Shown here piece by piece: positions 1 to 64,000 of a DNA stretch of 64,000 bases. The stretch covers positions 1 to 64,000 of the forward strand of contig JABANP010000103.1 in NCBI GenBank assembly GCA_013115135.1, read 5' to 3'. The notes under the pieces are model-generated. The model made no database searches, was not told where the DNA came from, and worked only from the letters and a program-made list of their open reading frames with translations. The position numbers and the translations under genes are program-made. The DNA comes from Perkinsus olseni. Its lineage: Eukaryota; Perkinsozoa; Perkinsida; Perkinsidae. Every line of letters begins with the position of its first letter. Within the stretch, counting starts at the first letter, position 1.

Positions 1-511
1 AGGAGCAAAATTTGTGTGCTATCACTATTGGCTGGAGGACTGCATAAGATAAACTTACCTTATTGAACCACCAATTATTATTGAGTTGCAACATAATAGT
101 AACATGGGGAGACGTAGTCTACAATCAGAATAACCCGGAGGGTGGCGAACTCAACTTGAAACTCTTCAAGTGCGCTCGGAGCCCAAAGTTTGGTGATCAA
201 ACGAGAGTCTCTGATAGAATGATTGTTGGATCGACTTGGCAGAGCCTCCAACGCCATAGGAGCCCCCGGCCATCACTCTAACAACACTCAACGCTGCTCC
301 TTATCAGTGGTCCAAAGAGGAAATTCCTCCAGTACGAAGAGCGTTTGTTTGAAGAGGCTCATCGTACAGGCGACCGGTACAACAGAAAAGAGAACACGTA
401 AGTCAAGTTAGTTGAATACAACATTCGCAGAGAAAGCGAGAAAATACACGACGACAAACCAAGTGTCAAACGGCCTCCAATAGAGGCAGTGTTATTATAG
501 GAACAAAGAGC
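1..511. other. Left flank, no gene recognised
   Basis: Several stops interrupt every frame and the short open frames show no domain, signal peptide or splice pattern. It probably contains the 3' flank of the minus-strand gene that ends at 512. I see nothing else in it. Confidence 0.4.
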
Positions 512-2167
512 TTAGCAGTGTGGAGCTCTAGCGTAGTACGAATCGGCAGTGATGATGGTCTGACAGGTCTCGGCCATATCGTCAGTAACAGGTTTCTGGC
601 CGAGGCGCAAAGCTTCAGGCTTGGTCAAGTCGATAGCGTAGTCACCCTTGAGCTGGTAAGTAGGGGTGGTGAAGATATCCATACTGTAGACATCGAAGGG
701 AGTGAACTCAGAGCAGGACAGCTCGTGATCACCTAAAGCACCTCCAGCACGGAGCATCTCGCACACAAGGGCGCTGCAGACACGAGAAGGTCCAACAATG
801 GGCTCTCCGTTGTGGTGGGTGTGGTAGGTCCAGTCGTCCTCCTCAGGGATGGTAGGAAGCATGGCTGAGCCGCCCTCAAGCTTGGCATCGGCCATCTTGA
901 GAATATCACTGAGACCTAGTCCGGAAGAACCCATGCGATGGTTGAAGGCCTCGAGGAAGAGGAGGTTGGCCATATCGGGCCGAGCGCGCTCCACCAAACC
1001 CATGGCGATCTCAACGAACTCCCACGAGAGGCAGGTCTGGCAGTCGTCCATGGGGATGCAGGGGTAGTTGCCCTTGAGGGAGTCCACGGCAGTGAAGAGG
1101 AAGTTACTATATCCGTAATCATTGCCCTCGAACTCAGTGGTGAACTTCTTCCAAGCAGCATCGTTATCGAAGCTCTCCCGAAGCTCCTTCTTGAGAGGGA
1201 CAAGAACACCGTTGTTGTACCAACCCGCGTCATCCTTCAGATACTCCTCGAAGGTGAGTTTGCGAACACCGCCGGCCCAGCTCTCAATAGAGTGAAGCTT
1301 CTGGGTCTCAGGATCGCGCAAGAACATGAGGGTGTGACTGGCGATGGAGCCACCCGCCCACATGATAGACGCGCTCTGGCCTTGGATGTTCGTGACCATG
1401 ACGACATCACCAGGATGAATGTCTTCTTCCGCAATGTCGCACTGGCCAGGGTTCGAACGCTTGTCGAAGGTGATGTTCATGAAGTGATCGACGAAGTCCA
1501 GGGCCTGATCACGGCCGAGCAACAGGTCGGCTGTCTTGATGATACCCTCGGCAGCATCTACCAGGGACGTACGGAGGTCGAAGACGTAAATCTTGCCCTC
1601 ATCGGCCGTCCACTTGTAGGTTTCGGTACCCCTGTGAATCTTGTACTGCATGTGGAAGTCAGCAGCGTTACCATACAAGACGTACTCAGCGCAAGTCCAC
1701 GATACGGCGTTGCGATAGTCGGCCTCGATCAAGATAGTGCCGTCGCCCTGCTTGGTAGAACGGACCTTGATGTCTTGGAAGCAACGACCGTTGTAGCTGT
1801 GCCATTCACCGTCGTGCTCTAAGGTGGCGACGTGCCTCGGGATAAAGTTGTAGTACATGTCGGCACCTTCGACGTGGTCACCGAGAGTATCAACGATCTT
1901 GGTACCCCAGCTGAGAAGCTCCGATCCAGCCCAGGACTTCAGGCCAGCGATCGAGCTGTCGATCCAGTTCATGACGGGAGAGGACGAGGAGTCGGAGGAA
2001 TCATCGACCTTGGCGAAGGACATGAAGGGCGAGGGGGCGAGGTACTTCTCGATGTCCTTCGAGGTGAAGATGGCGGTCTTTTCGGGGTCCGCATTGTCAC
2101 CAGTGAGGCGGGCTACCGCCGAGTGGAGGAGAGCCCAGGAGGTCAAAGCAGCAGTGCCGATCCGCAT
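512..2167 (-). CDS. Secreted protein with permuted papain-like (NlpC/P60, YiiX-type) fold
   Basis: An uninterrupted 551-residue frame begins with a hydrophobic signal peptide (residues 1 to about 20, ending near SAVARL), so the product probably enters the secretory pathway. Around residue 250 there is a GDVVMV segment followed by SHTLMFL, and near residue 465 a VCSALVCEM segment. This order, with a G-D-hydrophobic strand and a histidine first and the cysteine late, is that of circularly permuted papain-fold amidases and lipid hydrolases (YiiX/LRAT/NlpC-like). Predicted catalytic residues are His of ASHT and Cys of RVCSA. The N-terminal 230 residues match nothing I know. Substrate is unknown; amidase or hydrolase activity is inference. 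The gene has no introns, unlike nearly all recognisable neighbours. The open frame on the opposite strand (938-1822) is its shadow. Confidence 0.8.
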   Translation of the reverse strand: MRIGTAALTSWALLHSAVARLTGDNADPEKTAIFTSKDIEKYLAPSPFMSFAKVDDSSDSSSSPVMNWIDSSIAGLKSWAGSELLSWGTKIVDTLGDHVEGADMYYNFIPRHVATLEHDGEWHSYNGRCFQDIKVRSTKQGDGTILIEADYRNAVSWTCAEYVLYGNAADFHMQYKIHRGTETYKWTADEGKIYVFDLRTSLVDAAEGIIKTADLLLGRDQALDFVDHFMNITFDKRSNPGQCDIAEEDIHPGDVVMVTNIQGQSASIMWAGGSIASHTLMFLRDPETQKLHSIESWAGGVRKLTFEEYLKDDAGWYNNGVLVPLKKELRESFDNDAAWKKFTTEFEGNDYGYSNFLFTAVDSLKGNYPCIPMDDCQTCLSWEFVEIAMGLVERARPDMANLLFLEAFNHRMGSSGLGLSDILKMADAKLEGGSAMLPTIPEEDDWTYHTHHNGEPIVGPSRVCSALVCEMLRAGGALGDHELSCSEFTPFDVYSMDIFTTPTYQLKGDYAIDLTKPEALRLGQKPVTDDMAETCQTIITADSYYARAPHC

Positions 2168-4048
2168 GGGGAAGAAACACGAGGAACGAGAACTGCGGAG
2201 GGTACAGTAATTCTATGATACTCTTCCATTCTCAATTGGTTATGCTAAATCGCCATGAAGATAGAGACATCGGGAAGAGCCCAGAACACAATACGCGCTA
2301 TGGAACGCTAGCTGGGGCGACGGTGATCAGCGCAAGATCCGAAAGCGCATCCTGTCCCTCTCAGAGTCGAGAGCCCAACTATAATACAAGCGTGATGCAC
2401 CTCGTGCTAATGACAGTGTCTGATGAAGGATCATAGCGCGACCTCTCCGGACGGTCCTCGTGCCTTCATTCGATGACGATGATGGACGATGATGCACCGC
2501 TAGAGTTTTCGGACTCCCAACTGGAAACTCAACAAAGTGAATTAACGGTGACTATTGAACATCTATCATCATAAATTCATGGCTGATGGTTTTGCCTCAG
2601 CACAAAGACTCTGCCGGTGGCAGATGAGGGTTTAACCTTTCCATGATCTCGGAGGCGACCAAGTTGGCTAAAACGGGAGACTTAGTAAAGCCCAGCTGAG
2701 CGGGCATCGGTCCCCACCTCGTCTGTAGCTGCAGCCCAGCACGTTAGCGGAGTCCTTGCAGGGAATGAAACCGCCGTACCCCGGGATCGCGGCGCGGCGT
2801 CGTGACAGACGATACAGACCAGCACCGAGGACGAGGCTGACAGGGACGGCACGTCGGGCGACTGATCAGATGCAGGGCTACCTGTTTCGAGCGTCAATCG
2901 CGTTCCTCATGGCTTGGTAATGGGTGAGCCTCAGATCAACTCCCGAGGATACGCGGGGCAGCTTCGGCGGAGAGGAGGAATCTGGAACTCAAGGCGTCTA
3001 AGGCCATCGACCGCTGACAAACCCTACTCTCGGGATATGAAAGCTCCTCGCGCGGTACCTACAGGCGAGGAAATGGTTCTTGTCAGAGTAGCCGTTGGCA
3101 GGCCCACCTCAAGCGAGCTCAGGGATCTCGTGGCCGTGAGCCGCTTGCCAGGCTGTCTCGCGGCGGGCGGTGCCGACAGAGTTAGTTTAGAAGTTTGCAT
3201 GTTTTCAGTGACGCGTCAGTAGCGCTACTAGAAGACCAAAACCGTCCAGCCGTCACAACACAAGACACGGAAGCAGAGAAATGAAAAGATCATCACGAAC
3301 GTGTAAAAAGTGTGAGTCAACTTTCACCCTATTCCATTGGCGGGACGCTGTCGGGCCGCAGTATGGGCATCTCCTGACTACGCAAAGGCAACACAGATGC
3401 GGTGTACCTGAGATGTCTCGTAATGACCAGTGGCTGTGCAGCTCCTCGCCCTACATGGTCTTCTCTGCATCGCTCGGGATGAAGGTACGACAGAACCACG
3501 ATACTCCTCCTACTACTGTTGTGGCGAAAATGACACATCCCACTACGTATCTGATGCGCACGGTAGCACCCACTGTAAGTGCACTTCCATGTTAGGAAAA
3601 CGGAGCCGCGAGGATGAAACTGGTGGCCTTCACATGCAACACATTCAAATGCCCACATGTAAGTGGATGGATCGAACACTGGCCGGCAGGAGCGGATTCG
3701 GGCGAATCACACTGACACAGGCGGCTACGGGACGAGTTGCTCTGATATGACGCGACAGTGGCGGTTTTGATGCAGTATGAGTTTCGTGCTCGGCTCACGC
3801 CTGTGATTATACACACATCAGTCAGCACTATCCATCTTCCCTATTACATCAGAGTGAACCGCAGAGCCCACGAGCCCACCAGGAGTACAAATGAACCCAT
3901 ATAGACGCCACCCCATTGGAAGGCCGAGAGGAGCGAGAGGGAGTCGAATGCCATAACCTGAGGGGGGGGGGCGCGGCAGTTCGGTGAGAAAGTTCTATCG
4001 AATTGAGGCGAGAATGCCCCCATTGACCACCTCTACATGTACAAGCTT
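2168..4048. other. Intergenic stretch with only weak coding signals
   Basis: This holds the upstream region of the 512-2167 gene and some GC-rich sequence at 2680-3200. On the plus strand an ATG at 3281 is followed by a 50-nt GT-AG candidate intron (3311-3360), after which a cysteine-containing frame runs to about 3490. This could be a small zinc-finger-like gene, but no domain is clear. A run of nine Gs lies at 3963-3971. Nothing here is a confident gene. Confidence 0.35.
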
Positions 4049-5566
4049 TCAATCTAATCGACAGTGGAACGTGAATGAAGAGACATCAACAGCCCGGGAT
4101 CGCGCACCCCACTTCCTGAAGCGCCGGAATACTACCGTCAGCGCACTCTGCTCAGCCAAGGCACCCCACGGGCTCTCTATCATATCCTCGCCAACAGCCA
4201 TGCGGGAGAAGCGACCAGATACCCCAAACCCTATCCGAGTCGTGCGGGTTATCCAGCATCCGAAGAAAGCAGCAAACATCGTCACAAACCAGGCCATGAA
4301 AGCCAACAATGCCAGGCCTTCAGAGTCGACCTCCGCTGGGAAGTTGAAGGAGTGCAGCGACTGTACCACGGACTTGATGGCCGAGTGGTTGGCGTTCACT
4401 GTGCATACGACGCTCGCGTAGACCATGAAGCTGAGCGCAGAGCGGCGCAGAGAAGTGGAAGTGTGGTTACCATGTGGCATGATCGGCTCGGGACCGAACC
4501 GCTTATAGAAAACCGTAGCGCAGATCGAGACCACGAGAGCCCAGAAGATGGAGAGGAAGAGCGAGGCAGGGTAAGGCTTGAGGAGCATCACATATCTGTG
4601 GAAGAACTGGTGTATTACGACAATACTTGTAGGAGCGGACGAACAAAAGCGCTCCACGATGGGATCGAACCACCGACCTTGTGGTTAACAGCCACACGCT
4701 CTGCCTGCTGAGCTAGCGGAGCCTTGGTACTCAATAAGTTCAGAATACCTCTTCGGGTATAAGTACTCGAACTCTCTTTCACTACTGTACTAGCGCTCCC
4801 TAACCTCATCTCCCCCATCTCACATTATCAGCCACCAGGCGGTCCCCACGCTGGTCCCCATGCAGTACATAAAGAGCAGTAGAAGGTACTGGCGCATGTT
4901 CTGTGGGACGAATATGCTAGCACCGCTTCTGCGCAGGGCCGCATGCACACTCAGAGTACACACGAGAGTTGCCCCAAAGGCAAACGTTGCAACCATGAGC
5001 CCATTCGAGCCAGGACCACGACTTGCCAGCGTAGCTGACCACCATCCGTACTTGGGCCGACAACACCGTCATCGGCAGCCACTCGGCTGCCCCTGTGAGC
5101 ACCGACCACGAGAACGTTCGCGCGCACCACCGATTCCAATACGGGTCGCCCAACTTCTCCTGGAAATGCCACACGAAAACACCCGCTAGGAGTAAGCAGA
5201 CAAGGAACTCCGTCATACCTGAGGGTAACAGCAGGGAGTGATACAAACTCAAACAGAAATAGATCACACTGACGAGAACGGTTGAGCCCTTGTCTCCCAC
5301 GAACTACCTGCCGCCAAGCACATGCTGAAACTATTCCGCTGGCATCGGGTGGCAAAGCCGAAGTCCATCGATCGAGGGTCCTCTCCCAGCACGGACAACA
5401 CGACCGAGTCTGCCATCATCCTCAGTGCTCCCGACGACACCACCGTAGCAGTGTTTCGGAAGTAGGTACGATATGTAGACCGCCAGAGGTGCTCATCCTC
5501 TACCACAGACTCTCCCATCCCCGTCGAATCCCGTGACAGCAGGCCAGTGGTTTCAGGGCTGTCCAT
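4049..5566 (-). CDS. Multi-pass membrane protein, function unknown
   Basis: Four exons (5566-5322, 5268-5103, 5050-4824, 4595-4049) join in frame to 394 codons. The first two introns are 53 and 52 nt; the third is 228 nt and carries a tRNA-Asn gene on the same strand. The start is the only ATG giving an uninterrupted first exon. Residues 1-30 are polar; after them come about eight hydrophobic segments, for example around VIYFCLSLYHSLLLP, FLVCLLLAGVFVWHF, MVATFAFGATLVC and LFLSIFWALVVSIC. The C-terminus is basic and polar. No family was recognised. The stop lies 170 nt below the dolichol kinase stop's neighbourhood, that is, this gene starts just downstream of dolichol kinase on the same strand. 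Exon frames were solved by hand from splice phases, so the model is good but not proven. Confidence 0.65.
4650..4722 (-). tRNA. tRNA-Asn (anticodon GTT)
   Basis: A 73-nt cloverleaf reads 5'-GCTCCGC at 4722 and ends GTGGAGC plus discriminator G at 4650; the acceptor pairs at all seven positions with one G-T. The A box is TAGCTCAGCAGG, the anticodon loop is CTGTTAA with anticodon GTT, and the B box is GGTTCGATCCC. A short T-run (CTTTTG) follows. It lies inside the 228-nt intron (4596-4823) of the surrounding membrane-protein gene and in the same orientation, so polymerase II transcription of the host crosses it. Confidence 0.93.
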
Positions 5567-5735
5567 GTCGTCTTGAACCCTACCACACAGCGACCTCCAG
5601 CCAGGAATAACAAACGCAATTTGCTGTGACCGTGACAAAGAAATTGATACACTGAAGAAACTGAGCGGCAGTGAGTGCCACCCGACTAGTGTCTTGGCAA
5701 ACAGCTCTTCCGATCACCGGTCAGACAGGGAGGCG

Positions 5736-7125
5736 TCAGAAGGCCATCAGCGCCAGCATGTAGACGGGAAGGACGAGATTATCGATGCTCGTAATGTAGC
5801 ACTCCAAAAATGCAGTGAGGTATATCGCCATACCATTCCTTCGCGAAATCACAGCCCAGTTGCCGCCGCTCACAGCGAAAACCATAGAGCATCGCCGAGA
5901 GGACGAACCCCAAACAACCCGCGATAGTGCGTCGCTCCGCCCCCGGCATTTTAGGTCCCTTCACAGTAACCCCTACACAAGCTGCCATCGCGTCCCCAAC
6001 ACCCACCGACAGGACACCAGCCGACGCTCGAAGAACCGAAAATTCCGCGGCGAAGCCAAGCTCGAACCACACCGGGATCGCCATGCCCAACAGAAGCGAT
6101 ATATGAGTTAGGATGAGGCCTCCATCGGCCGGGTCCTTGCCATCAAGATACTGGGAAAGATACTCCGACAGCCGCCTGACCGCCTTCCAGTCCGCGTAGT
6201 GCACTCGAAGGGCCTCCAAGACGACGAAGAGTCCGAACGCGATGAGCTGGGAGAAGCCGAGGAACTGCGGGTCCTTGAAGATGAAAGGTTGGAAGATCAC
6301 CACTGCAAGGAGATGGAAGAGCTTCCTGACGATGACCGTCGCTCGAGGACCATGGCCGAAGATATGGGCGCTCTCAGCGAGCTGGGTCGCGCCGATGCTG
6401 ACCAGAATGGCTAGGGCCCACCAGGCGAGTATCCGGAGGTGCGGTACGGTTCCAATGTAGCCCATCAATGAATCGATCGACCGCTCGGGCGCCTCACTGA
6501 GGGTCGAACGACCGATGAGGAAGACAGCACAGACCACTAGGGAACCCAGAGGGGACCGCAACCATCGCGGGGTGACTCTGAATTTCGCTAGAGCAAGCAG
6601 CACTCCGAAAAGCAGCAGCGTGGAGGCCAACATCTCCGCCCAGGCCGCCGGGACAGACGACGCCGAGCGGCTGGTAAAAGCAAGGGAAGCGCAGGCGGCG
6701 AGCTGGGCTAGCAATCCCGCCTCCAGTCGACTTAGACGAGAGCCCAAAAGGTCTTCTGACAGGCCACAGAGGAGCACTAGGAGGAAGACCGCCAGGACAG
6801 GGGCGACGAAGAGAAGTGGCAGCAGCGCCAGGAAAGCCGTGGTCTCCCACTCGGATCTCATCAGCACGGACCCCGCGTATCCTATCAGTACCATCATCGA
6901 ACAGACCGGAGCGAGGGACGCGTCGTAGCGCACCAAAACGGCGAAGGCCAGACCGAGGGCGGCCGGAGCGTTGCGCCATACTGGGGCTATGACGAGCTCG
7001 AGCAGGCCGATGACAGCGACGGTGGCCTGGAGCTGATAGGCTTCGGGAGGGACGCTGAGGAAGGGTATCGTGAGGAGGATACTCTCCAGCAGGCTTTGGA
7101 GGGAACACGATGATTGGCGGGACAT
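5736..7125 (-). CDS. DOLK: Dolichol kinase (CTP-dependent, ER membrane)
   Basis: The product, about 462 residues with many membrane segments, matches the dolichol kinase/SEC59 family, which phosphorylates dolichol with CTP at the ER membrane to feed N-glycosylation. Diagnostic parts are VIVRKLFHLLAVVIFQP near residue 270, the GVGDAMAACVG segment, the CTP-binding KGPKMPGAERRT motif and the C-terminal SIDNLVLPVY. The last 50 codons are in the next frame: dropping one T from the TTTT run at 5878-5881 joins the conserved parts into one reading frame, so I end the gene at 5736. Start at 7125 is chosen because the longer frame from 7233 would run into the exon of the upstream gene. Length is a little below yeast and human (519-538). 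The single-exon structure is unusual here. Confidence 0.88.
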
Positions 7126-7242
7126 TGGAAGATTGTTGGTAAAAACATAAACAAATCCTCGAGCGGAGCGATGCAAAAATGGCAAGACAAGCCGACAGGG
7201 AGAGGACCACAGAAACCGGCCAATCAACAACATGCTCGGTCA

Positions 7243-7551
7243 TCACCGATCCAACGAAAAATGCCGCCGTCGAATTCGCTTCAATTTCTGACAGGAAACA
7301 TCAATAATTTCGTGGCGCGCGGTCACGACCTCCTTACTACCTCCCAGCGACTTGGTGGTTCCAATTTGAAGCGACAGCGGCCCTCGGTCATATCGCACTT
7401 CTCTAGCAGCTCCGCGAGCATCTCCTTTCATCTCCTTGTACGTCTTCCCTTCGAACTTGGGAGAGCATATGTAACCCCAGTAGTGCTTGTCGTAGAGGTA
7501 GTTGCCGGCATTCTTGTCGTTCTGCATCTCGAAGGCGATCGGTTGAAGCTC
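7243..7551 (-). CDS. Small unknown protein, partial model
   Basis: An exon at 7551-7341, preceded by a good acceptor (CTCTCAG), encodes a polar stretch including NYLYDKHYWGYICSPKF and KTYKEMKGDARGAAREV. It is followed by a 53-nt intron (7340-7288) that carries the AATTTCGTGGCGCGC element. Splicing leads into a frame with a possible membrane segment (VVDWPVSVVLSLSACLAIFA) that approaches the dolichol kinase start; without splicing the frame stops at 7243. The first coding exon was not found: an upstream exon ending near 7603 is in phase but has no ATG. The family is not recognised. Confidence 0.45.
   Translation of the reverse strand, partial: ELQPIAFEMQNDKNAGNYLYDKHYWGYICSPKFEGKTYKEMKGDARGAAREVRYDRGPLSLQIGTTKSLGGSKEVVTARHEIIDVSCQKLKRIRRRHFSLDR
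7288..7340 (-). repeat. B-family intron element
   Basis: This 53-nt GT-AG intron contains GCGCGCCACGAAATT read on the minus strand, that is AATTTCGTGGCGCGC at 7306-7320 on the plus strand. The element occupies the centre of the intron. Confidence 0.6.
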
Positions 7552-7635
7552 CTGAGAGACTCTCCCTGGTCGGAGCCTATGGTTGCAGGATGTCTGCCCA
7601 TCCCTAACCCGACGTGGCTCCCATTCGGAATTCAC

Positions 7636-8365
7636 AATTCACGCCGAGAGACAGGTCGAAGGACTGGTAGCTCGAGTAACAGCATGACAGTAACAGCATC
7701 TGACTCTAGTGAGTTGCCGCAATATTCAACAGAGAAGGAGGATCTCTATACTATGGTTCAACCTATGATACGTCGTTTTCACAACGAAATGACGCTATTC
7801 TAAGATTAGCGTTTGAGAATAGTATAATCTCGGGGTGGTGAGTAGTGCCCGCGCAGTTAAACCTCACCACTTGTCGGCCGTCGCTGGCACGAGCAGGGGG
7901 CGCTACGTTTTGGGTCGTCGTGACACGGACCGCAAGACATCATCATCGAAGCTTTGACCATTAATCATGTTCACTGTTGCCTCCTAGTCCGTCGAGGATC
8001 TCAAGATCGGCAGCACCGACCCGCTACTCATGTCCGTCCTAGCAACACCCCACACTATTCGAATGCCCTCAGCAGCCGAATCAGTTGCCCACTCAGAAGC
8101 AGTGGCAGCACCGACAGCAGCAGCAGCAGTGCTCATCAGTCTACTACCCTAGTAATGATCTTCTTCAGGTTGTCCTGGTTGGGGGCCTCTGGCCGTACAA
8201 ACTTATGATACCCCCGACAGCCGCAAGGAGAGCAGGAGCTCCAAAGCGTCGTCAATCTTCCCTCCACCCGCCGCCGACCGGATAGCAACATACGCTCAAT
8301 AAAGTACTACAGGGATAACCCCTGAACGCCCTGATGCCGCCCGGGAACAACACAACGGCATCAGT
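7636..8365. other. Intergenic stretch, no gene recognised
   Basis: A CAG-rich patch lies near 8095-8135, and a GC-rich stretch runs from 8220 to 8360. No frame here has a recognisable product. Confidence 0.35.
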
Positions 8366-8572
8366 TCAAGGGTCGTTACCCCATAACAATGGTACGGCGG
8401 AATGGTACACGGTGATTTTGATGATACAAGGGTCGTCAATAGGGCGCTGAGTGAACTGCTGCTGCCCTTCTCCGCTGCAGACTAGTCCATCGACCGACCA
8501 GGCCATGAGTGCTCCGATCCGCTGCTCGATTGGGGTCTTTGAGATGGACCCGAGGCGTTCGGGAGAATATCC
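8366..8572 (-). CDS. Possible 3'-terminal exon of a minus-strand gene
   Basis: A clear acceptor (TTGGTTTCAG) at 8573 opens a 68-codon frame to a stop at 8366. The peptide (GYSPERLGSISKTPIEQRIG at its start) is not low-complexity and looks coding. Just upstream, a stretch with KIYYWTVTHGD resembles half of a WW domain, so this may be the end of the gene that starts at 10329. The link was not proven. Confidence 0.4.
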   Translation of the reverse strand, partial: GYSPERLGSISKTPIEQRIGALMAWSVDGLVCSGEGQQQFTQRPIDDPCIIKITVYHSAVPLLWGNDP

Positions 8573-8764
8573 CTGAAACCAATACGTCACTCAATTTCAC
8601 CGTTGTTTTCAATCCATAATAAAGACGGTCACCATGCGTAACGGTCCAGTAGTAAATCTTTCCTAAAAGTTACACAAAAGCCGAACTCGCTTCACAATGA
8701 GTCGAAGGCGTAAGATGTACAGCTAAATCGAGTTTTAAATTCACCAAAGTAGTTTCCTCTAAAA

Positions 8765-10329
8765 TCATAAAATAGCCCAACCCAATTTATTCTCAGCATT
8801 AGTAGTACATCGTCTCCGATCCATCTCGTCCGTCCCTTCATGCGGCTTGCAGGCCCACTTGGACGTCCTTTCTTCGAGCTCACCACTGGCGAGCTTGAAG
8901 CCATCGATAGGAAAATCATCTTCCCTTTTCCGCCTCGCCACTTCCTTCTCGTGCGTAGCAGCCAAGGCCTCCAGCTGTCGTTCGACCTCCTCAGGATCCA
9001 CCACCTCAGCCACGCGACTCTCCGTCACTTGCTTCAACACTGCCTCGTCAATTTCGGGCGGGCGAGAAAACACTACCGCTCCCGTCGGACCGTCGCCGAG
9101 GACCTCTTCGGGCGAGGACTCCGGGGGTTCCGAGACTTGAGACATGAGCTCGTCCAACGCGCTCTCGGACGACACCACAGAGGGCTCGGTAGACCTGGTC
9201 ACGAGATGAATAGTCACTCTTCACGCAGTCAGCAAGTGAGAAGGAAAAGCTCTAATGCATGGTGAAGGGCGAGTATTACCTTCCTTCCAGATCAGGAATC
9301 TTAGGTAGACTATGGAGATACACAGCTAGCCCATCAGCTGTGGTCTCGGCGAGTCGGGTCATGGTGAGCTTGGATTTCTCAAGACAGTCTTCTAGTCGGC
9401 ACTCCAACTGTCTCCACTGAGCTGAGCTTTTGTCATCACCACAGAGGCTTTGTAGACGGGCAACTTGCTGCCGCACGGGCCCTGAAAAGAAAAGGAAGAG
9501 TTCCATTGCTGGTATCTTAGGTTGAACCATGCAAGATACAAAAGATGTCAACTTGATGGTTGCTCATCTTCCGCCATATCCGCCTTACTCTCACAAGACG
9601 CCATTCATCGCCATTCTCAGAGATATTTACTGATGGTCTGAAACATCCCGTGGAAGCAACAAAACTTCTCACTTCGGCCACGCCATCACTAAAACGACTC
9701 GACTGTGGTGAAGGACAATCGCTGTAAAGGCAGCCTGCGACCTGTTTCGTATCTTCCACGCTCGACCCCAAGATATCCTCCCAACGTACATGGTGCTGCT
9801 GCCAGGGCCTTCTCCCGCATCCCCCCTCCAGTAGCTTCTATCGTCGGCCGGACCAACTCCGCTATCATCCCGCGCAGCCTGCCCATCCGGCCTCCCCACT
9901 GGGTGATGGGGCGTATCTTTGGTTGACCTATGCTCAACACAAGTTCCCTCACCCACTTGCCGCAGCTTCTTACTCAATAGGAGCCACTTTGCTCTGGACC
10001 AGCTTCGCACCGCTTTCAAGTCTCGTCCTCGTCAAACCCTCCACACTGCACTCATCTTGCTCATCTTGCATTTCCTCAACGCTATCATCCTCAGACTCAC
10101 TAGACGACGAATAGCCGCCAAACAGCCCTCCCAAGGCAGCGACCTCCTTCACCGCTGGCTTCGGCCGAGGCCCAGGTGGTGGCAGAATCGTCGTGACCGT
10201 ACCGGTCCCCTGCGTGCCACTACCCTCAACAGACGGCGACGACCATCCGTCCTCTCGACTAGAGTCCCCCGAATCTTGCCGTCGATGATGCAAACTTCTG
10301 GAGAGTATCCGAGATTGGAAAAGTGACAT
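8765..10329 (-). CDS. Multi-exon acidic/coiled-coil protein, possibly FNBP4-like
   Basis: The first exon from ATG 10329 encodes a proline- and serine-rich region followed by GLFGGYSSSSESEDD and an acidic EEMQDEQDE stretch. Next come an exon ending before a 48-nt intron (9789-9742), an exon with VAGCLYSDCPSPQSSRFSD, an exon with GPVRQQVARLQSLCG (acceptor at 9482) and a last exon with PEEVERQLEALAATHEKEVARR, which should form a coiled coil. The order glycine-tyrosine-serine patch, acidic patch, helical segments recalls formin-binding/WW spliceosomal proteins, but I cannot show a WW domain inside this range. Stop is at 8765 unless the last exon splices at 8895, which has a good GTGAGC donor. Several inner boundaries are approximate. 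Confidence 0.5.
9511..9540 (-). repeat. A-family hairpin element inside an intron
   Basis: GGTATCTTAGGTTGAACC is followed by GCAAGATAC on the plus strand, giving an imperfect hairpin closed by GTATC/GATAC. It lies in the intron between the exons at about 9617 and 9482. Confidence 0.6.
9742..9789 (-). repeat. A-family element filling a 48-nt intron
   Basis: Read on the minus strand the intron runs GTACGT, then GGATATCTTGGGGTCGA, then GGAAGATACGAAACAG, and ends exactly at the 3' splice site. The repeat therefore makes up about 37 of 48 nt, the clearest case of element and intron being the same object. Confidence 0.65.
9909..9945. repeat. A-family element
   Basis: GCGTATCTTTGGTTGACC lies between two exons of the minus-strand coiled-coil gene, in an interval expected to be intron. 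Confidence 0.45.
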
Positions 10330-10466
10330 CAGACGGAAAACAAACTCCAAGACAACTTCGAAAGCTCCACCCTTCTGAACGCTACAACAAGAGAGCCCAT
10401 TAGAGAAGACCTCCCATCGGGAGCGATGAGCATAATACGCTGGTGTCTGCTGCTGCTTGCCGGCAA

Positions 10467-12132
10467 CTACTCTTCCTCGAAAGTCTCGTCAATATCATCC
10501 TCGTAGTCACCCGTGTCTTGGGTGGTGTAGTCGGTATTCACCCGAGCTGTGTCGTTATCACCGTCGATTTCCGTCTCCTGCTTCACCTGTTCCAGGGAAG
10601 GGAATCTTTGCTTCATCTCGGGACCTGACAAAAAGGTACCACTACGACCAAACGCCGCCTCTGATACCGTCCAGAAGATAAGCCGTACAAGTGCCCCGCC
10701 AACCCTCATCGATTTCTCCCAAATAAATTTCCCATCTTCCATTTTCTATCATAAAATTTTCCCTCGATCTTGATACGCTCGTAATTTCCCAACCCCTCTT
10801 ACCGTTCTGCAGCTTGTTCTCTCCCCACTCCACTATGTCGAGGAATTGAACCTTGGCGAACTCCCCGATGTCCGACAATGAGTGGGTCTGGCTGAGCTGG
10901 TGGATGGCTATGGCGATAACGCCCACAGACAGGACTCGGCACACGATCATCAGCCAATCGTCCGAGCGATAGGCGAACGAGTACAATGGCTGGAAGGACT
11001 CGATTACTCCGAGCTGAAAGGGACGGAGGGCAGGTATCCAAGGTTCATCCATGCAGGATACAGAAGAGGTCGAGTTGACACTTACATCCTCATCGAGGAG
11101 ATTGGGGAAGATCCAGAAGTCCGCGCCGAAGGCCCAGAGTGCCACATAGCAGATCATTCGAATGACGAGCAATACCGTCATAAACGTCGAGAAGGCCACT
11201 GTTAAGTACCTAGGATAAAAATCTTCGCTGTACGCAACTCCCAAAGATACGCCCTACCAGACGGCAAGCTTAGCCCACATCGGCCATACTGGGAAGAGGC
11301 ACATCAAAAGGACGGCAGTAATGACGACCGCTAAGAGGACGTATTGCATCGTCTTGGATCCCTAAGTAGAACAAAAATTGCACAAAAAAACACGCTTCGC
11401 TCCGCCTTCCCTCCACTACCTCCCATTCAACAATATAAAGGCCCTTCGGGTCATATCCCTGATGCTGGGGCGCCACTCGGCCGACCCTATCGGGCCACTT
11501 CCGACGACGACGCTCCGTACTTCCCGAAGGCTTGTCCGTTGCTTGGATCTAGCTTCGACCAAAGATACGCCGAATCGACACGCCCCACCCCTCCAGTACC
11601 GTAGCATCCACACAGCGGAACATAAAGCCATTGGTGATGAGGGGGATCACAAGCTTAGCGTTGTCCGCCTCCGTCTCGGGGGCCTTGCCGTCGAGACACT
11701 TCTTCAAGGCCTCGGGACACCTCTTCTTAAGTAGAGTGCCGTTATTGAGAAGGAACTCTGTTAGCTCCTTACCTGCAGCCAATCAACCGTCACGCGCCAC
11801 GAAATTCCAACGCCGTTCCACTGAGCCCGCGTTACCGGAATAAAAACGGGAAATTTCCCCGGAAATCGGAGAAATTTACCCAGGAGCCCTACGAGCGATT
11901 ACCTCGGATGATAGTGACAACCTTCTTCCCGACCTCAGTGGCAGTGCGATTGTTGATGCCCTTCTTGCTCATCAGAAGTTTCACTGAAAAACCCACAAAA
12001 TCACAGCGGAGCGACGCAGAAAATACCCCCAATCCTCGTAATGCCAGCGCCTAGATTCGAACCCGGGACCAGTCGATTACTCAATGGCTCCATCGTCGGA
12101 TCCCACTCGCGCTTTCCTGCGGCCTGGGACAT
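10467..12132 (-). CDS. SEC62: SEC62, ER post-translational translocation subunit
   Basis: Eight exons (12132-12081, 11983-11903, 11772-11600, 11548-11420, 11361-11258, 11209-11086, 11013-10803, 10624-10467) join in frame to 343 residues. SEC62 works with SEC61 and SEC63 in moving finished polypeptides into the ER. The N-terminal cytosolic part is basic; RRRRKWPDR leads to two membrane segments (QYVLLAVVITAVLLMCLFPV and the segment ending WAFGADFWIFPNLL), then the conserved VIESFQPLYSF and, near the end of the family domain, DIGEFAKVQFLDIVEWG. The tail is acidic (DDIDETFEEE), as in SEC62 of other eukaryotes. Start 12132 is chosen because the 97-nt first intron keeps the frame. Six of the seven introns carry one of the four repeat motifs described in the findings. 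A stretch of 137 nt separates the stop from the next minus-strand start. Confidence 0.92.
11087..11112 (-). other. Downstream half of SEC62 intron 6 donor region
   Basis: The 72-nt SEC62 intron 11085-11014 begins GTAAGTG here and contains the A-family hairpin at 11033-11066. In an unspliced reading the intron stays open, which makes the exon look longer than it is; the SEC62 family shows that PNLLDED must join LGVIESF. Confidence 0.5.
11362..11419 (-). repeat. C-family element in a 58-nt SEC62 intron
   Basis: Minus-strand intron GTAGTGGAGGGAAG then GCGGAGCGAAGCG, a T-rich tract and TTCTACTTAG. The motif starts about 15 nt after the 5' splice site. Confidence 0.65.
11549..11599 (-). repeat. 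A-family element in a 51-nt SEC62 intron
   Basis: The intron ends with GCGTATCTTTGGTCGAAGCTAG on the minus strand, the first half of the A-family hairpin placed at the 3' splice site. Confidence 0.55.
11773..11902 (-). repeat. B-family element in a 130-nt SEC62 intron
   Basis: GGAATTTCGTGGCGCGTGACGG lies about 15 nt before the 3' splice site CTGCAG on the minus strand. Confidence 0.6.
11984..12080 (-). repeat. Composite SEC62 intron with T-family and C-family elements
   Basis: The 97-nt intron starts GTAATCGACTGGTCCCGGG, then TTCGAATC, a tRNA anticodon-to-T-arm layout, and further on holds CGTCGCTCCGCT, the C motif in reverse, before TTTTTCAG. A candidate shorter acceptor lies at 12035, which suggests that a T-type intron of 46 nt was extended by a later C insertion. 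Confidence 0.6.
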
Positions 12133-12286
12133 CTGGATGAGGGTGAATGTAGACAAAAAAGAAGAAGACTGACAAGACCGTGACTCCGAGCTGAGGTTAG
12201 GCAAAACTCAAATGCGCGATGAAGGGGTTAAGAAACTCTCGAAAAATCACTGTTGCACGTAAAAATGAATATGACATGACCGGCAA

Positions 12287-12340
12287 CTAGGGCCGTAAAA
12301 ACGCACTCACCGAGGTTCGAACCCACGATCTTTGGATTAC
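12287..12340 (-). repeat. T-family intron-like element at the thiolase stop
   Basis: From the TAA-containing GTAATCC the sequence reads CAAAGATCGTGGG, TTCGAACCTCGG, TGAGTGCG and TTTTT, then CCCTAG: 54 nt with donor and acceptor. It is a tRNA 3' half in layout. If spliced, the thiolase C-terminus would be extended by about a dozen codons; if retained, translation stops at its third base. Confidence 0.5.
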
Positions 12341-15179
12341 TCCCTTCTCAATATGACAGCACTCGCCCCTCCTCCGCCATTGCAGATCGCAGCTCCTCCG
12401 TATTTCGCTCCGACGTACTGGGGATGATGCAGCATGGTGCTAAGCAGCGTGCATACGATTCTTGCACCTGACAGACGGACTTCCACCAATCACCGCTCCC
12501 CTGGGCGCAGCGTAGCAGGCGTGAGGACGTTCCCTCGATCCAGGGTTATGCTAGAAAAGAAAGTTCTGTTCACATGGAAAGTACTTAAAATACTCATATA
12601 TGTTTATTAGAACAATGCAAAAGCGTTGCTAGTGCTAAAAGTATGCATCTGAGAGTCAACGGGACCTGATCCTGAAAACTTTCACACTGGTTCGACACAG
12701 GCGTACGAGACGAATCAGAGAGCAACACGGCGAGTGTATCTTATTAAGTATAGTGCTACAGAATAGCAATTATTCACAAACTTGGCCCCTACCCGCCAGG
12801 CCGTAGGAGTGCTGCGGCTGAAGAGAAATAGTGAAGATGCGTGTATCAACTACTATACTCGAAGTAAGTTTACAACTAGGCCTCCGAAAACGCGTAGCTC
12901 GACGCAAACTACTCGGGTTCGAACTCCCGCACGGCCATTTTTCCACATTTTTTTAATTCAAGCATTAGATACTTTACTCAGCGTAGCTTTACAATTCATC
13001 TCATAACGAATACTCATCAGAGATGCTATCCCCCTGCCCTCTCCTCTTACCGCTACACCCTAGAGGGTGTCCCAAGGCTATAGCCCCTCCATTAACGTTC
13101 ACATCATTCCCGTCTACCACTCCTCCCAGTAATTTATTATTCGCCAGAACGACGGCCGCGAAGGCTTCGTTAAACTCCCATACCCCGATCTCAGACCGAG
13201 CTGAGGGTGGCAACCTGAACCCGTGAAGTCCTCGCTTCGACCTAAGATACCCCTACTTGTTGATGACCAATTTGGCAGCAGTGGCTGGAGCGATAGTGAA
13301 GTCCTGAGGCGTCGTAGCAGCATCAGCCATCGACGCCACCGAGGCCAAAATCGGAACTCCCCTGCTCGACGCTTCCTGAAACCACGAGATCTCCAAGTCG
13401 AAACAAAATTGCCCGCGTTACTAGAGAACCGTTTATCAACCTCAAAAAACAAACGGAGAAGGTTCACAAGCACGTCAATAACTAGTGGGAAGACCTAACG
13501 AAATGACAGTAGTAAAATGATACGAGTAGCTGGCGGAAATAACGGTTGGAGCGTGAACAACTCGTTACTAGGGAAACGCTCACCAACCTCAACAAGCGGC
13601 CAGATAAACGGTTCACAAGCAAAGAATAAGTAAGGGAATGACACTAGCAAAAGGAAACAACCGTTGGAGCGTGAACGACAAGTTCCTAGGGAAACGTTCA
13701 CCAACCTCAACAGCCGGCGGAACAAGCAACCACACAAGCGCGAGAATACGCGAAGGCCACGTAACCCACCTGGCGACTCATGAGGACAATAGCGCTCGCC
13801 CCGTCCGAGAGAGGACTGGAGTTGCCCGCAGTGACCACCCCTCCTGAGGGTCTAAAGGCCGGTCTCAGCTTCGATAGCCCATCAATCGACACCTACACAG
13901 TACCACTGGGAAATAGTGGCCTCGCTCCAGCCTCTTACCTTCCCAGTTTGCTCGTCCCTGTCGACGACGGTCACCCTCCCTCTCCTCCCCTTCACTTCAA
14001 TAGGAGCTATCTCTCGCTTGAAGATCCCTCCTGGGCCTCCCCGAGCCAGTCTGATGCTTCGGGCGGCGTAGTCGTCCAGGGCCTCTCGACTGAGACTGAA
14101 CTTCTCAGCAGTCCTCTCAGCGCACTCCCCCATATGAATAGCATCATAGGCGTCCGTCAATCCGTCATGGACCATCAGATCCGTCATTTCTCCGTGCCCA
14201 TGGCGCAGTCCCCATCTGAAAGAAGTGAAATTCCGTCACTGCGCCACGAAATTATCTATTACCTGGCCTTGAGGCTGGCGTACGGGGCGTTACTCATGCT
14301 CTCCATACCGCCAACAACCACTACCTTTCTTTCACCAGATCGTATCATCGCCGCTGCCACCATCAACGCCTTCATACCCGACGCACATACCTGATAATAG
14401 GGAGAATCTATACTGATACTACAGGAGCCTCTATGGGACACAGAGAGGCCCCAATTCTAGTGATGATGAACTATGTCCACCTATTAGTAATAAACTATTG
14501 CCGCTGTGATGACGATCTCAGAATTGTTGGATCACTTTCCCAAGGCCTTGCAGACCGGCCGATGATACCCTATTAGGACAAGTAGTGAATATTTATGAAA
14601 ATTAAACTAAATCTCGCAAGAAAAATTTGAAGACACCTAGGCATATCCTCGCCAGTCCTGAGCGCACTGCAAAGATTCCATCTGGGAACCCTCACTGAGA
14701 TCGAGATATTTCCAGCTGAACCAAACCTAGGGCACTTAGGAAATACCGACTCCCCTGAGTGACCCTTACCTTGTTAATTCCTGTGCAAGGTGTGGTATTG
14801 GGTATTCCCGCCAACAACGCAGCCTGTCTATGAGGCGCCTGGCCACAGCCAGCAGTGAGGACCTAAGAAGGCCTTCCATCCCCTGACCTCACTCTGGCCA
14901 CCCACCTGACCCAGCAAGACCTCCTCCACTGTTTCTGGACGAAGGCCAGCGTTCTTCAGGGCAGCCCTGATGGCATGGGCGCCCAATTCCTGCGCCTTGA
15001 GACCTGGAAAATGATCATGGTATTAGTACGAAGGTTGATGAGGGGAACTTACTGGAGAGAGTCCCGCCGAAAGTGCCCAGGGGCGTCCGTGCATAGCCGA
15101 CTACCACTGGATCGTTACTGGTGGTAGCAGCAGCAGCAGGCGAGACGTGGGAAGACACTCGAGCTACTCTGTGGGACAT
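12337..15179 (-). CDS. Acetyl-CoA C-acetyltransferase (thiolase)
   Basis: Nine exons (15179-15053, 15003-14906, 14862-14770, 14390-14263, 14215-13939, 13892-13770, 13375-13257, 13214-13051, 12468-12337) give about 419 residues. The enzyme condenses or cleaves acetyl-CoA/acetoacetyl-CoA. All core motifs are present: PLGTFGG, active-site cysteine in [45 protein letters not shown] and the second cysteine in ICNGGGGAS. Start 15179 puts a short alanine-rich leader before the domain, possibly for mitochondria. Intron 13769-13376 carries a tandem repeat and the last intron is about 580 nt; others are near 50 nt. The final exon needs one C removed from the CCCCC run (plus-strand G at 12420-12424) for the conserved end to read through. 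The stop may lie inside a spliceable 54-nt element. Confidence 0.9.
13215..13256 (-). repeat. A-family element in a 42-nt thiolase intron
   Basis: GTAGGGGTATCTTAGGTCGA starts at the 5' splice site and GGGTTCAG ends the intron. This acceptor, rather than a later one, keeps the thiolase frame. Confidence 0.6.
13527..13718. repeat. Two diverged tandem copies, period about 118 bp, in a thiolase intron
   Basis: Copies at 13527-13600 and 13645-13718 share CGTTGGAGCGTGAAC, CTAGGGAAACG and TCACCAACCTCAACA with few differences. A third degraded piece lies near 13420-13445. All fall within the intron 13376-13769. Confidence 0.7.
14216..14262 (-). repeat. B-family element in a 47-nt thiolase intron
   Basis: GTAATAGAT is followed by AATTTCGTGGCGC and AGTGACGG, then ACTTCTTTCAG. 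The element covers the central third of the intron. Confidence 0.65.
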
Positions 15180-16261
15180 GATGAGTCTGTGATGGTCGAA
15201 GTCAACCTCAAGATACCAGAGACTAATTAACAGGCTGTAGTGGACAGAGGAAGAGCGCCATCATGTGTGCTCTGGAATTTCCGTCGATAACAAAGTAGTA
15301 GTCACTGCGCCACGAAATTACGCGCACGCCCACTCGAGCTGACCTCTGTACGCAGTGACACGGACTTGGCTGTATTACGGAGAGGATCTGTAGGGGTTAC
15401 ACTGGTGAAGGGACGACAACAGAAGTTCCCTCTCCTCGGTTCTAGGGCCGAAATTGTCGCAGAAAAATCGAAACTGGGACTGCTTGGGAAGCTCAGGAGT
15501 TGCTCAGTGAACGCCACGCGGGTTTTCCCTCTGGCCTCAGGTGTTCCGTTTCGTTCAGCTTGGGATTATTCAGTCCCAGGCTGGGTTATGGAATAATTTT
15601 GCTGAAAATTACCGTAATTTTGGTATATTTTTTCATTTTTTCGTTCATATTTTTACTGTATTCATAAACAGACATTTTCATGAAATTGATGAAGGTGTTC
15701 AATAAAACCGCATTTACGCGCAAAGATCAACTCCAGAATAGAGTGTGAGCTCTGCAATCACCCCAGTGAGTATACTGGCCATATTCATATCCTTCTTATC
15801 ATCGTCATTACCGCCAGCACGATCAGCATCCACTGTAGCCTATCAGTATAGGAAAGCGAAACCAGTTCATTTTTCAGTGTGCATCTTACGGAGTAGTAGT
15901 GAACGGCGCCACCGGTGATAGTATCTTGTAGAACCTCTCATTGCGCTTGCAAATCAGTCCTTTCGTACTGGACTGGCTTGGGGGAAAGAGGCGTCAGTGT
16001 GGATCTTTACACTAGCTCAGCTGCTCGTGGTCTCTTGTGAGAAGTCAAAGTATTGAGTGATTTTGGTTGTCATTTTCAGCATGCCCGCTATTAAGGAGGC
16101 GTTTTCCCCAGGGTTGCGGTGAGTCTTGGGGCGTTGAATCGACCTGGATGAAAGGGGGGATTGGGGAGGGGAGTAAGGGACATCTACGAACTCTGAGGGG
16201 TCGTGCTGGGGTTGCTTGATGGTAGACAATCGCTATCGTAGCAGTTTCTGCCTTCCAAATA
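15180..16261. other. Divergent upstream region of thiolase and LCP5
   Basis: Upstream of the thiolase ATG are an A-like element (GGTATCTTGAGGTTGAC, minus strand, 15207-15223) and a B element (15306-15319), so a 5'UTR intron is likely. An AT-rich tract runs from 15590 to 15720. An open minus frame at 16017-16229 is proline- and serine-rich but has no ATG. Confidence 0.4.
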
Positions 16262-17692
16262 ATGACGGACCTCTCGCCGTCCAAGCGACGCGAGATGGTT
16301 ACTACGGAGTTAGACGAGTATCGCAGCCTTCTCGCACACTACAAAGAATGCGCTCAGGAGCTCGAGGGCCGAGTGAAGCCTTTGGCGGAGGCGATCCACA
16401 GCCTCCCTGACCTGCCCGATAAGGGGGTCGTCCGGTTCGTGATGGCCAAGCTGCAGCTCCTGCTCAGCTACATGAGTAATTTAGGGTACTATATGTCGCT
16501 TAAGAAGAGAGGGGTGAGTGTTGCCGAGCATCCAGTGGTGGCGCAGTTGGCCTGGCAGAGGGCGCTGATGGAGAGAATGCGGCCAATAGAACAGAAGTTG
16601 AAGTACCAGATCGACAGGCTGGTGAAGTTGGCGAGCTCCGATGGTAAGCTGGAGGAGGAGTTGGAGGACAGGCCCAATCTGGCGAGTATGGAGAAGGGCC
16701 TTGAGGAGGATGATGCGGACGAGGGGGTGTCGGGCGAAGGGGCCGAGGAGGGTGGGAAGCTGTATAAGGCCCCCAAGGTTGCTGGTGGGGTAATGATGAT
16801 GGATGATAACGAAGTAACTGCGGGGGAGCGAAAAAAGGCGGAGCGAAGATTGGCTTCGTTCGAAAGATCAGAGGCTGTCCGGGATCTTCGCGATGAGTTC
16901 AGCGACGCTCCGGTTATCGTCGGGGAAGGGCGAGGGATGGTGGACGCTGCCGAGAGTCGATTGATGAATAAGTTTGCTGAGAGGGAGGAATATGAGGAAA
17001 ATAACATGTTGAGGCTGCCGACGACTAAGCAGAACAAGGCTGAGCTAAGGCGCTTGAGGAACAGTATGATGGGAGGGTAGGCGGGGAGGGGGTTGGGGGG
17101 TCTCGTGATGGCTTCGGTTTTAGATCTGGGGGCAGCGCTGGTGGCACTGTTACTTTGGAGGAGGTCGGAGAGATAGCGGATATGGCAGTTAAGAAGAGCA
17201 ATCTTGGAGATATCGTCAGAGCTTCGAAGACGGTGAGTATCCTGACCTGTTTCGTATCTTCCATGAGTCAACCTTTGGATACTTGAAGTGCCTGTTAGGT
17301 TGGTTCTGTTGGTGCCACTAGGCATTCCGGCGGCGGACGGTCTCTGCAAGATCTCGTCGACTCTTCTGCCGGAGGGGATGGTGTAGTACATTACGATGAC
17401 GATATTCTGAAGGTAACCTGACTTATTCCGTATCCTTCGTGCGTGAACCTAAGATATCGTATGTCATTCTCTCTGAGAAGCTTCGCTCCGCCGACTTTTA
17501 TTCAAAATTCGGTTTCGCTGCTCAGGCCCGCCATCAGGCGTCCAGGAATGTTGAGCTCGATCCAATGCAGCTCGGGAAGCGTCCAGCTGCAGCAGAGGTA
17601 ACTTATTCCGTTTAACGCCAGGGTCGACCTTGGATTCCTACTCTCAGGCTACTGCGGGCGGCAAGCGGTCTCGTGGGAAAGCGACGACGTAA
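16262..17692 (+). CDS. LCP5: LCP5/neuroguidin, U3 snoRNP-associated (Sas10/Utp3/C1D family)
   Basis: Five exons (16262-17076, 17124-17232, 17299-17412, 17526-17597, 17648-17692) encode 384 residues. The family joins the small-subunit processome in the nucleolus. The Sas10/C1D helical domain (residues 20-130) has LQLLLSYMSNLGYYMSLKK, EHPVVAQLAWQRAL and IEQKLKYQIDRL; then an acidic linker, KLYKAPKVAGG, MMMDDNE, and the C-terminal REEYEENNMLRLPTTKQNKA signature. The tail is glycine-, lysine- and arginine-rich (GGKRSRGKATT), fitting a nucleolar protein. Start 16262 precedes the domain directly. Introns are 47, 66, 113 and 50 nt; three carry A elements and one also a C element. UTP18, another processome part, lies 24 kb away. 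Confidence 0.9.
17233..17298 (+). repeat. A-family element in LCP5 intron 2
   Basis: GACCTGTTTCGTATCTTCC leads to GAGTCAACCTTTGGATAC: the A hairpin in the orientation opposite to that in the synthetase gene. Confidence 0.6.
17413..17525 (+). repeat. Composite LCP5 intron with A and C elements
   Basis: The 113-nt intron holds CCGTATCC...GTGAACCTAAGATATCG (A hairpin) and then CTTCGCTCCGCC (C motif, reverse). It is about the sum of two normal introns. Confidence 0.65.
17598..17647 (+). repeat. A-family element in LCP5 intron 4
   Basis: GTAACTTATTCCG...GGGTCGACCTTGGATTCC, a diverged A hairpin filling a 50-nt intron; its start resembles that of the preceding intron (GTAACCTGACTTATTCCG). Confidence 0.6.
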
Positions 17693-17861
17693 CTGATGAT
17701 TGTATCTTGGTCGATGACCATACCACAACGTTTCTACTTGTAGTTGTCCCAGTCTTGATTTCCGTGGCGGAGGTCTCGGTGGAGGGGTTTTTCTGATTTT
17801 TCTTAGGAGCAGTTCTCCGCTTGTTTAATAATCTGCCACAAAAAATAAATTTTCAGTAATT

Positions 17862-19036
17862 ATGTCGTCGACTGTGGAAGCGATAACAAAACAGAATCCG
17901 TCGGAAGAGGAGAATGAGAAGCGGAAGGATGAGAATGTTGAACAGACCGTAGTGTCGGAGGAAAAAGGCGCCAGTGGCGGAGGGGGAGAACGCCAAAGAC
18001 TAATGGAGGTATGCGGAAGGTTGTGGGTTCGATTCCCGGGGAGTGCTTTTTATGATTTCAGAGGCAATTCCGAGCAGCGAGGAAGATCATAAATTGCAGC
18101 ATGAGTGGAGCCTGTGGGTGATGTCACAGCAAGGAAGGGTAATAATGGGAGGCGGCGGAGCGAAGCGATTCACGAGTGTACATTTTCTCCTCTCGCAGTC
18201 GGTTAAGGATCACTGGCAGCAAAATCAGCAGAAGGCGATTGACTTTGGGACCATTGAAGAGTTCTGGAGGATTTCCAATAACATGCACAAGCCCAGCAAG
18301 CTCGTACACGCGGACTACAGCGTCTTCAAGTATGGTGGATTAGGTCCCGGGTTCGATTCCCAGTACCTGCATTTTTTCTCAGATCTGGTGTTAGCCCCGC
18401 CTGGGAGGACCCCATGTGCACTGAGGGCGGCAGATGGATCGTGAAGGCTGAGAAGCAGAAGGTGAGCGTCGTTGCCAACGACCAATGGCCGATTGCCCCT
18501 TCCGTGTCGCAGATCATCGATGATATCTGGACGGAGGTGGTCCTGTCGGTTATCGGGGAGACCTACTACCCCCTCATTAATGAAGACATCGTCTGTGGTG
18601 TGGTATGCAGTGTTAGAAGAGGTAGGGAGGATAGAGAGGAGGAGAGAGGCATACCAGTGGTGCACTGGGGAAGAATTTTTGGGCGCGCGAGAAAATCTCG
18701 GGTTTAGTGCTGTTGTAGTACTGTGGAGAATGGCATCGCAAATGCCGGCGGTAGCGACGGCTGTACCACCTCTTTCCCTAATCTTATCGGTAACGACCGC
18801 CATACCATCCCTTTCCCTAATCGTATCACTCCTGCCGTCGGCCGTCGTCTGTGCTCCGCTAGTGGTATGCGGAAGAATCTTCGAGAGCAGTAGTCGTTGA
18901 CGCCGCGACCTCCCTCCTCCTGCCTGCTTTATGTGCTTGTCCTTTAGGAGGAGTTAAGATCGCCCTGTGGTTGTCCTCACGAGAAGAGAAGCTTGTGAAG
19001 CCCCTGGGACTGAGATTCAAGCGCATTGTGCAGTAA
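17862..19036 (+). CDS. EIF4E: Translation initiation factor eIF4E (cap-binding)
   Basis: Five exons (17862-18008, 18064-18138, 18199-18329, 18383-18621, 18948-19036) encode 226 residues, the usual eIF4E size. eIF4E binds the mRNA m7G cap and recruits eIF4G. The tryptophans of the fold are seen in order: HEWSLWVM, VKDHWQQNQ, TIEEFWRIS and WEDPMCTEGGRW, the last holding cap-contact residues, then IIDDIWTEVVLSVIGE, DIVCGVVCSVR and the end VKIALWLSSREEKLVKP. The first 45 residues are an acidic, glycine-rich leader. The last exon is placed at 18948 since it restores the family C-terminus; an open frame to 18895 inside the 326-nt intron is not coding. Two introns (55 and 53 nt) are T-family, one (60 nt) is C-family, and the long one holds a B-like motif. 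Confidence 0.92.
18009..18063 (+). repeat. T-family intron (tRNA 3'-half-like) in eIF4E
   Basis: GTATGCGGAAGGTTGTGGG is followed by TTCGATTCCCGG, GGAGTGC and TTTTT, then ATTTCAG. The layout from the 5' splice site is anticodon side, variable region, T arm, acceptor strand, T-run. Confidence 0.65.
18139..18198 (+). repeat. C-family element in eIF4E intron 2
   Basis: GCGGAGCGAAGCGATTCA lies at 18155-18172 in a 60-nt intron, followed by CATTTTC and the acceptor. Confidence 0.7.
18330..18382 (+). repeat. T-family intron (tRNA 3'-half-like) in eIF4E
   Basis: The 53-nt intron reads GTATGGTGGATTAGGTC, CCGGG, TTCGATT, CCCAG, TACCTGC, A, TTTTTT and CTCAG. T-stem (four of five pairs), acceptor strand, discriminator and terminator-like T-run are all in tRNA order. 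Confidence 0.7.
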
Positions 19037-19209
19037 GGGGACAGCGACACCGGGATGATGTGCATGCGTGCAATCTCACATACCACTCCTCCCGCAAATC
19101 ACGCTAGCTTCTCGGACTTTCTTTAGTAGGCTTGCTAGTACGACTCTTAGTCTGCGGCACTGTCATGGTGTAGAATTGCACAAAATCTGTCTCCTTTTTC
19201 TCTCAACAG

Positions 19210-19453
19210 GGCCCTCGCCCCCGACGATGCCGACCGCTTTACCATCGGCTTCGAAGGGTTCGCCAACCCCGGAGACGAGATGTTCACAGTTGACATGAAC
19301 GACCATTTTGAGGCGGATCAGAAGGTCGTGGACGCCTCGACTAGGAAGGCTGCTGCCGCTCAACAGCGAGCTGCAGCGGCGGCGGCCACGGCGGAGACTG
19401 CGGGAGAGCCGGGCAAAGACGCTACACCGAAGGACGAGTCCCCTGCCAAGTGA
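19210..19453 (+). CDS. 3'-terminal exon of an unidentified gene
   Basis: A strong acceptor (TTTTTCTCTCAACAG) opens an 81-codon frame ending at TGA 19451-19453. The peptide starts ALAPDDADRFTIGFEGF and ends in an alanine-rich helix and a charged tail (KDATPKDESPAK). The upstream exon was not resolved; it should lie between the eIF4E stop (19036) and 19165. The family is not recognised. Confidence 0.5.
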
Positions 19454-19793
19454 GGTGGTGTGATGACGGAGTATGACGATTACCGTCAGGAGGTCAAACA
19501 TTGGTGGTGTTGGGATGCCACTACCGTTGGTTTAAGAACTTGGATATCTTGCGTTCTTGGGATTTCTCAACGGTGGGGGTCATTGTGTGATGATGTCCCT
19601 CTTCTTCCACCAGCTGAGGGGAGGGGGCTAGGGCGCCACGTCACTCAGACGGTTGTCCCGGGAGAAATCGGCTGAAGAGATTTCGTACCAAAACTTCCAA
19701 GATTCTACGTAGAAAATTTTGTTCGGGCCTTTTTCTCATTGGAAAATTGGGCGTTGAGGGCGAGGAGGGCAGCACGTACTTGTCGTATAGCTA
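19454..19793. other. Intergenic region before adenylosuccinate synthetase
   Basis: Holds the 3' flank of the previous gene and the promoter region of the next. No further gene is visible. Confidence 0.4.
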
Positions 19794-21655
19794 ATGGAGA
19801 AGGGACATAGGGTTTCTGTTGGGAGGTGGAAATGGTCCTCGGGCAGCGCTGCTTTGACTATGTCGTCATTACCGTCGACGTCCAACGAGTCCCTGTGTGG
19901 GTTGGACTCGAGCTTCACTGTCATCCTTGGCACGCAGTGGGGCGATGAGGGCAAGGGCAAGCTGGTGGACATACTGGCCCAGCGAGCTAACCTGTGCGCT
20001 AGGTTCAATGGAGGGGCTAATGCTGGTAGGGAGGGTATCTTAGGTTGAAGGCTGCAGGATACAAATTTGGTTAGGTCACACTTTGGTGGTTGACGATCAT
20101 AAGTTCGCCTTCCATCTTCTTCCTTGCGGTATCGTTAACAAGAAGTGCGACAACTTAGTTGGGAATGGAGTGGTATGTCGGATGAGGGGGTGGTGATTTA
20201 TTTCATCTCCACTGTGATGGTCAGGTCCTTCACGTCCCGACTCTCCTTAAGGAACTCGAGCAGTTGAAGGACTATGACGCGGAGGCCCTCAAGCGTCTCT
20301 ACCTTTCCAATAGGGCCAGTCTGCTGTTCGACGCCCACCAGATGGTGAGTGGGAGGCCCTTGGGACGGAGTCATTTTACTGTTTTTCTATCAGATTGATG
20401 GCATCCAGGAAGCTGGGAAGAACTCCACAGCCATCGGCACCACCAAGCGCGGCATTGGCCCGTGCTACGCCAACAAGACCACCCGTAATGGTCTCAGAGT
20501 TGGGGACCTCATGGACCTCCCCACCTTCGACCGCAAGCTTCGTGAGCTCCTCGAGTGGTGCCAGTTGAGGTAGGGGTATCTTTTTTTCTGGATATGCCAC
20601 GGATCGACCTGCTGCAGGTACAATATTGAGCTGGATATTGAGTCTGAGGTGAAGCGTTATCATGGCTACGCGGAGGTGCTGAAGAGCCAGATAGTCGATA
20701 GCGTGACGATGATGCACAAGGCCATTCAGAAGTCACAGCGAGGTAATGGTTCAGGGGGGAAGGGCGGAGCGAAGCGATTCATGTTTGTCATTTTCAGAGG
20801 ACTATAATATCCTTGTGGAAGCTGCTAATGCTACCATGCTGGATATCGACTTCGGTACTTATCCGTATGTGACCAGTTCTAACACGACCATTGGTGGCGT
20901 CTGCACCGGCCTGGGAGTTCCCCCTCAGGCTATTCAGTGCATTATTGGTGTCGTAAAGGTAGGGTGTAGGGTGCGGGGATCGAACCTGGGACCTGTTGGA
21001 TGGTAGGCATACACCACTCGTGTCGGTGGAGGACCCTTCCCTACTGAGCTGTTCGACGAGTATGGCACTCAACTTCGTGAGCAAGGTCACGAGTATGGTA
21101 CTACCACCGGTCGTCCTCGCAGATGTGGCTGGCTGGATATCCCCGTATTAAAGTGAGTCACCTCAGGCGGAGCGAAGCGATGCATGAATACCATTTTCCT
21201 GCCTTCACAGGTACTCTAACTTCCTCAATGGATTTACCAGTTTTAATGTGACCAAGTTAGATGTTCTCAGCGGCATGAAGAAGCTTCTCGTAGGCCCCAT
21301 TAGTCGCTTCGCTCCGCTCGACCCCCTCATTTTCGCAGGTCTGCACCGCCTACGAAATCGACGGCAAGAAGTTGGAAGACGGTTACTACCCCTCGACCAT
21401 TCAGGAGCTCGAGAAGGTGAAGCCGGTGTACACGGAGATGGAGGGTTGGACTGAAGACATCAGCAATGTACTCCCGATCGCTCACGTCCGTTTCCGATGG
21501 TCATGGGGATGGTTCTCAGGTTAAGTGCTTCGAGGAGCTGCCCGCAGCCGCCCAGAAGTACATCGAGGCTCCTGGAGGAGTGGACCGGCGTTCCTGTGTC
21601 GTGGATTGGCGTTGGCCCTGGTCGCCAGGATATGATCAGGAGGCACACTGAGTAG
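19794..21655 (+). CDS. ADSS: Adenylosuccinate synthetase
   Basis: Ten exons (19794-20025, 20075-20172, 20225-20344, 20394-20569, 20618-20742, 20798-20958, 21007-21152, 21211-21289, 21339-21467, 21520-21655) give about 466 residues. The enzyme joins IMP and aspartate with GTP on the way to AMP. Motifs: [15 protein letters not shown] (GTP loop and catalytic Asp), [45 protein letters not shown] and [12 protein letters not shown], then TKLDVLSG and the C-terminal [16 protein letters not shown]. The first 35 residues before the domain are an extension. One base in the GG at 21567-21568 must be dropped for the last 28 codons to read in frame. Introns are 48-58 nt; they include two A, three C (one reversed) and one reversed T element. 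Confidence 0.93.
20026..20074 (+). repeat. A-family element filling a 49-nt ADSS intron
   Basis: GTAGGGAG then GGTATCTTAGGTTGA, GGCTGCAGGATACAAA and TTGGTTAG. The GTATC/GATAC hairpin spans most of the intron. Confidence 0.7.
20570..20617 (+). repeat. A-family-like element in a 48-nt ADSS intron
   Basis: GTAGGGGTATCTTTTTTTC starts the intron and GGATCGACCTGC lies near its end. The first part matches other A introns closely; the hairpin partner is degraded. Confidence 0.5.
20743..20797 (+). repeat. C-family element in ADSS intron 5
   Basis: GCGGAGCGAAGCGATTCATG followed by TTTGTCATTTTCAG, nearly the same 3' half as eIF4E intron 2. Confidence 0.7.
20959..21006 (+). repeat. T-family element, reversed, in a 48-nt ADSS intron
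   Basis: GGGGATCGAACCTGGGACC is the reverse complement of a T arm (GGTTCGATCCCC). Family sequence VKAYTTRV across the junction proves the intron. Confidence 0.7.
21153..21210 (+). repeat. C-family element in ADSS intron 7
   Basis: GCGGAGCGAAGCGATGCATG at 21167-21186 followed by ACCATTTTCCTGCC and the acceptor; very close to the element in intron 5 of the same gene. Confidence 0.7.
21290..21338 (+). repeat. C-family element, reversed, in ADSS intron 8
   Basis: TCGCTTCGCTCCGC at 21304-21317 is the reverse complement of the C motif, in a 49-nt intron between GMKKLL and [11 protein letters not shown]. Confidence 0.7.
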
Positions 21656-22527
21656 ATTCTGGTGGAGCTATCTCCATCGTTCTTCCGGTAGTCACCATCG
21701 TTGAACGTACTACTACTATTACCACCATCATCGTCACCGCCACTATCATCATCGTGTGGCGGTGTGGGTGGAAGTTGGACTGTCATACTGGATTCGTACT
21801 GGATTGTTATTGTCCTTGTCATCATCATCATCATCTCCCCTACCCAGAAGTCTCTTCGCAGCAGGAGGATAGTCAACGCTGTCTCAGCGCTTGTGTATGT
21901 TCGTTGTCGAGTTGGTCAAGTGCCTGGGGGTAGTTTTTTGGCGGGTGCCCTTTATTTTCTCCTGGGGAGATCTTTCTGGGTGGGCAGAGGGTCCGTGTCG
22001 CCATCCCGACTTATCCGTCTTCAGTGTCTCTTCAGGCTTGATAAGCTTCCTCGTGTCTGAATGACGAGAGTAGTAACGGCACAAGAGCTGAGCGAACATG
22101 GAGGGAAGGACAGCTGTTGGATGGCCATACTGGGTAGTGCTCTATCGCGATGCACTCCAGTGGTCTGTTTATGGTGGTGGCCGCGATAGGCGGCCTGTCG
22201 TACCATCCCCTCTGGTCGGTCGGAAGCGAATCCGCGATGGGCGGGTTGGCCCCATTGGGAATGGCTACATGAGCTGTCCAGGCCAGCTTCGAGGCCCAGA
22301 TCTCCTAGACGCTCGCTCGGGCGCTTGCCAGTAGAAACGAATATTCTGGTATCACTCGCTGGCCTCCTAGAGGTGTCCGCCTGCCCTTCACCGCTTCACG
22401 GTTGTATTGTCTCTTCCATCGATGCCGCATCGACTAGGGCGTCCGCGCTTCAATGGACGAGAAAATGCTGCTCGGACTGTTGGCTTCTGGAGGCTTTCGT
22501 CCGAGCGGGCAATTATGCGTGCTTCAG
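21656..22527. other. Region between ADSS and the flavocytochrome gene
   Basis: Contains a CAT/CAC trinucleotide-rich stretch (21700-21830), including five ATC units near 21818-21832. The 5' end of the next gene must lie in 22100-22527: a frame with DCWLL at 22478-22492, typical of a cytochrome b5 start, is a candidate exon. Confidence 0.4.
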
Positions 22528-25004
22528 GTAAAGTATACGACCTTACAGACTTCCTCACGGAGCATCCTGGCGGCTCTGCGATCCTCTTACGCCATTCTGG
22601 CAAGGATGCGACCAAGGAGTTTGAGAAGTTCCACTCTGAGGACATGATCGAGAGAGTCTTGCCAGATGTAGTTGGGGCGGAGATTAGTACCTCACCTTCC
22701 CTCAATCACGTAGTGGGTCTGATGTGAGGACCGCGGTGACTGCTCTTGGAGTATTCGAATGCCCGCTAAATTTGGCGGAGTCGGGCCTCTCCGAGGAGAG
22801 GGAGTTGATAGCGCTGTGTGCCGATCAATAAGACGGTGGTCGGCAAGACGGTACTATTTTGGGCAATTTCGCGGCGCGCGAAAGTGTCCTGCACGGCCGG
22901 AACTGGCAGCCATGTGATAGCACACTAGGTCAATCTTTGGCTATTAATACCACCGTGATGAGCTCATGGTGTGGTACGGATACCTTTCTTGTGGTAGTGC
23001 CTGTCCTCAGTCGGTTATTGTCGGTGATTATGAAGATGCTGGCGCTGGCGAGGCTGCGCCGCAGTTCACTGTGGGCGATGAGGATGAAACTCCGAAAGCG
23101 TCCTCGACCGGCAACTCTACCGCAGCATCGACGGAAGGAGAAAGTGAAGTTACTATCGACATGATGCTCAACGCGATGGACTTCAAAGCGGTTGCTGAGA
23201 GTAGGACTAGGCCGCGGGTTCGATCCGCGGGGCTGATATTTCTCCCTGCTCTGTTGAGCATATGATCACCTCGCTCATTCAGAAAAAGTATCACCCGAAG
23301 GCTGGGCCTATCTCTACTCGGCTGCCGGGGACGAGTTCTCTTACGCAGAAAACGAAGACGCGTTCGCTAGGTGGGAGCATGAACAGAGCCCGAGTGATGT
23401 TCGTCAGGCATGCTTCGCAGGATCGCGATGGTGCCGAGAGTGCTGGTGGACGTCAGCAAGGGTGGACTGCTCGACGGTCGGTACTGGGCCGCCACTTCGA
23501 CGTGCCCTTCTATATGACAGCCGTGGCCATGGCGAAGTTGTATAATCCAGATGGTGAGAGGACTCACTGGAAGGCGTGCAATGATGGGCTTTGTCTTTGG
23601 TAGGTGAAAAATGCGCAGCTAGAGGTGTCAGTAAAATGAAGCGAGCTGGAATCGATATGCCCTACATGGTACCAACACTGGCCAGTTGCGGTAATAATTT
23701 TTCGTGCTTCGCTCCGCCTTGGTTGAAGACACACTTTCGCTATGCAATGCAAGGCCTCTTTCAGGTTTGAGGGACATCATGTCTGCCTGCGACCCGTCCC
23801 TTGCAAAATGGTACCAACTTTATGTCAACCCTAGTGAGAAGGTTGTCGAGTCCATGATTACAAGAATCGTAGACTACGGCTTTGCGGCCCTCTTCATCAC
23901 GGTCGATGCTCCTGAACTGGGCATGAGAGAACGGGATATGCGGGTGAAAGTGCGGCAAAGTGCAGCCGTACAAGGCGGAGCGAAGCAAGAGACAGCCGGT
24001 GTCGCGCGGGCGATAAGTTCCTTCATCTCACAGTCACTGTGTTGGGAAAATATACCGAAAATTTCCACTATGGCCAGGGAAAAAGCTGCAGCTCGCGGAG
24101 GGGAAATTGATATTTTTTTGAAGGGCATTCACTCCCGTAAGTGTATTCATCACATCAGCGTCAATTGCAGTGTTGTCTTCTCAGCTGTCGATGCAGTGCG
24201 GGCCTATCGTGAACGCCATCGGCTAGGAGTTCGGGGAATTGTGGTATCGAATCACGGCGCTCGGCAGGTGGATACTGTAAAAAGCGGCGTGCAGATGCTG
24301 TACGAGTGCACTCGAGCTCTCGGGAAGGTGATACGCGGATGTTTGCCCGGATAGAAAATCCTAGAGTCGTTTAATACACGCTCATCGACTTCGAAGGAGG
24401 TCGGCACCCTCGAAGGGCATGGGAAATGTCGACTGCAACCTTTTCGAGAATGGGGCCTGGGAAATTCTCTTTTATCGGCTGAGCTCTCAGTACGACAGCA
24501 GCAGCAGTGATGATCGGAATTCGCGATAGCCCCGGTTGGCATGGCCCGAATTGTTCGTAAATCATAATGCGCAAGTCATTTCCTGAAGCAATCATAGAGT
24601 ACCGTAAAATCACCAACTCTCACTCATACCTCCGTGAATCAACGCTACCATTAGATCCACTTTGTAAGCGTAGAATCATACTGTCATTTCCTCAGGCGGG
24701 TTGGCTAGGTCGTGGCGACCCGGAATTTTCAGTTTTTGTAGACGGTGGTGTGAGGCGGGGAACAGATATTTTGAAGTGCATTGCCCTCGGGGCGAGCGCG
24801 GTTGGCATCGGTCGCCCGTTCATGACGGCCATGGCCGCTTTCGGCGAGGACGGTATGGTTCGACTGGCCAACCTCCTCAGGGAGGATATCATCACCAACA
24901 TGCGGCTGTTGGGCTGCCGGACGCTAGATGAGCTGAATGAAGATTTTTTGGACGCGCGGGCGATGGAGCATCCCCCGCCGGGGAAGGTGCGGGCTCGGTA
25001 TTGA
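22528..25004 (+). CDS. Cytochrome b5 / FMN-dependent 2-hydroxyacid dehydrogenase (flavocytochrome b2-like)
   Basis: A heme-binding cytochrome b5 unit (GKVYDLTDFLTEHPGGSAIL, with a second histidine in EKFHSED) is fused to an FMN 2-hydroxyacid dehydrogenase, the arrangement of yeast L-lactate:cytochrome c reductase. Dehydrogenase landmarks are GWAYLYSAAGDEF, RVLVDVSK, PFYMTAVAMAK, WYQLYVN, FITVDAPE, FLKGI (catalytic Lys), SNHGARQVD (catalytic His and Arg) and FVDGGVRRGTDILKCIALGA. Likely exons: 22528-22667, 23011-23200, 23259-about 23371, 23422-about 23531, and others to 24696-25004. Two extra Gs, in GGG 23460-23462 and GG 23480-23481, break the frame between RVLVDVSK and the next conserved block. 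The first exon and any targeting peptide are not resolved. Substrate (lactate or glycolate) is inferred from the family. Introns carry B (22865), T (23201) and reversed C (23706) elements. Confidence 0.85.
22865..22880 (+). repeat. B-family element in the 343-nt intron of the flavocytochrome gene
   Basis: AATTTCGCGGCGCGCG differs from the B consensus at one position. It lies in the intron 22668-23010. Confidence 0.55.
23201..23258 (+). repeat. T-family intron in the flavocytochrome gene
   Basis: GTAGGACTAGGCCGCGGG, TTCGATCC, GCGGGGC and TGATATTTC. The outer bases CCGCG/CGCGG pair perfectly. Frame across the junction (KAVAE then TYDHLAH) supports splicing. Confidence 0.65.
23975..23986 (+). 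repeat. C motif inside a coding exon
   Basis: GCGGAGCGAAGC encodes part of VQGGAKQETAGVARAI in the FMN domain, where family proteins have a variable loop. It may be a former intron or insertion now translated, or chance. Confidence 0.4.
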
Positions 25005-25987
25005 TCAGTTGTTTCTAGATTTTTTTCCCTGCGTCATCGCGCATTTCTGAAGACTCTCAAGGAGTTTCACGATGTGCTAGTGTTGTGTGTGATACACTAC
25101 GTCTTCACCAGTGGTAGAAGGCCAACCTGGCAGTGAGTTGGCGGGAGAAGCCTTGCGTAGGGAACTGACGGGTAGACGATAGCGCAAGGACATACCATCA
25201 ATCGCCCGATTCGTCTGACATAGTACATCCTAGGGGAGTGGGTGATACCACGCCCCTCGCTCGCCGAATACACACGTCGCTACCTTAACGATGCTAAGCA
25301 TCACACGACAGGAAAGAAATCTTTTTATTTCTGACACCTCCGATGAACTTCTGATTCTCTAGGAACCTGCAAACTTATTGGCAGTCGGATGCCTTTTTCG
25401 GCGCTTTTCAGCGCCATAATATCATCATAAGGGAAATTAGTGTAATCACTGAGCCCAACCCAGTAGCGTGGAATGAACAACATTCTGGTAAGGCAGTGTT
25501 CATGCAGCCCGACGGATGACCGCCGACGGCCGAGGAACGGTCATTGGACCGTGATTAAAGCAATCAAATCCCTTCAAGGAACAGTCAATCGTCGACGCCA
25601 GAATCGTCGCGGAAGATCTTGTCGCTGTGGAAAGGGTCGCTAGGGTAACGCGAGACGCCTGCAGGAGGCGGGGAAGGGGTGCGATGAACAGGGGGCTTAT
25701 ACTGTCCCAGCGCCTGCAATTTCGCGGTCCGAGGCAGCAGCGCGACGAAGCAGGAAGAATAACGGATAGTACCTTTTTAACTGCTCCCCAGGTGCGGGCT
25801 GTCAATGGTGGCTTCTTGTCGGCTGCTGTGTGTCTGAGATCGGAAGTGGCTGATGGACATGACCGTCGAACCCACCGTCGAGATCTCAACTCGATCACTG
25901 TCGGGTCCTCAGAGGCAGTAGCCTCGCTCAAGTCTAAGGAGCGACGGAAAACTCTACGACGGTCCACCGTGGGGCGAGGGCGCTCAC
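25005..25987. other. Intergenic stretch, no confident gene
   Basis: Both strands are open at 25500-26070, which is typical of GC-rich non-coding DNA. Only the short exon at 25988-26069 looks coding. Confidence 0.35.
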
Positions 25988-26069
25988 CTGCGTTATCCCG
26001 CTTCTCTCTGAAGGACGCGAGCTGCATTTTACACTTGACCAAGTCGTCTATAAGACGCCTGAGAGGCAT
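25988..26069 (-). CDS. Possible first exon of a minus-strand gene
   Basis: ATG at 26069 starts MPLRRLIDDLVKCKMQLASF, an amphipathic helix, and reaches a GTGAGCG donor at 25987. The next exon was not identified. Confidence 0.3.
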
Positions 26070-26159
26070 GCGTTGACATCAACGTCCAGCGGGATCCTGG
26101 CCGTACCTGTTTTCACTTTTTGTTCGTTCCAACTCTATGCACGCCTGCTGGTGGTTTGT

Positions 26160-26460
26160 TAACGTTCTCTCGTGAGTTGCCAACAAGTCGCGGTATCTGC
26201 AAAGTAGTGACAATGGTAGTAGCAACCGTGCAACAGCGGGTGTGGCGATAGTTTTATTGTTGGTGAGGACAGCTGGTAATGATAGTGATAGTAGTAGTGA
26301 GGGTAGTGGGATACATCGAGCGGGTGTATCCTCCTCAGTAGCAGAGGGATATTAGGCCTGATACTACTATCAAGGCGTTGACATGGAATTGTAGTGGCGA
26401 CCGTAGCAGTACATGCAGCGGTAGGAGTAATCCGGGTACTACTACTACCACTAGAGATGG
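26160..26460. repeat. Trinucleotide-rich low-complexity stretch
   Basis: Runs of GTA, GAT and ACT units (for example near 26280-26310 and 26435-26455) make up most of this stretch, downstream of the coiled-coil gene. Confidence 0.55.
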
Positions 26461-26498
26461 TCCTCAATACGCGAGGTGTAATAATAGCGTCATTGCCC

Positions 26499-27480
26499 CT
26501 ACCCTGTATCCTCAGCCTTTCTCTGGTCCTCCAGCACCTTCCTCGCTTCGTATTGCTGGCATATTGCGTGATCTCGTTCGGCCGTCAACTGACGCAGCCG
26601 CCGTCAAGCAACTCATGGCAACCAACCCAACAGCAGCCCACTCGCTCGTTGTCTCTGCGAATGTCACGCAAAGCGCATTTAAGATTCTCTGTTTCCTCGC
26701 GCCAGTGCCTGAGGCTCGGAAAGATCTCAGCTGCCTTTGTTCTGGCGTCTCCTGTTCACCTGGCTTCCTCGGCCACTTCAGTCTGGGCCCGCTTGGCGCC
26801 TGTCAGTTCATCTTGCAGTACCACGATCAGGCCTTCAGCTTCCTTCAGTCTATAATCGGTATCTTAAAGCATGCAAAGAATCGAAAGACCAGTCCCGTTG
26901 AACCTTCTAAGGCACAAGGTTCAGTAGACGTTCTACTGCCGCCCTATGTCAGTCCAGTGACACTGATACCAACATACTAACAGGGACCATTCGTTTTACT
27001 GATCTTGGCGACACGATCACGCTCTTTCTCGAAGCGGTAAGAATCCGAGGTTGAACCTCGACAAACACGAAATTATACGCTGTAACTAGTAGCTTGGGTT
27101 TGCTGCGGGTATACGATCAGCGCGCTGATATCCATCTCGTCACGAGATTCTCGTGCTTGAGTATTTCCCAATTTTCCCAGCCGCATCCTCACCGTCACCT
27201 GCATGAGCGTTTCGATCCATCACCACGCAGTCATCCTCGGGGAAGGTAAGCTTCCGAGCGAGGAGCTTTGCCAAGTGCTCATCAGTTTTCGTCAGCTTGT
27301 CGCCGCTGTCAATGAGGCGTCTGAGGAACGACTCATCATCACAGCCGAGGTGGAAGTGTACTTTACTGGCAAAGTTCTGCTTCGACCTGGTCGAGCGTGA
27401 ACTTCCTCCGGCGTCCGCGGGAAGCGGAAGATTTCCGCCCAGCAGAGCCGCTGCTTCGTGCTGAGTCGGTCAGCGGCAAC
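26499..27480 (-). CDS. Coiled-coil protein, function unknown
   Basis: Exons solved by splice phase encode heptad-rich segments: LDQVEAELCQ joined to RLIDSGDKLTKTDEHLAKLL over a 46-nt intron, later YRLKEAEGLIVVLQDELTGA, then RHWREETENLKCALRDIRRD over a 51-nt intron, then LTAERDHAICQQYEARKVLE over a 53-nt intron, ending at TAG 26499-26501. A segment with YRFEKERDRVAKI near 27010-27040 is another exon. The product is long coiled coil, as in cytoskeletal or centrosomal proteins; no further assignment is justified. The start lies at or upstream of 27480 and was not found. Confidence 0.6.
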
Positions 27481-27868
27481 TCCGGTATGTCGGGCCTTAC
27501 TGAAGCTTCCATTCGCGCATTAAATGAAGTAAAACTAAAGCTCAGATTCGATGCTGGAGCTGATTTTTACGCGTAAAATGCGGTTCCAAAATCGATTCTG
27601 AGTTACGAAATAACTTTACTGGACGGGGGCTGGGCTTTAGATATGGTTAAATCAACAGTACCATTAGCCGCCAGAGCTGAGTGCTCCTCGCGACCAATTT
27701 TAGGGCGCGCGCGATTCATAATGCATCTTTCGTGCAAAGCAAGAGTGCAGGAAAGAATCATCTTGAAAATCTTGGCGGATTCTCACGGGCCCGTTTCGTC
27801 CGCGGTGGAAACGTCGTCCATCCGCGAACTACCGCTGAATCAGCGTGACTTGGCCATTCAGGCTTCTA
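27481..27868. other. Upstream region of HMG-box copy 1
   Basis: Includes a B-like motif (AATTTTAGGGCGCGCGCG, 27697-27714). No gene is seen apart from a possible 5' exon of the coiled-coil gene. Confidence 0.35.
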
Positions 27869-28283
27869 ATGGCAGCTGCTAAGAAAGCTACCAAGACGGA
27901 CGCCTCGCCGGTGAAGGTCAGGAAGGCGACCAAAGGCTAAGAAGGACGATGGGAAGCCGAAGGTTAAGCGTGCCTTGAGCGCGTAAGTTTGTTGTTCTTT
28001 CCCTTTACTCTTTAGAAGTGTTGCCTCCGTCAGGTACTTCATATTCATGCAGAAGAATCGTCAGAAGATCATGGAAGAGAATGGTCTCCAAAGCCGAGAC
28101 ATCGGCGATATCGCTAAGAAGACGGGCGAGGCGTGGAAGGCTGTACGTTGGGCATGCTTCCGACCTTGGATGCTTCTCAGTCCTTGTCTTCAGATGAGCG
28201 AGCAGGAGAAGGCCCCTTACACCAAGTTGGCTGATGAAGACAAGCAGCGTTATGAACGCGAGAAGGCGGCCGCCGGTTTATAA
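27869..28283 (+). CDS. HMG-box protein (NHP6-like), copy 1, with one-base frame break
   Basis: Exons 27869-27982, 28034-28142 and 28194-28283 match copy 2 exon for exon. The product has a lysine-rich tail (about 38 residues) and a single HMG box (YFIFMQKNRQKIMEENGL, ISKKTGEAWKA-type helix 2, and EKAPYTKLADEDKQRYER). HMG-box proteins of this size bend DNA in chromatin. Copy 1 has AAA at 27932-27934 where AA is needed; with the extra A the frame stops after 22 codons. All splice sites are intact, so an assembly indel is more likely than a pseudogene. Confidence 0.8.
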
Positions 28284-28485
28284 AACCGTTGCAGTGCCGC
28301 TGTGTTGCATGCTAAGTTTCGTAACTTGCCAAAGATGATAACGTAGCAGCTCTAGTGGAGTAACCCCTAGTGGCTCCTGTCACTTCACGTCCCTAATTCA
28401 GCGGCGGTTACTGATTGTCTTTTCTGTTGCGTTTTCTGCTTGCTTTTGAGCGCCTTGTGGCAGTCTTCGGTGTTGCTCTGCGCTG

Positions 28486-28894
28486 ATGGTTGCTGCTAAG
28501 AAGGCTTCTCCGAAGAAGTCAACGCCGACGAAGGTGAAGAAGGCGTCGAAGAGCAAGAAGGACGATGGCAAGCCGAAGGTCAAACGATCACTGAGCGCGT
28601 GAGTCTAGCGGGTTTTTGTTTCGTCACGTACTGTGATTAAGTTCAGATACTTCTTTTTCATGCAGAAGAACCGCGAGAGGATAATGAAGGAGAGTGGTCT
28701 TGAGAGTAAGAATATTGGCGAGCTCGGCAAGAAGATGGGAGAGGCCTGGAAAGCGGTAAGTTTTCTGTTTTCATTTGTGCGTCTCGATTTTATTGTTTTC
28801 TTAGATGGACGCTAAGGATAAAGCACCGTATGAGAAGTTAGCTCAGGAGGACAAGAAGCGTTATGAGCGCGAAAAGAAGGCCGCTGGCCTGTAG
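28486..28894 (+). CDS. HMG-box protein (NHP6-like), copy 2
   Basis: Exons 28486-28598, 28647-28755 and 28805-28894 encode 103 residues: a basic N-terminal tail (MVAAKKASPKKSTPTKVKKA) and one HMG box with YFFFMQKNRERIMKESG, GKKMGEAWKAM and KDKAPYEKLAQEDKKRYERE. It should be a small non-specific DNA-bending chromatin protein. Introns of 48 and 49 nt sit at the same places as in copy 1, 203 nt upstream, so the pair arose by tandem duplication after the introns were in place. Confidence 0.92.
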
Positions 28895-30537
28895 ATTTTG
28901 TCAAGTATATTGCAGCTAATCTGATGTAATCTGCTTTGAACGTACTTATCATGGCGTAGCGCCAAACGTGTGAATGATGGGCAGTTACAGCATGCCACTT
29001 GTATTGTGTTCTCAGCGAAAGTTAAACCATCATTTGCGGAGAAACTCTGAACTTTGAAGTCTGAATAAGTAAGTGGGCAAAATGTGGATGTTTGCAGACC
29101 GTTGAGTTATTGTTGTGACGTGTTTGCAAGTTGGCGCAAAGGAGTGTTGAGTGGCAGCGAGGGGGTCACTTCGAAAATTAGTTAGGCGAGGCTTCTCTTT
29201 GGTGGTTGGGTATTACTCCTGCGCAGCGCCTTCTCGGCTGGGACGCTGCTGCTGCGTTCTTCTGTAGAGGAAAACTCGGTATTGCACCCAACTTTGTTTC
29301 AATCAGCGAAACTGCGCTGTACTTAGCTATGACGGACACGATGAAAGGGTTTGAAACAAGGGGGAACTACGAGACTCGTAGTACAAAAGTAGCTAACCCG
29401 CGGGGATCGACCAGCTTCATGTGTACGCATATGCATGGCCGCGCCCAGCTCTGACAGATCTATTATCTCGGGGCCTTGACCGGCTGAGGGGGCGTCGCGT
29501 GCGTGGAGATCTATGGGCGACGGCTCACTAGGGTAGACTTCTACAGTTCTGATGTCGCACTTGCGGTACCGCGTTCGGTATGGTACCTGCTACTAGTCCG
29601 GCCCCGTGGGAGAGAGACAAACTGCGCCACCGGTGGCGAGGTGCCTTTGTCCCCGCGGGAAAAAGTTACCCCTCGGTTAAACTTACTCCTCGACGGACAC
29701 TGCAGGTGAGCCGCTCCGAGTATGCAGTGCGCAGCGCCGATGAGTCATCGGTTCTCAATAAGGCGCACTCTACTTGATTGTTTCACGGCGTTAAATTACC
29801 GGTTAGACACGGTGCTAGCCTGAGCATCCTATCAGAGGCTCTTCAAAGATAGGGGATGACTGAAACCAATGATGGGGCTGCCTGCCGTCCTCGAATGCTC
29901 AATGAGCGAGTGGAGTCCCGCGTGACTTGATGGCTGTAGAAGTTGATGGCGATTAGCAACGCACGTTGAGGGCTCTAAGCTCACTTCCGTCGGTGTCAGT
30001 TTGCACGCGTGCCAGCAGGAGCCCTGCACGATCATAGGCACTTCAAGATGAGCCGCTCAGCGTGGCCCGGGACTAGCTACTGCAAGATGACTGGTGGACA
30101 GTCCACCGTGGACTCGTGAGGGTGGCTCCGCTATGGGGACTCCCATGAGAGATACTGGAAGTGAGGAGGAAGAAGCCAGGGTGACCCACAGGACAGCCGT
30201 GTACGTCCTCCTTGGCACGCAAGCGCACGAATTGAACGCAAAATCCCATAAGAGTCGCTAAGGTCAAGCATAGCGTGCAAGACGCTCTGGGAGCGCTTTA
30301 CCGGTTGACGTAACGCGTTGAAGAAGGAGCGTCTGTCGATAATTCGCCCTAGCTCGAGGAGTGTTTCCCTCCTTTTCCCTCATACCCCCAGCATCGCACT
30401 CTAGCAAGTGAACTGATGGCAATCGAGGAGATCGGGTCTCTGCGTGAGGCCCCTGCGGACGTTGGATAGCCTCGGAGATTTTCTGTCATTTAGGTGATGC
30501 AAGTAGACCTGAAAACGAAGAGTGTGATGAATGACAG
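28895..30537. other. Long stretch without a recognised gene
   Basis: Only short open frames are present. The part at 30290-30530 may contain the first exon and promoter of the next gene. No RNA gene could be identified. Confidence 0.4.
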
Positions 30538-31554
30538 GAGCCGGAGGACAAGCCGGTGCTCCTAGCTGAGGATGATGCTCCCGCCAGCGGGAACGAGGTG
30601 GGGCTTCCAGAAAACTCCCCTCAGAGCTTCACCCAGCCTATCAGGTATCCAACGCTGGCGCCGTCAAGTCCTTCATCGTGTCCTTCTTGGTCATGCTGGT
30701 GTCGATCCCGGCCCTGGTAGGCCGACTCAGCGAGCCTTTCAGCTCAGCAGTCTCTTCTATTCAGGTCGGATCCTGATGCTGGCCCGTGCTCGTTCTGGGC
30801 CTTCTGGGTGTGGCAAGCTCAGCAGGGCTCAACGGCTTCGCACATTCTATCACATTCGGCTTTACTCTTGCAGTCTTTACTAACTTGTGTCAATTTGTAA
30901 GTTCCTCGCTGCCTCTGGTCGTCTCCATTGTGCGTGCTCAGGTCTTCGTCGGTACTTTGAGGAAGCGGAAGAACGTCACTCCCCACATCAGGAAATGGGG
31001 CCCCTTCTACATGATACTGGTTGCTACAGTCGCCGTCATGATGGACTTGCTCCGTCATGTTCTGCTCGATGCTGTGAACTGGTCCCTCCACGATCGTAAG
31101 TCCACTGACCATGAGTACTAGCGGAGCCTTTCATTTCAGCCACCAGTGGGAAGCAGTACAAGTTCCACCTCGACAGCTGCGTTTACGGAGTTCCTGCTGT
31201 CTCCCAAGGGCATGAGGGAGAATGCCCGGACACTGGTGCTGGACCGTTGCAAGTGGTCGAAGAGAATGCTCTCGGTGTGAACATGCCGATGTAAGTGTCT
31301 GCTGATACTCACTCTCGAAACTCTTGAAGCACAGGTACAACTCCGATGGCTCGTACTCCTTCTACGGCATTTTCTTCACCTTCTTCCTCACCTACTTGGG
31401 CTACTTCCTCCTCTTCTTCTCGATCTGCTGGTATACCGGCTTGCCGAGGAAGATCGCTTCTCAATGCCGCAGCCTTGACTGGAGGGGCTGTTGGGCTGGC
31501 TGTCGTTCTATGTGTACAGCAAGGAGAGTTCCCCCAGGTGTCGAGAAAGTTTAG
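30538..31554 (+). CDS. Multi-pass membrane protein, function unknown
   Basis: An acidic N-terminal exon (EPEDKPVLLAEDDAPASG) precedes several hydrophobic segments: FIVSFLVMLVSIPALV, LVLGLLGVASSAGLNGFAHS, FYMILVATVAVMMDLLR and FYGIFFTFFLTYLGYFLLFF. Introns at about 30898-30941, 31099-31138 and 31291-31334 are supported by in-frame joins (QF to VFVGTLRKRK; SLHD to GKQYKFHLDSCVYG; GVNMP to MYNSDGSYSF). A lumenal loop contains paired cysteines (DSCVYG, GECPDTG). The first exon and one junction near 30640 are unresolved, and the last codons may include another intron. Stop at 31552-31554 is tentative. No family recognised. Confidence 0.55.
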
Positions 31555-33561
31555 CTTCCGCTGCTACCTTGGAAATGCCCTATTGTTGTCTCGTGTATGA
31601 CCGTAAATGTCCCTCGCCCTCCTCTTATACAAGTCAATGCCGAATGTGTGCGTATCTTAACACGACGAATGAAGCCGCTTCAAGAAAGTATCATTGAGGT
31701 TGCTGACAGTTGTGCTTCTCTGGGATACGTGTCTCTTTATCAAGATAAGTTATCTTAGATAACCTTCTACGGGATGTCCATCTCGCCTTTTATCAGGATT
31801 AGGGTAGTCCTTAATCAGTGCTATGTGTTACCCATAGCTGTTTGCTCTCATTGGGGAGCGTCCGAGAACTTTTTATGTCTGACTACAATGAGTTGGGGTC
31901 TCCCACAAATACTCGCTCGTTGTTGCGTTCACGGAGTTGATGAACTACATAGATGTCGAACATAGACATGGTGTTGACACTCCGCGAGCTTGAAAGCTGG
32001 GCACTGTCCGTGGGAGCGGTTCTTCACGTCTCAAGGTTGCAAATTTCGGACACTTCCGGTCCGTCAATTCGAATAACGCCGTACGGCTGGTGTAAACCGA
32101 CTCGGACACTTGCGGGTCTGCAGTGGTCACTTTGCACACTTCCCCGTAGAGAGCCTCACTTCGAGACATCGGCTGCTCGTTCGCATCCTCGTCTCGGTGT
32201 TGTCTTGGGCCAAGGCCCTCGGCCACTTTACTCTAACACAAACTAAGCTGTACGCCGCTTCGGACACCCCCGTCTGGGTCATCTTGTTTCGGACAACGAA
32301 ACTGTCAAGTCTCGGGCGCCTCGACCAAAATGTTAGTAGTCCGTAGATGACCCTGACCGCCCGGTCAAGCGTCAGATTGAAACGTTCCTTAATAACGAGC
32401 AATACATGAATTAGTCATCACGTCTTCCAAGGTCAAGTCAAGCATGAAAGAGAAACGATCCCAAGTTCGCAGCTCAGCTCAGGAGGCGTGTGTGAGTCAG
32501 TATAGTGACTATACTATAGTCTTAACGTAACATTGCTAAATGGTACGGAAGAATTGCAATGCAGCACCAATGCGATGCACGACTCACTCATGAGGGCATC
32601 TCCCGTTGTGCATCGGCCCCCGCTATTGTAACTCGACGGCCAAGTAATACGCTGGATTGACGGAAATGATCCATTGTTGGTGCTCAAGCGCCTCTCTGAA
32701 GTGCTCACGCCGGCAGTCGAGAATACCGCTCCTTGATAGCACCGCGGTGAGGATGTCAAATAATCAGCGACATCACGTGCTTATGATCAGCGGCTACCTC
32801 TACTGACAATACACGTGAAATAGAAGGGTGTCCGGTGTCATGGGAAGATGCTCGGGCGCGAAAGTTCCGAGCTGACACCGTATCGGTTATCGCTGATTGT
32901 CAGTGTGCACTGTAACTCAGTACAGTATGGCTATTTGAGAAAGGTATAGTCCAACTAGTCTCGGCTCAAGACCCTTGAGGGGATTTAAGTAAGTGCTGCA
33001 GGATTGCCCGATAGTGTGCCCGCTGGGGACTGCACGAGCCCGATACAATAGAGAATGGCAAGTATGCACCTTGCCAAGGGCTTCACACCTTGTGTTCAGC
33101 AAACATTTGTGAGCGGGTCCAAGTGACTCGAGTTTGTACTGAGTCGGCTAACCACAGCCTCGTCGGCTGAGGCTCAGTCCACAGGCGTCTTCACTCCTAT
33201 CGGATGAGGCTGTCAGCCTCAGGCTCCCCACGTTGCTTCTTGAGCAATGTGCGTTGCTCGTGAGAGGGTCCGGTGATGTCGTCCCTCCAGTCTGGCTCCT
33301 TGGGGCTCGCGTGCAAACTCGAGCGTCGCACGCTATGGATCATGCTATTCGTAACCTCTTCCCTCCCGCTTTGTCGGATAGAGACTGTCTTCGCTTACTT
33401 CTGCCTTCAACGATCATCGTTCAAGAATTAGAGCACATCGGGGTAGAAACTCGGTACAAGACTCCGTCCGAGATTGAAACCCAGTCATCTTCTTTGACCG
33501 GGGTAGCCCCAGATCGCTCAGATTGTTTCGTCTGAGGTGTTACTCACGTTTCTGATTCCAG
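31555..33561. other. Long stretch without a recognised gene
   Basis: Open frames on both strands at 31950-32400 and 33230-33535 lack ATG starts or recognisable sequence. Nothing can be named. Confidence 0.35.
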
Positions 33562-34380
33562 TTGGCACGCTTCTCGATGCCCTCGACGACTATCAGCTTT
33601 GCTACTGATAAGCGTGGCTCTAGCTGGCTTCCCCTCAAACTTTTGTTGTTGGTGTACGTGGTGCATGCAGTGACTGCTATCGACCAGGATCTAAAGGTTA
33701 CCATTGATCATCCTCAAGGATGCGCTCATGGCCCAGATAGAAACGAGAGTCGAGACACTGTACATATGCTGGCCTTCTCTTGCATTGGCGTCTGGAGGGG
33801 AATGAACTCTGATGGAGTTAACCAAACCTCCGTGGGGATGAAGCTCGTATCCAACTACCCATTGACTCGATATAAGGTTATGACGCTGCGGGTGAATTAT
33901 CTGGATCGTATCGGTACAGCCGAGAGCCCCAATGTCACCGTGGAGACGACGGGCTCTGCTTATTTATTTCTGCGGTATGGACGAGGTTTGTACGTGAAAT
34001 GGTTCTTGAACTCAACCGACCACATCTCCAACAAGCAAGACAACCTCGGATCTGTCAGTATCGACTTACAATCTCGTGTCTATCTCGATACCGATGTCGA
34101 TACCCCACAAACTCACACTTCGTTGTTGGACACTCAAGGAAGTGCCACTTCTATCGGAATGGGTCTCGTGGGCTACGGCCATGGCACAAGTCAATATGCC
34201 AACTTCACCAGCTGGTACACTATGGTCGTACTCCCGGAGCCCGATAAGGTAATCTTATTTGGTCACCTCGGAGCCGAAGGTTCATATAAAACGTCGGTGG
34301 AGACGAAGTGCGGAACTTCACTTTTGACGAGATATTCCTCAGCGGCACCCTGTACGGCTGATATCCAGCGCAGCCTGTAA
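33562..34380 (+). CDS. Predicted secreted glycoprotein, lineage-specific
   Basis: A 272-residue frame without introns. A signal anchor or peptide (LPLKLLLLVYVVHAVTA, residues 24-40) follows a polar N-terminus, so translation may start at a later ATG (MPSTTISFATDK). The mature part has several N-glycosylation sites (NQTS, NVTV, NSTD, NFTS), four cysteines and beta-rich sequence. No transmembrane segment follows. No family is recognised; placed near another secreted protein gene (36758-38155), it may be part of a surface or effector cluster. Confidence 0.55.
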   Translation: MARFSMPSTTISFATDKRGSSWLPLKLLLLVYVVHAVTAIDQDLKVTIDHPQGCAHGPDRNESRDTVHMLAFSCIGVWRGMNSDGVNQTSVGMKLVSNYPLTRYKVMTLRVNYLDRIGTAESPNVTVETTGSAYLFLRYGRGLYVKWFLNSTDHISNKQDNLGSVSIDLQSRVYLDTDVDTPQTHTSLLDTQGSATSIGMGLVGYGHGTSQYANFTSWYTMVVLPEPDKVILFGHLGAEGSYKTSVETKCGTSLLTRYSSAAPCTADIQRSL

Positions 34381-35084
34381 GCTGCCTCAGTTCTGGCTCG
34401 ATTTCTTCGTGCAGCCCACCTGCTCGATCCAGAGCACAGCTTCAGGGACACCATTATCATATACCATAAGACTCTTCTTGTTTTCTTCAATCCAATCCCT
34501 GTCGGGCTGTTTGCTACCAGATGATTCCCTTCATTCCAGATGGTCTTTGCGCCCGACATTCATTACGATGAAAGTGGTATCCCTTTGAAAGATTGTGAAC
34601 CACCTGGTTAATGACCCGTCACTTGAGGGCTCAAAAGTGATGTGGTGGTGTAGCGGCCGCGGGCATGTTGTTGCGTTCTGCCTCATCTGGGCGAGTGTGT
34701 GCGACGCGCTAGGCATGCAGCGAAGATGAAGCTCTCTTTCAATGCGACTGGCCGTAGCCGAGGACACGTCAACCGAACCGAGGCCGACTCAGTTAGCCAT
34801 GATTGGTCCGGTGATGATACTCAGGAGCGATCAAACCGTTCTCCTTTGACCAAGGGGGTGAACAGTAGCCACCCGATGTCGATTGTGTTGCCATGTTCGT
34901 TGAAAAGTTGAACTTGAGTCTGAATCCATATCCATAGTGAATGGTCCTTGGCCATAAGTTGTAGGCTACGTAGTAGGCAGCGTAGTAGCAAATGGGCAGA
35001 CTACGAAGGCTCCGTGATGGAGCTGAAGTGATTCACGCCCCGAGACAAAAATGTCTACTGCTTGACTTGTAGAAGAGCACTCTG
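34381..35084. other. Intergenic stretch, no gene recognised
   Basis: 3' flank of the secreted-protein gene; only short open frames. Confidence 0.35.
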
Positions 35085-35335
35085 TAAGAGAACCCTTATT
35101 GTCGCCCGATGTTGGCAGGCGGTGTGGCCGGAGGCGTTTGCTCTGGGTTTGGAGCAGATAGCGATATGGCACCAACAGGATGAACCACTCCAACCACCCA
35201 GCTTCATACTGCCGAACAACTTCACGCAACAAACCTCTCAAAGAGCTTAAAGAATTACATACACAAACTTTTTGAGCAGCTTGCATTGCGCTCATCACTA
35301 CTACGATGGTAAATCACCATTGGTGATGATTCTTC

Positions 35336-35356
35336 GATCATCGATAATCGATGATC
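35336..35356. repeat. Perfect short palindrome
   Basis: GATCATCGAT, A, ATCGATGATC: 10-bp arms around one base, next to a second palindrome ATCACCATTGGTGAT at about 35312-35326. Confidence 0.6.
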
Positions 35357-35869
35357 GATTTATGCTCTGTCGATGACACTATGTGCAGTATACAGTGCTC
35401 CAAATAACTTAGAATATTTGCGGAAAGAGCGATATCTCCGTAACAATCACGAATCAGAAGCTGTTTCTTGGATATGTTGTGTGTAATAGCAATGCATAAA
35501 CATAAAGACTACAGAGAATTAAGAATAGTAAGACTTTCAGAGAGACGACTGCTAGGCATAATGCTGGATCCCATAACCGTCCAAAGACACGGGAATCCCG
35601 GAGCGACCGGAGAGCAGACCATACCGAAAATCTCTACTTTCCACACCGGGCAACACAGATGTTTCTAGTAGCTACGCATGCTGGTCACTACCGTGCCTGT
35701 TTTTGCAGAACAGTGACACGAGAAAATGCCCAGAGTAAATTGATAGTATATAGTGTAGAGGCTTCGCAAAGATGGTCGCTCAGTCCGACGCCTTGAAGAC
35801 AAACGAACCAAGACGCACGCCCGGACCATGATGGCCCGGACGAAGAGCTTTGAAGCATTCTCATTGGTT

Positions 35870-35984
35870 TGACTTTTCCTTCATCTGCATCGGAGATATG
35901 ATGTGGTCGCTCCCTTCCCCGGTCAACTTTCTCTCCGTTCCCGCCCGACTGTGGAGCTGGAGACGATCGCCGTGGAGAAAACAA
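35870..35984 (-). pseudogene. Remnant of a secreted-protein gene (C-terminal end only)
   Basis: The frame SPAPQSGGNGEKVDRGRERP matches the end of the protein at 36758-38155 (RAPQSSGSGEEVDRGRKRLR). Upstream of it the sequence passes directly to what is 5' flank in the other copy, so this copy is truncated. Confidence 0.65.
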
Positions 35985-36027
35985 TGAGGCATTCCGTGGA
36001 GTCCACGGAATGCCTCATTGTTCTCTC
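35975..36027. repeat. Long inverted repeat (26-bp arms, 1-nt loop)
   Basis: Left arm 35975-36000 and right arm 36002-36027 differ at one position. It sits precisely at the junction where the gene body is missing from copy A. Confidence 0.85.
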
Positions 36028-36164
36028 CGTTCGAAGTCTGTCTCGCAGAAAGCAAGAATTCCCTGGATCTCACACGTGTCGAGTTATGTGGGGAAGAGTA
36101 CTCTGTGTCACAGATTCCGAGACTCTCGGACCGAGAGTCAGTGAGTTCGTCCGACTGTGAGTGA

Positions 36165-38380
36165 GCCCCTATCGTCGCCCGATGTTGGCAAGCACTTCAT
36201 CAACGGCGGCGTTGGTTTGTTACCAACATTATTACCAATCATGCTCCCGAAGGACTTCACGCAACGAACACTTTGAATACCTTACAACATTCACAAACAT
36301 GAACTTTCGTGACAGCTCAAAATACTGGTCATCACAACTACACTACGATCGTAATAATAAATTCGGGATCATCGATTCATGCTTAATCAATAATACTTTA
36401 TGCAGTACATTACCTTCAGGAAGACGAATGCTAGGAAAACTGATGGACCCCATAACCATCCGAAGACAGGAACTCAGTGTGGAGCGACTGGACAGCAGAC
36501 CATGCCGATACTCGACATATTCAAAATACCGAAGATAGCATGTCCGGTATGTATGCTGGTTATCATCACTGCCAGCCCTACCAAACAATGCCACAAAGAG
36601 AGATGCTCGAGGCGAACTGTTTGGATAGAGGTTACGAGGAGAAGAATATTTGGTCTGATGCCGTAGAGATTTACGTACCAAAATGCAAGCAGGCGGCATG
36701 AGACAGCATGTAACATACGCCGTATCAGCTTATCAGCTGCCTAACCTCCTAGTGGCACTAGGGGCTTTTAAGTACTCTTGTCGTTTTAATCGACCATTCA
36801 CCTGGGCCAGATGTACTACGCAGGCGCTTCCTGCCCCGGTCAACCTCCTCTCCGCTCCCGCTCGACTGTGGAGCTCGAGTTGATCGAGACTGAGGCTCTA
36901 TCACGTTGCCAGCGATTGAAATGGGTGGATGAACATAACGAAGTTGAACGGTCAAGTCCGGCTGATCACCATTTGTGGTCTCTGTCCCCAACCGTAGTTC
37001 GAGGGAAAGATTATTGTCCCGTTCATTGTCGGTCTTCCGAAGTGCGATAGAGTTCAGAGTGAGGTTGTTGATACCGAAGGCACGGCCAGCAGCCTTGAGT
37101 GAGGCATGGAGGTTGTCCTGTCTCTCGGAGTCGGGGTTCGTGAAGATGTAGCAGCCATCGCAACCTCCCATCACGAGGCGCATCTCAGGGAGGGCGAGCA
37201 CGTTGGCAGCGGGAGTACCCTCGGTTGCGCTCTGGAACCGAAAGTATCTTGAAGATTCGTTGGATGCTTCTGATGCTGTAGAGAACATAGTGAGAGTACC
37301 GAGGAGATGACCGCTAGAATCCTCGGCACCGAGCGTGAGGCATACTGTATGAAGGCTACCAGCTTCTTTGTAGTTAAGTAACGATCCTGCTGGCAACGGT
37401 GCTCTCACGAGGGGAGTAGGGGATGATGCTTCGCTCTCCGGCTCAACCCCACTGAACGGGAAATTCTTTTCCCCTGTAGGTGCCACATCGAGACGGTCGA
37501 CTGCGGCGATCGGTGTAACTAAAATCATCTCACTCGCCATGACCTGTGGAAGATTGCCTGGAGCTTTGCCAACCCACGAAGGCTGGCGTCGAGGTCGCTG
37601 TGCGTTGGCTCTTTGCATCAACACTGGATACATGAGGATATAGCTTCCCTTCTTTCGGGAACTTCGCCGTCCAAGAAACAAGTACCAACTCCCAGATACC
37701 GAGCAGAGCCTTATAACATTGTTCCAGCTCGGGGCCTTCGCTTCAGCGCGTATTGGAATTGAGAAGCTCTTGTAAGAATTCCACAATTTTTGCTTATCGG
37801 TTTCGCTAACTCTTCTAGGGTAATAGCATTGGTCGACTGTCCGGGCATCGCGGGCGCCAAGATCAGCCTGATGAGCCCAAAGATTGCGTAACTCCTCCCA
37901 GATCAGCTCACCGATATGAGTGACCTTCAAATGCTGATCCGATTGAACTCCGCTGAGAGTCATCGTACTGTGCGGAGTAGTTCCATCAAGCCCCTCCAGA
38001 CTAACATCCATGCTGATCTTATGCAGCGTGCCGATGGAGTTCACTCGTCCTTCGTAGTGCCCAGCTTCGATGACTGGACGGCAAGCCTGGACCCAAAGCA
38101 CGAGTAGTTGCAGTGAGAGTAGGGCTGAGTGATGGAGACGGGCGGTTGGTATCATGGATGCTTCAAGAAAAATAATCAGCGAGAGTCTACTGGGGCCGTT
38201 ACCTCACTGGTGACTTTCTGCGGTAACCAGATGACCATGATGATCGAGGAAAGAGACTTGGCCTCGTGCAAGGGCTCTCGGCGGAAAGCGTCATTGTTTT
38301 CTCCGCCCGAAGTCTGTCTTGCAGAATGCAGGAAACTTCTGCATCCCACACATGAGCTCTCCGGACGCTCGTAGTCTTGC
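36165..38380. repeat. Segmental duplication, copy B (full gene)
   Basis: Contains the 3' flank homologous to copy A (36165-36560), the 465-residue minus-strand gene and its 5' flank (to about 38360). Confidence 0.65.
36758..38155 (-). CDS. Predicted secreted protein, lineage-specific
   Basis: A 465-residue intronless frame starts with a good signal peptide (SALLSLQLLVLWVQACRP, residues 10-27). The body is mixed polar with GSWYLFLGRRSS near residue 155, a proline- and serine-rich middle, RLVMGGCDGCYIFTNPD, and a basic C-terminus (EEVDRGRKRLRSTSG) with no membrane anchor. No known family. A truncated sister copy lies just downstream (35870-35984), showing recent local duplication and decay. 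Confidence 0.65.
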   Translation of the reverse strand: MIPTARLHHSALLSLQLLVLWVQACRPVIEAGHYEGRVNSIGTLHKISMDVSLEGLDGTTPHSTMTLSGVQSDQHLKVTHIGELIWEELRNLWAHQADLGARDARTVDQCYYPRRVSETDKQKLWNSYKSFSIPIRAEAKAPSWNNVIRLCSVSGSWYLFLGRRSSRKKGSYILMYPVLMQRANAQRPRRQPSWVGKAPGNLPQVMASEMILVTPIAAVDRLDVAPTGEKNFPFSGVEPESEASSPTPLVRAPLPAGSLLNYKEAGSLHTVCLTLGAEDSSGHLLGTLTMFSTASEASNESSRYFRFQSATEGTPAANVLALPEMRLVMGGCDGCYIFTNPDSERQDNLHASLKAAGRAFGINNLTLNSIALRKTDNERDNNLSLELRLGTETTNGDQPDLTVQLRYVHPPISIAGNVIEPQSRSTRAPQSSGSGEEVDRGRKRLRSTSGPGEWSIKTTRVLKSP

Positions 38381-38412
38381 AAGTTGCAGAGTGCAATCCT
38401 TGGGAAATGGTT

Positions 38413-38467
38413 CCGTGGAATTCCTACGAATGCTTGCGGGCTGCAACCATCTGTAGGAATTCCACGG
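38413..38467. repeat. Inverted repeat with 15-bp perfect arms
   Basis: CCGTGGAATTCCTAC at 38413-38427 and GTAGGAATTCCACGG at 38453-38467, loop 25 nt. Its stem shares CCGTGGA with the inverted repeat at 35975-36027, and it lies at the outer edge of copy B. Confidence 0.8.
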
Positions 38468-39250
38468 TCGATGATCTTACGTCAAAATCAGCAGCCGCCC
38501 GCACTTAACTAGTCTAGCTGGTATGCACATTGGATGTCTTCACAATTCACGCAGCAATAGAAACCCGGCTGTCGCCCGTCCTAAGCCAGTTATCCTCGCT
38601 CGACAGGATCGCTGCGCACGCACAGCCTGTGCGTACGCTTGGTTCCCGCCACGTGATGGAAGTTAAACTGAAAACTCACTCAGCAACCCTTGAGGCCATT
38701 CATAGCCCATCAATGGGCCCTCCAACCGCGATATTTAGGCTCATATCAGATGACTCAAACCGAAGCTCACACCCCTACCAGTCTAAGACTGGCAGTCCCT
38801 GACTCACGCTTCAATTCTCTCCTTATCGGAGACCGAGGAGCCTGTGAAAATGTCGGATACTGAAAGGAAATCTATTTAGTTCCATCTGATGAGAGCTAAG
38901 AGAAATCAACAGAAGAATGTAATTACAAGTTGTACTTCACACAACACTAAAAACTGCTCAGAAAAGAGATCCTAACTGGTTCTTGATAAGGATGATGTAA
39001 TCAGAAAAAAGTCCAAATGTATTACCGGCCGGGCGCATCTTTGGACCTCCTGGCCTTTTACAAAGCATAAGCTCGAGCCAGGGCGACTATATTCATGTTG
39101 ATTAGCTCACGGCTTGTCTCCCATTTTGTCTACCGGGATTCCCACAGCGACACGCTCGCCATCAGCTGGAGTGCCTCTCGTCATCGTTACACCATCGGCA
39201 TTGATCTACACAGATGTGATAAGCTGATTTTTCAGTCGATATACGGAATG
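38468..39250. other. Intergenic stretch, no gene recognised
   Basis: AT-richer tract at 38870-39020; only short open frames. Confidence 0.35.
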
Positions 39251-39257
39251 AACGCCC

Positions 39258-40500
39258 TCATGGTCGTTGCTGCGCTGAGTACCGGTCGAATAAAGTCAGT
39301 CGACCAATCCGTAACAAGAAACGTTGGGAAAGGAACTGTGTCTGTTCTAGGTGCGCTCCACGATGAAAACTCCAAAAGCAGCCAGCCAAGAGGAAGAATG
39401 CCAGGCCAAAGCGACGTCTCTCTACGCCACCCGAACTATGCGCAGGGCATTTCATCGACCATTTAAACTGGCTTACCGTGTAGGCGTATGTAACGGGCGC
39501 TTCCCTCGTAACCAGAATTCCTTTGCGCAACTTCACGGCGTAAATGAAGCCATAGACGGCCATGACCTGAAGTGCGCAGGTACTCGTTCGGCTGCTGTCG
39601 TTCCAGACGACTTACCAAGGACAGGACCGTGACCAAACCGAAGAGTAGGCCATATGCCCCAGCACGTTGCCGACCTCGTTGAAGCCCAATAGCCAAAATT
39701 GACGAAGTCCGCCACGCTGTAGTCGCTGCACTTGTACCTACTTTTGCGAGTGAAAACCCATCGTACGCAGTGGACTCTTACCGAGGGGTCTGAACCGCAT
39801 CTACCACTCTCGAACCGTCGATCTTGCAGTCTTGACTGAAGTGATAGCAGGCAATAACGAAGCTGCATACCTGAAGACGGGCGGTTCCAAGCAGTCCCTG
39901 GGCGTGTGAATCGACAGAGACGCACTCTGATGAGGTAGACGACGTACAGAATGAACAGGGCCAAGGAGAGGACACCGAAGCTGAGCATGTAACCAGTGCT
40001 GTTGCGCAAGAAGGCGTAGTACAGAACGAAGGGCGCCACGAAGGACAGAACGTTGAGGATGTACAGCCTGAAAAAGCAGATAACGTGCCGAATGGGGTTA
40101 GCGTGACTGCTGCTCACCATGAGTACACCGGTACCACCACCCAGATGCGAATAAGGGCGAAAATGGCGATGCACAGAAGCGGTAACGCCGAGACGACCAG
40201 AGCGGCGGTGACACTAAGATGCTTGTTCGGGTCGGACAGCACAAGACCGAGTCTAAGGAAGTAACAGTATCGTAGGGGAGAGGCTGTTCAACCTACGGGC
40301 CTGCCGGAGGGTTCTCAGCAGCACGAAGTGGCATGTTGCAAGTTGAAGATGAAGATACACTTGAGAATCATGTGGTTGCGTCTCGGAGTTAGCGCGCGCC
40401 AAAGTAATCGATTCCAACTGCGACATGACAAAAAGGGAAAGGTAGTAGAGGGTGGGGATCATCGCCTTTAGCGGCGACACTGTAGTTTGCATAGACATTG
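39258..40500 (-). CDS. Multi-pass membrane protein, function unknown
   Basis: Minus-strand exons with hydrophobic segments: AMIPTLYYLSLFVMSQLES from near 40498, then HLSVTAALVVSALPLLCIAI ending IRIWVVVPVYSW, a 50-nt intron (about 40119-40070), LYILNVLSFVAPFVLYYAFL and SFGVLSLALFILYVVYLIR, a short exon with KIDGSRVVDAVQTP, then AYGLLFGLVTVLSL and finally VMAVYGFIYAVKLRKG. Splice phases at two junctions were checked; the ends are not fixed. At least five membrane segments are expected. No family recognised. Confidence 0.5.
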
Positions 40501-40602
40501 CATAGCGCCGAGTAACGTTGTATTGAACTAGCCCGCCTGGTGACAGAAAATTCGGTGGAAAAAATCACCTTCAAGGTTTCGTTGGACCACTTTTTATTTC
40601 AG

Positions 40603-41913
40603 GACAGCGGACGAAGTGACTCAGGGTGATGCTGAGAAGCCTGCTCAACAGCCCGCATGGGTAGGTTTTCTGTCAAATACTATGGTCGACCTTGGATACT
40701 TCCGCCATTCGCCACCTGTTTGCCTTTGCAGGTGGACGAGGATGATGAAGCATCCGAGCCCGAAGTTGACTTGACCAGCCACAACCGTCTCAAGAAGCTT
40801 CGTTCTAGTCGAGATGAAGTGAAGGTCTCCGTCCGAGAGTACGAGGCCCGACTGCGAGACCGATTCACACAGATGAGCGGTCGCCAGGACTGGGCTCAGG
40901 CCAAGCCTGTGGAAGATGAGGATTCTGACGATGAGTTCATCCCCAGCCTCAATAAGGCCTCTGATCCGACCAAGCTGGCCATCAGGCGAGTTACTAACGT
41001 CTGTGGGAGGCAGCAGCACTCTGGCGGCTACAGTCCGATCACTGTTCTCGCGTGGCATCCTAAGGAGGATCTTTTACTCTCGGCGAACAGGCTGGGTGAC
41101 TCCTTCCGGTTGAATAAGGTCGACGGCAAGAAGAATACCGAGGTGTATTCAGCCAAGCTGAAGGACTTCCAGATCGAGTCTGCGGCGTTTCTCAACGGCA
41201 ATGAGGTCGCTGCTGTTGGTCCGCAGGGAACGGTCTGTCTCTTCGACGTCAACAAGCAGTCTGTGACGGCCGTGAAGGGGCGCCTGCGGGACCTCGAGAA
41301 AGGACAGGAAACTGTGGAGCATCTCCGCGCTTGGCGGCAAGTCCTTCGCGATGGCAACTCAGGGTGGGGAGGTCCTCGTCTCGGACACGAGGAGCCGGAA
41401 GCTGGCGGCCAAGTTCCAGCTCGGCGCACCGGCAAGCGTTGTCATGTGGCATCCGACGAACAACCATCTGATCTGCGCGGATGGGCGAGCGAACGTCTAC
41501 GAGTGGGACGTGGGAACGAGGCGCTGCTTGTCTAAGGTCCATGACGACCTTGCTGTCTCTATTACCTGTGGAGCGACCTTCGACCATGGTCTTGCCTTTG
41601 GTACCTCTAGTGGCACTCTGGACGTTGTCGACATCAAGGAGGGTGGCGGTCTTGGAGGGTTCAGGACTGTCTGCGAGTCTCTGGTGAATCCCTTGACTGC
41701 GGTGTGCTCTCTTCGAGGTAAGATTCTTCTGGGAGCGACGAATGCTAAAAGAACTCGGCTATCCGGGCGACCAACGCTGTGACGGGGCAGACCTACTCCA
41801 ACTGGCCCACGACCATCAGTAACCTCGGCCGAGTCGAGTCGGTTGCCGCTAAGGACGACTGGTTGGCTATGGGCAATTCCCGCGGGCAGGTCATGTTGTT
41901 CACAGTTGGGTGA
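40603..41913 (+). CDS. UTP18: UTP18, U3 snoRNP WD-repeat protein (5' end missing)
   Basis: Exon 40603-40660 ends with QPAW and joins, over a 71-nt A-family intron (40661-40731), to VDEDDEASEPEVDLTSHNRL, the UTP18 signature. KKLRSSRDEV and YEARLRDRF follow, then WD-like repeats (ITVLAWHPKEDLLLSA, SVVMWHPTNNHLICADG, and others) to the family end WLAMGNSRGQVMLFTVG. UTP18 is a small-subunit processome protein needed for 18S rRNA processing. Two single-base corrections are needed: one base too many near 41307-41310 and, at AAAA 41747-41750, one too few. The first exon upstream of 40603 was not found. Confidence 0.85.
40661..40731 (+). repeat. A-family element in the UTP18 intron
   Basis: GGTCGACCTTGGATACTTCC lies in the middle of a 71-nt intron (half of the A hairpin). 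Confidence 0.5.
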
Positions 41914-42689
41914 TGATGATCGAGCAACGCTATCAACGTACTGTATCTATCGGACCACCTTTCTTCTTCCTCACGTAAAGAGCGATGGAATTGCGTTGGA
42001 AAGAGGAGGATGAGCGTTGCAGTAGTTTTTGAATGGAACGGGAAGACCGACACAGCAGCAGTCGCGGTGACCAGAGGCATTCTGTCACGATGGAGCTGCA
42101 GCTTGGGGGTGATACTCTTCATCTGTGGACGTAATAGGGGGGGCACAGGCCTGTTACATTTTCCTCGGCCGTAGTGTATTGGTATCGTGTAAAATATGAG
42201 GGGTTGCCTTTCCGTGGTGAAGAGTGTGATCTCATTGTACGATATGGTTGTGCTGGCCGGGGGCAGGGCGATCGATGTTTTAAGTGAGGGCTTGGTGATA
42301 GCTCGGCTACGAACGACCTGTGATGTTTGTAAAAGTTGGTATGTAACAGAATGGGATATTCGGCTCACCGTGTACCGTATACGACTGTGACAAGGGGAGA
42401 GAGGCGAGCTGTGGATCGGTCTGGTCGGAGTAACCGGACACGTCCGGAAGGCGTCGAGCATTTCTGGCGACACTCCAGGCTTTTATTTTGCGCGTCACCA
42501 ATTTTCATACCAACTTTCCGCCCAACTGATGTTAGATTGATAGGTACGACCAGCTGGAAGGTCTTACCAACTCTAAGCTGCTTCAAAGGTGCAGGGACCT
42601 CAGGGACAGAGTTGGCAGCTCGTCCGCCTGTCCTCGGATACCTCGCCAAAGCGAAGCTATGATTAGGTAGAATGATAGGTCAGACTTGG
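41914..42689. other. Intergenic stretch with possible 5' exon of the next gene
   Basis: 3' flank of UTP18. At 42500-42660 both strands are open; it may contain an exon of the plus-strand gene that follows but the frame is not certain. Confidence 0.35.
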
Positions 42690-42744
42690 GCGTATCTTAG
42701 GTTGCAGGTGGATCATTGCAATACAGTGCAAGATATCCGGCCAG
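42690..42744 (+). repeat. A-family element before the 42745 exon
   Basis: CGTATCTTAGGTTGCAGG...TGCAAGATATCCGG ends CCAG at 42744, an intron 3' end as in other A introns. Confidence 0.55.
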
Positions 42745-44044
42745 GAGCCGTGGGACTTCGGCTGCCCAGAGACGGTCTATGATAAGGCCCGGGACAGATC
42801 TCCCTTCAGGATCCAGCCCGCGCATAGAGTACTCGGGCGAATTTCGTGGCGCGTGAGAATTTCCAACGTCTCAGTTTCAGGAGGGCGGCTTTCCCTCGTC
42901 GTCTTCCATGGGTGGGCGGGGGTCGGAGGAGCCGCCGTTCGCTGCAGACGAACTCGATGGTTGTTTCGACTGGACTTGGAAGGAGTCTGGCCAGCGGCAA
43001 GATCGGCCACCTATTGTTGATACCAAGGGAAACTCTCATGCGTCATCGGTAGTGGGAAGGGCGTCTCCTAGGCTTCGTTCGAGTGTGCTGGGCTCGATAC
43101 GGCTTGTCTCCGTCCTTGGCGGGTGGGCTGCTTGACTGCCTTCCTTCCTCAGAGTGTCAGGGGCTGCCATAATCATGCTGCTGACGATGGTGCAGTAGGC
43201 GAGAGGCATGTAGTCGCAAGACGGGACGGCCCTAGTAGTAGCCAGGAGCTGCACTCGGGAGGGTTCCGCAGGGGTGAGAGGTCGGCTGGGGGGAAGGCGG
43301 GGCCGCAAGACCGGGACGGAGTTGCGCAGGATGAAGGGCGAACTCTGGGAGCGTTCGACGGTCACCGGGATGATCCAATCGGCCCGGTGCACAGACCGGA
43401 CGGCAGGAGGCATGCTCGTCCGTCGGTAGAGGGATGGCACGATCATGTTTTTGGTAATACTAGCAGGCTAGATCCAGGCCAGAGACCTTGGGGGAGGAAG
43501 ATGGCCTCGCCGGAAGCTGAAGGGTGGGAGGATCACTTCGCGAACGACGGAGTTGGGAATGTCGAGGAGCCGGTCCATGGCATGAGGCACGCTGACGCCA
43601 CCACTGAGGGCTGGTCTGACCACATCCAGGCAGGCACCGTCGCCTACGGGGACACGGACGAGGACCATCCTCACGGCAGAGGCCATCACGAGGAGGGGAA
43701 TAGGGACCATATGATTCATGCTGGAGAGGCGGAAGGACCGACTGGACGGGCGCAGGGCAGGGGCAGGCCGGACTGGCAGGCGGATTTCGTTAAGGACCAT
43801 ATTGATGGTGGTACTGTTGATGATGGTATCTTGGAGAAGCCGCGAGGTAGAGGCCATGCTGGGTCGATTCGAGGAAGGTTGGAAAGATCACATAGTCGAC
43901 TGGACGGCCGGGGATAGTGAGCAAGCTCGTGGTCGGAGGCACGGTACAGCGATGCAGGAGGGATGGGTTGACCACTTCGACGAGGGGACGACGGCCATGA
44001 GGGTTCAACGGGGGAGGGGACATCCTACGGTTCCCATCATCTGA
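42745..44044 (+). CDS. Protein with repeated EGW-x-DH motifs, function unknown
   Basis: An exon from 42745 (EPWDFGCPETVYDKARDR) joins over a 46-nt B-family intron (about 42829-42874) to FQEGGFPSSSSMGGRGSEEP and DELDGCFDWTWKESG. Downstream, the motif EGW.DH recurs about five times (EGWHDHVF, EGWEDHFAND, EGWSDHIQAG, EGWKDHIVDW, EGWVDHFDEG) roughly every 35-60 residues, separated by glycine/arginine/histidine-rich linkers (RGRGH). The last two repeats are one frame away from the first three, so there is an indel or short intron near 43850-43890. No known family; the periodic Trp-Asp-His unit may bind metal or a ligand, but that is speculation. Boundaries inside 43040-43200 are unsure. Confidence 0.5.
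42829..42874 (+). repeat. B-family element in a 46-nt intron
   Basis: GTACTCGGGCG then AATTTCGTGGCGCG (42840-42853) and CAACGTCTCAG. Confidence 0.6.
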
Positions 44045-45131
44045 TACTCCGGCGATCGGTTAATGGCAAGCGGACTGAGCTCCTGTTCACTGGAGGATTC
44101 TATGACATTTTTGTTGTTGTTCATGCCTCGTGTCGTTGCGGCCCTCGGTGACCGCTACTGCCAGGAGAGGGTGTTCGTCTCGATCACTGTTGCGTTGCTG
44201 AGTATTCCCTGGAGGAGCTTCAATGGCTGCGCGTCGATTGGCAATTTTTGTGATTCAAAATGGTATGTGCCATTTGGACAGGGAAACTTCTTGACGGATT
44301 TGATGGAGGAACAACTGCCTTGAGTTGAACTCGGCAGTGAGAGGATCTGCAAGAGGATTTTTGGGTCGTGTATCGATCGCTAGGCTTGAGTGAATACTTT
44401 GATAAATACCCTAAGTAGTGTACTCATCCTCATCTCTCTCCACGAGAAAGTGAAGATGCGGTACTTATTTGGTCTGAGGATGCCACGACTGCGTGTCGTG
44501 TCTTTGGTCGACCTGAGTTTTATGAATCCTGCTACTGCGTCAGATGTGCCGCCTTGGGTTCGGTGACTATTTTTAAGCTCAGAACCGATTCTCTCCCTCA
44601 CGTAAATGGTGCAGTGCCAGAATCGATCCTGATTCTCAGAGTCAGTTTATTGGACGCCCGCTTGTCTCGAACTCGTCTTCACAGTTTTTATTTCTTAGTG
44701 ATGGTGGTGGCGGGTCTCTCTTCCAGCTGCCCACTAGACGCGGTTCTGTTGCCCTTCATCTGTCTCGTCCCTCTCGTCAAGTGAGCTGCTTATCCTCTTC
44801 ACAGAACACTCTGAGGGTTGCATTCGTTGCCAGGGTCCTTCTATCCCTCGACCATCCCAACGACAAGTCACAGCGCCAGCGGCTGCAGCTGTGGAAGCGT
44901 CCCAACGTCCTCGTAGGTTCCCGGGTCGACTCTCCGAGAAGGGGCTTGGGAATACTAGATAGACCCTAGCTCGCCAATTGACGGGCCTTCGGGAGAGTTC
45001 GCTAAAGTGTTGTTGAATCAATACTGAATGATGGCCCGATGGGTACCTACTCGGTGGTATGCCACCACAGAGCGCGGCGGAGCTCACACTTGTTTTCGTC
45101 TTGATCGGCTGGATGCCACTACCTGCTTTAG
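44045..45131. other. Mostly non-coding; possible small secreted frames
   Basis: Frames at 44063-44323 and 44700-44784 each begin with a hydrophobic stretch (SMTFLLLFMPRVVAALG; HSFYFLVMVVAGLSS) but lack other support. The end of the stretch should hold the first exon of the J-domain-like gene (LTLVFVLIGW near 45085-45115). Confidence 0.3.
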
Positions 45132-45419
45132 GTTGCGATAGTTGTCATTATCGGCATGTACTACTACGCCTGGACGGCTGCGACGCCGAACTATTACAAC
45201 GTGTTGCACGTTAATAAGGATGCTCAGCATGTTGAGGTCTATCAGATGTACAAGAAGCTGTCTGCTGAGACGGATGATCGCCGACTCAAGGAGACGTAAT
45301 CGAAAGGTATCCGGTTCGATCCTATGAACGACCATCTCAGATATGACAGAGCTTACGCTGTGCTCGGCAAAGCTAGAAGGAGGTCAGAATACAACGTATT
45401 CGGTGACATCCTCCAAATG
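45132..45419 (+). CDS. Membrane-anchored J-domain-like protein lacking HPD
   Basis: Exons 45132-45295 and 45341-45419 are joined over a 45-nt T-family intron that otherwise places TAA in the frame. A hydrophobic segment (VAIVVIIGMYYYAW) precedes NYYNVLHVNKDAQHVEVYQMYKKLS and, after the junction, YDRAYAVLGKARRRSEYNVFG. This follows the J-domain order (helix II, then AYxVL and R..YD.FG), but where DnaJ proteins have HPD this one has TDD, so it should not stimulate Hsp70. It ends at a donor (GTAGGTC), so more exons follow. The start is missing too. It may be an ER-membrane co-chaperone relative. Confidence 0.6.
45296..45340 (+). repeat. T-family intron in the J-domain-like gene
   Basis: GTAATCGAAAGGTATCCGG followed by TTCGATCC, TATGAACG and CATCTCAG. 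Its first 19 nt closely match those of the T introns in SEC62 and at the thiolase stop. Confidence 0.65.
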
Positions 45420-45883
45420 GTAGGTCAACTTGTCGCGGATGGTCAAATGAGAGAAAACTGAGTGAACTACTTAACACCTGTCACTACTGGGAGCATTGAG
45501 AGTGGAGATGAAAGATAGTCGTCGACTGCGGAATAGACTAAAGCTCTTTTAATGGGCCATTCGGAAATTCGCCGTTTAAAGTTTATAACTACAGGCTGAA
45601 CCAATTCGCAAAAAATGAGATTGCTAGGCACCAAAGTTGGGACATAAGGTGTCCAACTTTGATAAATGGTAACTTCGTTCCTACGGAGAAACCTGACTTT
45701 CGCGATTTGCGTATCGAATTGGTTCGACCTGTGGACATGCATGGCTTAATCTTTGAGACCAGCATATTACTACTGGCAGGATTAACCAGTTTACTGCACC
45801 GTGCAAAGTGTACGAGCTTCTGAACCCCACCAGCATGAGTATAGAATCCTCGAGGGCCTGGGACACTCTTCCACTTCGATGAC

Positions 45884-47071
45884 TGTGTTGCCTCTTCAGA
45901 CCGGCGATGCCGAGGAGGCCCCCACCGTCACCCTCGTCCTCGTGCAGTCAGGATTCGTGCAGGTACCAGCTGCGACCCAGCAGTGCCGGGTCGACGCTTC
46001 CTCATGTAGATACTGTGCTTGTGTCTGGCGGCCGCCCTCGCTGTGGGGACTCCGCAGGCCCTCATGAATACAACTGCTGCAATCCTGCTCACGTCATTCG
46101 TTCTGGAGCTGTGAGTTCGCGAGAGCCTTCCTGTCTCGTCGCATTTCGCAGCGCGGGGCTCTTCACTTTTTGTAGGGCAGTACCGCTTCCAACTGATTCA
46201 TCGTCTAGCGCCACTTTTTTAGCTATGAATGTATCCAAGATCCGGCATGGCTGGGTTTGCCGAACTACTGGGGAAATCTCATAAATGAAAAAAGATATCG
46301 ATCTGCCTGCAAGTTGATATTTTTCCGTGAAAATATTTATGACGGTGGTGAGTGCCTGAATACAATTATGAAAATATGAATGTGCATGAATGAGAAAAAA
46401 GCGATGCAGATTAGTCGGTAGCCTTTCTGTCCTGCCATCGAGGCTTCGCACTGGCTCATTCTCGCTGCTGTCGGAAGGTACTGTCGTATCCTCTCCCCTA
46501 CAGCCTTCGACGACGTCCCCTTCGTGGCTGCCATGCTGCCCTTCGAGAAGGTCGAGTTCTTACGGAGACTCTTCCCGCCCATCTTCGCCACTTTGTTGCT
46601 ACTGGCAAACATGTGAGCAACATCTCCCCCTTCCCATTGTTAATAAATCAATCTCTCCGTCTCTGATGCCCCCACCTTCCTTTTCTCGAAGGTAGTCATG
46701 TAAGTTTCAGGTTCGCCACGAATCAGGAGATGAGGACAAGACGTCTGTTCGAAGAGTTGCTCTTGTCGAATATGAGACTCCGAGAAGCCATGAAGTGAGT
46801 GTAAGTGAAGCTCATGCCGCTTGGAGAATGTCTCAGGTATGAGAACACGCGGGTGAGTTACAAGTTGAAAGATTCTCCCGGCCCCGTTTGCAATTTCACC
46901 GCGGCGGCCAGCAGCAAGCCGCTAGATGTAAGTTATCTAATTTTCAGTTCGAGGTTGTCCAGCATTGCTGTCGATTCAGGACGGTCCCGAAATCGATCTC
47001 GGTTCCGTGATGATGAGAGCTATTGGAGGGTTGATGATGTTTTCGATGATATACTCGGCGTACGTAGGTGA
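45884..47071 (+). CDS. Multi-exon membrane protein, function unknown
   Basis: Visible exons: one near 45884-45960 (TVLPLQTGDAEEAPTVTLVL), one near 46010-46110 (ILCLCLAAALAVGTPQALMN), one near 46437-46612 (WLILAAVGRYCRILSPTAFD, DDVPFVAAMLPFEKVEFLRR and a membrane segment FPPIFATLLLLANM), one at about 46710-46796 (TNQEMRTRRLFEELLLSNMR), a short one and a last one to TGA 47069-47071 (serine/arginine-rich then DDVFDDILG). Joins at the last three introns keep frame (MK to YENTR over 43 nt). The strongly patterned LSPTAFDDVPFVAAMLPFEK stretch looks conserved but I do not know the family. The start is unresolved, and the J-domain exon upstream may belong to the same gene. Confidence 0.5.
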
Positions 47072-47661
47072 TGAATAATAACACTTACTGTTGAAGGCGG
47101 CTTTAGCAGCCGACTGAGTGCTGTTGAGTTCCTCATCAGTTGGATAGGGGCGCGCGATGATAGCAGTAGCACGCGTGTGAGATCACTTGAGAGGCTTGCG
47201 GGAAGCGTTAGAGGCGGGGATCTGAGAATAAGATCAGTCAGAATCATTTTCATTCCCGCTCCCTCCCACACTCACACTGATGTTAACTGAGCGGGGAAGA
47301 GAAAACAAACTGAAGCCGGTGTATCCTGAACGTTTACGGCACAGCCCTGGGAGCCTCCCAGTGGGAGGCCTCGAGCTCACAGTTATGAATATCTTTTTCA
47401 AGTAGACCAAGCCGAGCAACAGCTGTCAGACTTGCCGTAGCACTAATAGCCTGATGTCTCGCGGGGAGTCATAAACACAAAGACGACGGGTTTATTCTGA
47501 AACCAGAGTCATCCAGGTGATGATAACATCACCGACCGCCAGTCGTGGTCGGTCGAGAATGCAATACCTTACACCAACAAAGGCAAACCACCACCGCGGC
47601 GCCTGCCGTCGTTCTTCCCACATATTCGACAGAACTGATGAGATACTGGGCAGCAACGAAT

Positions 47662-47679
47662 TCGAAATTCGAATTTCGA
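47662..47679. repeat. Perfect 18-bp palindrome
   Basis: TCGAAATTCGAATTTCGA is its own reverse complement. Confidence 0.75.
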
Positions 47680-48388
47680 GGTAGCCACCGTGCCCGCCCA
47701 TGCCGCCTCGTTACGTCGTGCAAGACTGTACGTGGCATGCGCTACCACATGCGCCCCTCTCGCTCGCCTAGCGAGACGAGACGCTGTGCTGTTGTCAACC
47801 CGTCTCTTTGTTCATCATCCTTCTCTAACCTCGAGGCGTAACCTTCCGAGAACAGCGTCTATACTCGAGAACCGTCGTCGTTACTTACGCGATGACGCCT
47901 AGGCCCTGAGAATTGTGCATGGTGCCATCATCTTCTGATGCGCTGAGCGTAGACATACATTATGTCACATAATGCGTGTTGACACCATGCTTAGTGTTTT
48001 TTCATTTTGCCTTCCCCCGTCAGCTTTGTTCCACACAAATGGCGTGTCCACCACGGATTCTTGTCCTCCTTGGACTCGTGAGCATACCGATCAATGCTCT
48101 GCACGGCGTGTAATAGCGCGGACGTTTGTGACGACTTGTGAGCCAAACGAAGTCTAGGCACGGTCGAAGTTCGTCGGGCAGGATGCATGGAGCAAGCACC
48201 GAGGCTACCAGCTTTCCAAGCCATGATGGTGCTGAGCCCCCTGCGTACCTACTTCGAATTTGCTCCGGTGCTGAGCTGCCAAGCTCTGTCAGATACGACG
48301 AGGCACTTCGAATGGAGCTGAGCGAAAGTCGACCACGCTCCCGGGACAGAACGCGCTCTTCGATCAACAGCAGTCCTGGTGACCAGGA

Positions 48389-48413
48389 GATGAGACCAGG
48401 ACCTGGTCTCATC
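48389..48413. repeat. Perfect inverted repeat, 12-bp arms
   Basis: GATGAGACCAGG, A, CCTGGTCTCATC. A partial copy (CCTGGTGACCAGG) lies immediately upstream at 48375-48387. Confidence 0.75.
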
Positions 48414-48993
48414 CGCGCGCATTATAATGAGGGAGGCCCGCCGCCTTCGTGCGTGACAAACAGGCTTCCAGTAAGCATGTAATCACCATATCAGATACGA
48501 GGAAGCTGTCGGGCGTGGCCGTCCCTCTGTTGCATCAGTCGAAGCTGAGGTGGAGAGGATCACAGTGAGGAACTTCATTTACTCCCGTCCAACTTTACTA
48601 AGCTGGAGAGTATCCTTTCGGTGGTTCATAATATGAACTTCATATGGACTATGAAATAAAAATATTAAACTCAATCCGTGAACACTTCTCGCGCTCAAAA
48701 TATAGCACGCAGGTTCGAATGCCACATGCGGCACTTTTCGGTCATGTCAGTCAGAGTCGGTATTGATGTAGGGGTAGGCTACAGGCTGTGGTTGTTGCTC
48801 AGGGGCCTTGAGTGACTTACCTCGTAGTTATCAATGCAATAAAATCCTTTTCAATAGAATTGAAGGCTGTGCTCCAACCGATGTGCACTAGCCAGCTTAT
48901 GGAGCTGCTTCATTAAGCTTACCTCAAGCTTCATAGCTTCTTTCGGTTTGATGTACTACTCAACCGTACCTCTGCGATGCCTCTCTCCTTCAG

Positions 48994-49635
48994 GACTATC
49001 CTCCTCGGAAAAAGTTATTCCTGAGCTCGAAGTACAAAACGATTTCGTGTGAATATGATAGGGGGACCAAGACCTCCCGGGCGGCACTATATTTTAAACT
49101 GCGGGAGCAGGCCGCGGAAACTACATTCATCGGATGCCCGGAAACTAGAGCGCATACTGCGTTTTCTGCAGCGTAAGGCCTCAATGCAATTGGCATTAAC
49201 GACATTCCAACCTTGCTTTCTCTCTTCAGCTACAAGTCGAATGGAGTGATCTCGTCTTATACTCGCGATGAAGGTGACCGCTATGCCGATTACAATTTAT
49301 ATGTTTTTCCCACTCCTGCCAACACTAGCCGGGATCCAATCTTGAGGCTGGATGTTTCTACTTTTCGCGCCGAAAGAGACAGCTTGCACTCCGCCATTCG
49401 TGATCGGAGGAGAACAACCGGGGAGTTCTCTATATTCAAGGGTGAGATCGAAGATGAGCTCTCGGATGACGACGAAGATGAGGATAAATTTAGAGTGGAT
49501 GAGAAGCTTAGCAAATTCTGTTCGGCTGTGGTGTATGCTCTGAAGCGTCAGTATGGACCATTCAAAGATTTGTGCAAGATATATCGGGCGGTTGCTGAGG
49601 ATGCTAGATGGCGAAACCAGAAGCGCCCAGAATGA
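48994..49635 (+). CDS. Unknown protein with acidic central region
   Basis: Exons 48994-49172 and 49230-49635 join in phase over a 57-nt intron. The product starts after an acceptor with DYPPRKKLFLSSKYKTISCE, continues TSRAALYFKLREQAAETTF, NGVISSYTRDEGDRYADYNL, then an acidic run (ELSDDDEDEDKFRVDEK) and ends GPFKDLCKIYRAVAEDARWR. The first exon, probably with a signal peptide, should lie at 48930-48980 but was not fixed. No family recognised; mixed beta-rich and acidic composition resembles secreted lineage-specific proteins. Confidence 0.55.
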
Positions 49636-50812
49636 TTATTGTGAGGCAGACTTGTCTCGGTTCAGCATATTTCTATCCACTACTGTCTATAAGTTACTTT
49701 CATCATTGGTATATCGCCTACTCGAAAGGCCATGCTTAAAAGTGACATGTCTGATAATGATGGTGTGTGTAGCTACTCAAGCGTTGTGTTCACCGAACCA
49801 TCAATGCGAAGCTCAGGGAAATTCTAGCTTTGAGCAGTCTCGATCTAGTTCATCGCGGAAGTGCCAGGCCAATACCAGGAAGAAAGCAAGAACTTAGTTT
49901 TTAAACTATCTTCCATTGAGCTTTCAATTCATGCACTTCGGGAGGAGCCCCAGGGAGCACGAAGCCGTCACCAATCTGCATCGTCGAGACTGTGAGGTAA
50001 CGTGCAATCAACAAACACCCATGTCTCCCTAGCAGTACTGGTTCCAGCTGTTGTCGAGTTGCAATGTATGTAGCAAGTCCAATTCCCCATCGATAACTTA
50101 GAGTACGTCTAAATTAGACTATTGTTCCGAAACGTGCCCGACTTGGCCTCGGGCCGTCCCGTATTCGTCCGCGTCAGACAGAAGAACAGCGACGTCATTC
50201 CGTACTGTCGTAACACGAACTGAGTGGGCACCACTTCCACGGGAGGGGTGGTATGCGTCTCCTCCAACGCGGCAGGAGAAACTATATCATCTTCAGCATC
50301 GAGCGACCGGTCAGGACCGGTAGGAGTATATTTCTTAATAGGCTGAATCTCAGTACCAATTTGGTACAGCGAGTTTCGTTCTAATCAGTGCATCGAACGA
50401 ACCTCTGTTGTTGTAGAGTAAAAAGAGACGAGATAGATACATCCATTGTTGGCGAGATGGTCTACTCATCGACCTCAAAGGTATTGTCATCACAAACGGT
50501 GATAGTGATTCATCATCAGTCGTTACTAAGCTAGAAGTGGGATGCACCCGTGATGAGCGGAACTAGTGAACTCGAGATCGGCGGTCGTTCGAAACGTGGC
50601 ACTCGAGAACAGGACGGCGACAAGTTGCATGCGGAAGTAACTCAGTCGCCATCAGCTCCAGCGAGTAGCCGCTTGGGTATATATCCTACGGGAGAATCAT
50701 TGGCAGCCGGAGGGACTGCAGATGGTTTCGTACTCGAAGGATATTCACAGCGGTGAGGAAGGTCTCTCGAGCCTGACGTGAGGTCTCTAGAAAGCCCACA
50801 GTCTCTATGTCC
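49636..50812. other. Intergenic stretch, no confident gene
   Basis: Short open frames only; a plus-strand frame at 50550-50756 has no recognisable features. Confidence 0.35.
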
Positions 50813-51520
50813 TCAAGGGCGTGATGGTAGACCTAGGAGAAGGACGGCAGGTCGGGGAGAGGGTCGAGAGAGCGGTACTTGGAGGAAGATCATGCGGCCC
50901 ATGTCATCGGCCGTGAGAGAGTCTTGGACGGTCGGGTACTCCTGCGGGGAACAACAATGAACAACTGCGCAGTAGGAAGGAGTATCTTGCTACTAGCGTG
51001 ACGAGGGAATCCTCAGCTCGAAGGACATCCACAATGTCCACGATATCACAGGATACCTGAACGAGGGGCCGTCCGCTGTGCAGCGGGAGTGGTGGTCACT
51101 CGGGGGCTGAGCAGAAGAGGGAGTCACCTGTGGGCATGCACGGACTGGATGGTCTGTTGCCAGAATAAATCGCCGAAGACTTCTGTCGAGTTGGTACCTG
51201 AGAGTCCACACCAATACGGTGGCGTGACACTAGCCAGGCACAAATCTTCAGTGAAGATCTGAGCATGATTCGTCGATGACGACAACAGTTGACAGTTCGA
51301 AGAACAAGGCCAGACCAGCATGAAAGATGACGAGAATGCTGCCTAGCGGAAGATGACATGAATAGACAATCACGGACCAAGGGCAGAGGGTTTACATAGC
51401 TCGATGGGCCTCCCCGCTCTGCAGGTCAATTTGCCAACAGCTCACTCCTCGAACGGCTTGTGTTGTGAAGTCGCGAACAAGGCCCTGTAGGAGGCCGTGA
51501 AGGAGGAAATGCGGATGTTA
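50813..51520 (-). CDS. Possible multi-exon gene, function unknown
   Basis: Several GT-AG intervals of 51-53 nt connect open stretches on the minus strand: one at about 51412-51360, one from 51129 to about 51078 and one at about 50998-50948. The joined peptide includes SVTPPYWCGLSGTNSTEVFG, DLFWQQTIQSVHAHRGRPLV, QVSCDIVDIVDVLRAEDSLV and EYPTVQDSLTADDMGRMIFL. This is not low-complexity, and intron sizes are typical for the window, but no family is recognised and the ends are uncertain. Confidence 0.4.
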
Positions 51521-52792
51521 TGGTATAGAGAATGAATATACTCTGAGCTTGCGTTTGTCATCTGGACTAGTTCTCGAGGGTTCTCGAGGACTTTCCGCCA
51601 GCGTGGACGATCCATCGAACGAGTCGCCTAACACGAATCGATGCGGTCTTCGCGCGAACGACATCCGTCGTCACCGCAATGGCTCTGATTTCGACCGTGG
51701 TAGCTCGGGCTTGAGGAAGCGGTATCGAATCGCGGAACACTGAGAGGAATCTTAGGTCGACCCGCGGCACTGGCAAAACTCACATCAAGTCGTTCCATTC
51801 GGGGACACCATCACTCGCGACGTCTTCGCTAACCGGTTCATACTCGTCCTCTGAGAGTTACCATTGGAGTGGTATAAATACCACTCTCGTTACCTTCATC
51901 AACTTCTTCTGCGGGACTTGTAGGATTCCTCTCCCCGCAAACCGCAGTGAACGGCTGTAGGGCCGCACCATCACACGCGCCGCCGCTGCACCCATTAGTC
52001 AGAAAACGAATGAGGTTGTGCATCACTATGGTAATCATTGCCTCGTAGTGGCCGCATCGCTCCGCTCACTTCGACTGAAATTTATCGAGCCTGCCAGAGA
52101 GATCTTCTTTACTGTCTCGTCATTTCAATGCCCAAGCGCTTAATTCAGCCGAAGATACCGGTTGAGGTGAAAGCGTTCATGGTGTTTCGTCAACACTCGT
52201 GCTCATGATCATCTCAGTGAGCTGGTACGCCCTGAGTCTGATAATGATGTTCATAGGGTTCAATACCAATTTGTTGTCTCCGAAACTACTGCTATCACCG
52301 TTGACGTAGCGACGGCATGTGCTGAACTAATCTCACTCAGATAGGTACGTCGGTGCTGGTCTAACTGAGCCGTACTGTCGTAGGCGTTGGACTTTAAACT
52401 CACACACACGCACACGGACGGCATGTGCGATGCGAGAATCTTGAAGACGAGGGTCTTGCTTGGGAGACTCGGATAGGGTCGCTGCTCAGAGGAACATTGC
52501 TCACTGCCTCTCGCTTTTCAATGAGTTGTAGCGAGCGCATCATCGGTCACTCGTCGTCATCTACAATCGCACTATGAATGTTGGATATTCGGGCGAGCGC
52601 CGAATAAGATGCGCCTTCATAAAACGCATCTTTCAATGGTCTCACATCAACGCCTTGTGTGAATTGAAGCCCTTACCATGCAACCTACGCCGTACCATAC
52701 CTCCACCGCATCGCCCTTCCTAAGCCCGATCCCTCCTCGATCCACCCGATTGGACTCCCTCACAAGGTACGGCGCGAGTCCTCGGGCTTATC
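51521..52792. other. Intergenic stretch, no gene recognised
   Basis: Contains a short C-like motif (TCGCTCCGC, 52057-52065) and an A-like half motif (AATCTTAGGTCGACCC near 51749). A CA-rich patch lies at 52401-52417. Confidence 0.35.
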
Positions 52793-52796
52793 GTGA

Positions 52797-53230
52797 TGGT
52801 ATCTTCAGGTCGGCTATCGTCTTCCCTGTTACTCGTTCTCGTCGTAGCTCAGTCCACTACCCCAGCCCCTCCATCGTTGGCCGACGGAGCTCCGTCGTTG
52901 GAAGTAAGTTCAAGCCGTCGCCTCCTCGCCGCTTGCTCGTTCACAGGCACGCTGCTATCACCATCGTCACAACTGTTACTACCAACGCAATCGGCCATAC
53001 CAGTGCCCCCGCCGAACCCCTACGCTACGGTGAGAACACGGCCTGCAGTATCGTTGTTATCGCTCACTCCTCAGGGTTTGTCTACGAGGAGCTCATACGT
53101 GCCGCGTGGGCGTCGTTCATCAACCACTAGCCTCTTCGTAGTGCCCGACGACAGCGTCCCAGCTGAGGTTCCTCCTCGCAGGCGCCCTCGATGGACACGA
53201 TATACACCTCCTCCCCACCAGCTAGAATAG
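52797..53230 (+). CDS. Possible small secreted protein, exon structure uncertain
   Basis: ATG near 52797 starts VSSGRLSSSLLLVLVVAQST, a convincing signal peptide, then a proline/serine-rich stretch ending before a GTAAGT donor at 52903. A 46-nt intron gives two possible downstream frames, one serine/proline-rich, the other cysteine-, tyrosine- and arginine-rich (ARCYHHRHNCYYQ). The end at 53230 belongs to the first. Which one is used cannot be told from sequence alone. Confidence 0.4.
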
Positions 53231-54187
53231 CGAGAGTCGTCACTCGTGTCCACAGTCCACACGGCAGAAGCCCGCCCAAGGAGTTCACTACTACTTACTC
53301 CTATCGGCCCCTCAAGTACGACAGCTGATTGACGAGTTTGTCTCATCCCCTTGTAAGGTTCGCCGAGCCCACCATCGCCTCCGCCGGACTCGTCATCATC
53401 CTCGAAGCCTCCCTCTACAATGTTCATCACTCCATGATTACTCTCGTGAATTCACTAAGCATGTATATTGCACCGGTGTGCTGCATACTCAACAACATCG
53501 CAAGTGTTTCATAGAGAGCCTGTCGAGTCATCAGTGTCTATCGACGATGACTTTACTGCATACATCTGTCCTCTCAACAGCTACTTTTTGGTGTATATAA
53601 CAGCGGTCCTCGCGCCATCTTTTGGTAATACCCTGCTGCAAATTACACCTCCGCAACGAAAAGGAGCTTGACGCGAGTCTCTCGGGTTCGAACCCTGGCC
53701 CGAGCTTCTCGGTAACGTTTCGGGAGCGCCTACCGCGGCTCACGACAATTCTGGCCGGTAGAATGGGAATGAAACCGCTTTCGTATTTCTGAAATTACGC
53801 AGACCATCGTTCTCGCGACACGTAACATAGCGGCGTTTGCTTGTTGCAATGCTTTGCTTAACAGACTCGATTTCGTCTTTGATCGGCAATCTTTATTTCA
53901 TGATAATTCAACTATTTAATAAACTGCTTTTCCTTACTTTCAAGATCGCCCCCGGATTCCACACATTAAAATTCTTTGGCTTGACGAACAGGGTTTATTC
54001 AACAGGCTGAATCGTTCCCCACGGAAAGGTATGTCGATGTTATTGTATCCGCCACTCAAAAGAATGAATGAAACGCGTTTCTCCCCCGAGGTCGCCTGGG
54101 ACACTGTCAAACACAAAACTACTCTTCGAACGATCAACGATGAAACAAACAGCAATCTATAAATATCCGATGGCAGGGATGGGTCGC
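53231..54187. other. Intergenic stretch with a T-arm-like sequence
   Basis: CTCGGGTTCGAACCCTGG at 53676-53693 matches a T arm, but no tRNA body or intron frame could be shown. An AT-rich tract lies at 53880-53950. Confidence 0.35.
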
Positions 54188-55423
54188 TCATTGACAAGCA
54201 GGAGCTGCTGGCGACTCGACTCTAGTCCACACACCACCTATATTGCCACTTCGAGACTTCCAAACGATTTCGGGGATTTGTGGTATGCCGTCTTGGCCAC
54301 ACTGGGCGACTTGCTCACGCGTTGAGGGATACTGGAACGAGTACAGCCCGGAGGTGCCCCACTTCACTATGACCTAAAAAACCCGAAGAATCACGCAGGA
54401 ATGAAAGAGCATGAACCTACGCTATCAGAGTCTACTGTACTGAGGGCCACCACCAATGGCTTCGACACGCCCTTCTCTCCCGTCTTAGCGTCGATCGCAA
54501 AGGAGTCATCCCCCTCAATAAGGTAACGCTTGCCCTTTTTATCAGAGTAGAGTCCCTGTGAAAGTATTTATGAAGGAAATTAACAGACAAGATTTGCCCA
54601 CCTGAAGGGAGTTCAAAATTGTCTCCTTCACGTCACTCTCAAAGGCAGGCGGTGCTGCCGAGCTCGAAGAACTAGTCTGTGCCGTCTCCGCGACCGTTTC
54701 TCGCTAAAGTATGAGAATGAATCACGTCACTTATGAGTACACTTCGAGCCACCTGTGGTGAGCGCCTGCGGGGCTGCCGAGCCGCTTTGCCGTTCTTCGA
54801 TACATTTCCGTCACTTTGTGGCTGAGCGTATCGGCCCGTGCCAATAACAGCACCATAAAGGGCCTCCTCGTCGTCAGTCCCTCTGAGGGTACTCCTGAGG
54901 GCAATGACGATCGGGAAATGATGGCACGATTGTTGACCATCCGATCGACGGTAATTTCCCCCAATCGGTTCGAAATCATACCAACTCGTCAGCTTGACGT
55001 GCGAATAATAGCGGAAAATTGCAAATATAGCGATGAAACTTGTCCGTAAATTGGGGAATGAAAGCTGACGAAGACATCTTCCCAGTAGTACTTTCCCCGT
55101 TGTGATTCCTCCTTTTCAATCTCCCGTGCAATCGTCTCCACCTTGGACCTCTGAGCGCTGCTTAGATTCTTCGGCACCTCAGTAGTGTACAATTTCCAAT
55201 TAAAGCTAGTATGAACTCTGACAGAGGAAAAGATTCTCTCCGAATCGCAGGCGTCGAGTACCAATAAATTCCCGAAAAATTTCAAAAGCGTGGGTTCGAG
55301 GTGAACGCCGCCATAATCCAAACCCTCCAGCCATCTCCCGCGAGAGGAGGGGAAGGAGGGGACGCGAAGCAAGCGTGAAGAAGCGACATCGAACGGTGAG
55401 CCCATGCCTGTCGCCTCGATCAT
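54188..55423 (-). CDS. Five-exon gene, function unknown
   Basis: Exons on the minus strand: about 55423-55030 (LDYGGVHLEPTLLKFFGNLL, KVETIAREIEKEESQRGKYY), about 54979-54755 (GEITVDRMVNNRAIISRSSL, RADTLSHKVTEMYRRTAKRL), about 54705-54602 (RETVAETAQTSSSSSAAPPA, KETILNSLQ), about 54555-54418 (GLYSDKKGKRYLIEGDDSFA, GEKGVSKPLVVALSTVDSDS) and 54371-54188 (VIVKWGTSGLYSFQYPSTRE), ending TGA at 54188-54190. Introns are 46-57 nt and keep frame. The composition looks conserved and globular rather than low-complexity, but no family is recognised. ATG at 55423 gives MIEATGMGSPFDVASSRLLR. Confidence 0.55.
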
Positions 55424-55963
55424 CTACCTCTTAGGGCTGTGTTTTGGAGTGCGAGGGGACCGAAATCTCGCAAGGACGCTAAGCGAGGCGTGAAAAGAAC
55501 TACGCTGTCCCGCAGGTACATGCTATGATACCACTCCAATCGTAACTCCCCCACTACCCGAATCGCTCCTCGTTCACTTTAAACTGGTCCCAATGAAGGT
55601 TCTCGGTCGCAGAAAAATCCGCAGTGGCCGCCTGAGAACCCACGCGATCCACCACCGCTGGGCGAGTTCCCCACTTACCGTGTCGGCTTCAAGCCAGGTG
55701 TCGTCAACCCGATGCAAGGCGTGAGCGGACGCATCCTCATCATCCGCCGAATACCCACGAATTTTAGAAAGGATCTCATGATCCGTCTCTGAATGAATAT
55801 AACAAAACTCCGCTCGCCGCAACTAGGAAGACAAATTCGCTCGTCTAACACACTCATCGGGTCAGCATCGATGATTCAACGCCTATCACGCATCTTTGAT
55901 TAGTAGTGGCTCGAAGCATGAGAATCACCAGATGAGTTATTCAGGCGAGAAGACCTCCAGTTA
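55424..55963. other. Intergenic stretch, no gene recognised
   Basis: Only short open frames; promoter region of the gene above. Confidence 0.35.
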
Positions 55964-56610
55964 TTAATTGGTGCTGTTGATAACCGAACAAGGATGACGA
56001 ATTGGATCGAATAAAATGCAGGCAGAAAAAAACGATTTTAAGATAACGAAACGCGGTAAACGGTAAGGTATTTTGCCTTTCTTTTGTGGTGCATCGACCG
56101 TTACGATGCAATATGCGCCGAGGGGATATCGGAACGTTTGCGAGGTCCAGGCCCTATTACGGAATACACTGCCTTTCGGGCGCTGGCTCGCCAGCCTAAC
56201 ATAGTTCGTGACGCTGGATGGCAGCTTCCACCATGTCGTGACCTGGGAGGAATGAATCACTACAGCCCAGCCGAGTTTGCCGTATCAGAGGCACGAGAGA
56301 GAACACCACCAAACAATGTAAGGAAAAGATGCTGAGTTCCTCCATCTTTGCAGAGACAATTTCTCGCTTCGCTCCGCTAGGCATGATTGCGTACTTTTGA
56401 GGGCCGTACTTCAGCACCGACCCTCTGATGAGTCGAACGAAGCCACCAACAGGATGCCCGAGAGGAAAGTCTCTCCCCACTCTCACTTTTTTGGCAGGTT
56501 GTTGTGGTTGTTGTTTTATACATACATGTACATAGTTAGCCCTGGAACTCGGGAGGGAGTACCAATGCTTACGACCTTCAATCTCGGCCAAATCCTGAGA
56601 AACACACACT
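55964..56610 (-). CDS. Possible small multi-exon gene, function unknown
   Basis: Open minus-strand stretches (KVRVGRDFPLGHPVGGFVRL from about 56490, and SVFRNRAWTSQTFRYPLGAY from about 56160) are interrupted by a 50-nt GT-AG interval at about 56390-56341 that contains the C motif (56364-56378) and so is probably an intron. Ends and frame between the two stretches are uncertain. Confidence 0.35.
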
Positions 56611-57510
56611 AGCCACCAAACGAGACTCGCAGCATTTACAGACAGACAACGACGCGAGAACGGATCTACACCGTCAACTGGAACCTCCTAGTAGTGATGG
56701 TCGACGGAATGAGGAAAAGGAGTTGCCAGCCCCGACTAGTACGTTCATTTTGATAAACCTCGTGGAAGGGCCAGAGGCCATGTCTTGCTGAGCATCGGGT
56801 CTTACGACCACCTCTCCCGTATGGCTGTCGGTCTGCCGTTCCCAAGAGAAAGAGGACGACCCCTGTTTCGCGCGCCACGAAACTCGTCCCTTCAGAGAAT
56901 TCAGTGCCTACGCCCAAGAGTGATGCTGATGATGCGAGATCGGTGTCGGTATTACTATCAAGAATGTATCTTCCAGAACTGCCCCAGTAAATGGTACCTG
57001 AAGGTGCAGTCAATTCTCGTAGATCTCCATAGCATAACGGGTAAGATCCACCCCTATCATTCCGGAGGACGCGGGTTCGAATCACCACCCGACATATAGC
57101 GGCGACGAGTAATCACTAAAATATTCGTGCCTACCTATACGAGGACGGGGAACCGTCAGGCAGGCAGACGGGGTATCCAGTCTGGGTAACAGTCCCACCC
57201 TCGGCCATGATACATCACGAGAATTCTCGAAAACGAAAACCTCACAACTCCGACGACACGCGCAAACATACACTGCCTGGAGGCCGATGATTTAAGAATT
57301 AAAGGAACTGCCCGAATCGAAGAGGACCCCACCGTACTACCATCCTTATGTTGTAACAATTTATCGTATGTCCGGAGGGTACGCCATCCTTCGATACATG
57401 TACCGTACTGCCCTGAACCTGACACTGGCCAAGCTGCAATTACCAGCCTAGCCGACCACAGCAGGGCCTTTCTGGAAAATGATCTGTATCACTGCTCTGT
57501 CACCACTTCA
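56611..57510. other. No confident gene; contains B and T motifs
   Basis: A B motif (CGCGCGCCACGAAA) lies at 56869-56882 and a T-arm interval at 57041-57099. A minus-strand frame at 56666-57088 crosses the latter and is probably chance. Confidence 0.35.
57041..57099 (+). repeat. T-family-like interval
   Basis: GTAAGATCC...GCGGGTTCGAATC...CATATAG, 59 nt with donor and acceptor, preceded by ATAGCATAACGG, an A-box-like sequence. Acceptor pairing fails, so it is not a working tRNA. No host frame was found. Confidence 0.4.
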
Positions 57511-58751
57511 TCAAAGAACGACAGACTGTAGTACCTTGTAGGTCTTATGGTCCTCTAAACCGTGCCATTCTCCTTGTATCCTCGCCAAGGGGTCATTCTC
57601 CAAGACCGAGGCAAAGAGCAGGTCCAGAGGGGTGGATCCATCCGAGGGAGGCAAGCCTCCAGTCTCCGAGCTTCCCCTACTGGGGCCGAGCATGATGATC
57701 TTTTAGGGGAACAAAAAATGCTGATGGTCTATTCGGTGGATGTCAGCGTCACTGCGCCACGAAATCCCCCACTAAAGCAAACACAACTCTCTCTTTCTCG
57801 AGAGACATACCCTCATCATAATACTGTTCGTAAACTCGCACGAGTGCATGCGAGTGACTCCAATTTAGCATGCAGTTCAATGTTGTTGAGATTGATAGAC
57901 TACGCTACTCCATCGGTCATAACCAACGCCACGTTACCCTGGCTGCTCATCCAGGAGACTCCCAGGCCCGGAATCAACGCCAAGAGATTGGCCACCGCAT
58001 CATCGTGAATGGAGGTGCCTCTGAGATCGATCCACTGCAGGCTTGTACCATGCGTCACCACAGCATCCAGCAACGTGTCCGACACCCCGAGGTTGGCTGC
58101 GACGTCAAGGGCCTTCAAGTTGTGACAGCTTTCAATCAAAACAACGAGGCCAGCGTCCGTCACCAACGTCCGCGCCACATACACCTCCTGTATGCACTCA
58201 GAAACTCTGTTCTCCGCAATAGTCGTTAAGACCTCGTCCCTACAGTCGGATACCCCACTTAAATTAATATATCGCAAATGACAGACGCTGGAGGACCCCA
58301 GCCAAGCACACAAAGCTCGACAGGTGAGCTGATCTAAGCCGCGGAGGTTCACGTGCTCGAGTCGTGTAGCAGCTCGCAGGACTCCAATGAACTCTGACGA
58401 GAGAGACGAGCACTCGAAGAGGTCCAAATGGGTTAGCACATCGGAACAGAGGCATAGGATCTGGGAGAGTTCGGAGTCGGACAGAAACTCGCAACCGTAA
58501 AGATTGATCCGTTTGGCGGGGCCACGTGTAGCACAGCGTTGAAGAAGGGCTCGAAAGGCCTGCCGGTGAGTGGAGGCACGGTCGAGGGAATCTGAAGTAA
58601 TTAACCTCATACTGATACCACGACATGAAAGGCGAAAGAATGGATAGTACTCATCCAAGGGTATTACCATCACGGTTGTTGGAGGAACAAAAACGGCTAC
58701 GCAAGAGCCTTTCGATGGACACCTGATGAGGAGAGATACACAACCGACCAC
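57511..58751 (-). CDS. Leucine-rich repeat protein (F-box/AMN1-like repeats)
   Basis: The exon 58751-57900 or slightly shorter carries at least five cysteine-type leucine-rich repeats: INLYGCEFLSDSELSQILCL, LTHLDLFECSSLSSEFIGVL, LEHVNLRGLDQLTCRALCAW, LRYINLSGVSDCRDEVLTTI and LKALDVAANLGVSDTLLDAV, then LQWIDLRGTSIHDDAVANLL. Repeats of this type occur in F-box LRR substrate adaptors and AMN1. The N-terminus (MRLITSDSLDRASTHRQAFR) shows no obvious F-box. Translation may begin at the internal ATG near 58613. A B motif (57753-57766) lies in a likely intron, and a final exon (GSTPLDLLFASVLENDPLAR) ends at 57511. The link to that exon is tentative. Confidence 0.65.
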
Positions 58752-60144
58752 ACTACAAGGCTATTATAAGATGGAATGGTGGAGGCGCTGATTGGCAGGA
58801 CTGAAGACCGAGGCGGTTACCTGCGTGCTGCTCCAGTTACTCGAAGTTGGACTTGAATCATCACCACTACTGCTGTCACCGGTGAGAAATGGACATGATG
58901 CTTTAGCTGACAGACGCACTCAGGAAATAGGAGTTTGGAGCCGACAAGATACGGAATTGAAAAAGCGCTCAGGATAACGCCGCTATTACTACCGACGTCT
59001 CTCCGATGGCCGCCCCCGAGTCTCTCTTGTCATATCATGTTTATTTGCACTCAGTGAGAGCGCCACAGCCACCGCGCTCTCGGGCGGCTATCTGTAGAAT
59101 TTGAGGGATCCACCCATGGCTCGCTTACGGACATAGAGGAGCTTGACCGAGCGGTTATATGACCAAGCTCCGCCTCGAAGGCAAGGGGGGAACCCGCCCG
59201 GCGGATGGTCGGCTACTGTAGCCTAGAGCCACACAAGGGTGATATGTAGACCTGGGCGACGTACTCGATGGTCGTCGGTACTCGCTGCTAGACGGATCAT
59301 ACTGGCGTATGGTCTGAGTCCTTGATGATATCGTCGAGAGGAGTTCCTATCCCAGCGATGCTGGGGAAATCACCGACTTTGATCAATCAGTAGCGTGTCG
59401 TCAGAGACTCGTCTCGAACCACCAACGGCCAAGAGGGGTGGCACAGGATATGGAAGACACTGCGTGAGCTCTCACCCTACTTGGTGTTATGCGAGGGAGC
59501 GGCAGGGGCCCCCAGGGGAGCAAACAGGCGTCGTATGACGAAAAAACCACTCAGTGAGGCCGGTGCGAGTGAGTCGGACTCACTCCCACCGGACAATCTT
59601 GGCTGAGTTCGCCGAGTGCTCAGAGTATACCGTATAACTCCGTATAACTTATACCGAGAGTCTCTCCGGGAGAGACGATGTGCACTGTCAGTTGGTAGAA
59701 GATTGATAGTGCGGTGTGTGTTGAAGAAAACGATGATGTGGATGTGCACTGTCAGCTGGTAGAAGCTCGATAGTGCGGTTTATGAGACCAAGTTGGCAGC
59801 ATGTCAGCCGTCTCGCACTGGAGTGACTTAGTAGTCAGCTGCGTATACAGTATACGGTATACTCAGCAGAGGTCGGCTTGGACGGACAAGATCGATGAGC
59901 TTTACCTCGCTTGAAGAAGATTGTCGAGGCGTTTTGGAACATTAAGAGAAGCTCGAATGCAACGGCTGAGAACCTGTACTGGGTCCGATAACTCACCGCG
60001 AGGTCTGTTTCCATTTTCGGTCCGCGTTGTGTGCACGTTTATTCTGAGGGCACCTCTCTCACTTTCATCCCTCCCATCCGGAGGGACCCTCCGGTGTCAT
60101 GTTCTCCGTAAATCTATGACGGCCTGGCTTGCCTGGGGCTTGAC
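58752..60144. other. Long stretch without a recognised gene
   Basis: Open frames are short. It contains the tandem repeat at 59677-59779 and alternating TATAC stretches near 59615-59655 and 59840-59862. Confidence 0.4.
59677..59779. repeat. Direct repeat, two copies of about 39 bp
   Basis: GATGTGCACTGTCAG, TGGTAGAAG and GATAGTGCGGT occur at 59677-59715 and 59741-59779 with three or so differences. Confidence 0.8.
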
Positions 60145-61159
60145 TTGCTAGACGGCTATTCTCTTACAATGCCGACTTCCCTTCACCAGGTACTTCTCTC
60201 ACCATCTCTTCCAGTATTCGCAGAGACCAACGACGTGTGCGAAGTTCTACTCGGACATAGCGCTCACCAAGGCTCATTCATCGTCGCGTACAAGGCGGTC
60301 AGGAAGTTTAGGATTCGCATATTCGCGGTCGCCTTCCCCCGTGGGTCGAAATTTGAACGCGAAATTGTCCCGAATTTTCACCCCCTTATTACTTGGAGAC
60401 CAGACATAGAGTGTTCGCCTGGGCTGCTGTCTTGCATGCCGCTATTTGATGATCATAATAATTCCACCGAAAACGGTTGGTGAGGTAACTGCTAGGCACC
60501 GCCAGAAACGACAGTATCTGCAAGCACGCACGTACAAGCTAGCTTCATGGTCACTACCCGATAACCTTGTCTTCAATCTCAGTCCATCCTCCTATATAAA
60601 TGGCCCAGAGGTCTCCCTTCTCTCTCTCGACGCCTCCGTCCTTGGGAGCGGTCATGTCACCATGAACTAACCGTAGATCAACAGCTTGTGGCTTTAAGAA
60701 GCACGCATGAATTGCACGGACCAATTTTACCGCGCGCCACGAAATTCTATGGCCTCGACGATGAAAGGAACGGAGCAAGATTGTTGCAAACGCCACTCAA
60801 GCACTTTCGATTCTACTGTGTCGCCGTATTAGGACTTTCTGTATCGCCTGACTAGTCCAGCGCATGCCCAGCGCGGGGCCCACCCCGCAACGCACTGAAC
60901 CTGCCCGCGCCGCCGCCACCACCACTACTGCTGCTGTTGGTGGATTGGAAGCCGACTGGAGGAGATACATCCCCGACACGGCCCTGCTTGTGTCGGGTAT
61001 CAAACCGTTTCATCCGAGCTCCTCGCAACACCATTAGCAGGTTCTTTCGGGGGGCCCTTCGTTATCTTCACACTCACACCACTGCGGAATGGGTTGACAC
61101 TGGCGGCTCAGGACCGAGTAGGAGACCGGGCTGATTGAAGCCGGACGGCTATCCCCGTC
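60145..61159. other. No confident gene; contains a B motif
   Basis: A plus frame at 60145-60483 has no recognisable features. CCGCGCGCCACGAAATT, a full B motif, lies at 60730-60746. A proline/alanine-coding patch with CCGCC and CTG units is at 60905-60945. Confidence 0.35.
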
Positions 61160-62145
61160 TTGCAGGTCTCAACGATGTCAAGCCTCTATCGGCGATGCTT
61201 CATGCACGGCTTTAAAAGTGGTTGGGTCGGCGGGTTATGGCCGAGCGTCCCTGCCATACCACAATTCTGCGTAATCCTACCAATTCGGCATCCGCTCTGT
61301 GATGGCTTCGCGCCAGGTGCTAGGGCCTATGTACCATCTTTATACGAGTTTTCTGGGACAGCAAGGGGCTCTCGTTTGCACCGGTATGAGCCATTCTCTT
61401 ACCTCGCCTCCTCGACGCTACTCCTCCCCTCAGCTGTGACCGAGACGGCCATTACCTATGGCGCCAACACTAGGAATGCTGAGGTTGCCTATAATCAATA
61501 CGTTCCTCGAAAGGATCGTCTCACTAATCTTACTCCAGCGTACAAACCGATTGGCCCGGGGGCTCTCGTAAGGACCGCAGCAGCAGTCGGGCCGCTGAGG
61601 GCTGTTAACGACGGTTATGTCAGATGCACGCGGTACGAAACGCGTTGGGGATGTGCGGTATGAGGGTGTTCGCGGCGCCTCTGGATGAACACATGTGCAA
61701 AGTCATTCGCAATCCACAGGCTTCTCGGATGGTATCAGACTTTGTAGCTTCCTGCCTCAGCGGTAGGTTGCTCCTTCCCTACGCGGTAGGTCCCCGGTTC
61801 GAATCCTGGGTGTGCCATCAGGTGCCATATCCATGCCATTCAATCAACTATATAATTTTTTCGTCACATCCAAAGAGGCCCGGGAGTCCACCCGACTACA
61901 GCGAGTTACTCTCGCCACCACCTACCTTAGGGGACAGTACCTCACTATTGCACCAGATGGATCGTAAGATACGCCCCCCAAAATAAAAGGTAAAATATTT
62001 TTTCTCAGTGTGCGCCCAAGCAAAGATCATGCTCCGGGACATGGGCATGCGTTGCCTCTATGCTGGTACATTATTCTGCATCTACGCCACCATTGAGCGG
62101 ACTCTCGTGGAGAACTGGCCGGCATGGTCTGAAGCATATCTCTGA
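61160..62145 (+). CDS. Possible membrane carrier-like protein
   Basis: A frame around 61350-61650 (NAEVAYNQYVPRKDRLTNLT) changes to an exon with RVFAAPLDEHMCKVIRNPQA and VSDFVASCLSG, joined over a 59-nt T-family intron (61763-61821) to AISMPFNQLYNFFVTSKEAR and RVTLATTYLRGQYL. A further exon near 62014-62145 has MLRDMGMRCLYAGTLFCIYA and IERTLVENWPAW to a TGA stop. The SGAISMPFNQLYNF and GMRCLYAGTLF stretches resemble the end of a mitochondrial-carrier-like membrane protein. The last junction is out of phase as written, by one base, so either the donor is wrong or there is an indel. Start unresolved. Confidence 0.45.
61763..61821 (+). repeat. T-family intron
   Basis: GTAGGTTGCTCC, then GGTAGGTCCCCGG, TTCGAATCC, TGGGTGTGCC, A and TCAG. 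The bases before it (TGCCTCAGCGGTAG) look like a tRNA A box, so more of the tRNA layout is kept here than in the other cases, but the acceptor stem does not pair. Confidence 0.6.
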
Positions 62146-63529
62146 AGATTCTGCTACTACTTGTCTTGTACAGAGACCGTCATCATAACGACCGTTAATG
62201 AGCCGACCAATGCAAGTGACTTGTGTTTACTATGAGGGGCGGCGTCTGCTGATAACTAACAAACGCAATTCGACGATTGAGAGATGAGTACACCTTTAAA
62301 ATCGTAATCCGAGTGGATCTTGCGTAAATCGTTTACTGGCTGCTCATTGAAAGCACAACACCCGAGTTCTGTCGTCTTGAATCCGATCTTGCATCTGCTG
62401 TCTTCTTATCATCCGCCACTTAGCTTCAGCGTAGCTTCTTATCGGCTAGGGTCAGCGACATAAACATTACAAATGTTCACCGAAGTCAAGTGGGGTCGAG
62501 TCCCTTCCGCATAGACCATGCATCAACGGTCTTCCTAACACGTTCGCCTGGAGGTGAGAACAGCAGAGGAAACCCTCAGCAGTCGGCAATCCCTTCAGGC
62601 GGTCACTCTGTTCTGCACGACACACGGCCGCTGTCGAGATACAGCACAGGGGACTTGATGATCGCGTAGGGATGATAAGACGCAGAAGGTCGTCATGGTT
62701 GGCTATCATTGACAGACCGAAAATCCGACTGGGATCGCACACGCTGCCGCCCAACGGAGCGCTGTCGGGGGACTACCGGTACTAGCGATTATCAATGCTC
62801 ATGGTCTTGGTCATGGTGATAACAGGCTGTCCACAGAAGACGCCACGGACCGGCGGATGAATCGGGTTCTTCGTAGCGAGAAGGAGATGAAGAAGATAGG
62901 ACGGTGTTGCGATGCTGAGCTGAAACGTTCGAAGCGGCTATACAAGTAGTAGGCTTGGCAGCTGCCCTGCTCGAGGGCAAACTCAAAATTAAGAATGGAC
63001 TGCGGACCAGGACGATGATGGCCTTTCAGGCGACTGGGAGATCTCCGGAAGACCATGAAGCGTGAGAGCTCTCGTCTTCACTATCAGCTAACCCCACTGC
63101 AGCCGAGGCGTACCGAAGGCAAGAACTATGATCAACACTCCTTCGTGTTCTTTCATCATAGTCACAGGCACGACCAGCTCTCTGGCCGAGTTCAGGAACG
63201 GCGATCTTGAGCGGTACTATTACCGATCGCCTGTGTACGAAATCATGGGCCGCCAGGCTAGTATACTTAACATGTACCCCTACAGTGATTCCCTCAGAAG
63301 ACGGTATCGATTGTGATACGTCGGTTGTTGCCCTCAGAGAGCTGTTGTTGTGCTAACCAGTACTACTAACACGACGACTAGAATTGATACAAGAAATGCT
63401 GCTTTCTCGAGAGTGGATGAAAATCCGATAGGGTAACTTTACAAAAAAATTTATGCTACTTTCCTAGCTGCAACGTAGAATTCCTCTGCGCAACTACCCT
63501 CAGAAAAGGGCCTCTCCCCAGTAACAAAA
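62146..63529. other. No confident gene
   Basis: Open frames on the minus strand (62467-62754, 62811-63056) and on the plus strand (63128-63316) show no recognisable family. Confidence 0.35.
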
Positions 63530-63952
63530 CTACTCTGCAAACTTCACCTCGTCGCTGGGGCTCTGCGATGATGCCCGTCTGCGAAACCGAACGAGAAGCA
63601 ACACCGTAGTATTCAATAAGAATAGGATACTGATGACCGTCTTGATCCACCACGCTTGCAGCGACTCGTCAACGGTCCACACGGCCGACCAGCCCTTGAA
63701 GATCTCACCGGGCACCTCTTCAAGGCATCTTATAGCGGAGCGATGAGCGTGCCCTATATACGTCATCGTACGGGGTTTATTAGGCAAGAGGACCGTAGTG
63801 TTGCCCGCCAAGTAGGTCCAAGAGAGCGGATAAACTGCCGTAGCTCGTACGCAGTGCTTAGGGTGATGGTCGAGGCACATGAGAGGCTCCTGACCAGGCG
63901 GGACCTCAGGACATGCGCACCTCCCAGGATGCTTCACCGTATGGGAAAACAT
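63530..63952 (-). CDS. Single-pass membrane protein, probably C-terminal exon
   Basis: The frame ends with a membrane segment (TVISILFLLNTTVLLLV) followed by a basic stop-transfer (RFRRRASS) and a short polar tail, the pattern of a type I membrane protein. The extracellular side has cysteine pairs (RCACPEVPP, LMCLDHHPKHC) and NTT glycosylation sites. There is an ATG at 63952, but no signal peptide follows, so earlier exons likely lie beyond the window edge. A C-like motif (GCGGAGCGATG, 63735-63745) falls in the coding sequence. No family recognised. Confidence 0.5.
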   Translation of the reverse strand: MFSHTVKHPGRCACPEVPPGQEPLMCLDHHPKHCVRATAVYPLSWTYLAGNTTVLLPNKPRTMTYIGHAHRSAIRCLEEVPGEIFKGWSAVWTVDESLQAWWIKTVISILFLLNTTVLLLVRFRRRASSQSPSDEVKFAE

Positions 63953-64000
63953 CGAAAAGTTCGCTGTGCATCTGGCGCTGTTAGAATTGAAACCGACTCT

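Follow-up and report, generated by a model that had tools for sequence, protein, structure and literature searches.

The eIF4E gene shown above contains two short introns that follow the order of a tRNA from about the anticodon to the 3' end, and similar introns occur in other genes of the window, by which we mean the whole stretch of 64,000 nucleotides of Perkinsus olseni DNA that was analyzed (C6:1-64000). This raises the question of how spliceosomal GT-AG introns may have acquired the layout of a tRNA 3' half. The origin of new introns is a long-standing question; a family with a tRNA body would link intron gain to an RNA made by every cell and would explain the donor site and the polypyrimidine tract in one insert. 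With a probability of roughly 0.68, we regard these introns as an introner-like family of GT-AG introns that was seeded by tRNA 3' halves and is present in both orientations. Both the tRNA ancestry of the core and its spread by insertion are what we infer from sequence comparisons.

Introns with a tRNA-like core in conserved genes

The following features of the window carry the core or are candidates for it.

18009..18063, plus strand: eIF4E intron of 55 nt with a sense tRNA-3'-half core, containing GTATGCGGAAGG, the T-arm, a T-run, and the end CAGAG; the frame is restored on removal
18330..18382, plus strand: eIF4E intron of 53 nt with a sense tRNA-3'-half core; junction ADYSVF/KSGVSPAWEDP, with an IF4E match (3.6e-25) across it
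20959..21006, plus strand: ADSS intron of 48 nt with a reverse core, GGTTCGATCCC being on the minus strand at 20976-20986; Adenylsucc_synt match
23201..23258, plus strand: intron of 58 nt in a flavocytochrome-type gene, sense core with GGTTCGATCCG; supported by the frame
45296..45340, plus strand: intron of 45 nt in a J-domain-like gene, starting with GTAATCGAAAGG; supported by the frame and a DnaJ match
61763..61821, plus strand: candidate intron of 59 nt in which, by eye, the tRNA likeness extends further upstream of the T-arm; supported by the frame
11984..12080, minus strand: intron of a SEC62-like gene starting at 12080 with GTAATCGACTGGTCCCGGGTTCGAATCT and ending at 12035 (46 nt) or 11984 (97 nt); supported by the frame
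12313..12340, minus strand: tRNA-half-like core GTAATCCAAAGATCGTGGGTTCGAACC, a second minus-strand copy near the SEC62-like intron, found as a motif match without placement in a gene

Both eIF4E introns are located where the first-pass annotation had placed them: excision of the two yields one frame, and the IF4E match crosses the second junction. The reversed intron proposed for ADSS was supported by the Adenylsucc_synt match (3.9e-53 over 1-100), which spans the junction, and that of the J-domain-like gene by an open frame and by the DnaJ match across the junction, which at 1.2e-4 is below Pfam's cut-off. The remaining proposals held in part. A 159-residue open frame runs across the flavocytochrome junction, but the FMN_dh match (0.0049) starts past this junction and proves nothing there. 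The intron at 61763-61821 lies in a 99-residue open frame but without a Pfam match, and the frame of the SEC62-like gene stays open with either intron end, albeit again without a significant Pfam match.

A similar core recurs in introns of many unrelated genes elsewhere in the genome. All 10 spliced peptides of a first set matched a Pfam family, and nine of these matches cover the junction of the motif intron, two of them below Pfam's cut-off. Sense junctions were thus covered in a kinesin (YGQT/GSGKT, 3.2e-20, 49-nt intron), a protein kinase (SNI/VHRDIK, Pkinase, 4.7e-10), and a zinc_ribbon_6 protein (2.7e-22), and below the cut-off by Response_reg (4.2e-5) and Abhydrolase_1 (4.7e-5). The TPP_enzyme_C match (9.6e-14) spans one sense and one reversed motif intron, as does the Metallophos match (6.6e-15) of a phosphatase, which does not reach the first of the three introns in this gene. 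The malic-enzyme match stops before its reversed intron, and this case rests on the stretch FNDDVQGTA after the junction, which we take to be a conserved malic-enzyme stretch. In a second set, two of 10 peptides matched, one of them being the phosphatase again, and eight gave nothing; a proteasome-repeat match (3.7e-6) extends only two residues beyond a reversed-intron junction. Judged by frame and homology, the motif units are spliceosomal GT-AG introns, the predicted removal of which rebuilds conserved proteins.

Other sequences also recurred in the introns of the window. A second motif consists of CGGAGCGAAGCGAT(T/G)C and a subsequent CATTTT and was found in the plus-strand introns 18139-18198, 20743-20797, and 21153-21210, with a stretch resembling it at 11404 on the minus strand; it may represent a separate introner family whose 3' end is similar. 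Further recurrent intron cores were GTATCTT...GAAG-type stretches (20570 and 20026 on the plus strand, and minus-strand introns), and a short AATTTCGTGGCGC...CGGAATT element, palindromic in part, occurred in both orientations in predicted introns and elsewhere. A histone 3' stem-loop match at 25395-25440 (plus strand, E of 0.004) was below the Rfam cut-off. With regard to the splicing machinery, the U2 snRNA is canonical and carries GTAGTA. The sequence CCGTAGCCATCTTGGCTCAAG, presumably the Perkinsus spliced leader, was present at 146 sites with at most one mismatch and at none in the reversed control; on C41, C871, and C270, the leader sequences take turns with U2 snRNA genes located on the other strand, the repeat measuring about 3.3 to 3.5 kb.

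Abundance, location, and tRNA register of the core

The motif GGTTCGANNCC was searched in the assembly of 61.48 Mb in 968 contigs, yielding 4,458 sites compared to 602 for the pattern read backwards, with self-complementary sites counted on both strands. One such self-complementary sequence, GGGTTCGAACCC at 53684-53695 of the window, matches the pattern on both strands and is outside all predicted introns. Allowing up to one mismatch, the window contained 34 matches versus 15.9 expected, a number reached by none of 100 shuffles. A genuine tRNA gene of the window served as a yardstick:

4649..4722, minus strand: tRNA-Asn(GTT) gene, itself no intron; ARAGORN call, Rfam tRNA model 62.1 bits

Eight of 100 rows sampled from contigs C1 to C7 were real tRNA genes (seven genes, one counted on both strands), leaving 92 non-tRNA rows. 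A rough estimate, obtained from the 4,458 sites after deduction of the control count and of the fraction of tRNA genes in this sample, puts the tRNA-like sites whose B box is exact at roughly 3,500, about two-fifths or more of which look intronic; it is an extrapolation from seven contigs, with self-complementary sites counted twice. A local classifier sorted the 92 rows into 29 sense introns, 18 reversed introns, and 45 rows without intron assignment; it runs on the earlier gene-finder model described below and misplaced the kinesin donor, the right intron having 49 nt. After eight rows had been dropped by eye as exon-like or weak (L006, L008, L068, L076, L085, L088, L103, and L126), 23 sense introns, 16 reversed introns, and 45 rows without assignment remained.

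The location of the motif was evaluated in 264 kb chosen regardless of its presence, consisting of the window and C1:1-200000, in which introns were called by a simple ab initio gene finder written for this purpose. Seven of the 10 non-tRNA GGTTCGANNCC sites were inside predicted introns, which cover 29.2 kb or 11% of the sample, and three were in the remaining 234.8 kb (P = 1.8e-5, with gene-finder settings picked partly on a correct eIF4E outcome). Generic splice-site seeds only were used in this run, and motif introns were withheld from the splice-site retraining. It was a rerun, done because the earlier seeds had included the splice sites of four motif introns (two in eIF4E, L051, and kinesin) in addition to those of one other eIF4E intron; the earlier-seeded run had given the same distribution of seven and three. 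Three of the seven intronic sites are window cases from the first-pass annotation itself. In C1:1-200000, which was new to that annotation, four of four sites were in predicted introns, two of which the local classifier left without intron assignment. The enrichment was weaker for the pattern GGTTCRANNCC, with seven sites in introns and seven elsewhere (P = 3.4e-4), and only one of four sites of the reversed pattern in the 264 kb was in a predicted intron. The comparison of motif frequency in introns and other DNA, which the first-pass annotation had named as its own check, supports its observation.

In tRNA numbering, the order along the core is A44-G-G-T-C48, the T-arm, a variable stretch, C72-A73, and a T-run at 74 to 77. 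Among the 92 non-tRNA sites, A44 was present in 50, G45 in 52, G46 in 60, T47 in 47, C48 in 69, C72 in 59, A73 in 53, and T75 in 55, and the information at positions 66 to 69 was 0.02 to 0.16 bits, as is usual for tRNA genes in general. In the 23 sense introns, the profile stood out more clearly (A44 in 18, G45 in 21, G46 in 22, C72 in 16, A73 in 15, and T75 in 20). To avoid circularity, a further set was anchored on positions 35 to 48 and comprised 38 loci, some of them paralogous to each other, picked solely on GTAATCGAAAGGTC, of which the genome contains 65 copies and the reversed control none. The T-loop bases, unselected in this set, were nevertheless retained, with G53, T55, C56, and A58 each in 37 of the 38 loci and C61 in 36. 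GTAA stood at positions 35 to 38 ahead of AGGTCCCNGGTTCGANNCC in 70 copies, paralogues counted, versus four after a shift by one base and none in the reversed controls. Of the 16 reversed copies, 12 keep C72 and 11 keep A73, and the T-run is kept in part (29 of 64 cells), which indicates that these positions are part of the unit and not merely of a 3' splice site. C48 and C50 were invariant in all 16 reversed introns and not so in the sense copies. The landmarks 44 to 48, 52 to 62, and 72 to 73 and the T-run thus stand in tRNA register. This register and the shift control of 70 versus four support well that part of the earlier proposal which derived the introns from a tRNA 3' half, but a retroelement as their source found no support, as outlined below.

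Origin of the unit and competing explanations

According to the preferred reading, the unit would consist of the 3' strand of the anticodon stem, the variable loop, the T-arm, the acceptor strand, and a T-run behind the discriminator base, and it would have been scattered among genes in either orientation in the fashion of introner elements. Sense copies would bring their splicing signals along, since GT at positions 35 and 36 followed by A37 and A38 would give a GUAA(G) 5' splice site and the T-run a polypyrimidine tract ahead of the AG. In reversed copies, the splice sites would be supplied or evolved by the host.

In the genetic code, GU at positions 35 and 36 is found only in tRNA-Thr (anticodon NGU). 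GT at this position followed by A37 and A38 therefore points to an anticodon NGT for threonine, and this pattern, NGT at 34 to 36 followed by AA as read from the introns, was used as a search pattern that then led to three multicopy tRNA-Thr genes. Their positions 35 to 48, with GTAA being native, read GTAAGCGGGAGGTC for AGT, GTAAACTGAAGGTC for TGT, and GTAAGCAGAAGGTC for CGT, by an ARAGORN call of one copy each. Copies identical to GTAAGCGGGAGGTC over 35 to 48 but with a CCN T-stem exist on C103, C376, and C579, and the one fetched, L177 on C579, gave no tRNA call. Positions 49 and 50 of the introns are mostly CC versus GT or GG in tRNA-Thr, and the T-stem is mostly CCN versus GTC or GGC. A comparison of the stem bases 39 to 43 with 13 tRNA genes, about half of the isotypes, did not single out Thr, Arg-TCT being slightly closer with 2.76 matches of 5, followed by Thr-CGT and Arg-ACG (2.43), Thr-AGT (2.24), and Thr-TGT (1.90). 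From the GU at positions 35 and 36, tRNA-Thr appears as the most natural candidate for the donor. Repeated tRNA-gene clusters, evenly spaced in parts, were seen on C96, C137, C154, C172, C667, and C778 (Ser, Lys, and Thr, with the isotype on C778 unread).

A bolder version, which we consider rather doubtful, is that anticodon-cut tRNA 3' halves, above all those of tRNA-Thr, feed new spliceosomal introns and that the T-loop core is subsequently selected. A cut after base 34 would produce an RNA starting with GUAAG and, in case of a precursor, ending in a U-run, which would be an intron lacking just the AG. If so, one tRNA would have been preadapted, through the letters of its threonine anticodon, to turn into introns.

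The introns differ from intact tRNA halves in several respects. Beyond the copies with GTAA, the donor positions are scattered, with four of the 29 gene-finder sense introns beginning at position 35, and over the 92 rows GTA or GTG was equally frequent at position 19 (8) and position 35 (8). Positions 74 to 76 are mostly TTT (T in 47, 55, and 52 of 92) and not CCA. Unlike in real tRNAs, Watson-Crick covariation of the T-stem was not found, neither in the rows retained above (P of 0.17 to 0.92) nor at the three variable pairs 49:65, 50:64, and 51:63 in the 38 loci (P of 0.81 to 0.96); the sole nominal excess among six pairs examined was at 50:64 with G-U allowed in the 92 sites (57 versus 50.1, P = 0.0135). 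A stem between the acceptor bases and the 5' side was rejected overall, with a mean longest stem of 3.63 in 130 elements versus 3.59 after shuffling. With G-U pairs permitted, the 18 reversed copies gave the sole hint of such pairing, as their mean stem was attained in one shuffle out of 60, and a 7-bp stem in L056 was not general. In 20 sampled loci, the Rfam tRNA model gave one match, sub-threshold at 17.9 bits, in addition to one T-arm match of the tmRNA model, and at both eIF4E introns of the window, Rfam found only the T-arm of the tmRNA model (10.9 bits, E of 3.1). These sparse sub-threshold matches indicate that Rfam is a weak detector of half-tRNAs.

Alternatively, the units may have arisen from a tRNA-derived SINE through target-primed reverse transcription, as retrocopies truncated at the 5' end, with a part of them serving as introns. 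This is very improbable. By eye, a few copies look as if the tRNA remnant extended to the anticodon or the D arm (L007, L184, L189, and 61763 of the window), the first three of which ARAGORN did not call as tRNAs, isolated A-box matches other than obvious tRNA genes exist, and positions 72 to 77 are conserved with variable donor positions, all of which would favor such retrocopies. Against it, the A box at canonical distance from the B box gave, in three spellings, only 96, 310, and 46 matches beside the 4,458 B boxes, and most of the A-box matches listed belong to a small number of recurring tRNA-gene sequences, L187 to L189 being among the scattered exceptions. A target-site duplication was not found at the junctions of the 39 introns left after the drop by eye (P of 0.21 and 0.33), the T-run is the only tail, and no master element was seen. 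Since there is no duplication, most of the listed A-box matches repeat tRNA genes, positions 74 to 76 are mostly TTT, and both orientations occur, a retroelement origin is unsupported.

The core itself may instead be a B box (an extra-TFIIIC site) to which TFIIIC or some other factor binds as DNA and which is selected in introns in any orientation, so that the tRNA would have provided only the raw material. This explanation is unlikely. In six pairs of paralogues, positions 49 to 62 differed at two of 84 bases and positions 63 to 73 at 10 of 66 (P = 0.0055), as would be expected from a selected B box, but the core did not change more slowly than the 60 bases upstream (2/84 versus 15/360, P = 0.75). 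The core thus behaves as constrained relative to the adjoining intron bases and not relative to the upstream flank. The six pairs, a small sample, were chosen on positions 35 to 48 only and include 157/159 added by eye; left out were same-family extras, 141/142 with unalignable 3' parts, 039/162 with an indel, 043/050, 051/169, and 128/163. The pairs 051/169 and 128/163 showed zero of 28 differences in the core versus one of 22 in the adjoining bases, and an earlier tally with strands mixed and families repeated had the same direction (B box, 1/197; 63 to 71, 17/195). The occurrence of both orientations would also agree with a B box, as would the fixed positions 52 to 58, 61, and 62 with freer positions 59 and 60, even where unselected, a pattern that we take to be the B-box consensus. 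However, AGGTC, CA, and the T-run are superfluous for a B box, and T54 is replaced by A in nine of 38 loci. The slow change raises the question of an intron's need for a T-loop or a B box.

A further alternative is that the core is a splicing signal, with the TCGA of the T-loop forming part of the branch region and the likeness to a tRNA being convergent; TCGA would appear in both orientations because it is palindromic. In 196 other introns, no tetramer was more over-represented than TCGA (52 versus 27.8 expected), the A of TCGA was 15 to 24 nt before the intron end in 26 of 57 occurrences, and TCGA exceeded expectation 1.87 times in HC introns, 1.49 times in exons, and 1.27 times in all. The positional test, however, was weak, with 29 versus 22.4 expected within that range in 208 introns, the canonical GTAGTA of U2 speaks against such a branch region, and AGGTC, the CA with the T-run, and the register are left unexplained, which makes this explanation most improbable.

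Comparison with known introns and tRNA-derived elements

SINEs derived from tRNAs keep the 5' half of the tRNA with the A box. The introns described here share with them the B box and the T-run of a tRNA but mostly contain the 3' half alone. Mature 3' tRNA halves, produced by a cut in the anticodon loop, end in CCA; the boundaries of the introns, from about position 35 to the 3' end, resemble those of such halves, but positions 74 to 76 differ as given above. Introners of known origin are tied mostly to DNA transposons, and some introner families lack a target-site duplication.

The introners of Amoebophrya possess noncanonical splice sites, inverted repeats of 8 to 20 nt, and direct repeats of 3 to 5 nt, according to the accessible part of the report (PMC7789003). 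Like these, the introns of P. olseni would be invasive short introns in a myzozoan parasite, but they are GT-AG introns with a tRNA-like core and without duplication. In the titles and beginnings of abstracts surveyed, subscription papers and preprints being outside this scope, no report on tRNA-derived or tRNA-like introns or on Perkinsus introners was found, and the words "tRNA," "SINE," and "Perkinsus" did not appear in the main text of PMC9860276 as far as it was accessible. The tRNA-half cores in either direction point to an intron source for which this survey showed no report.

Introner elements are, in the accessible portions of these sources, sequence families recurring as introns (PMC9860276), with Micromonas and Aureococcus named as examples (PMC7789003). 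The introns described here differ from them in having a tRNA 3' half as their body, in the short length and strong divergence of the copies, and in junctions without duplication. They resemble them in forming a recognizable family in many unrelated genes, which, as for the introner elements (PMC9860276), would speak for intron gain by the spread of an element.
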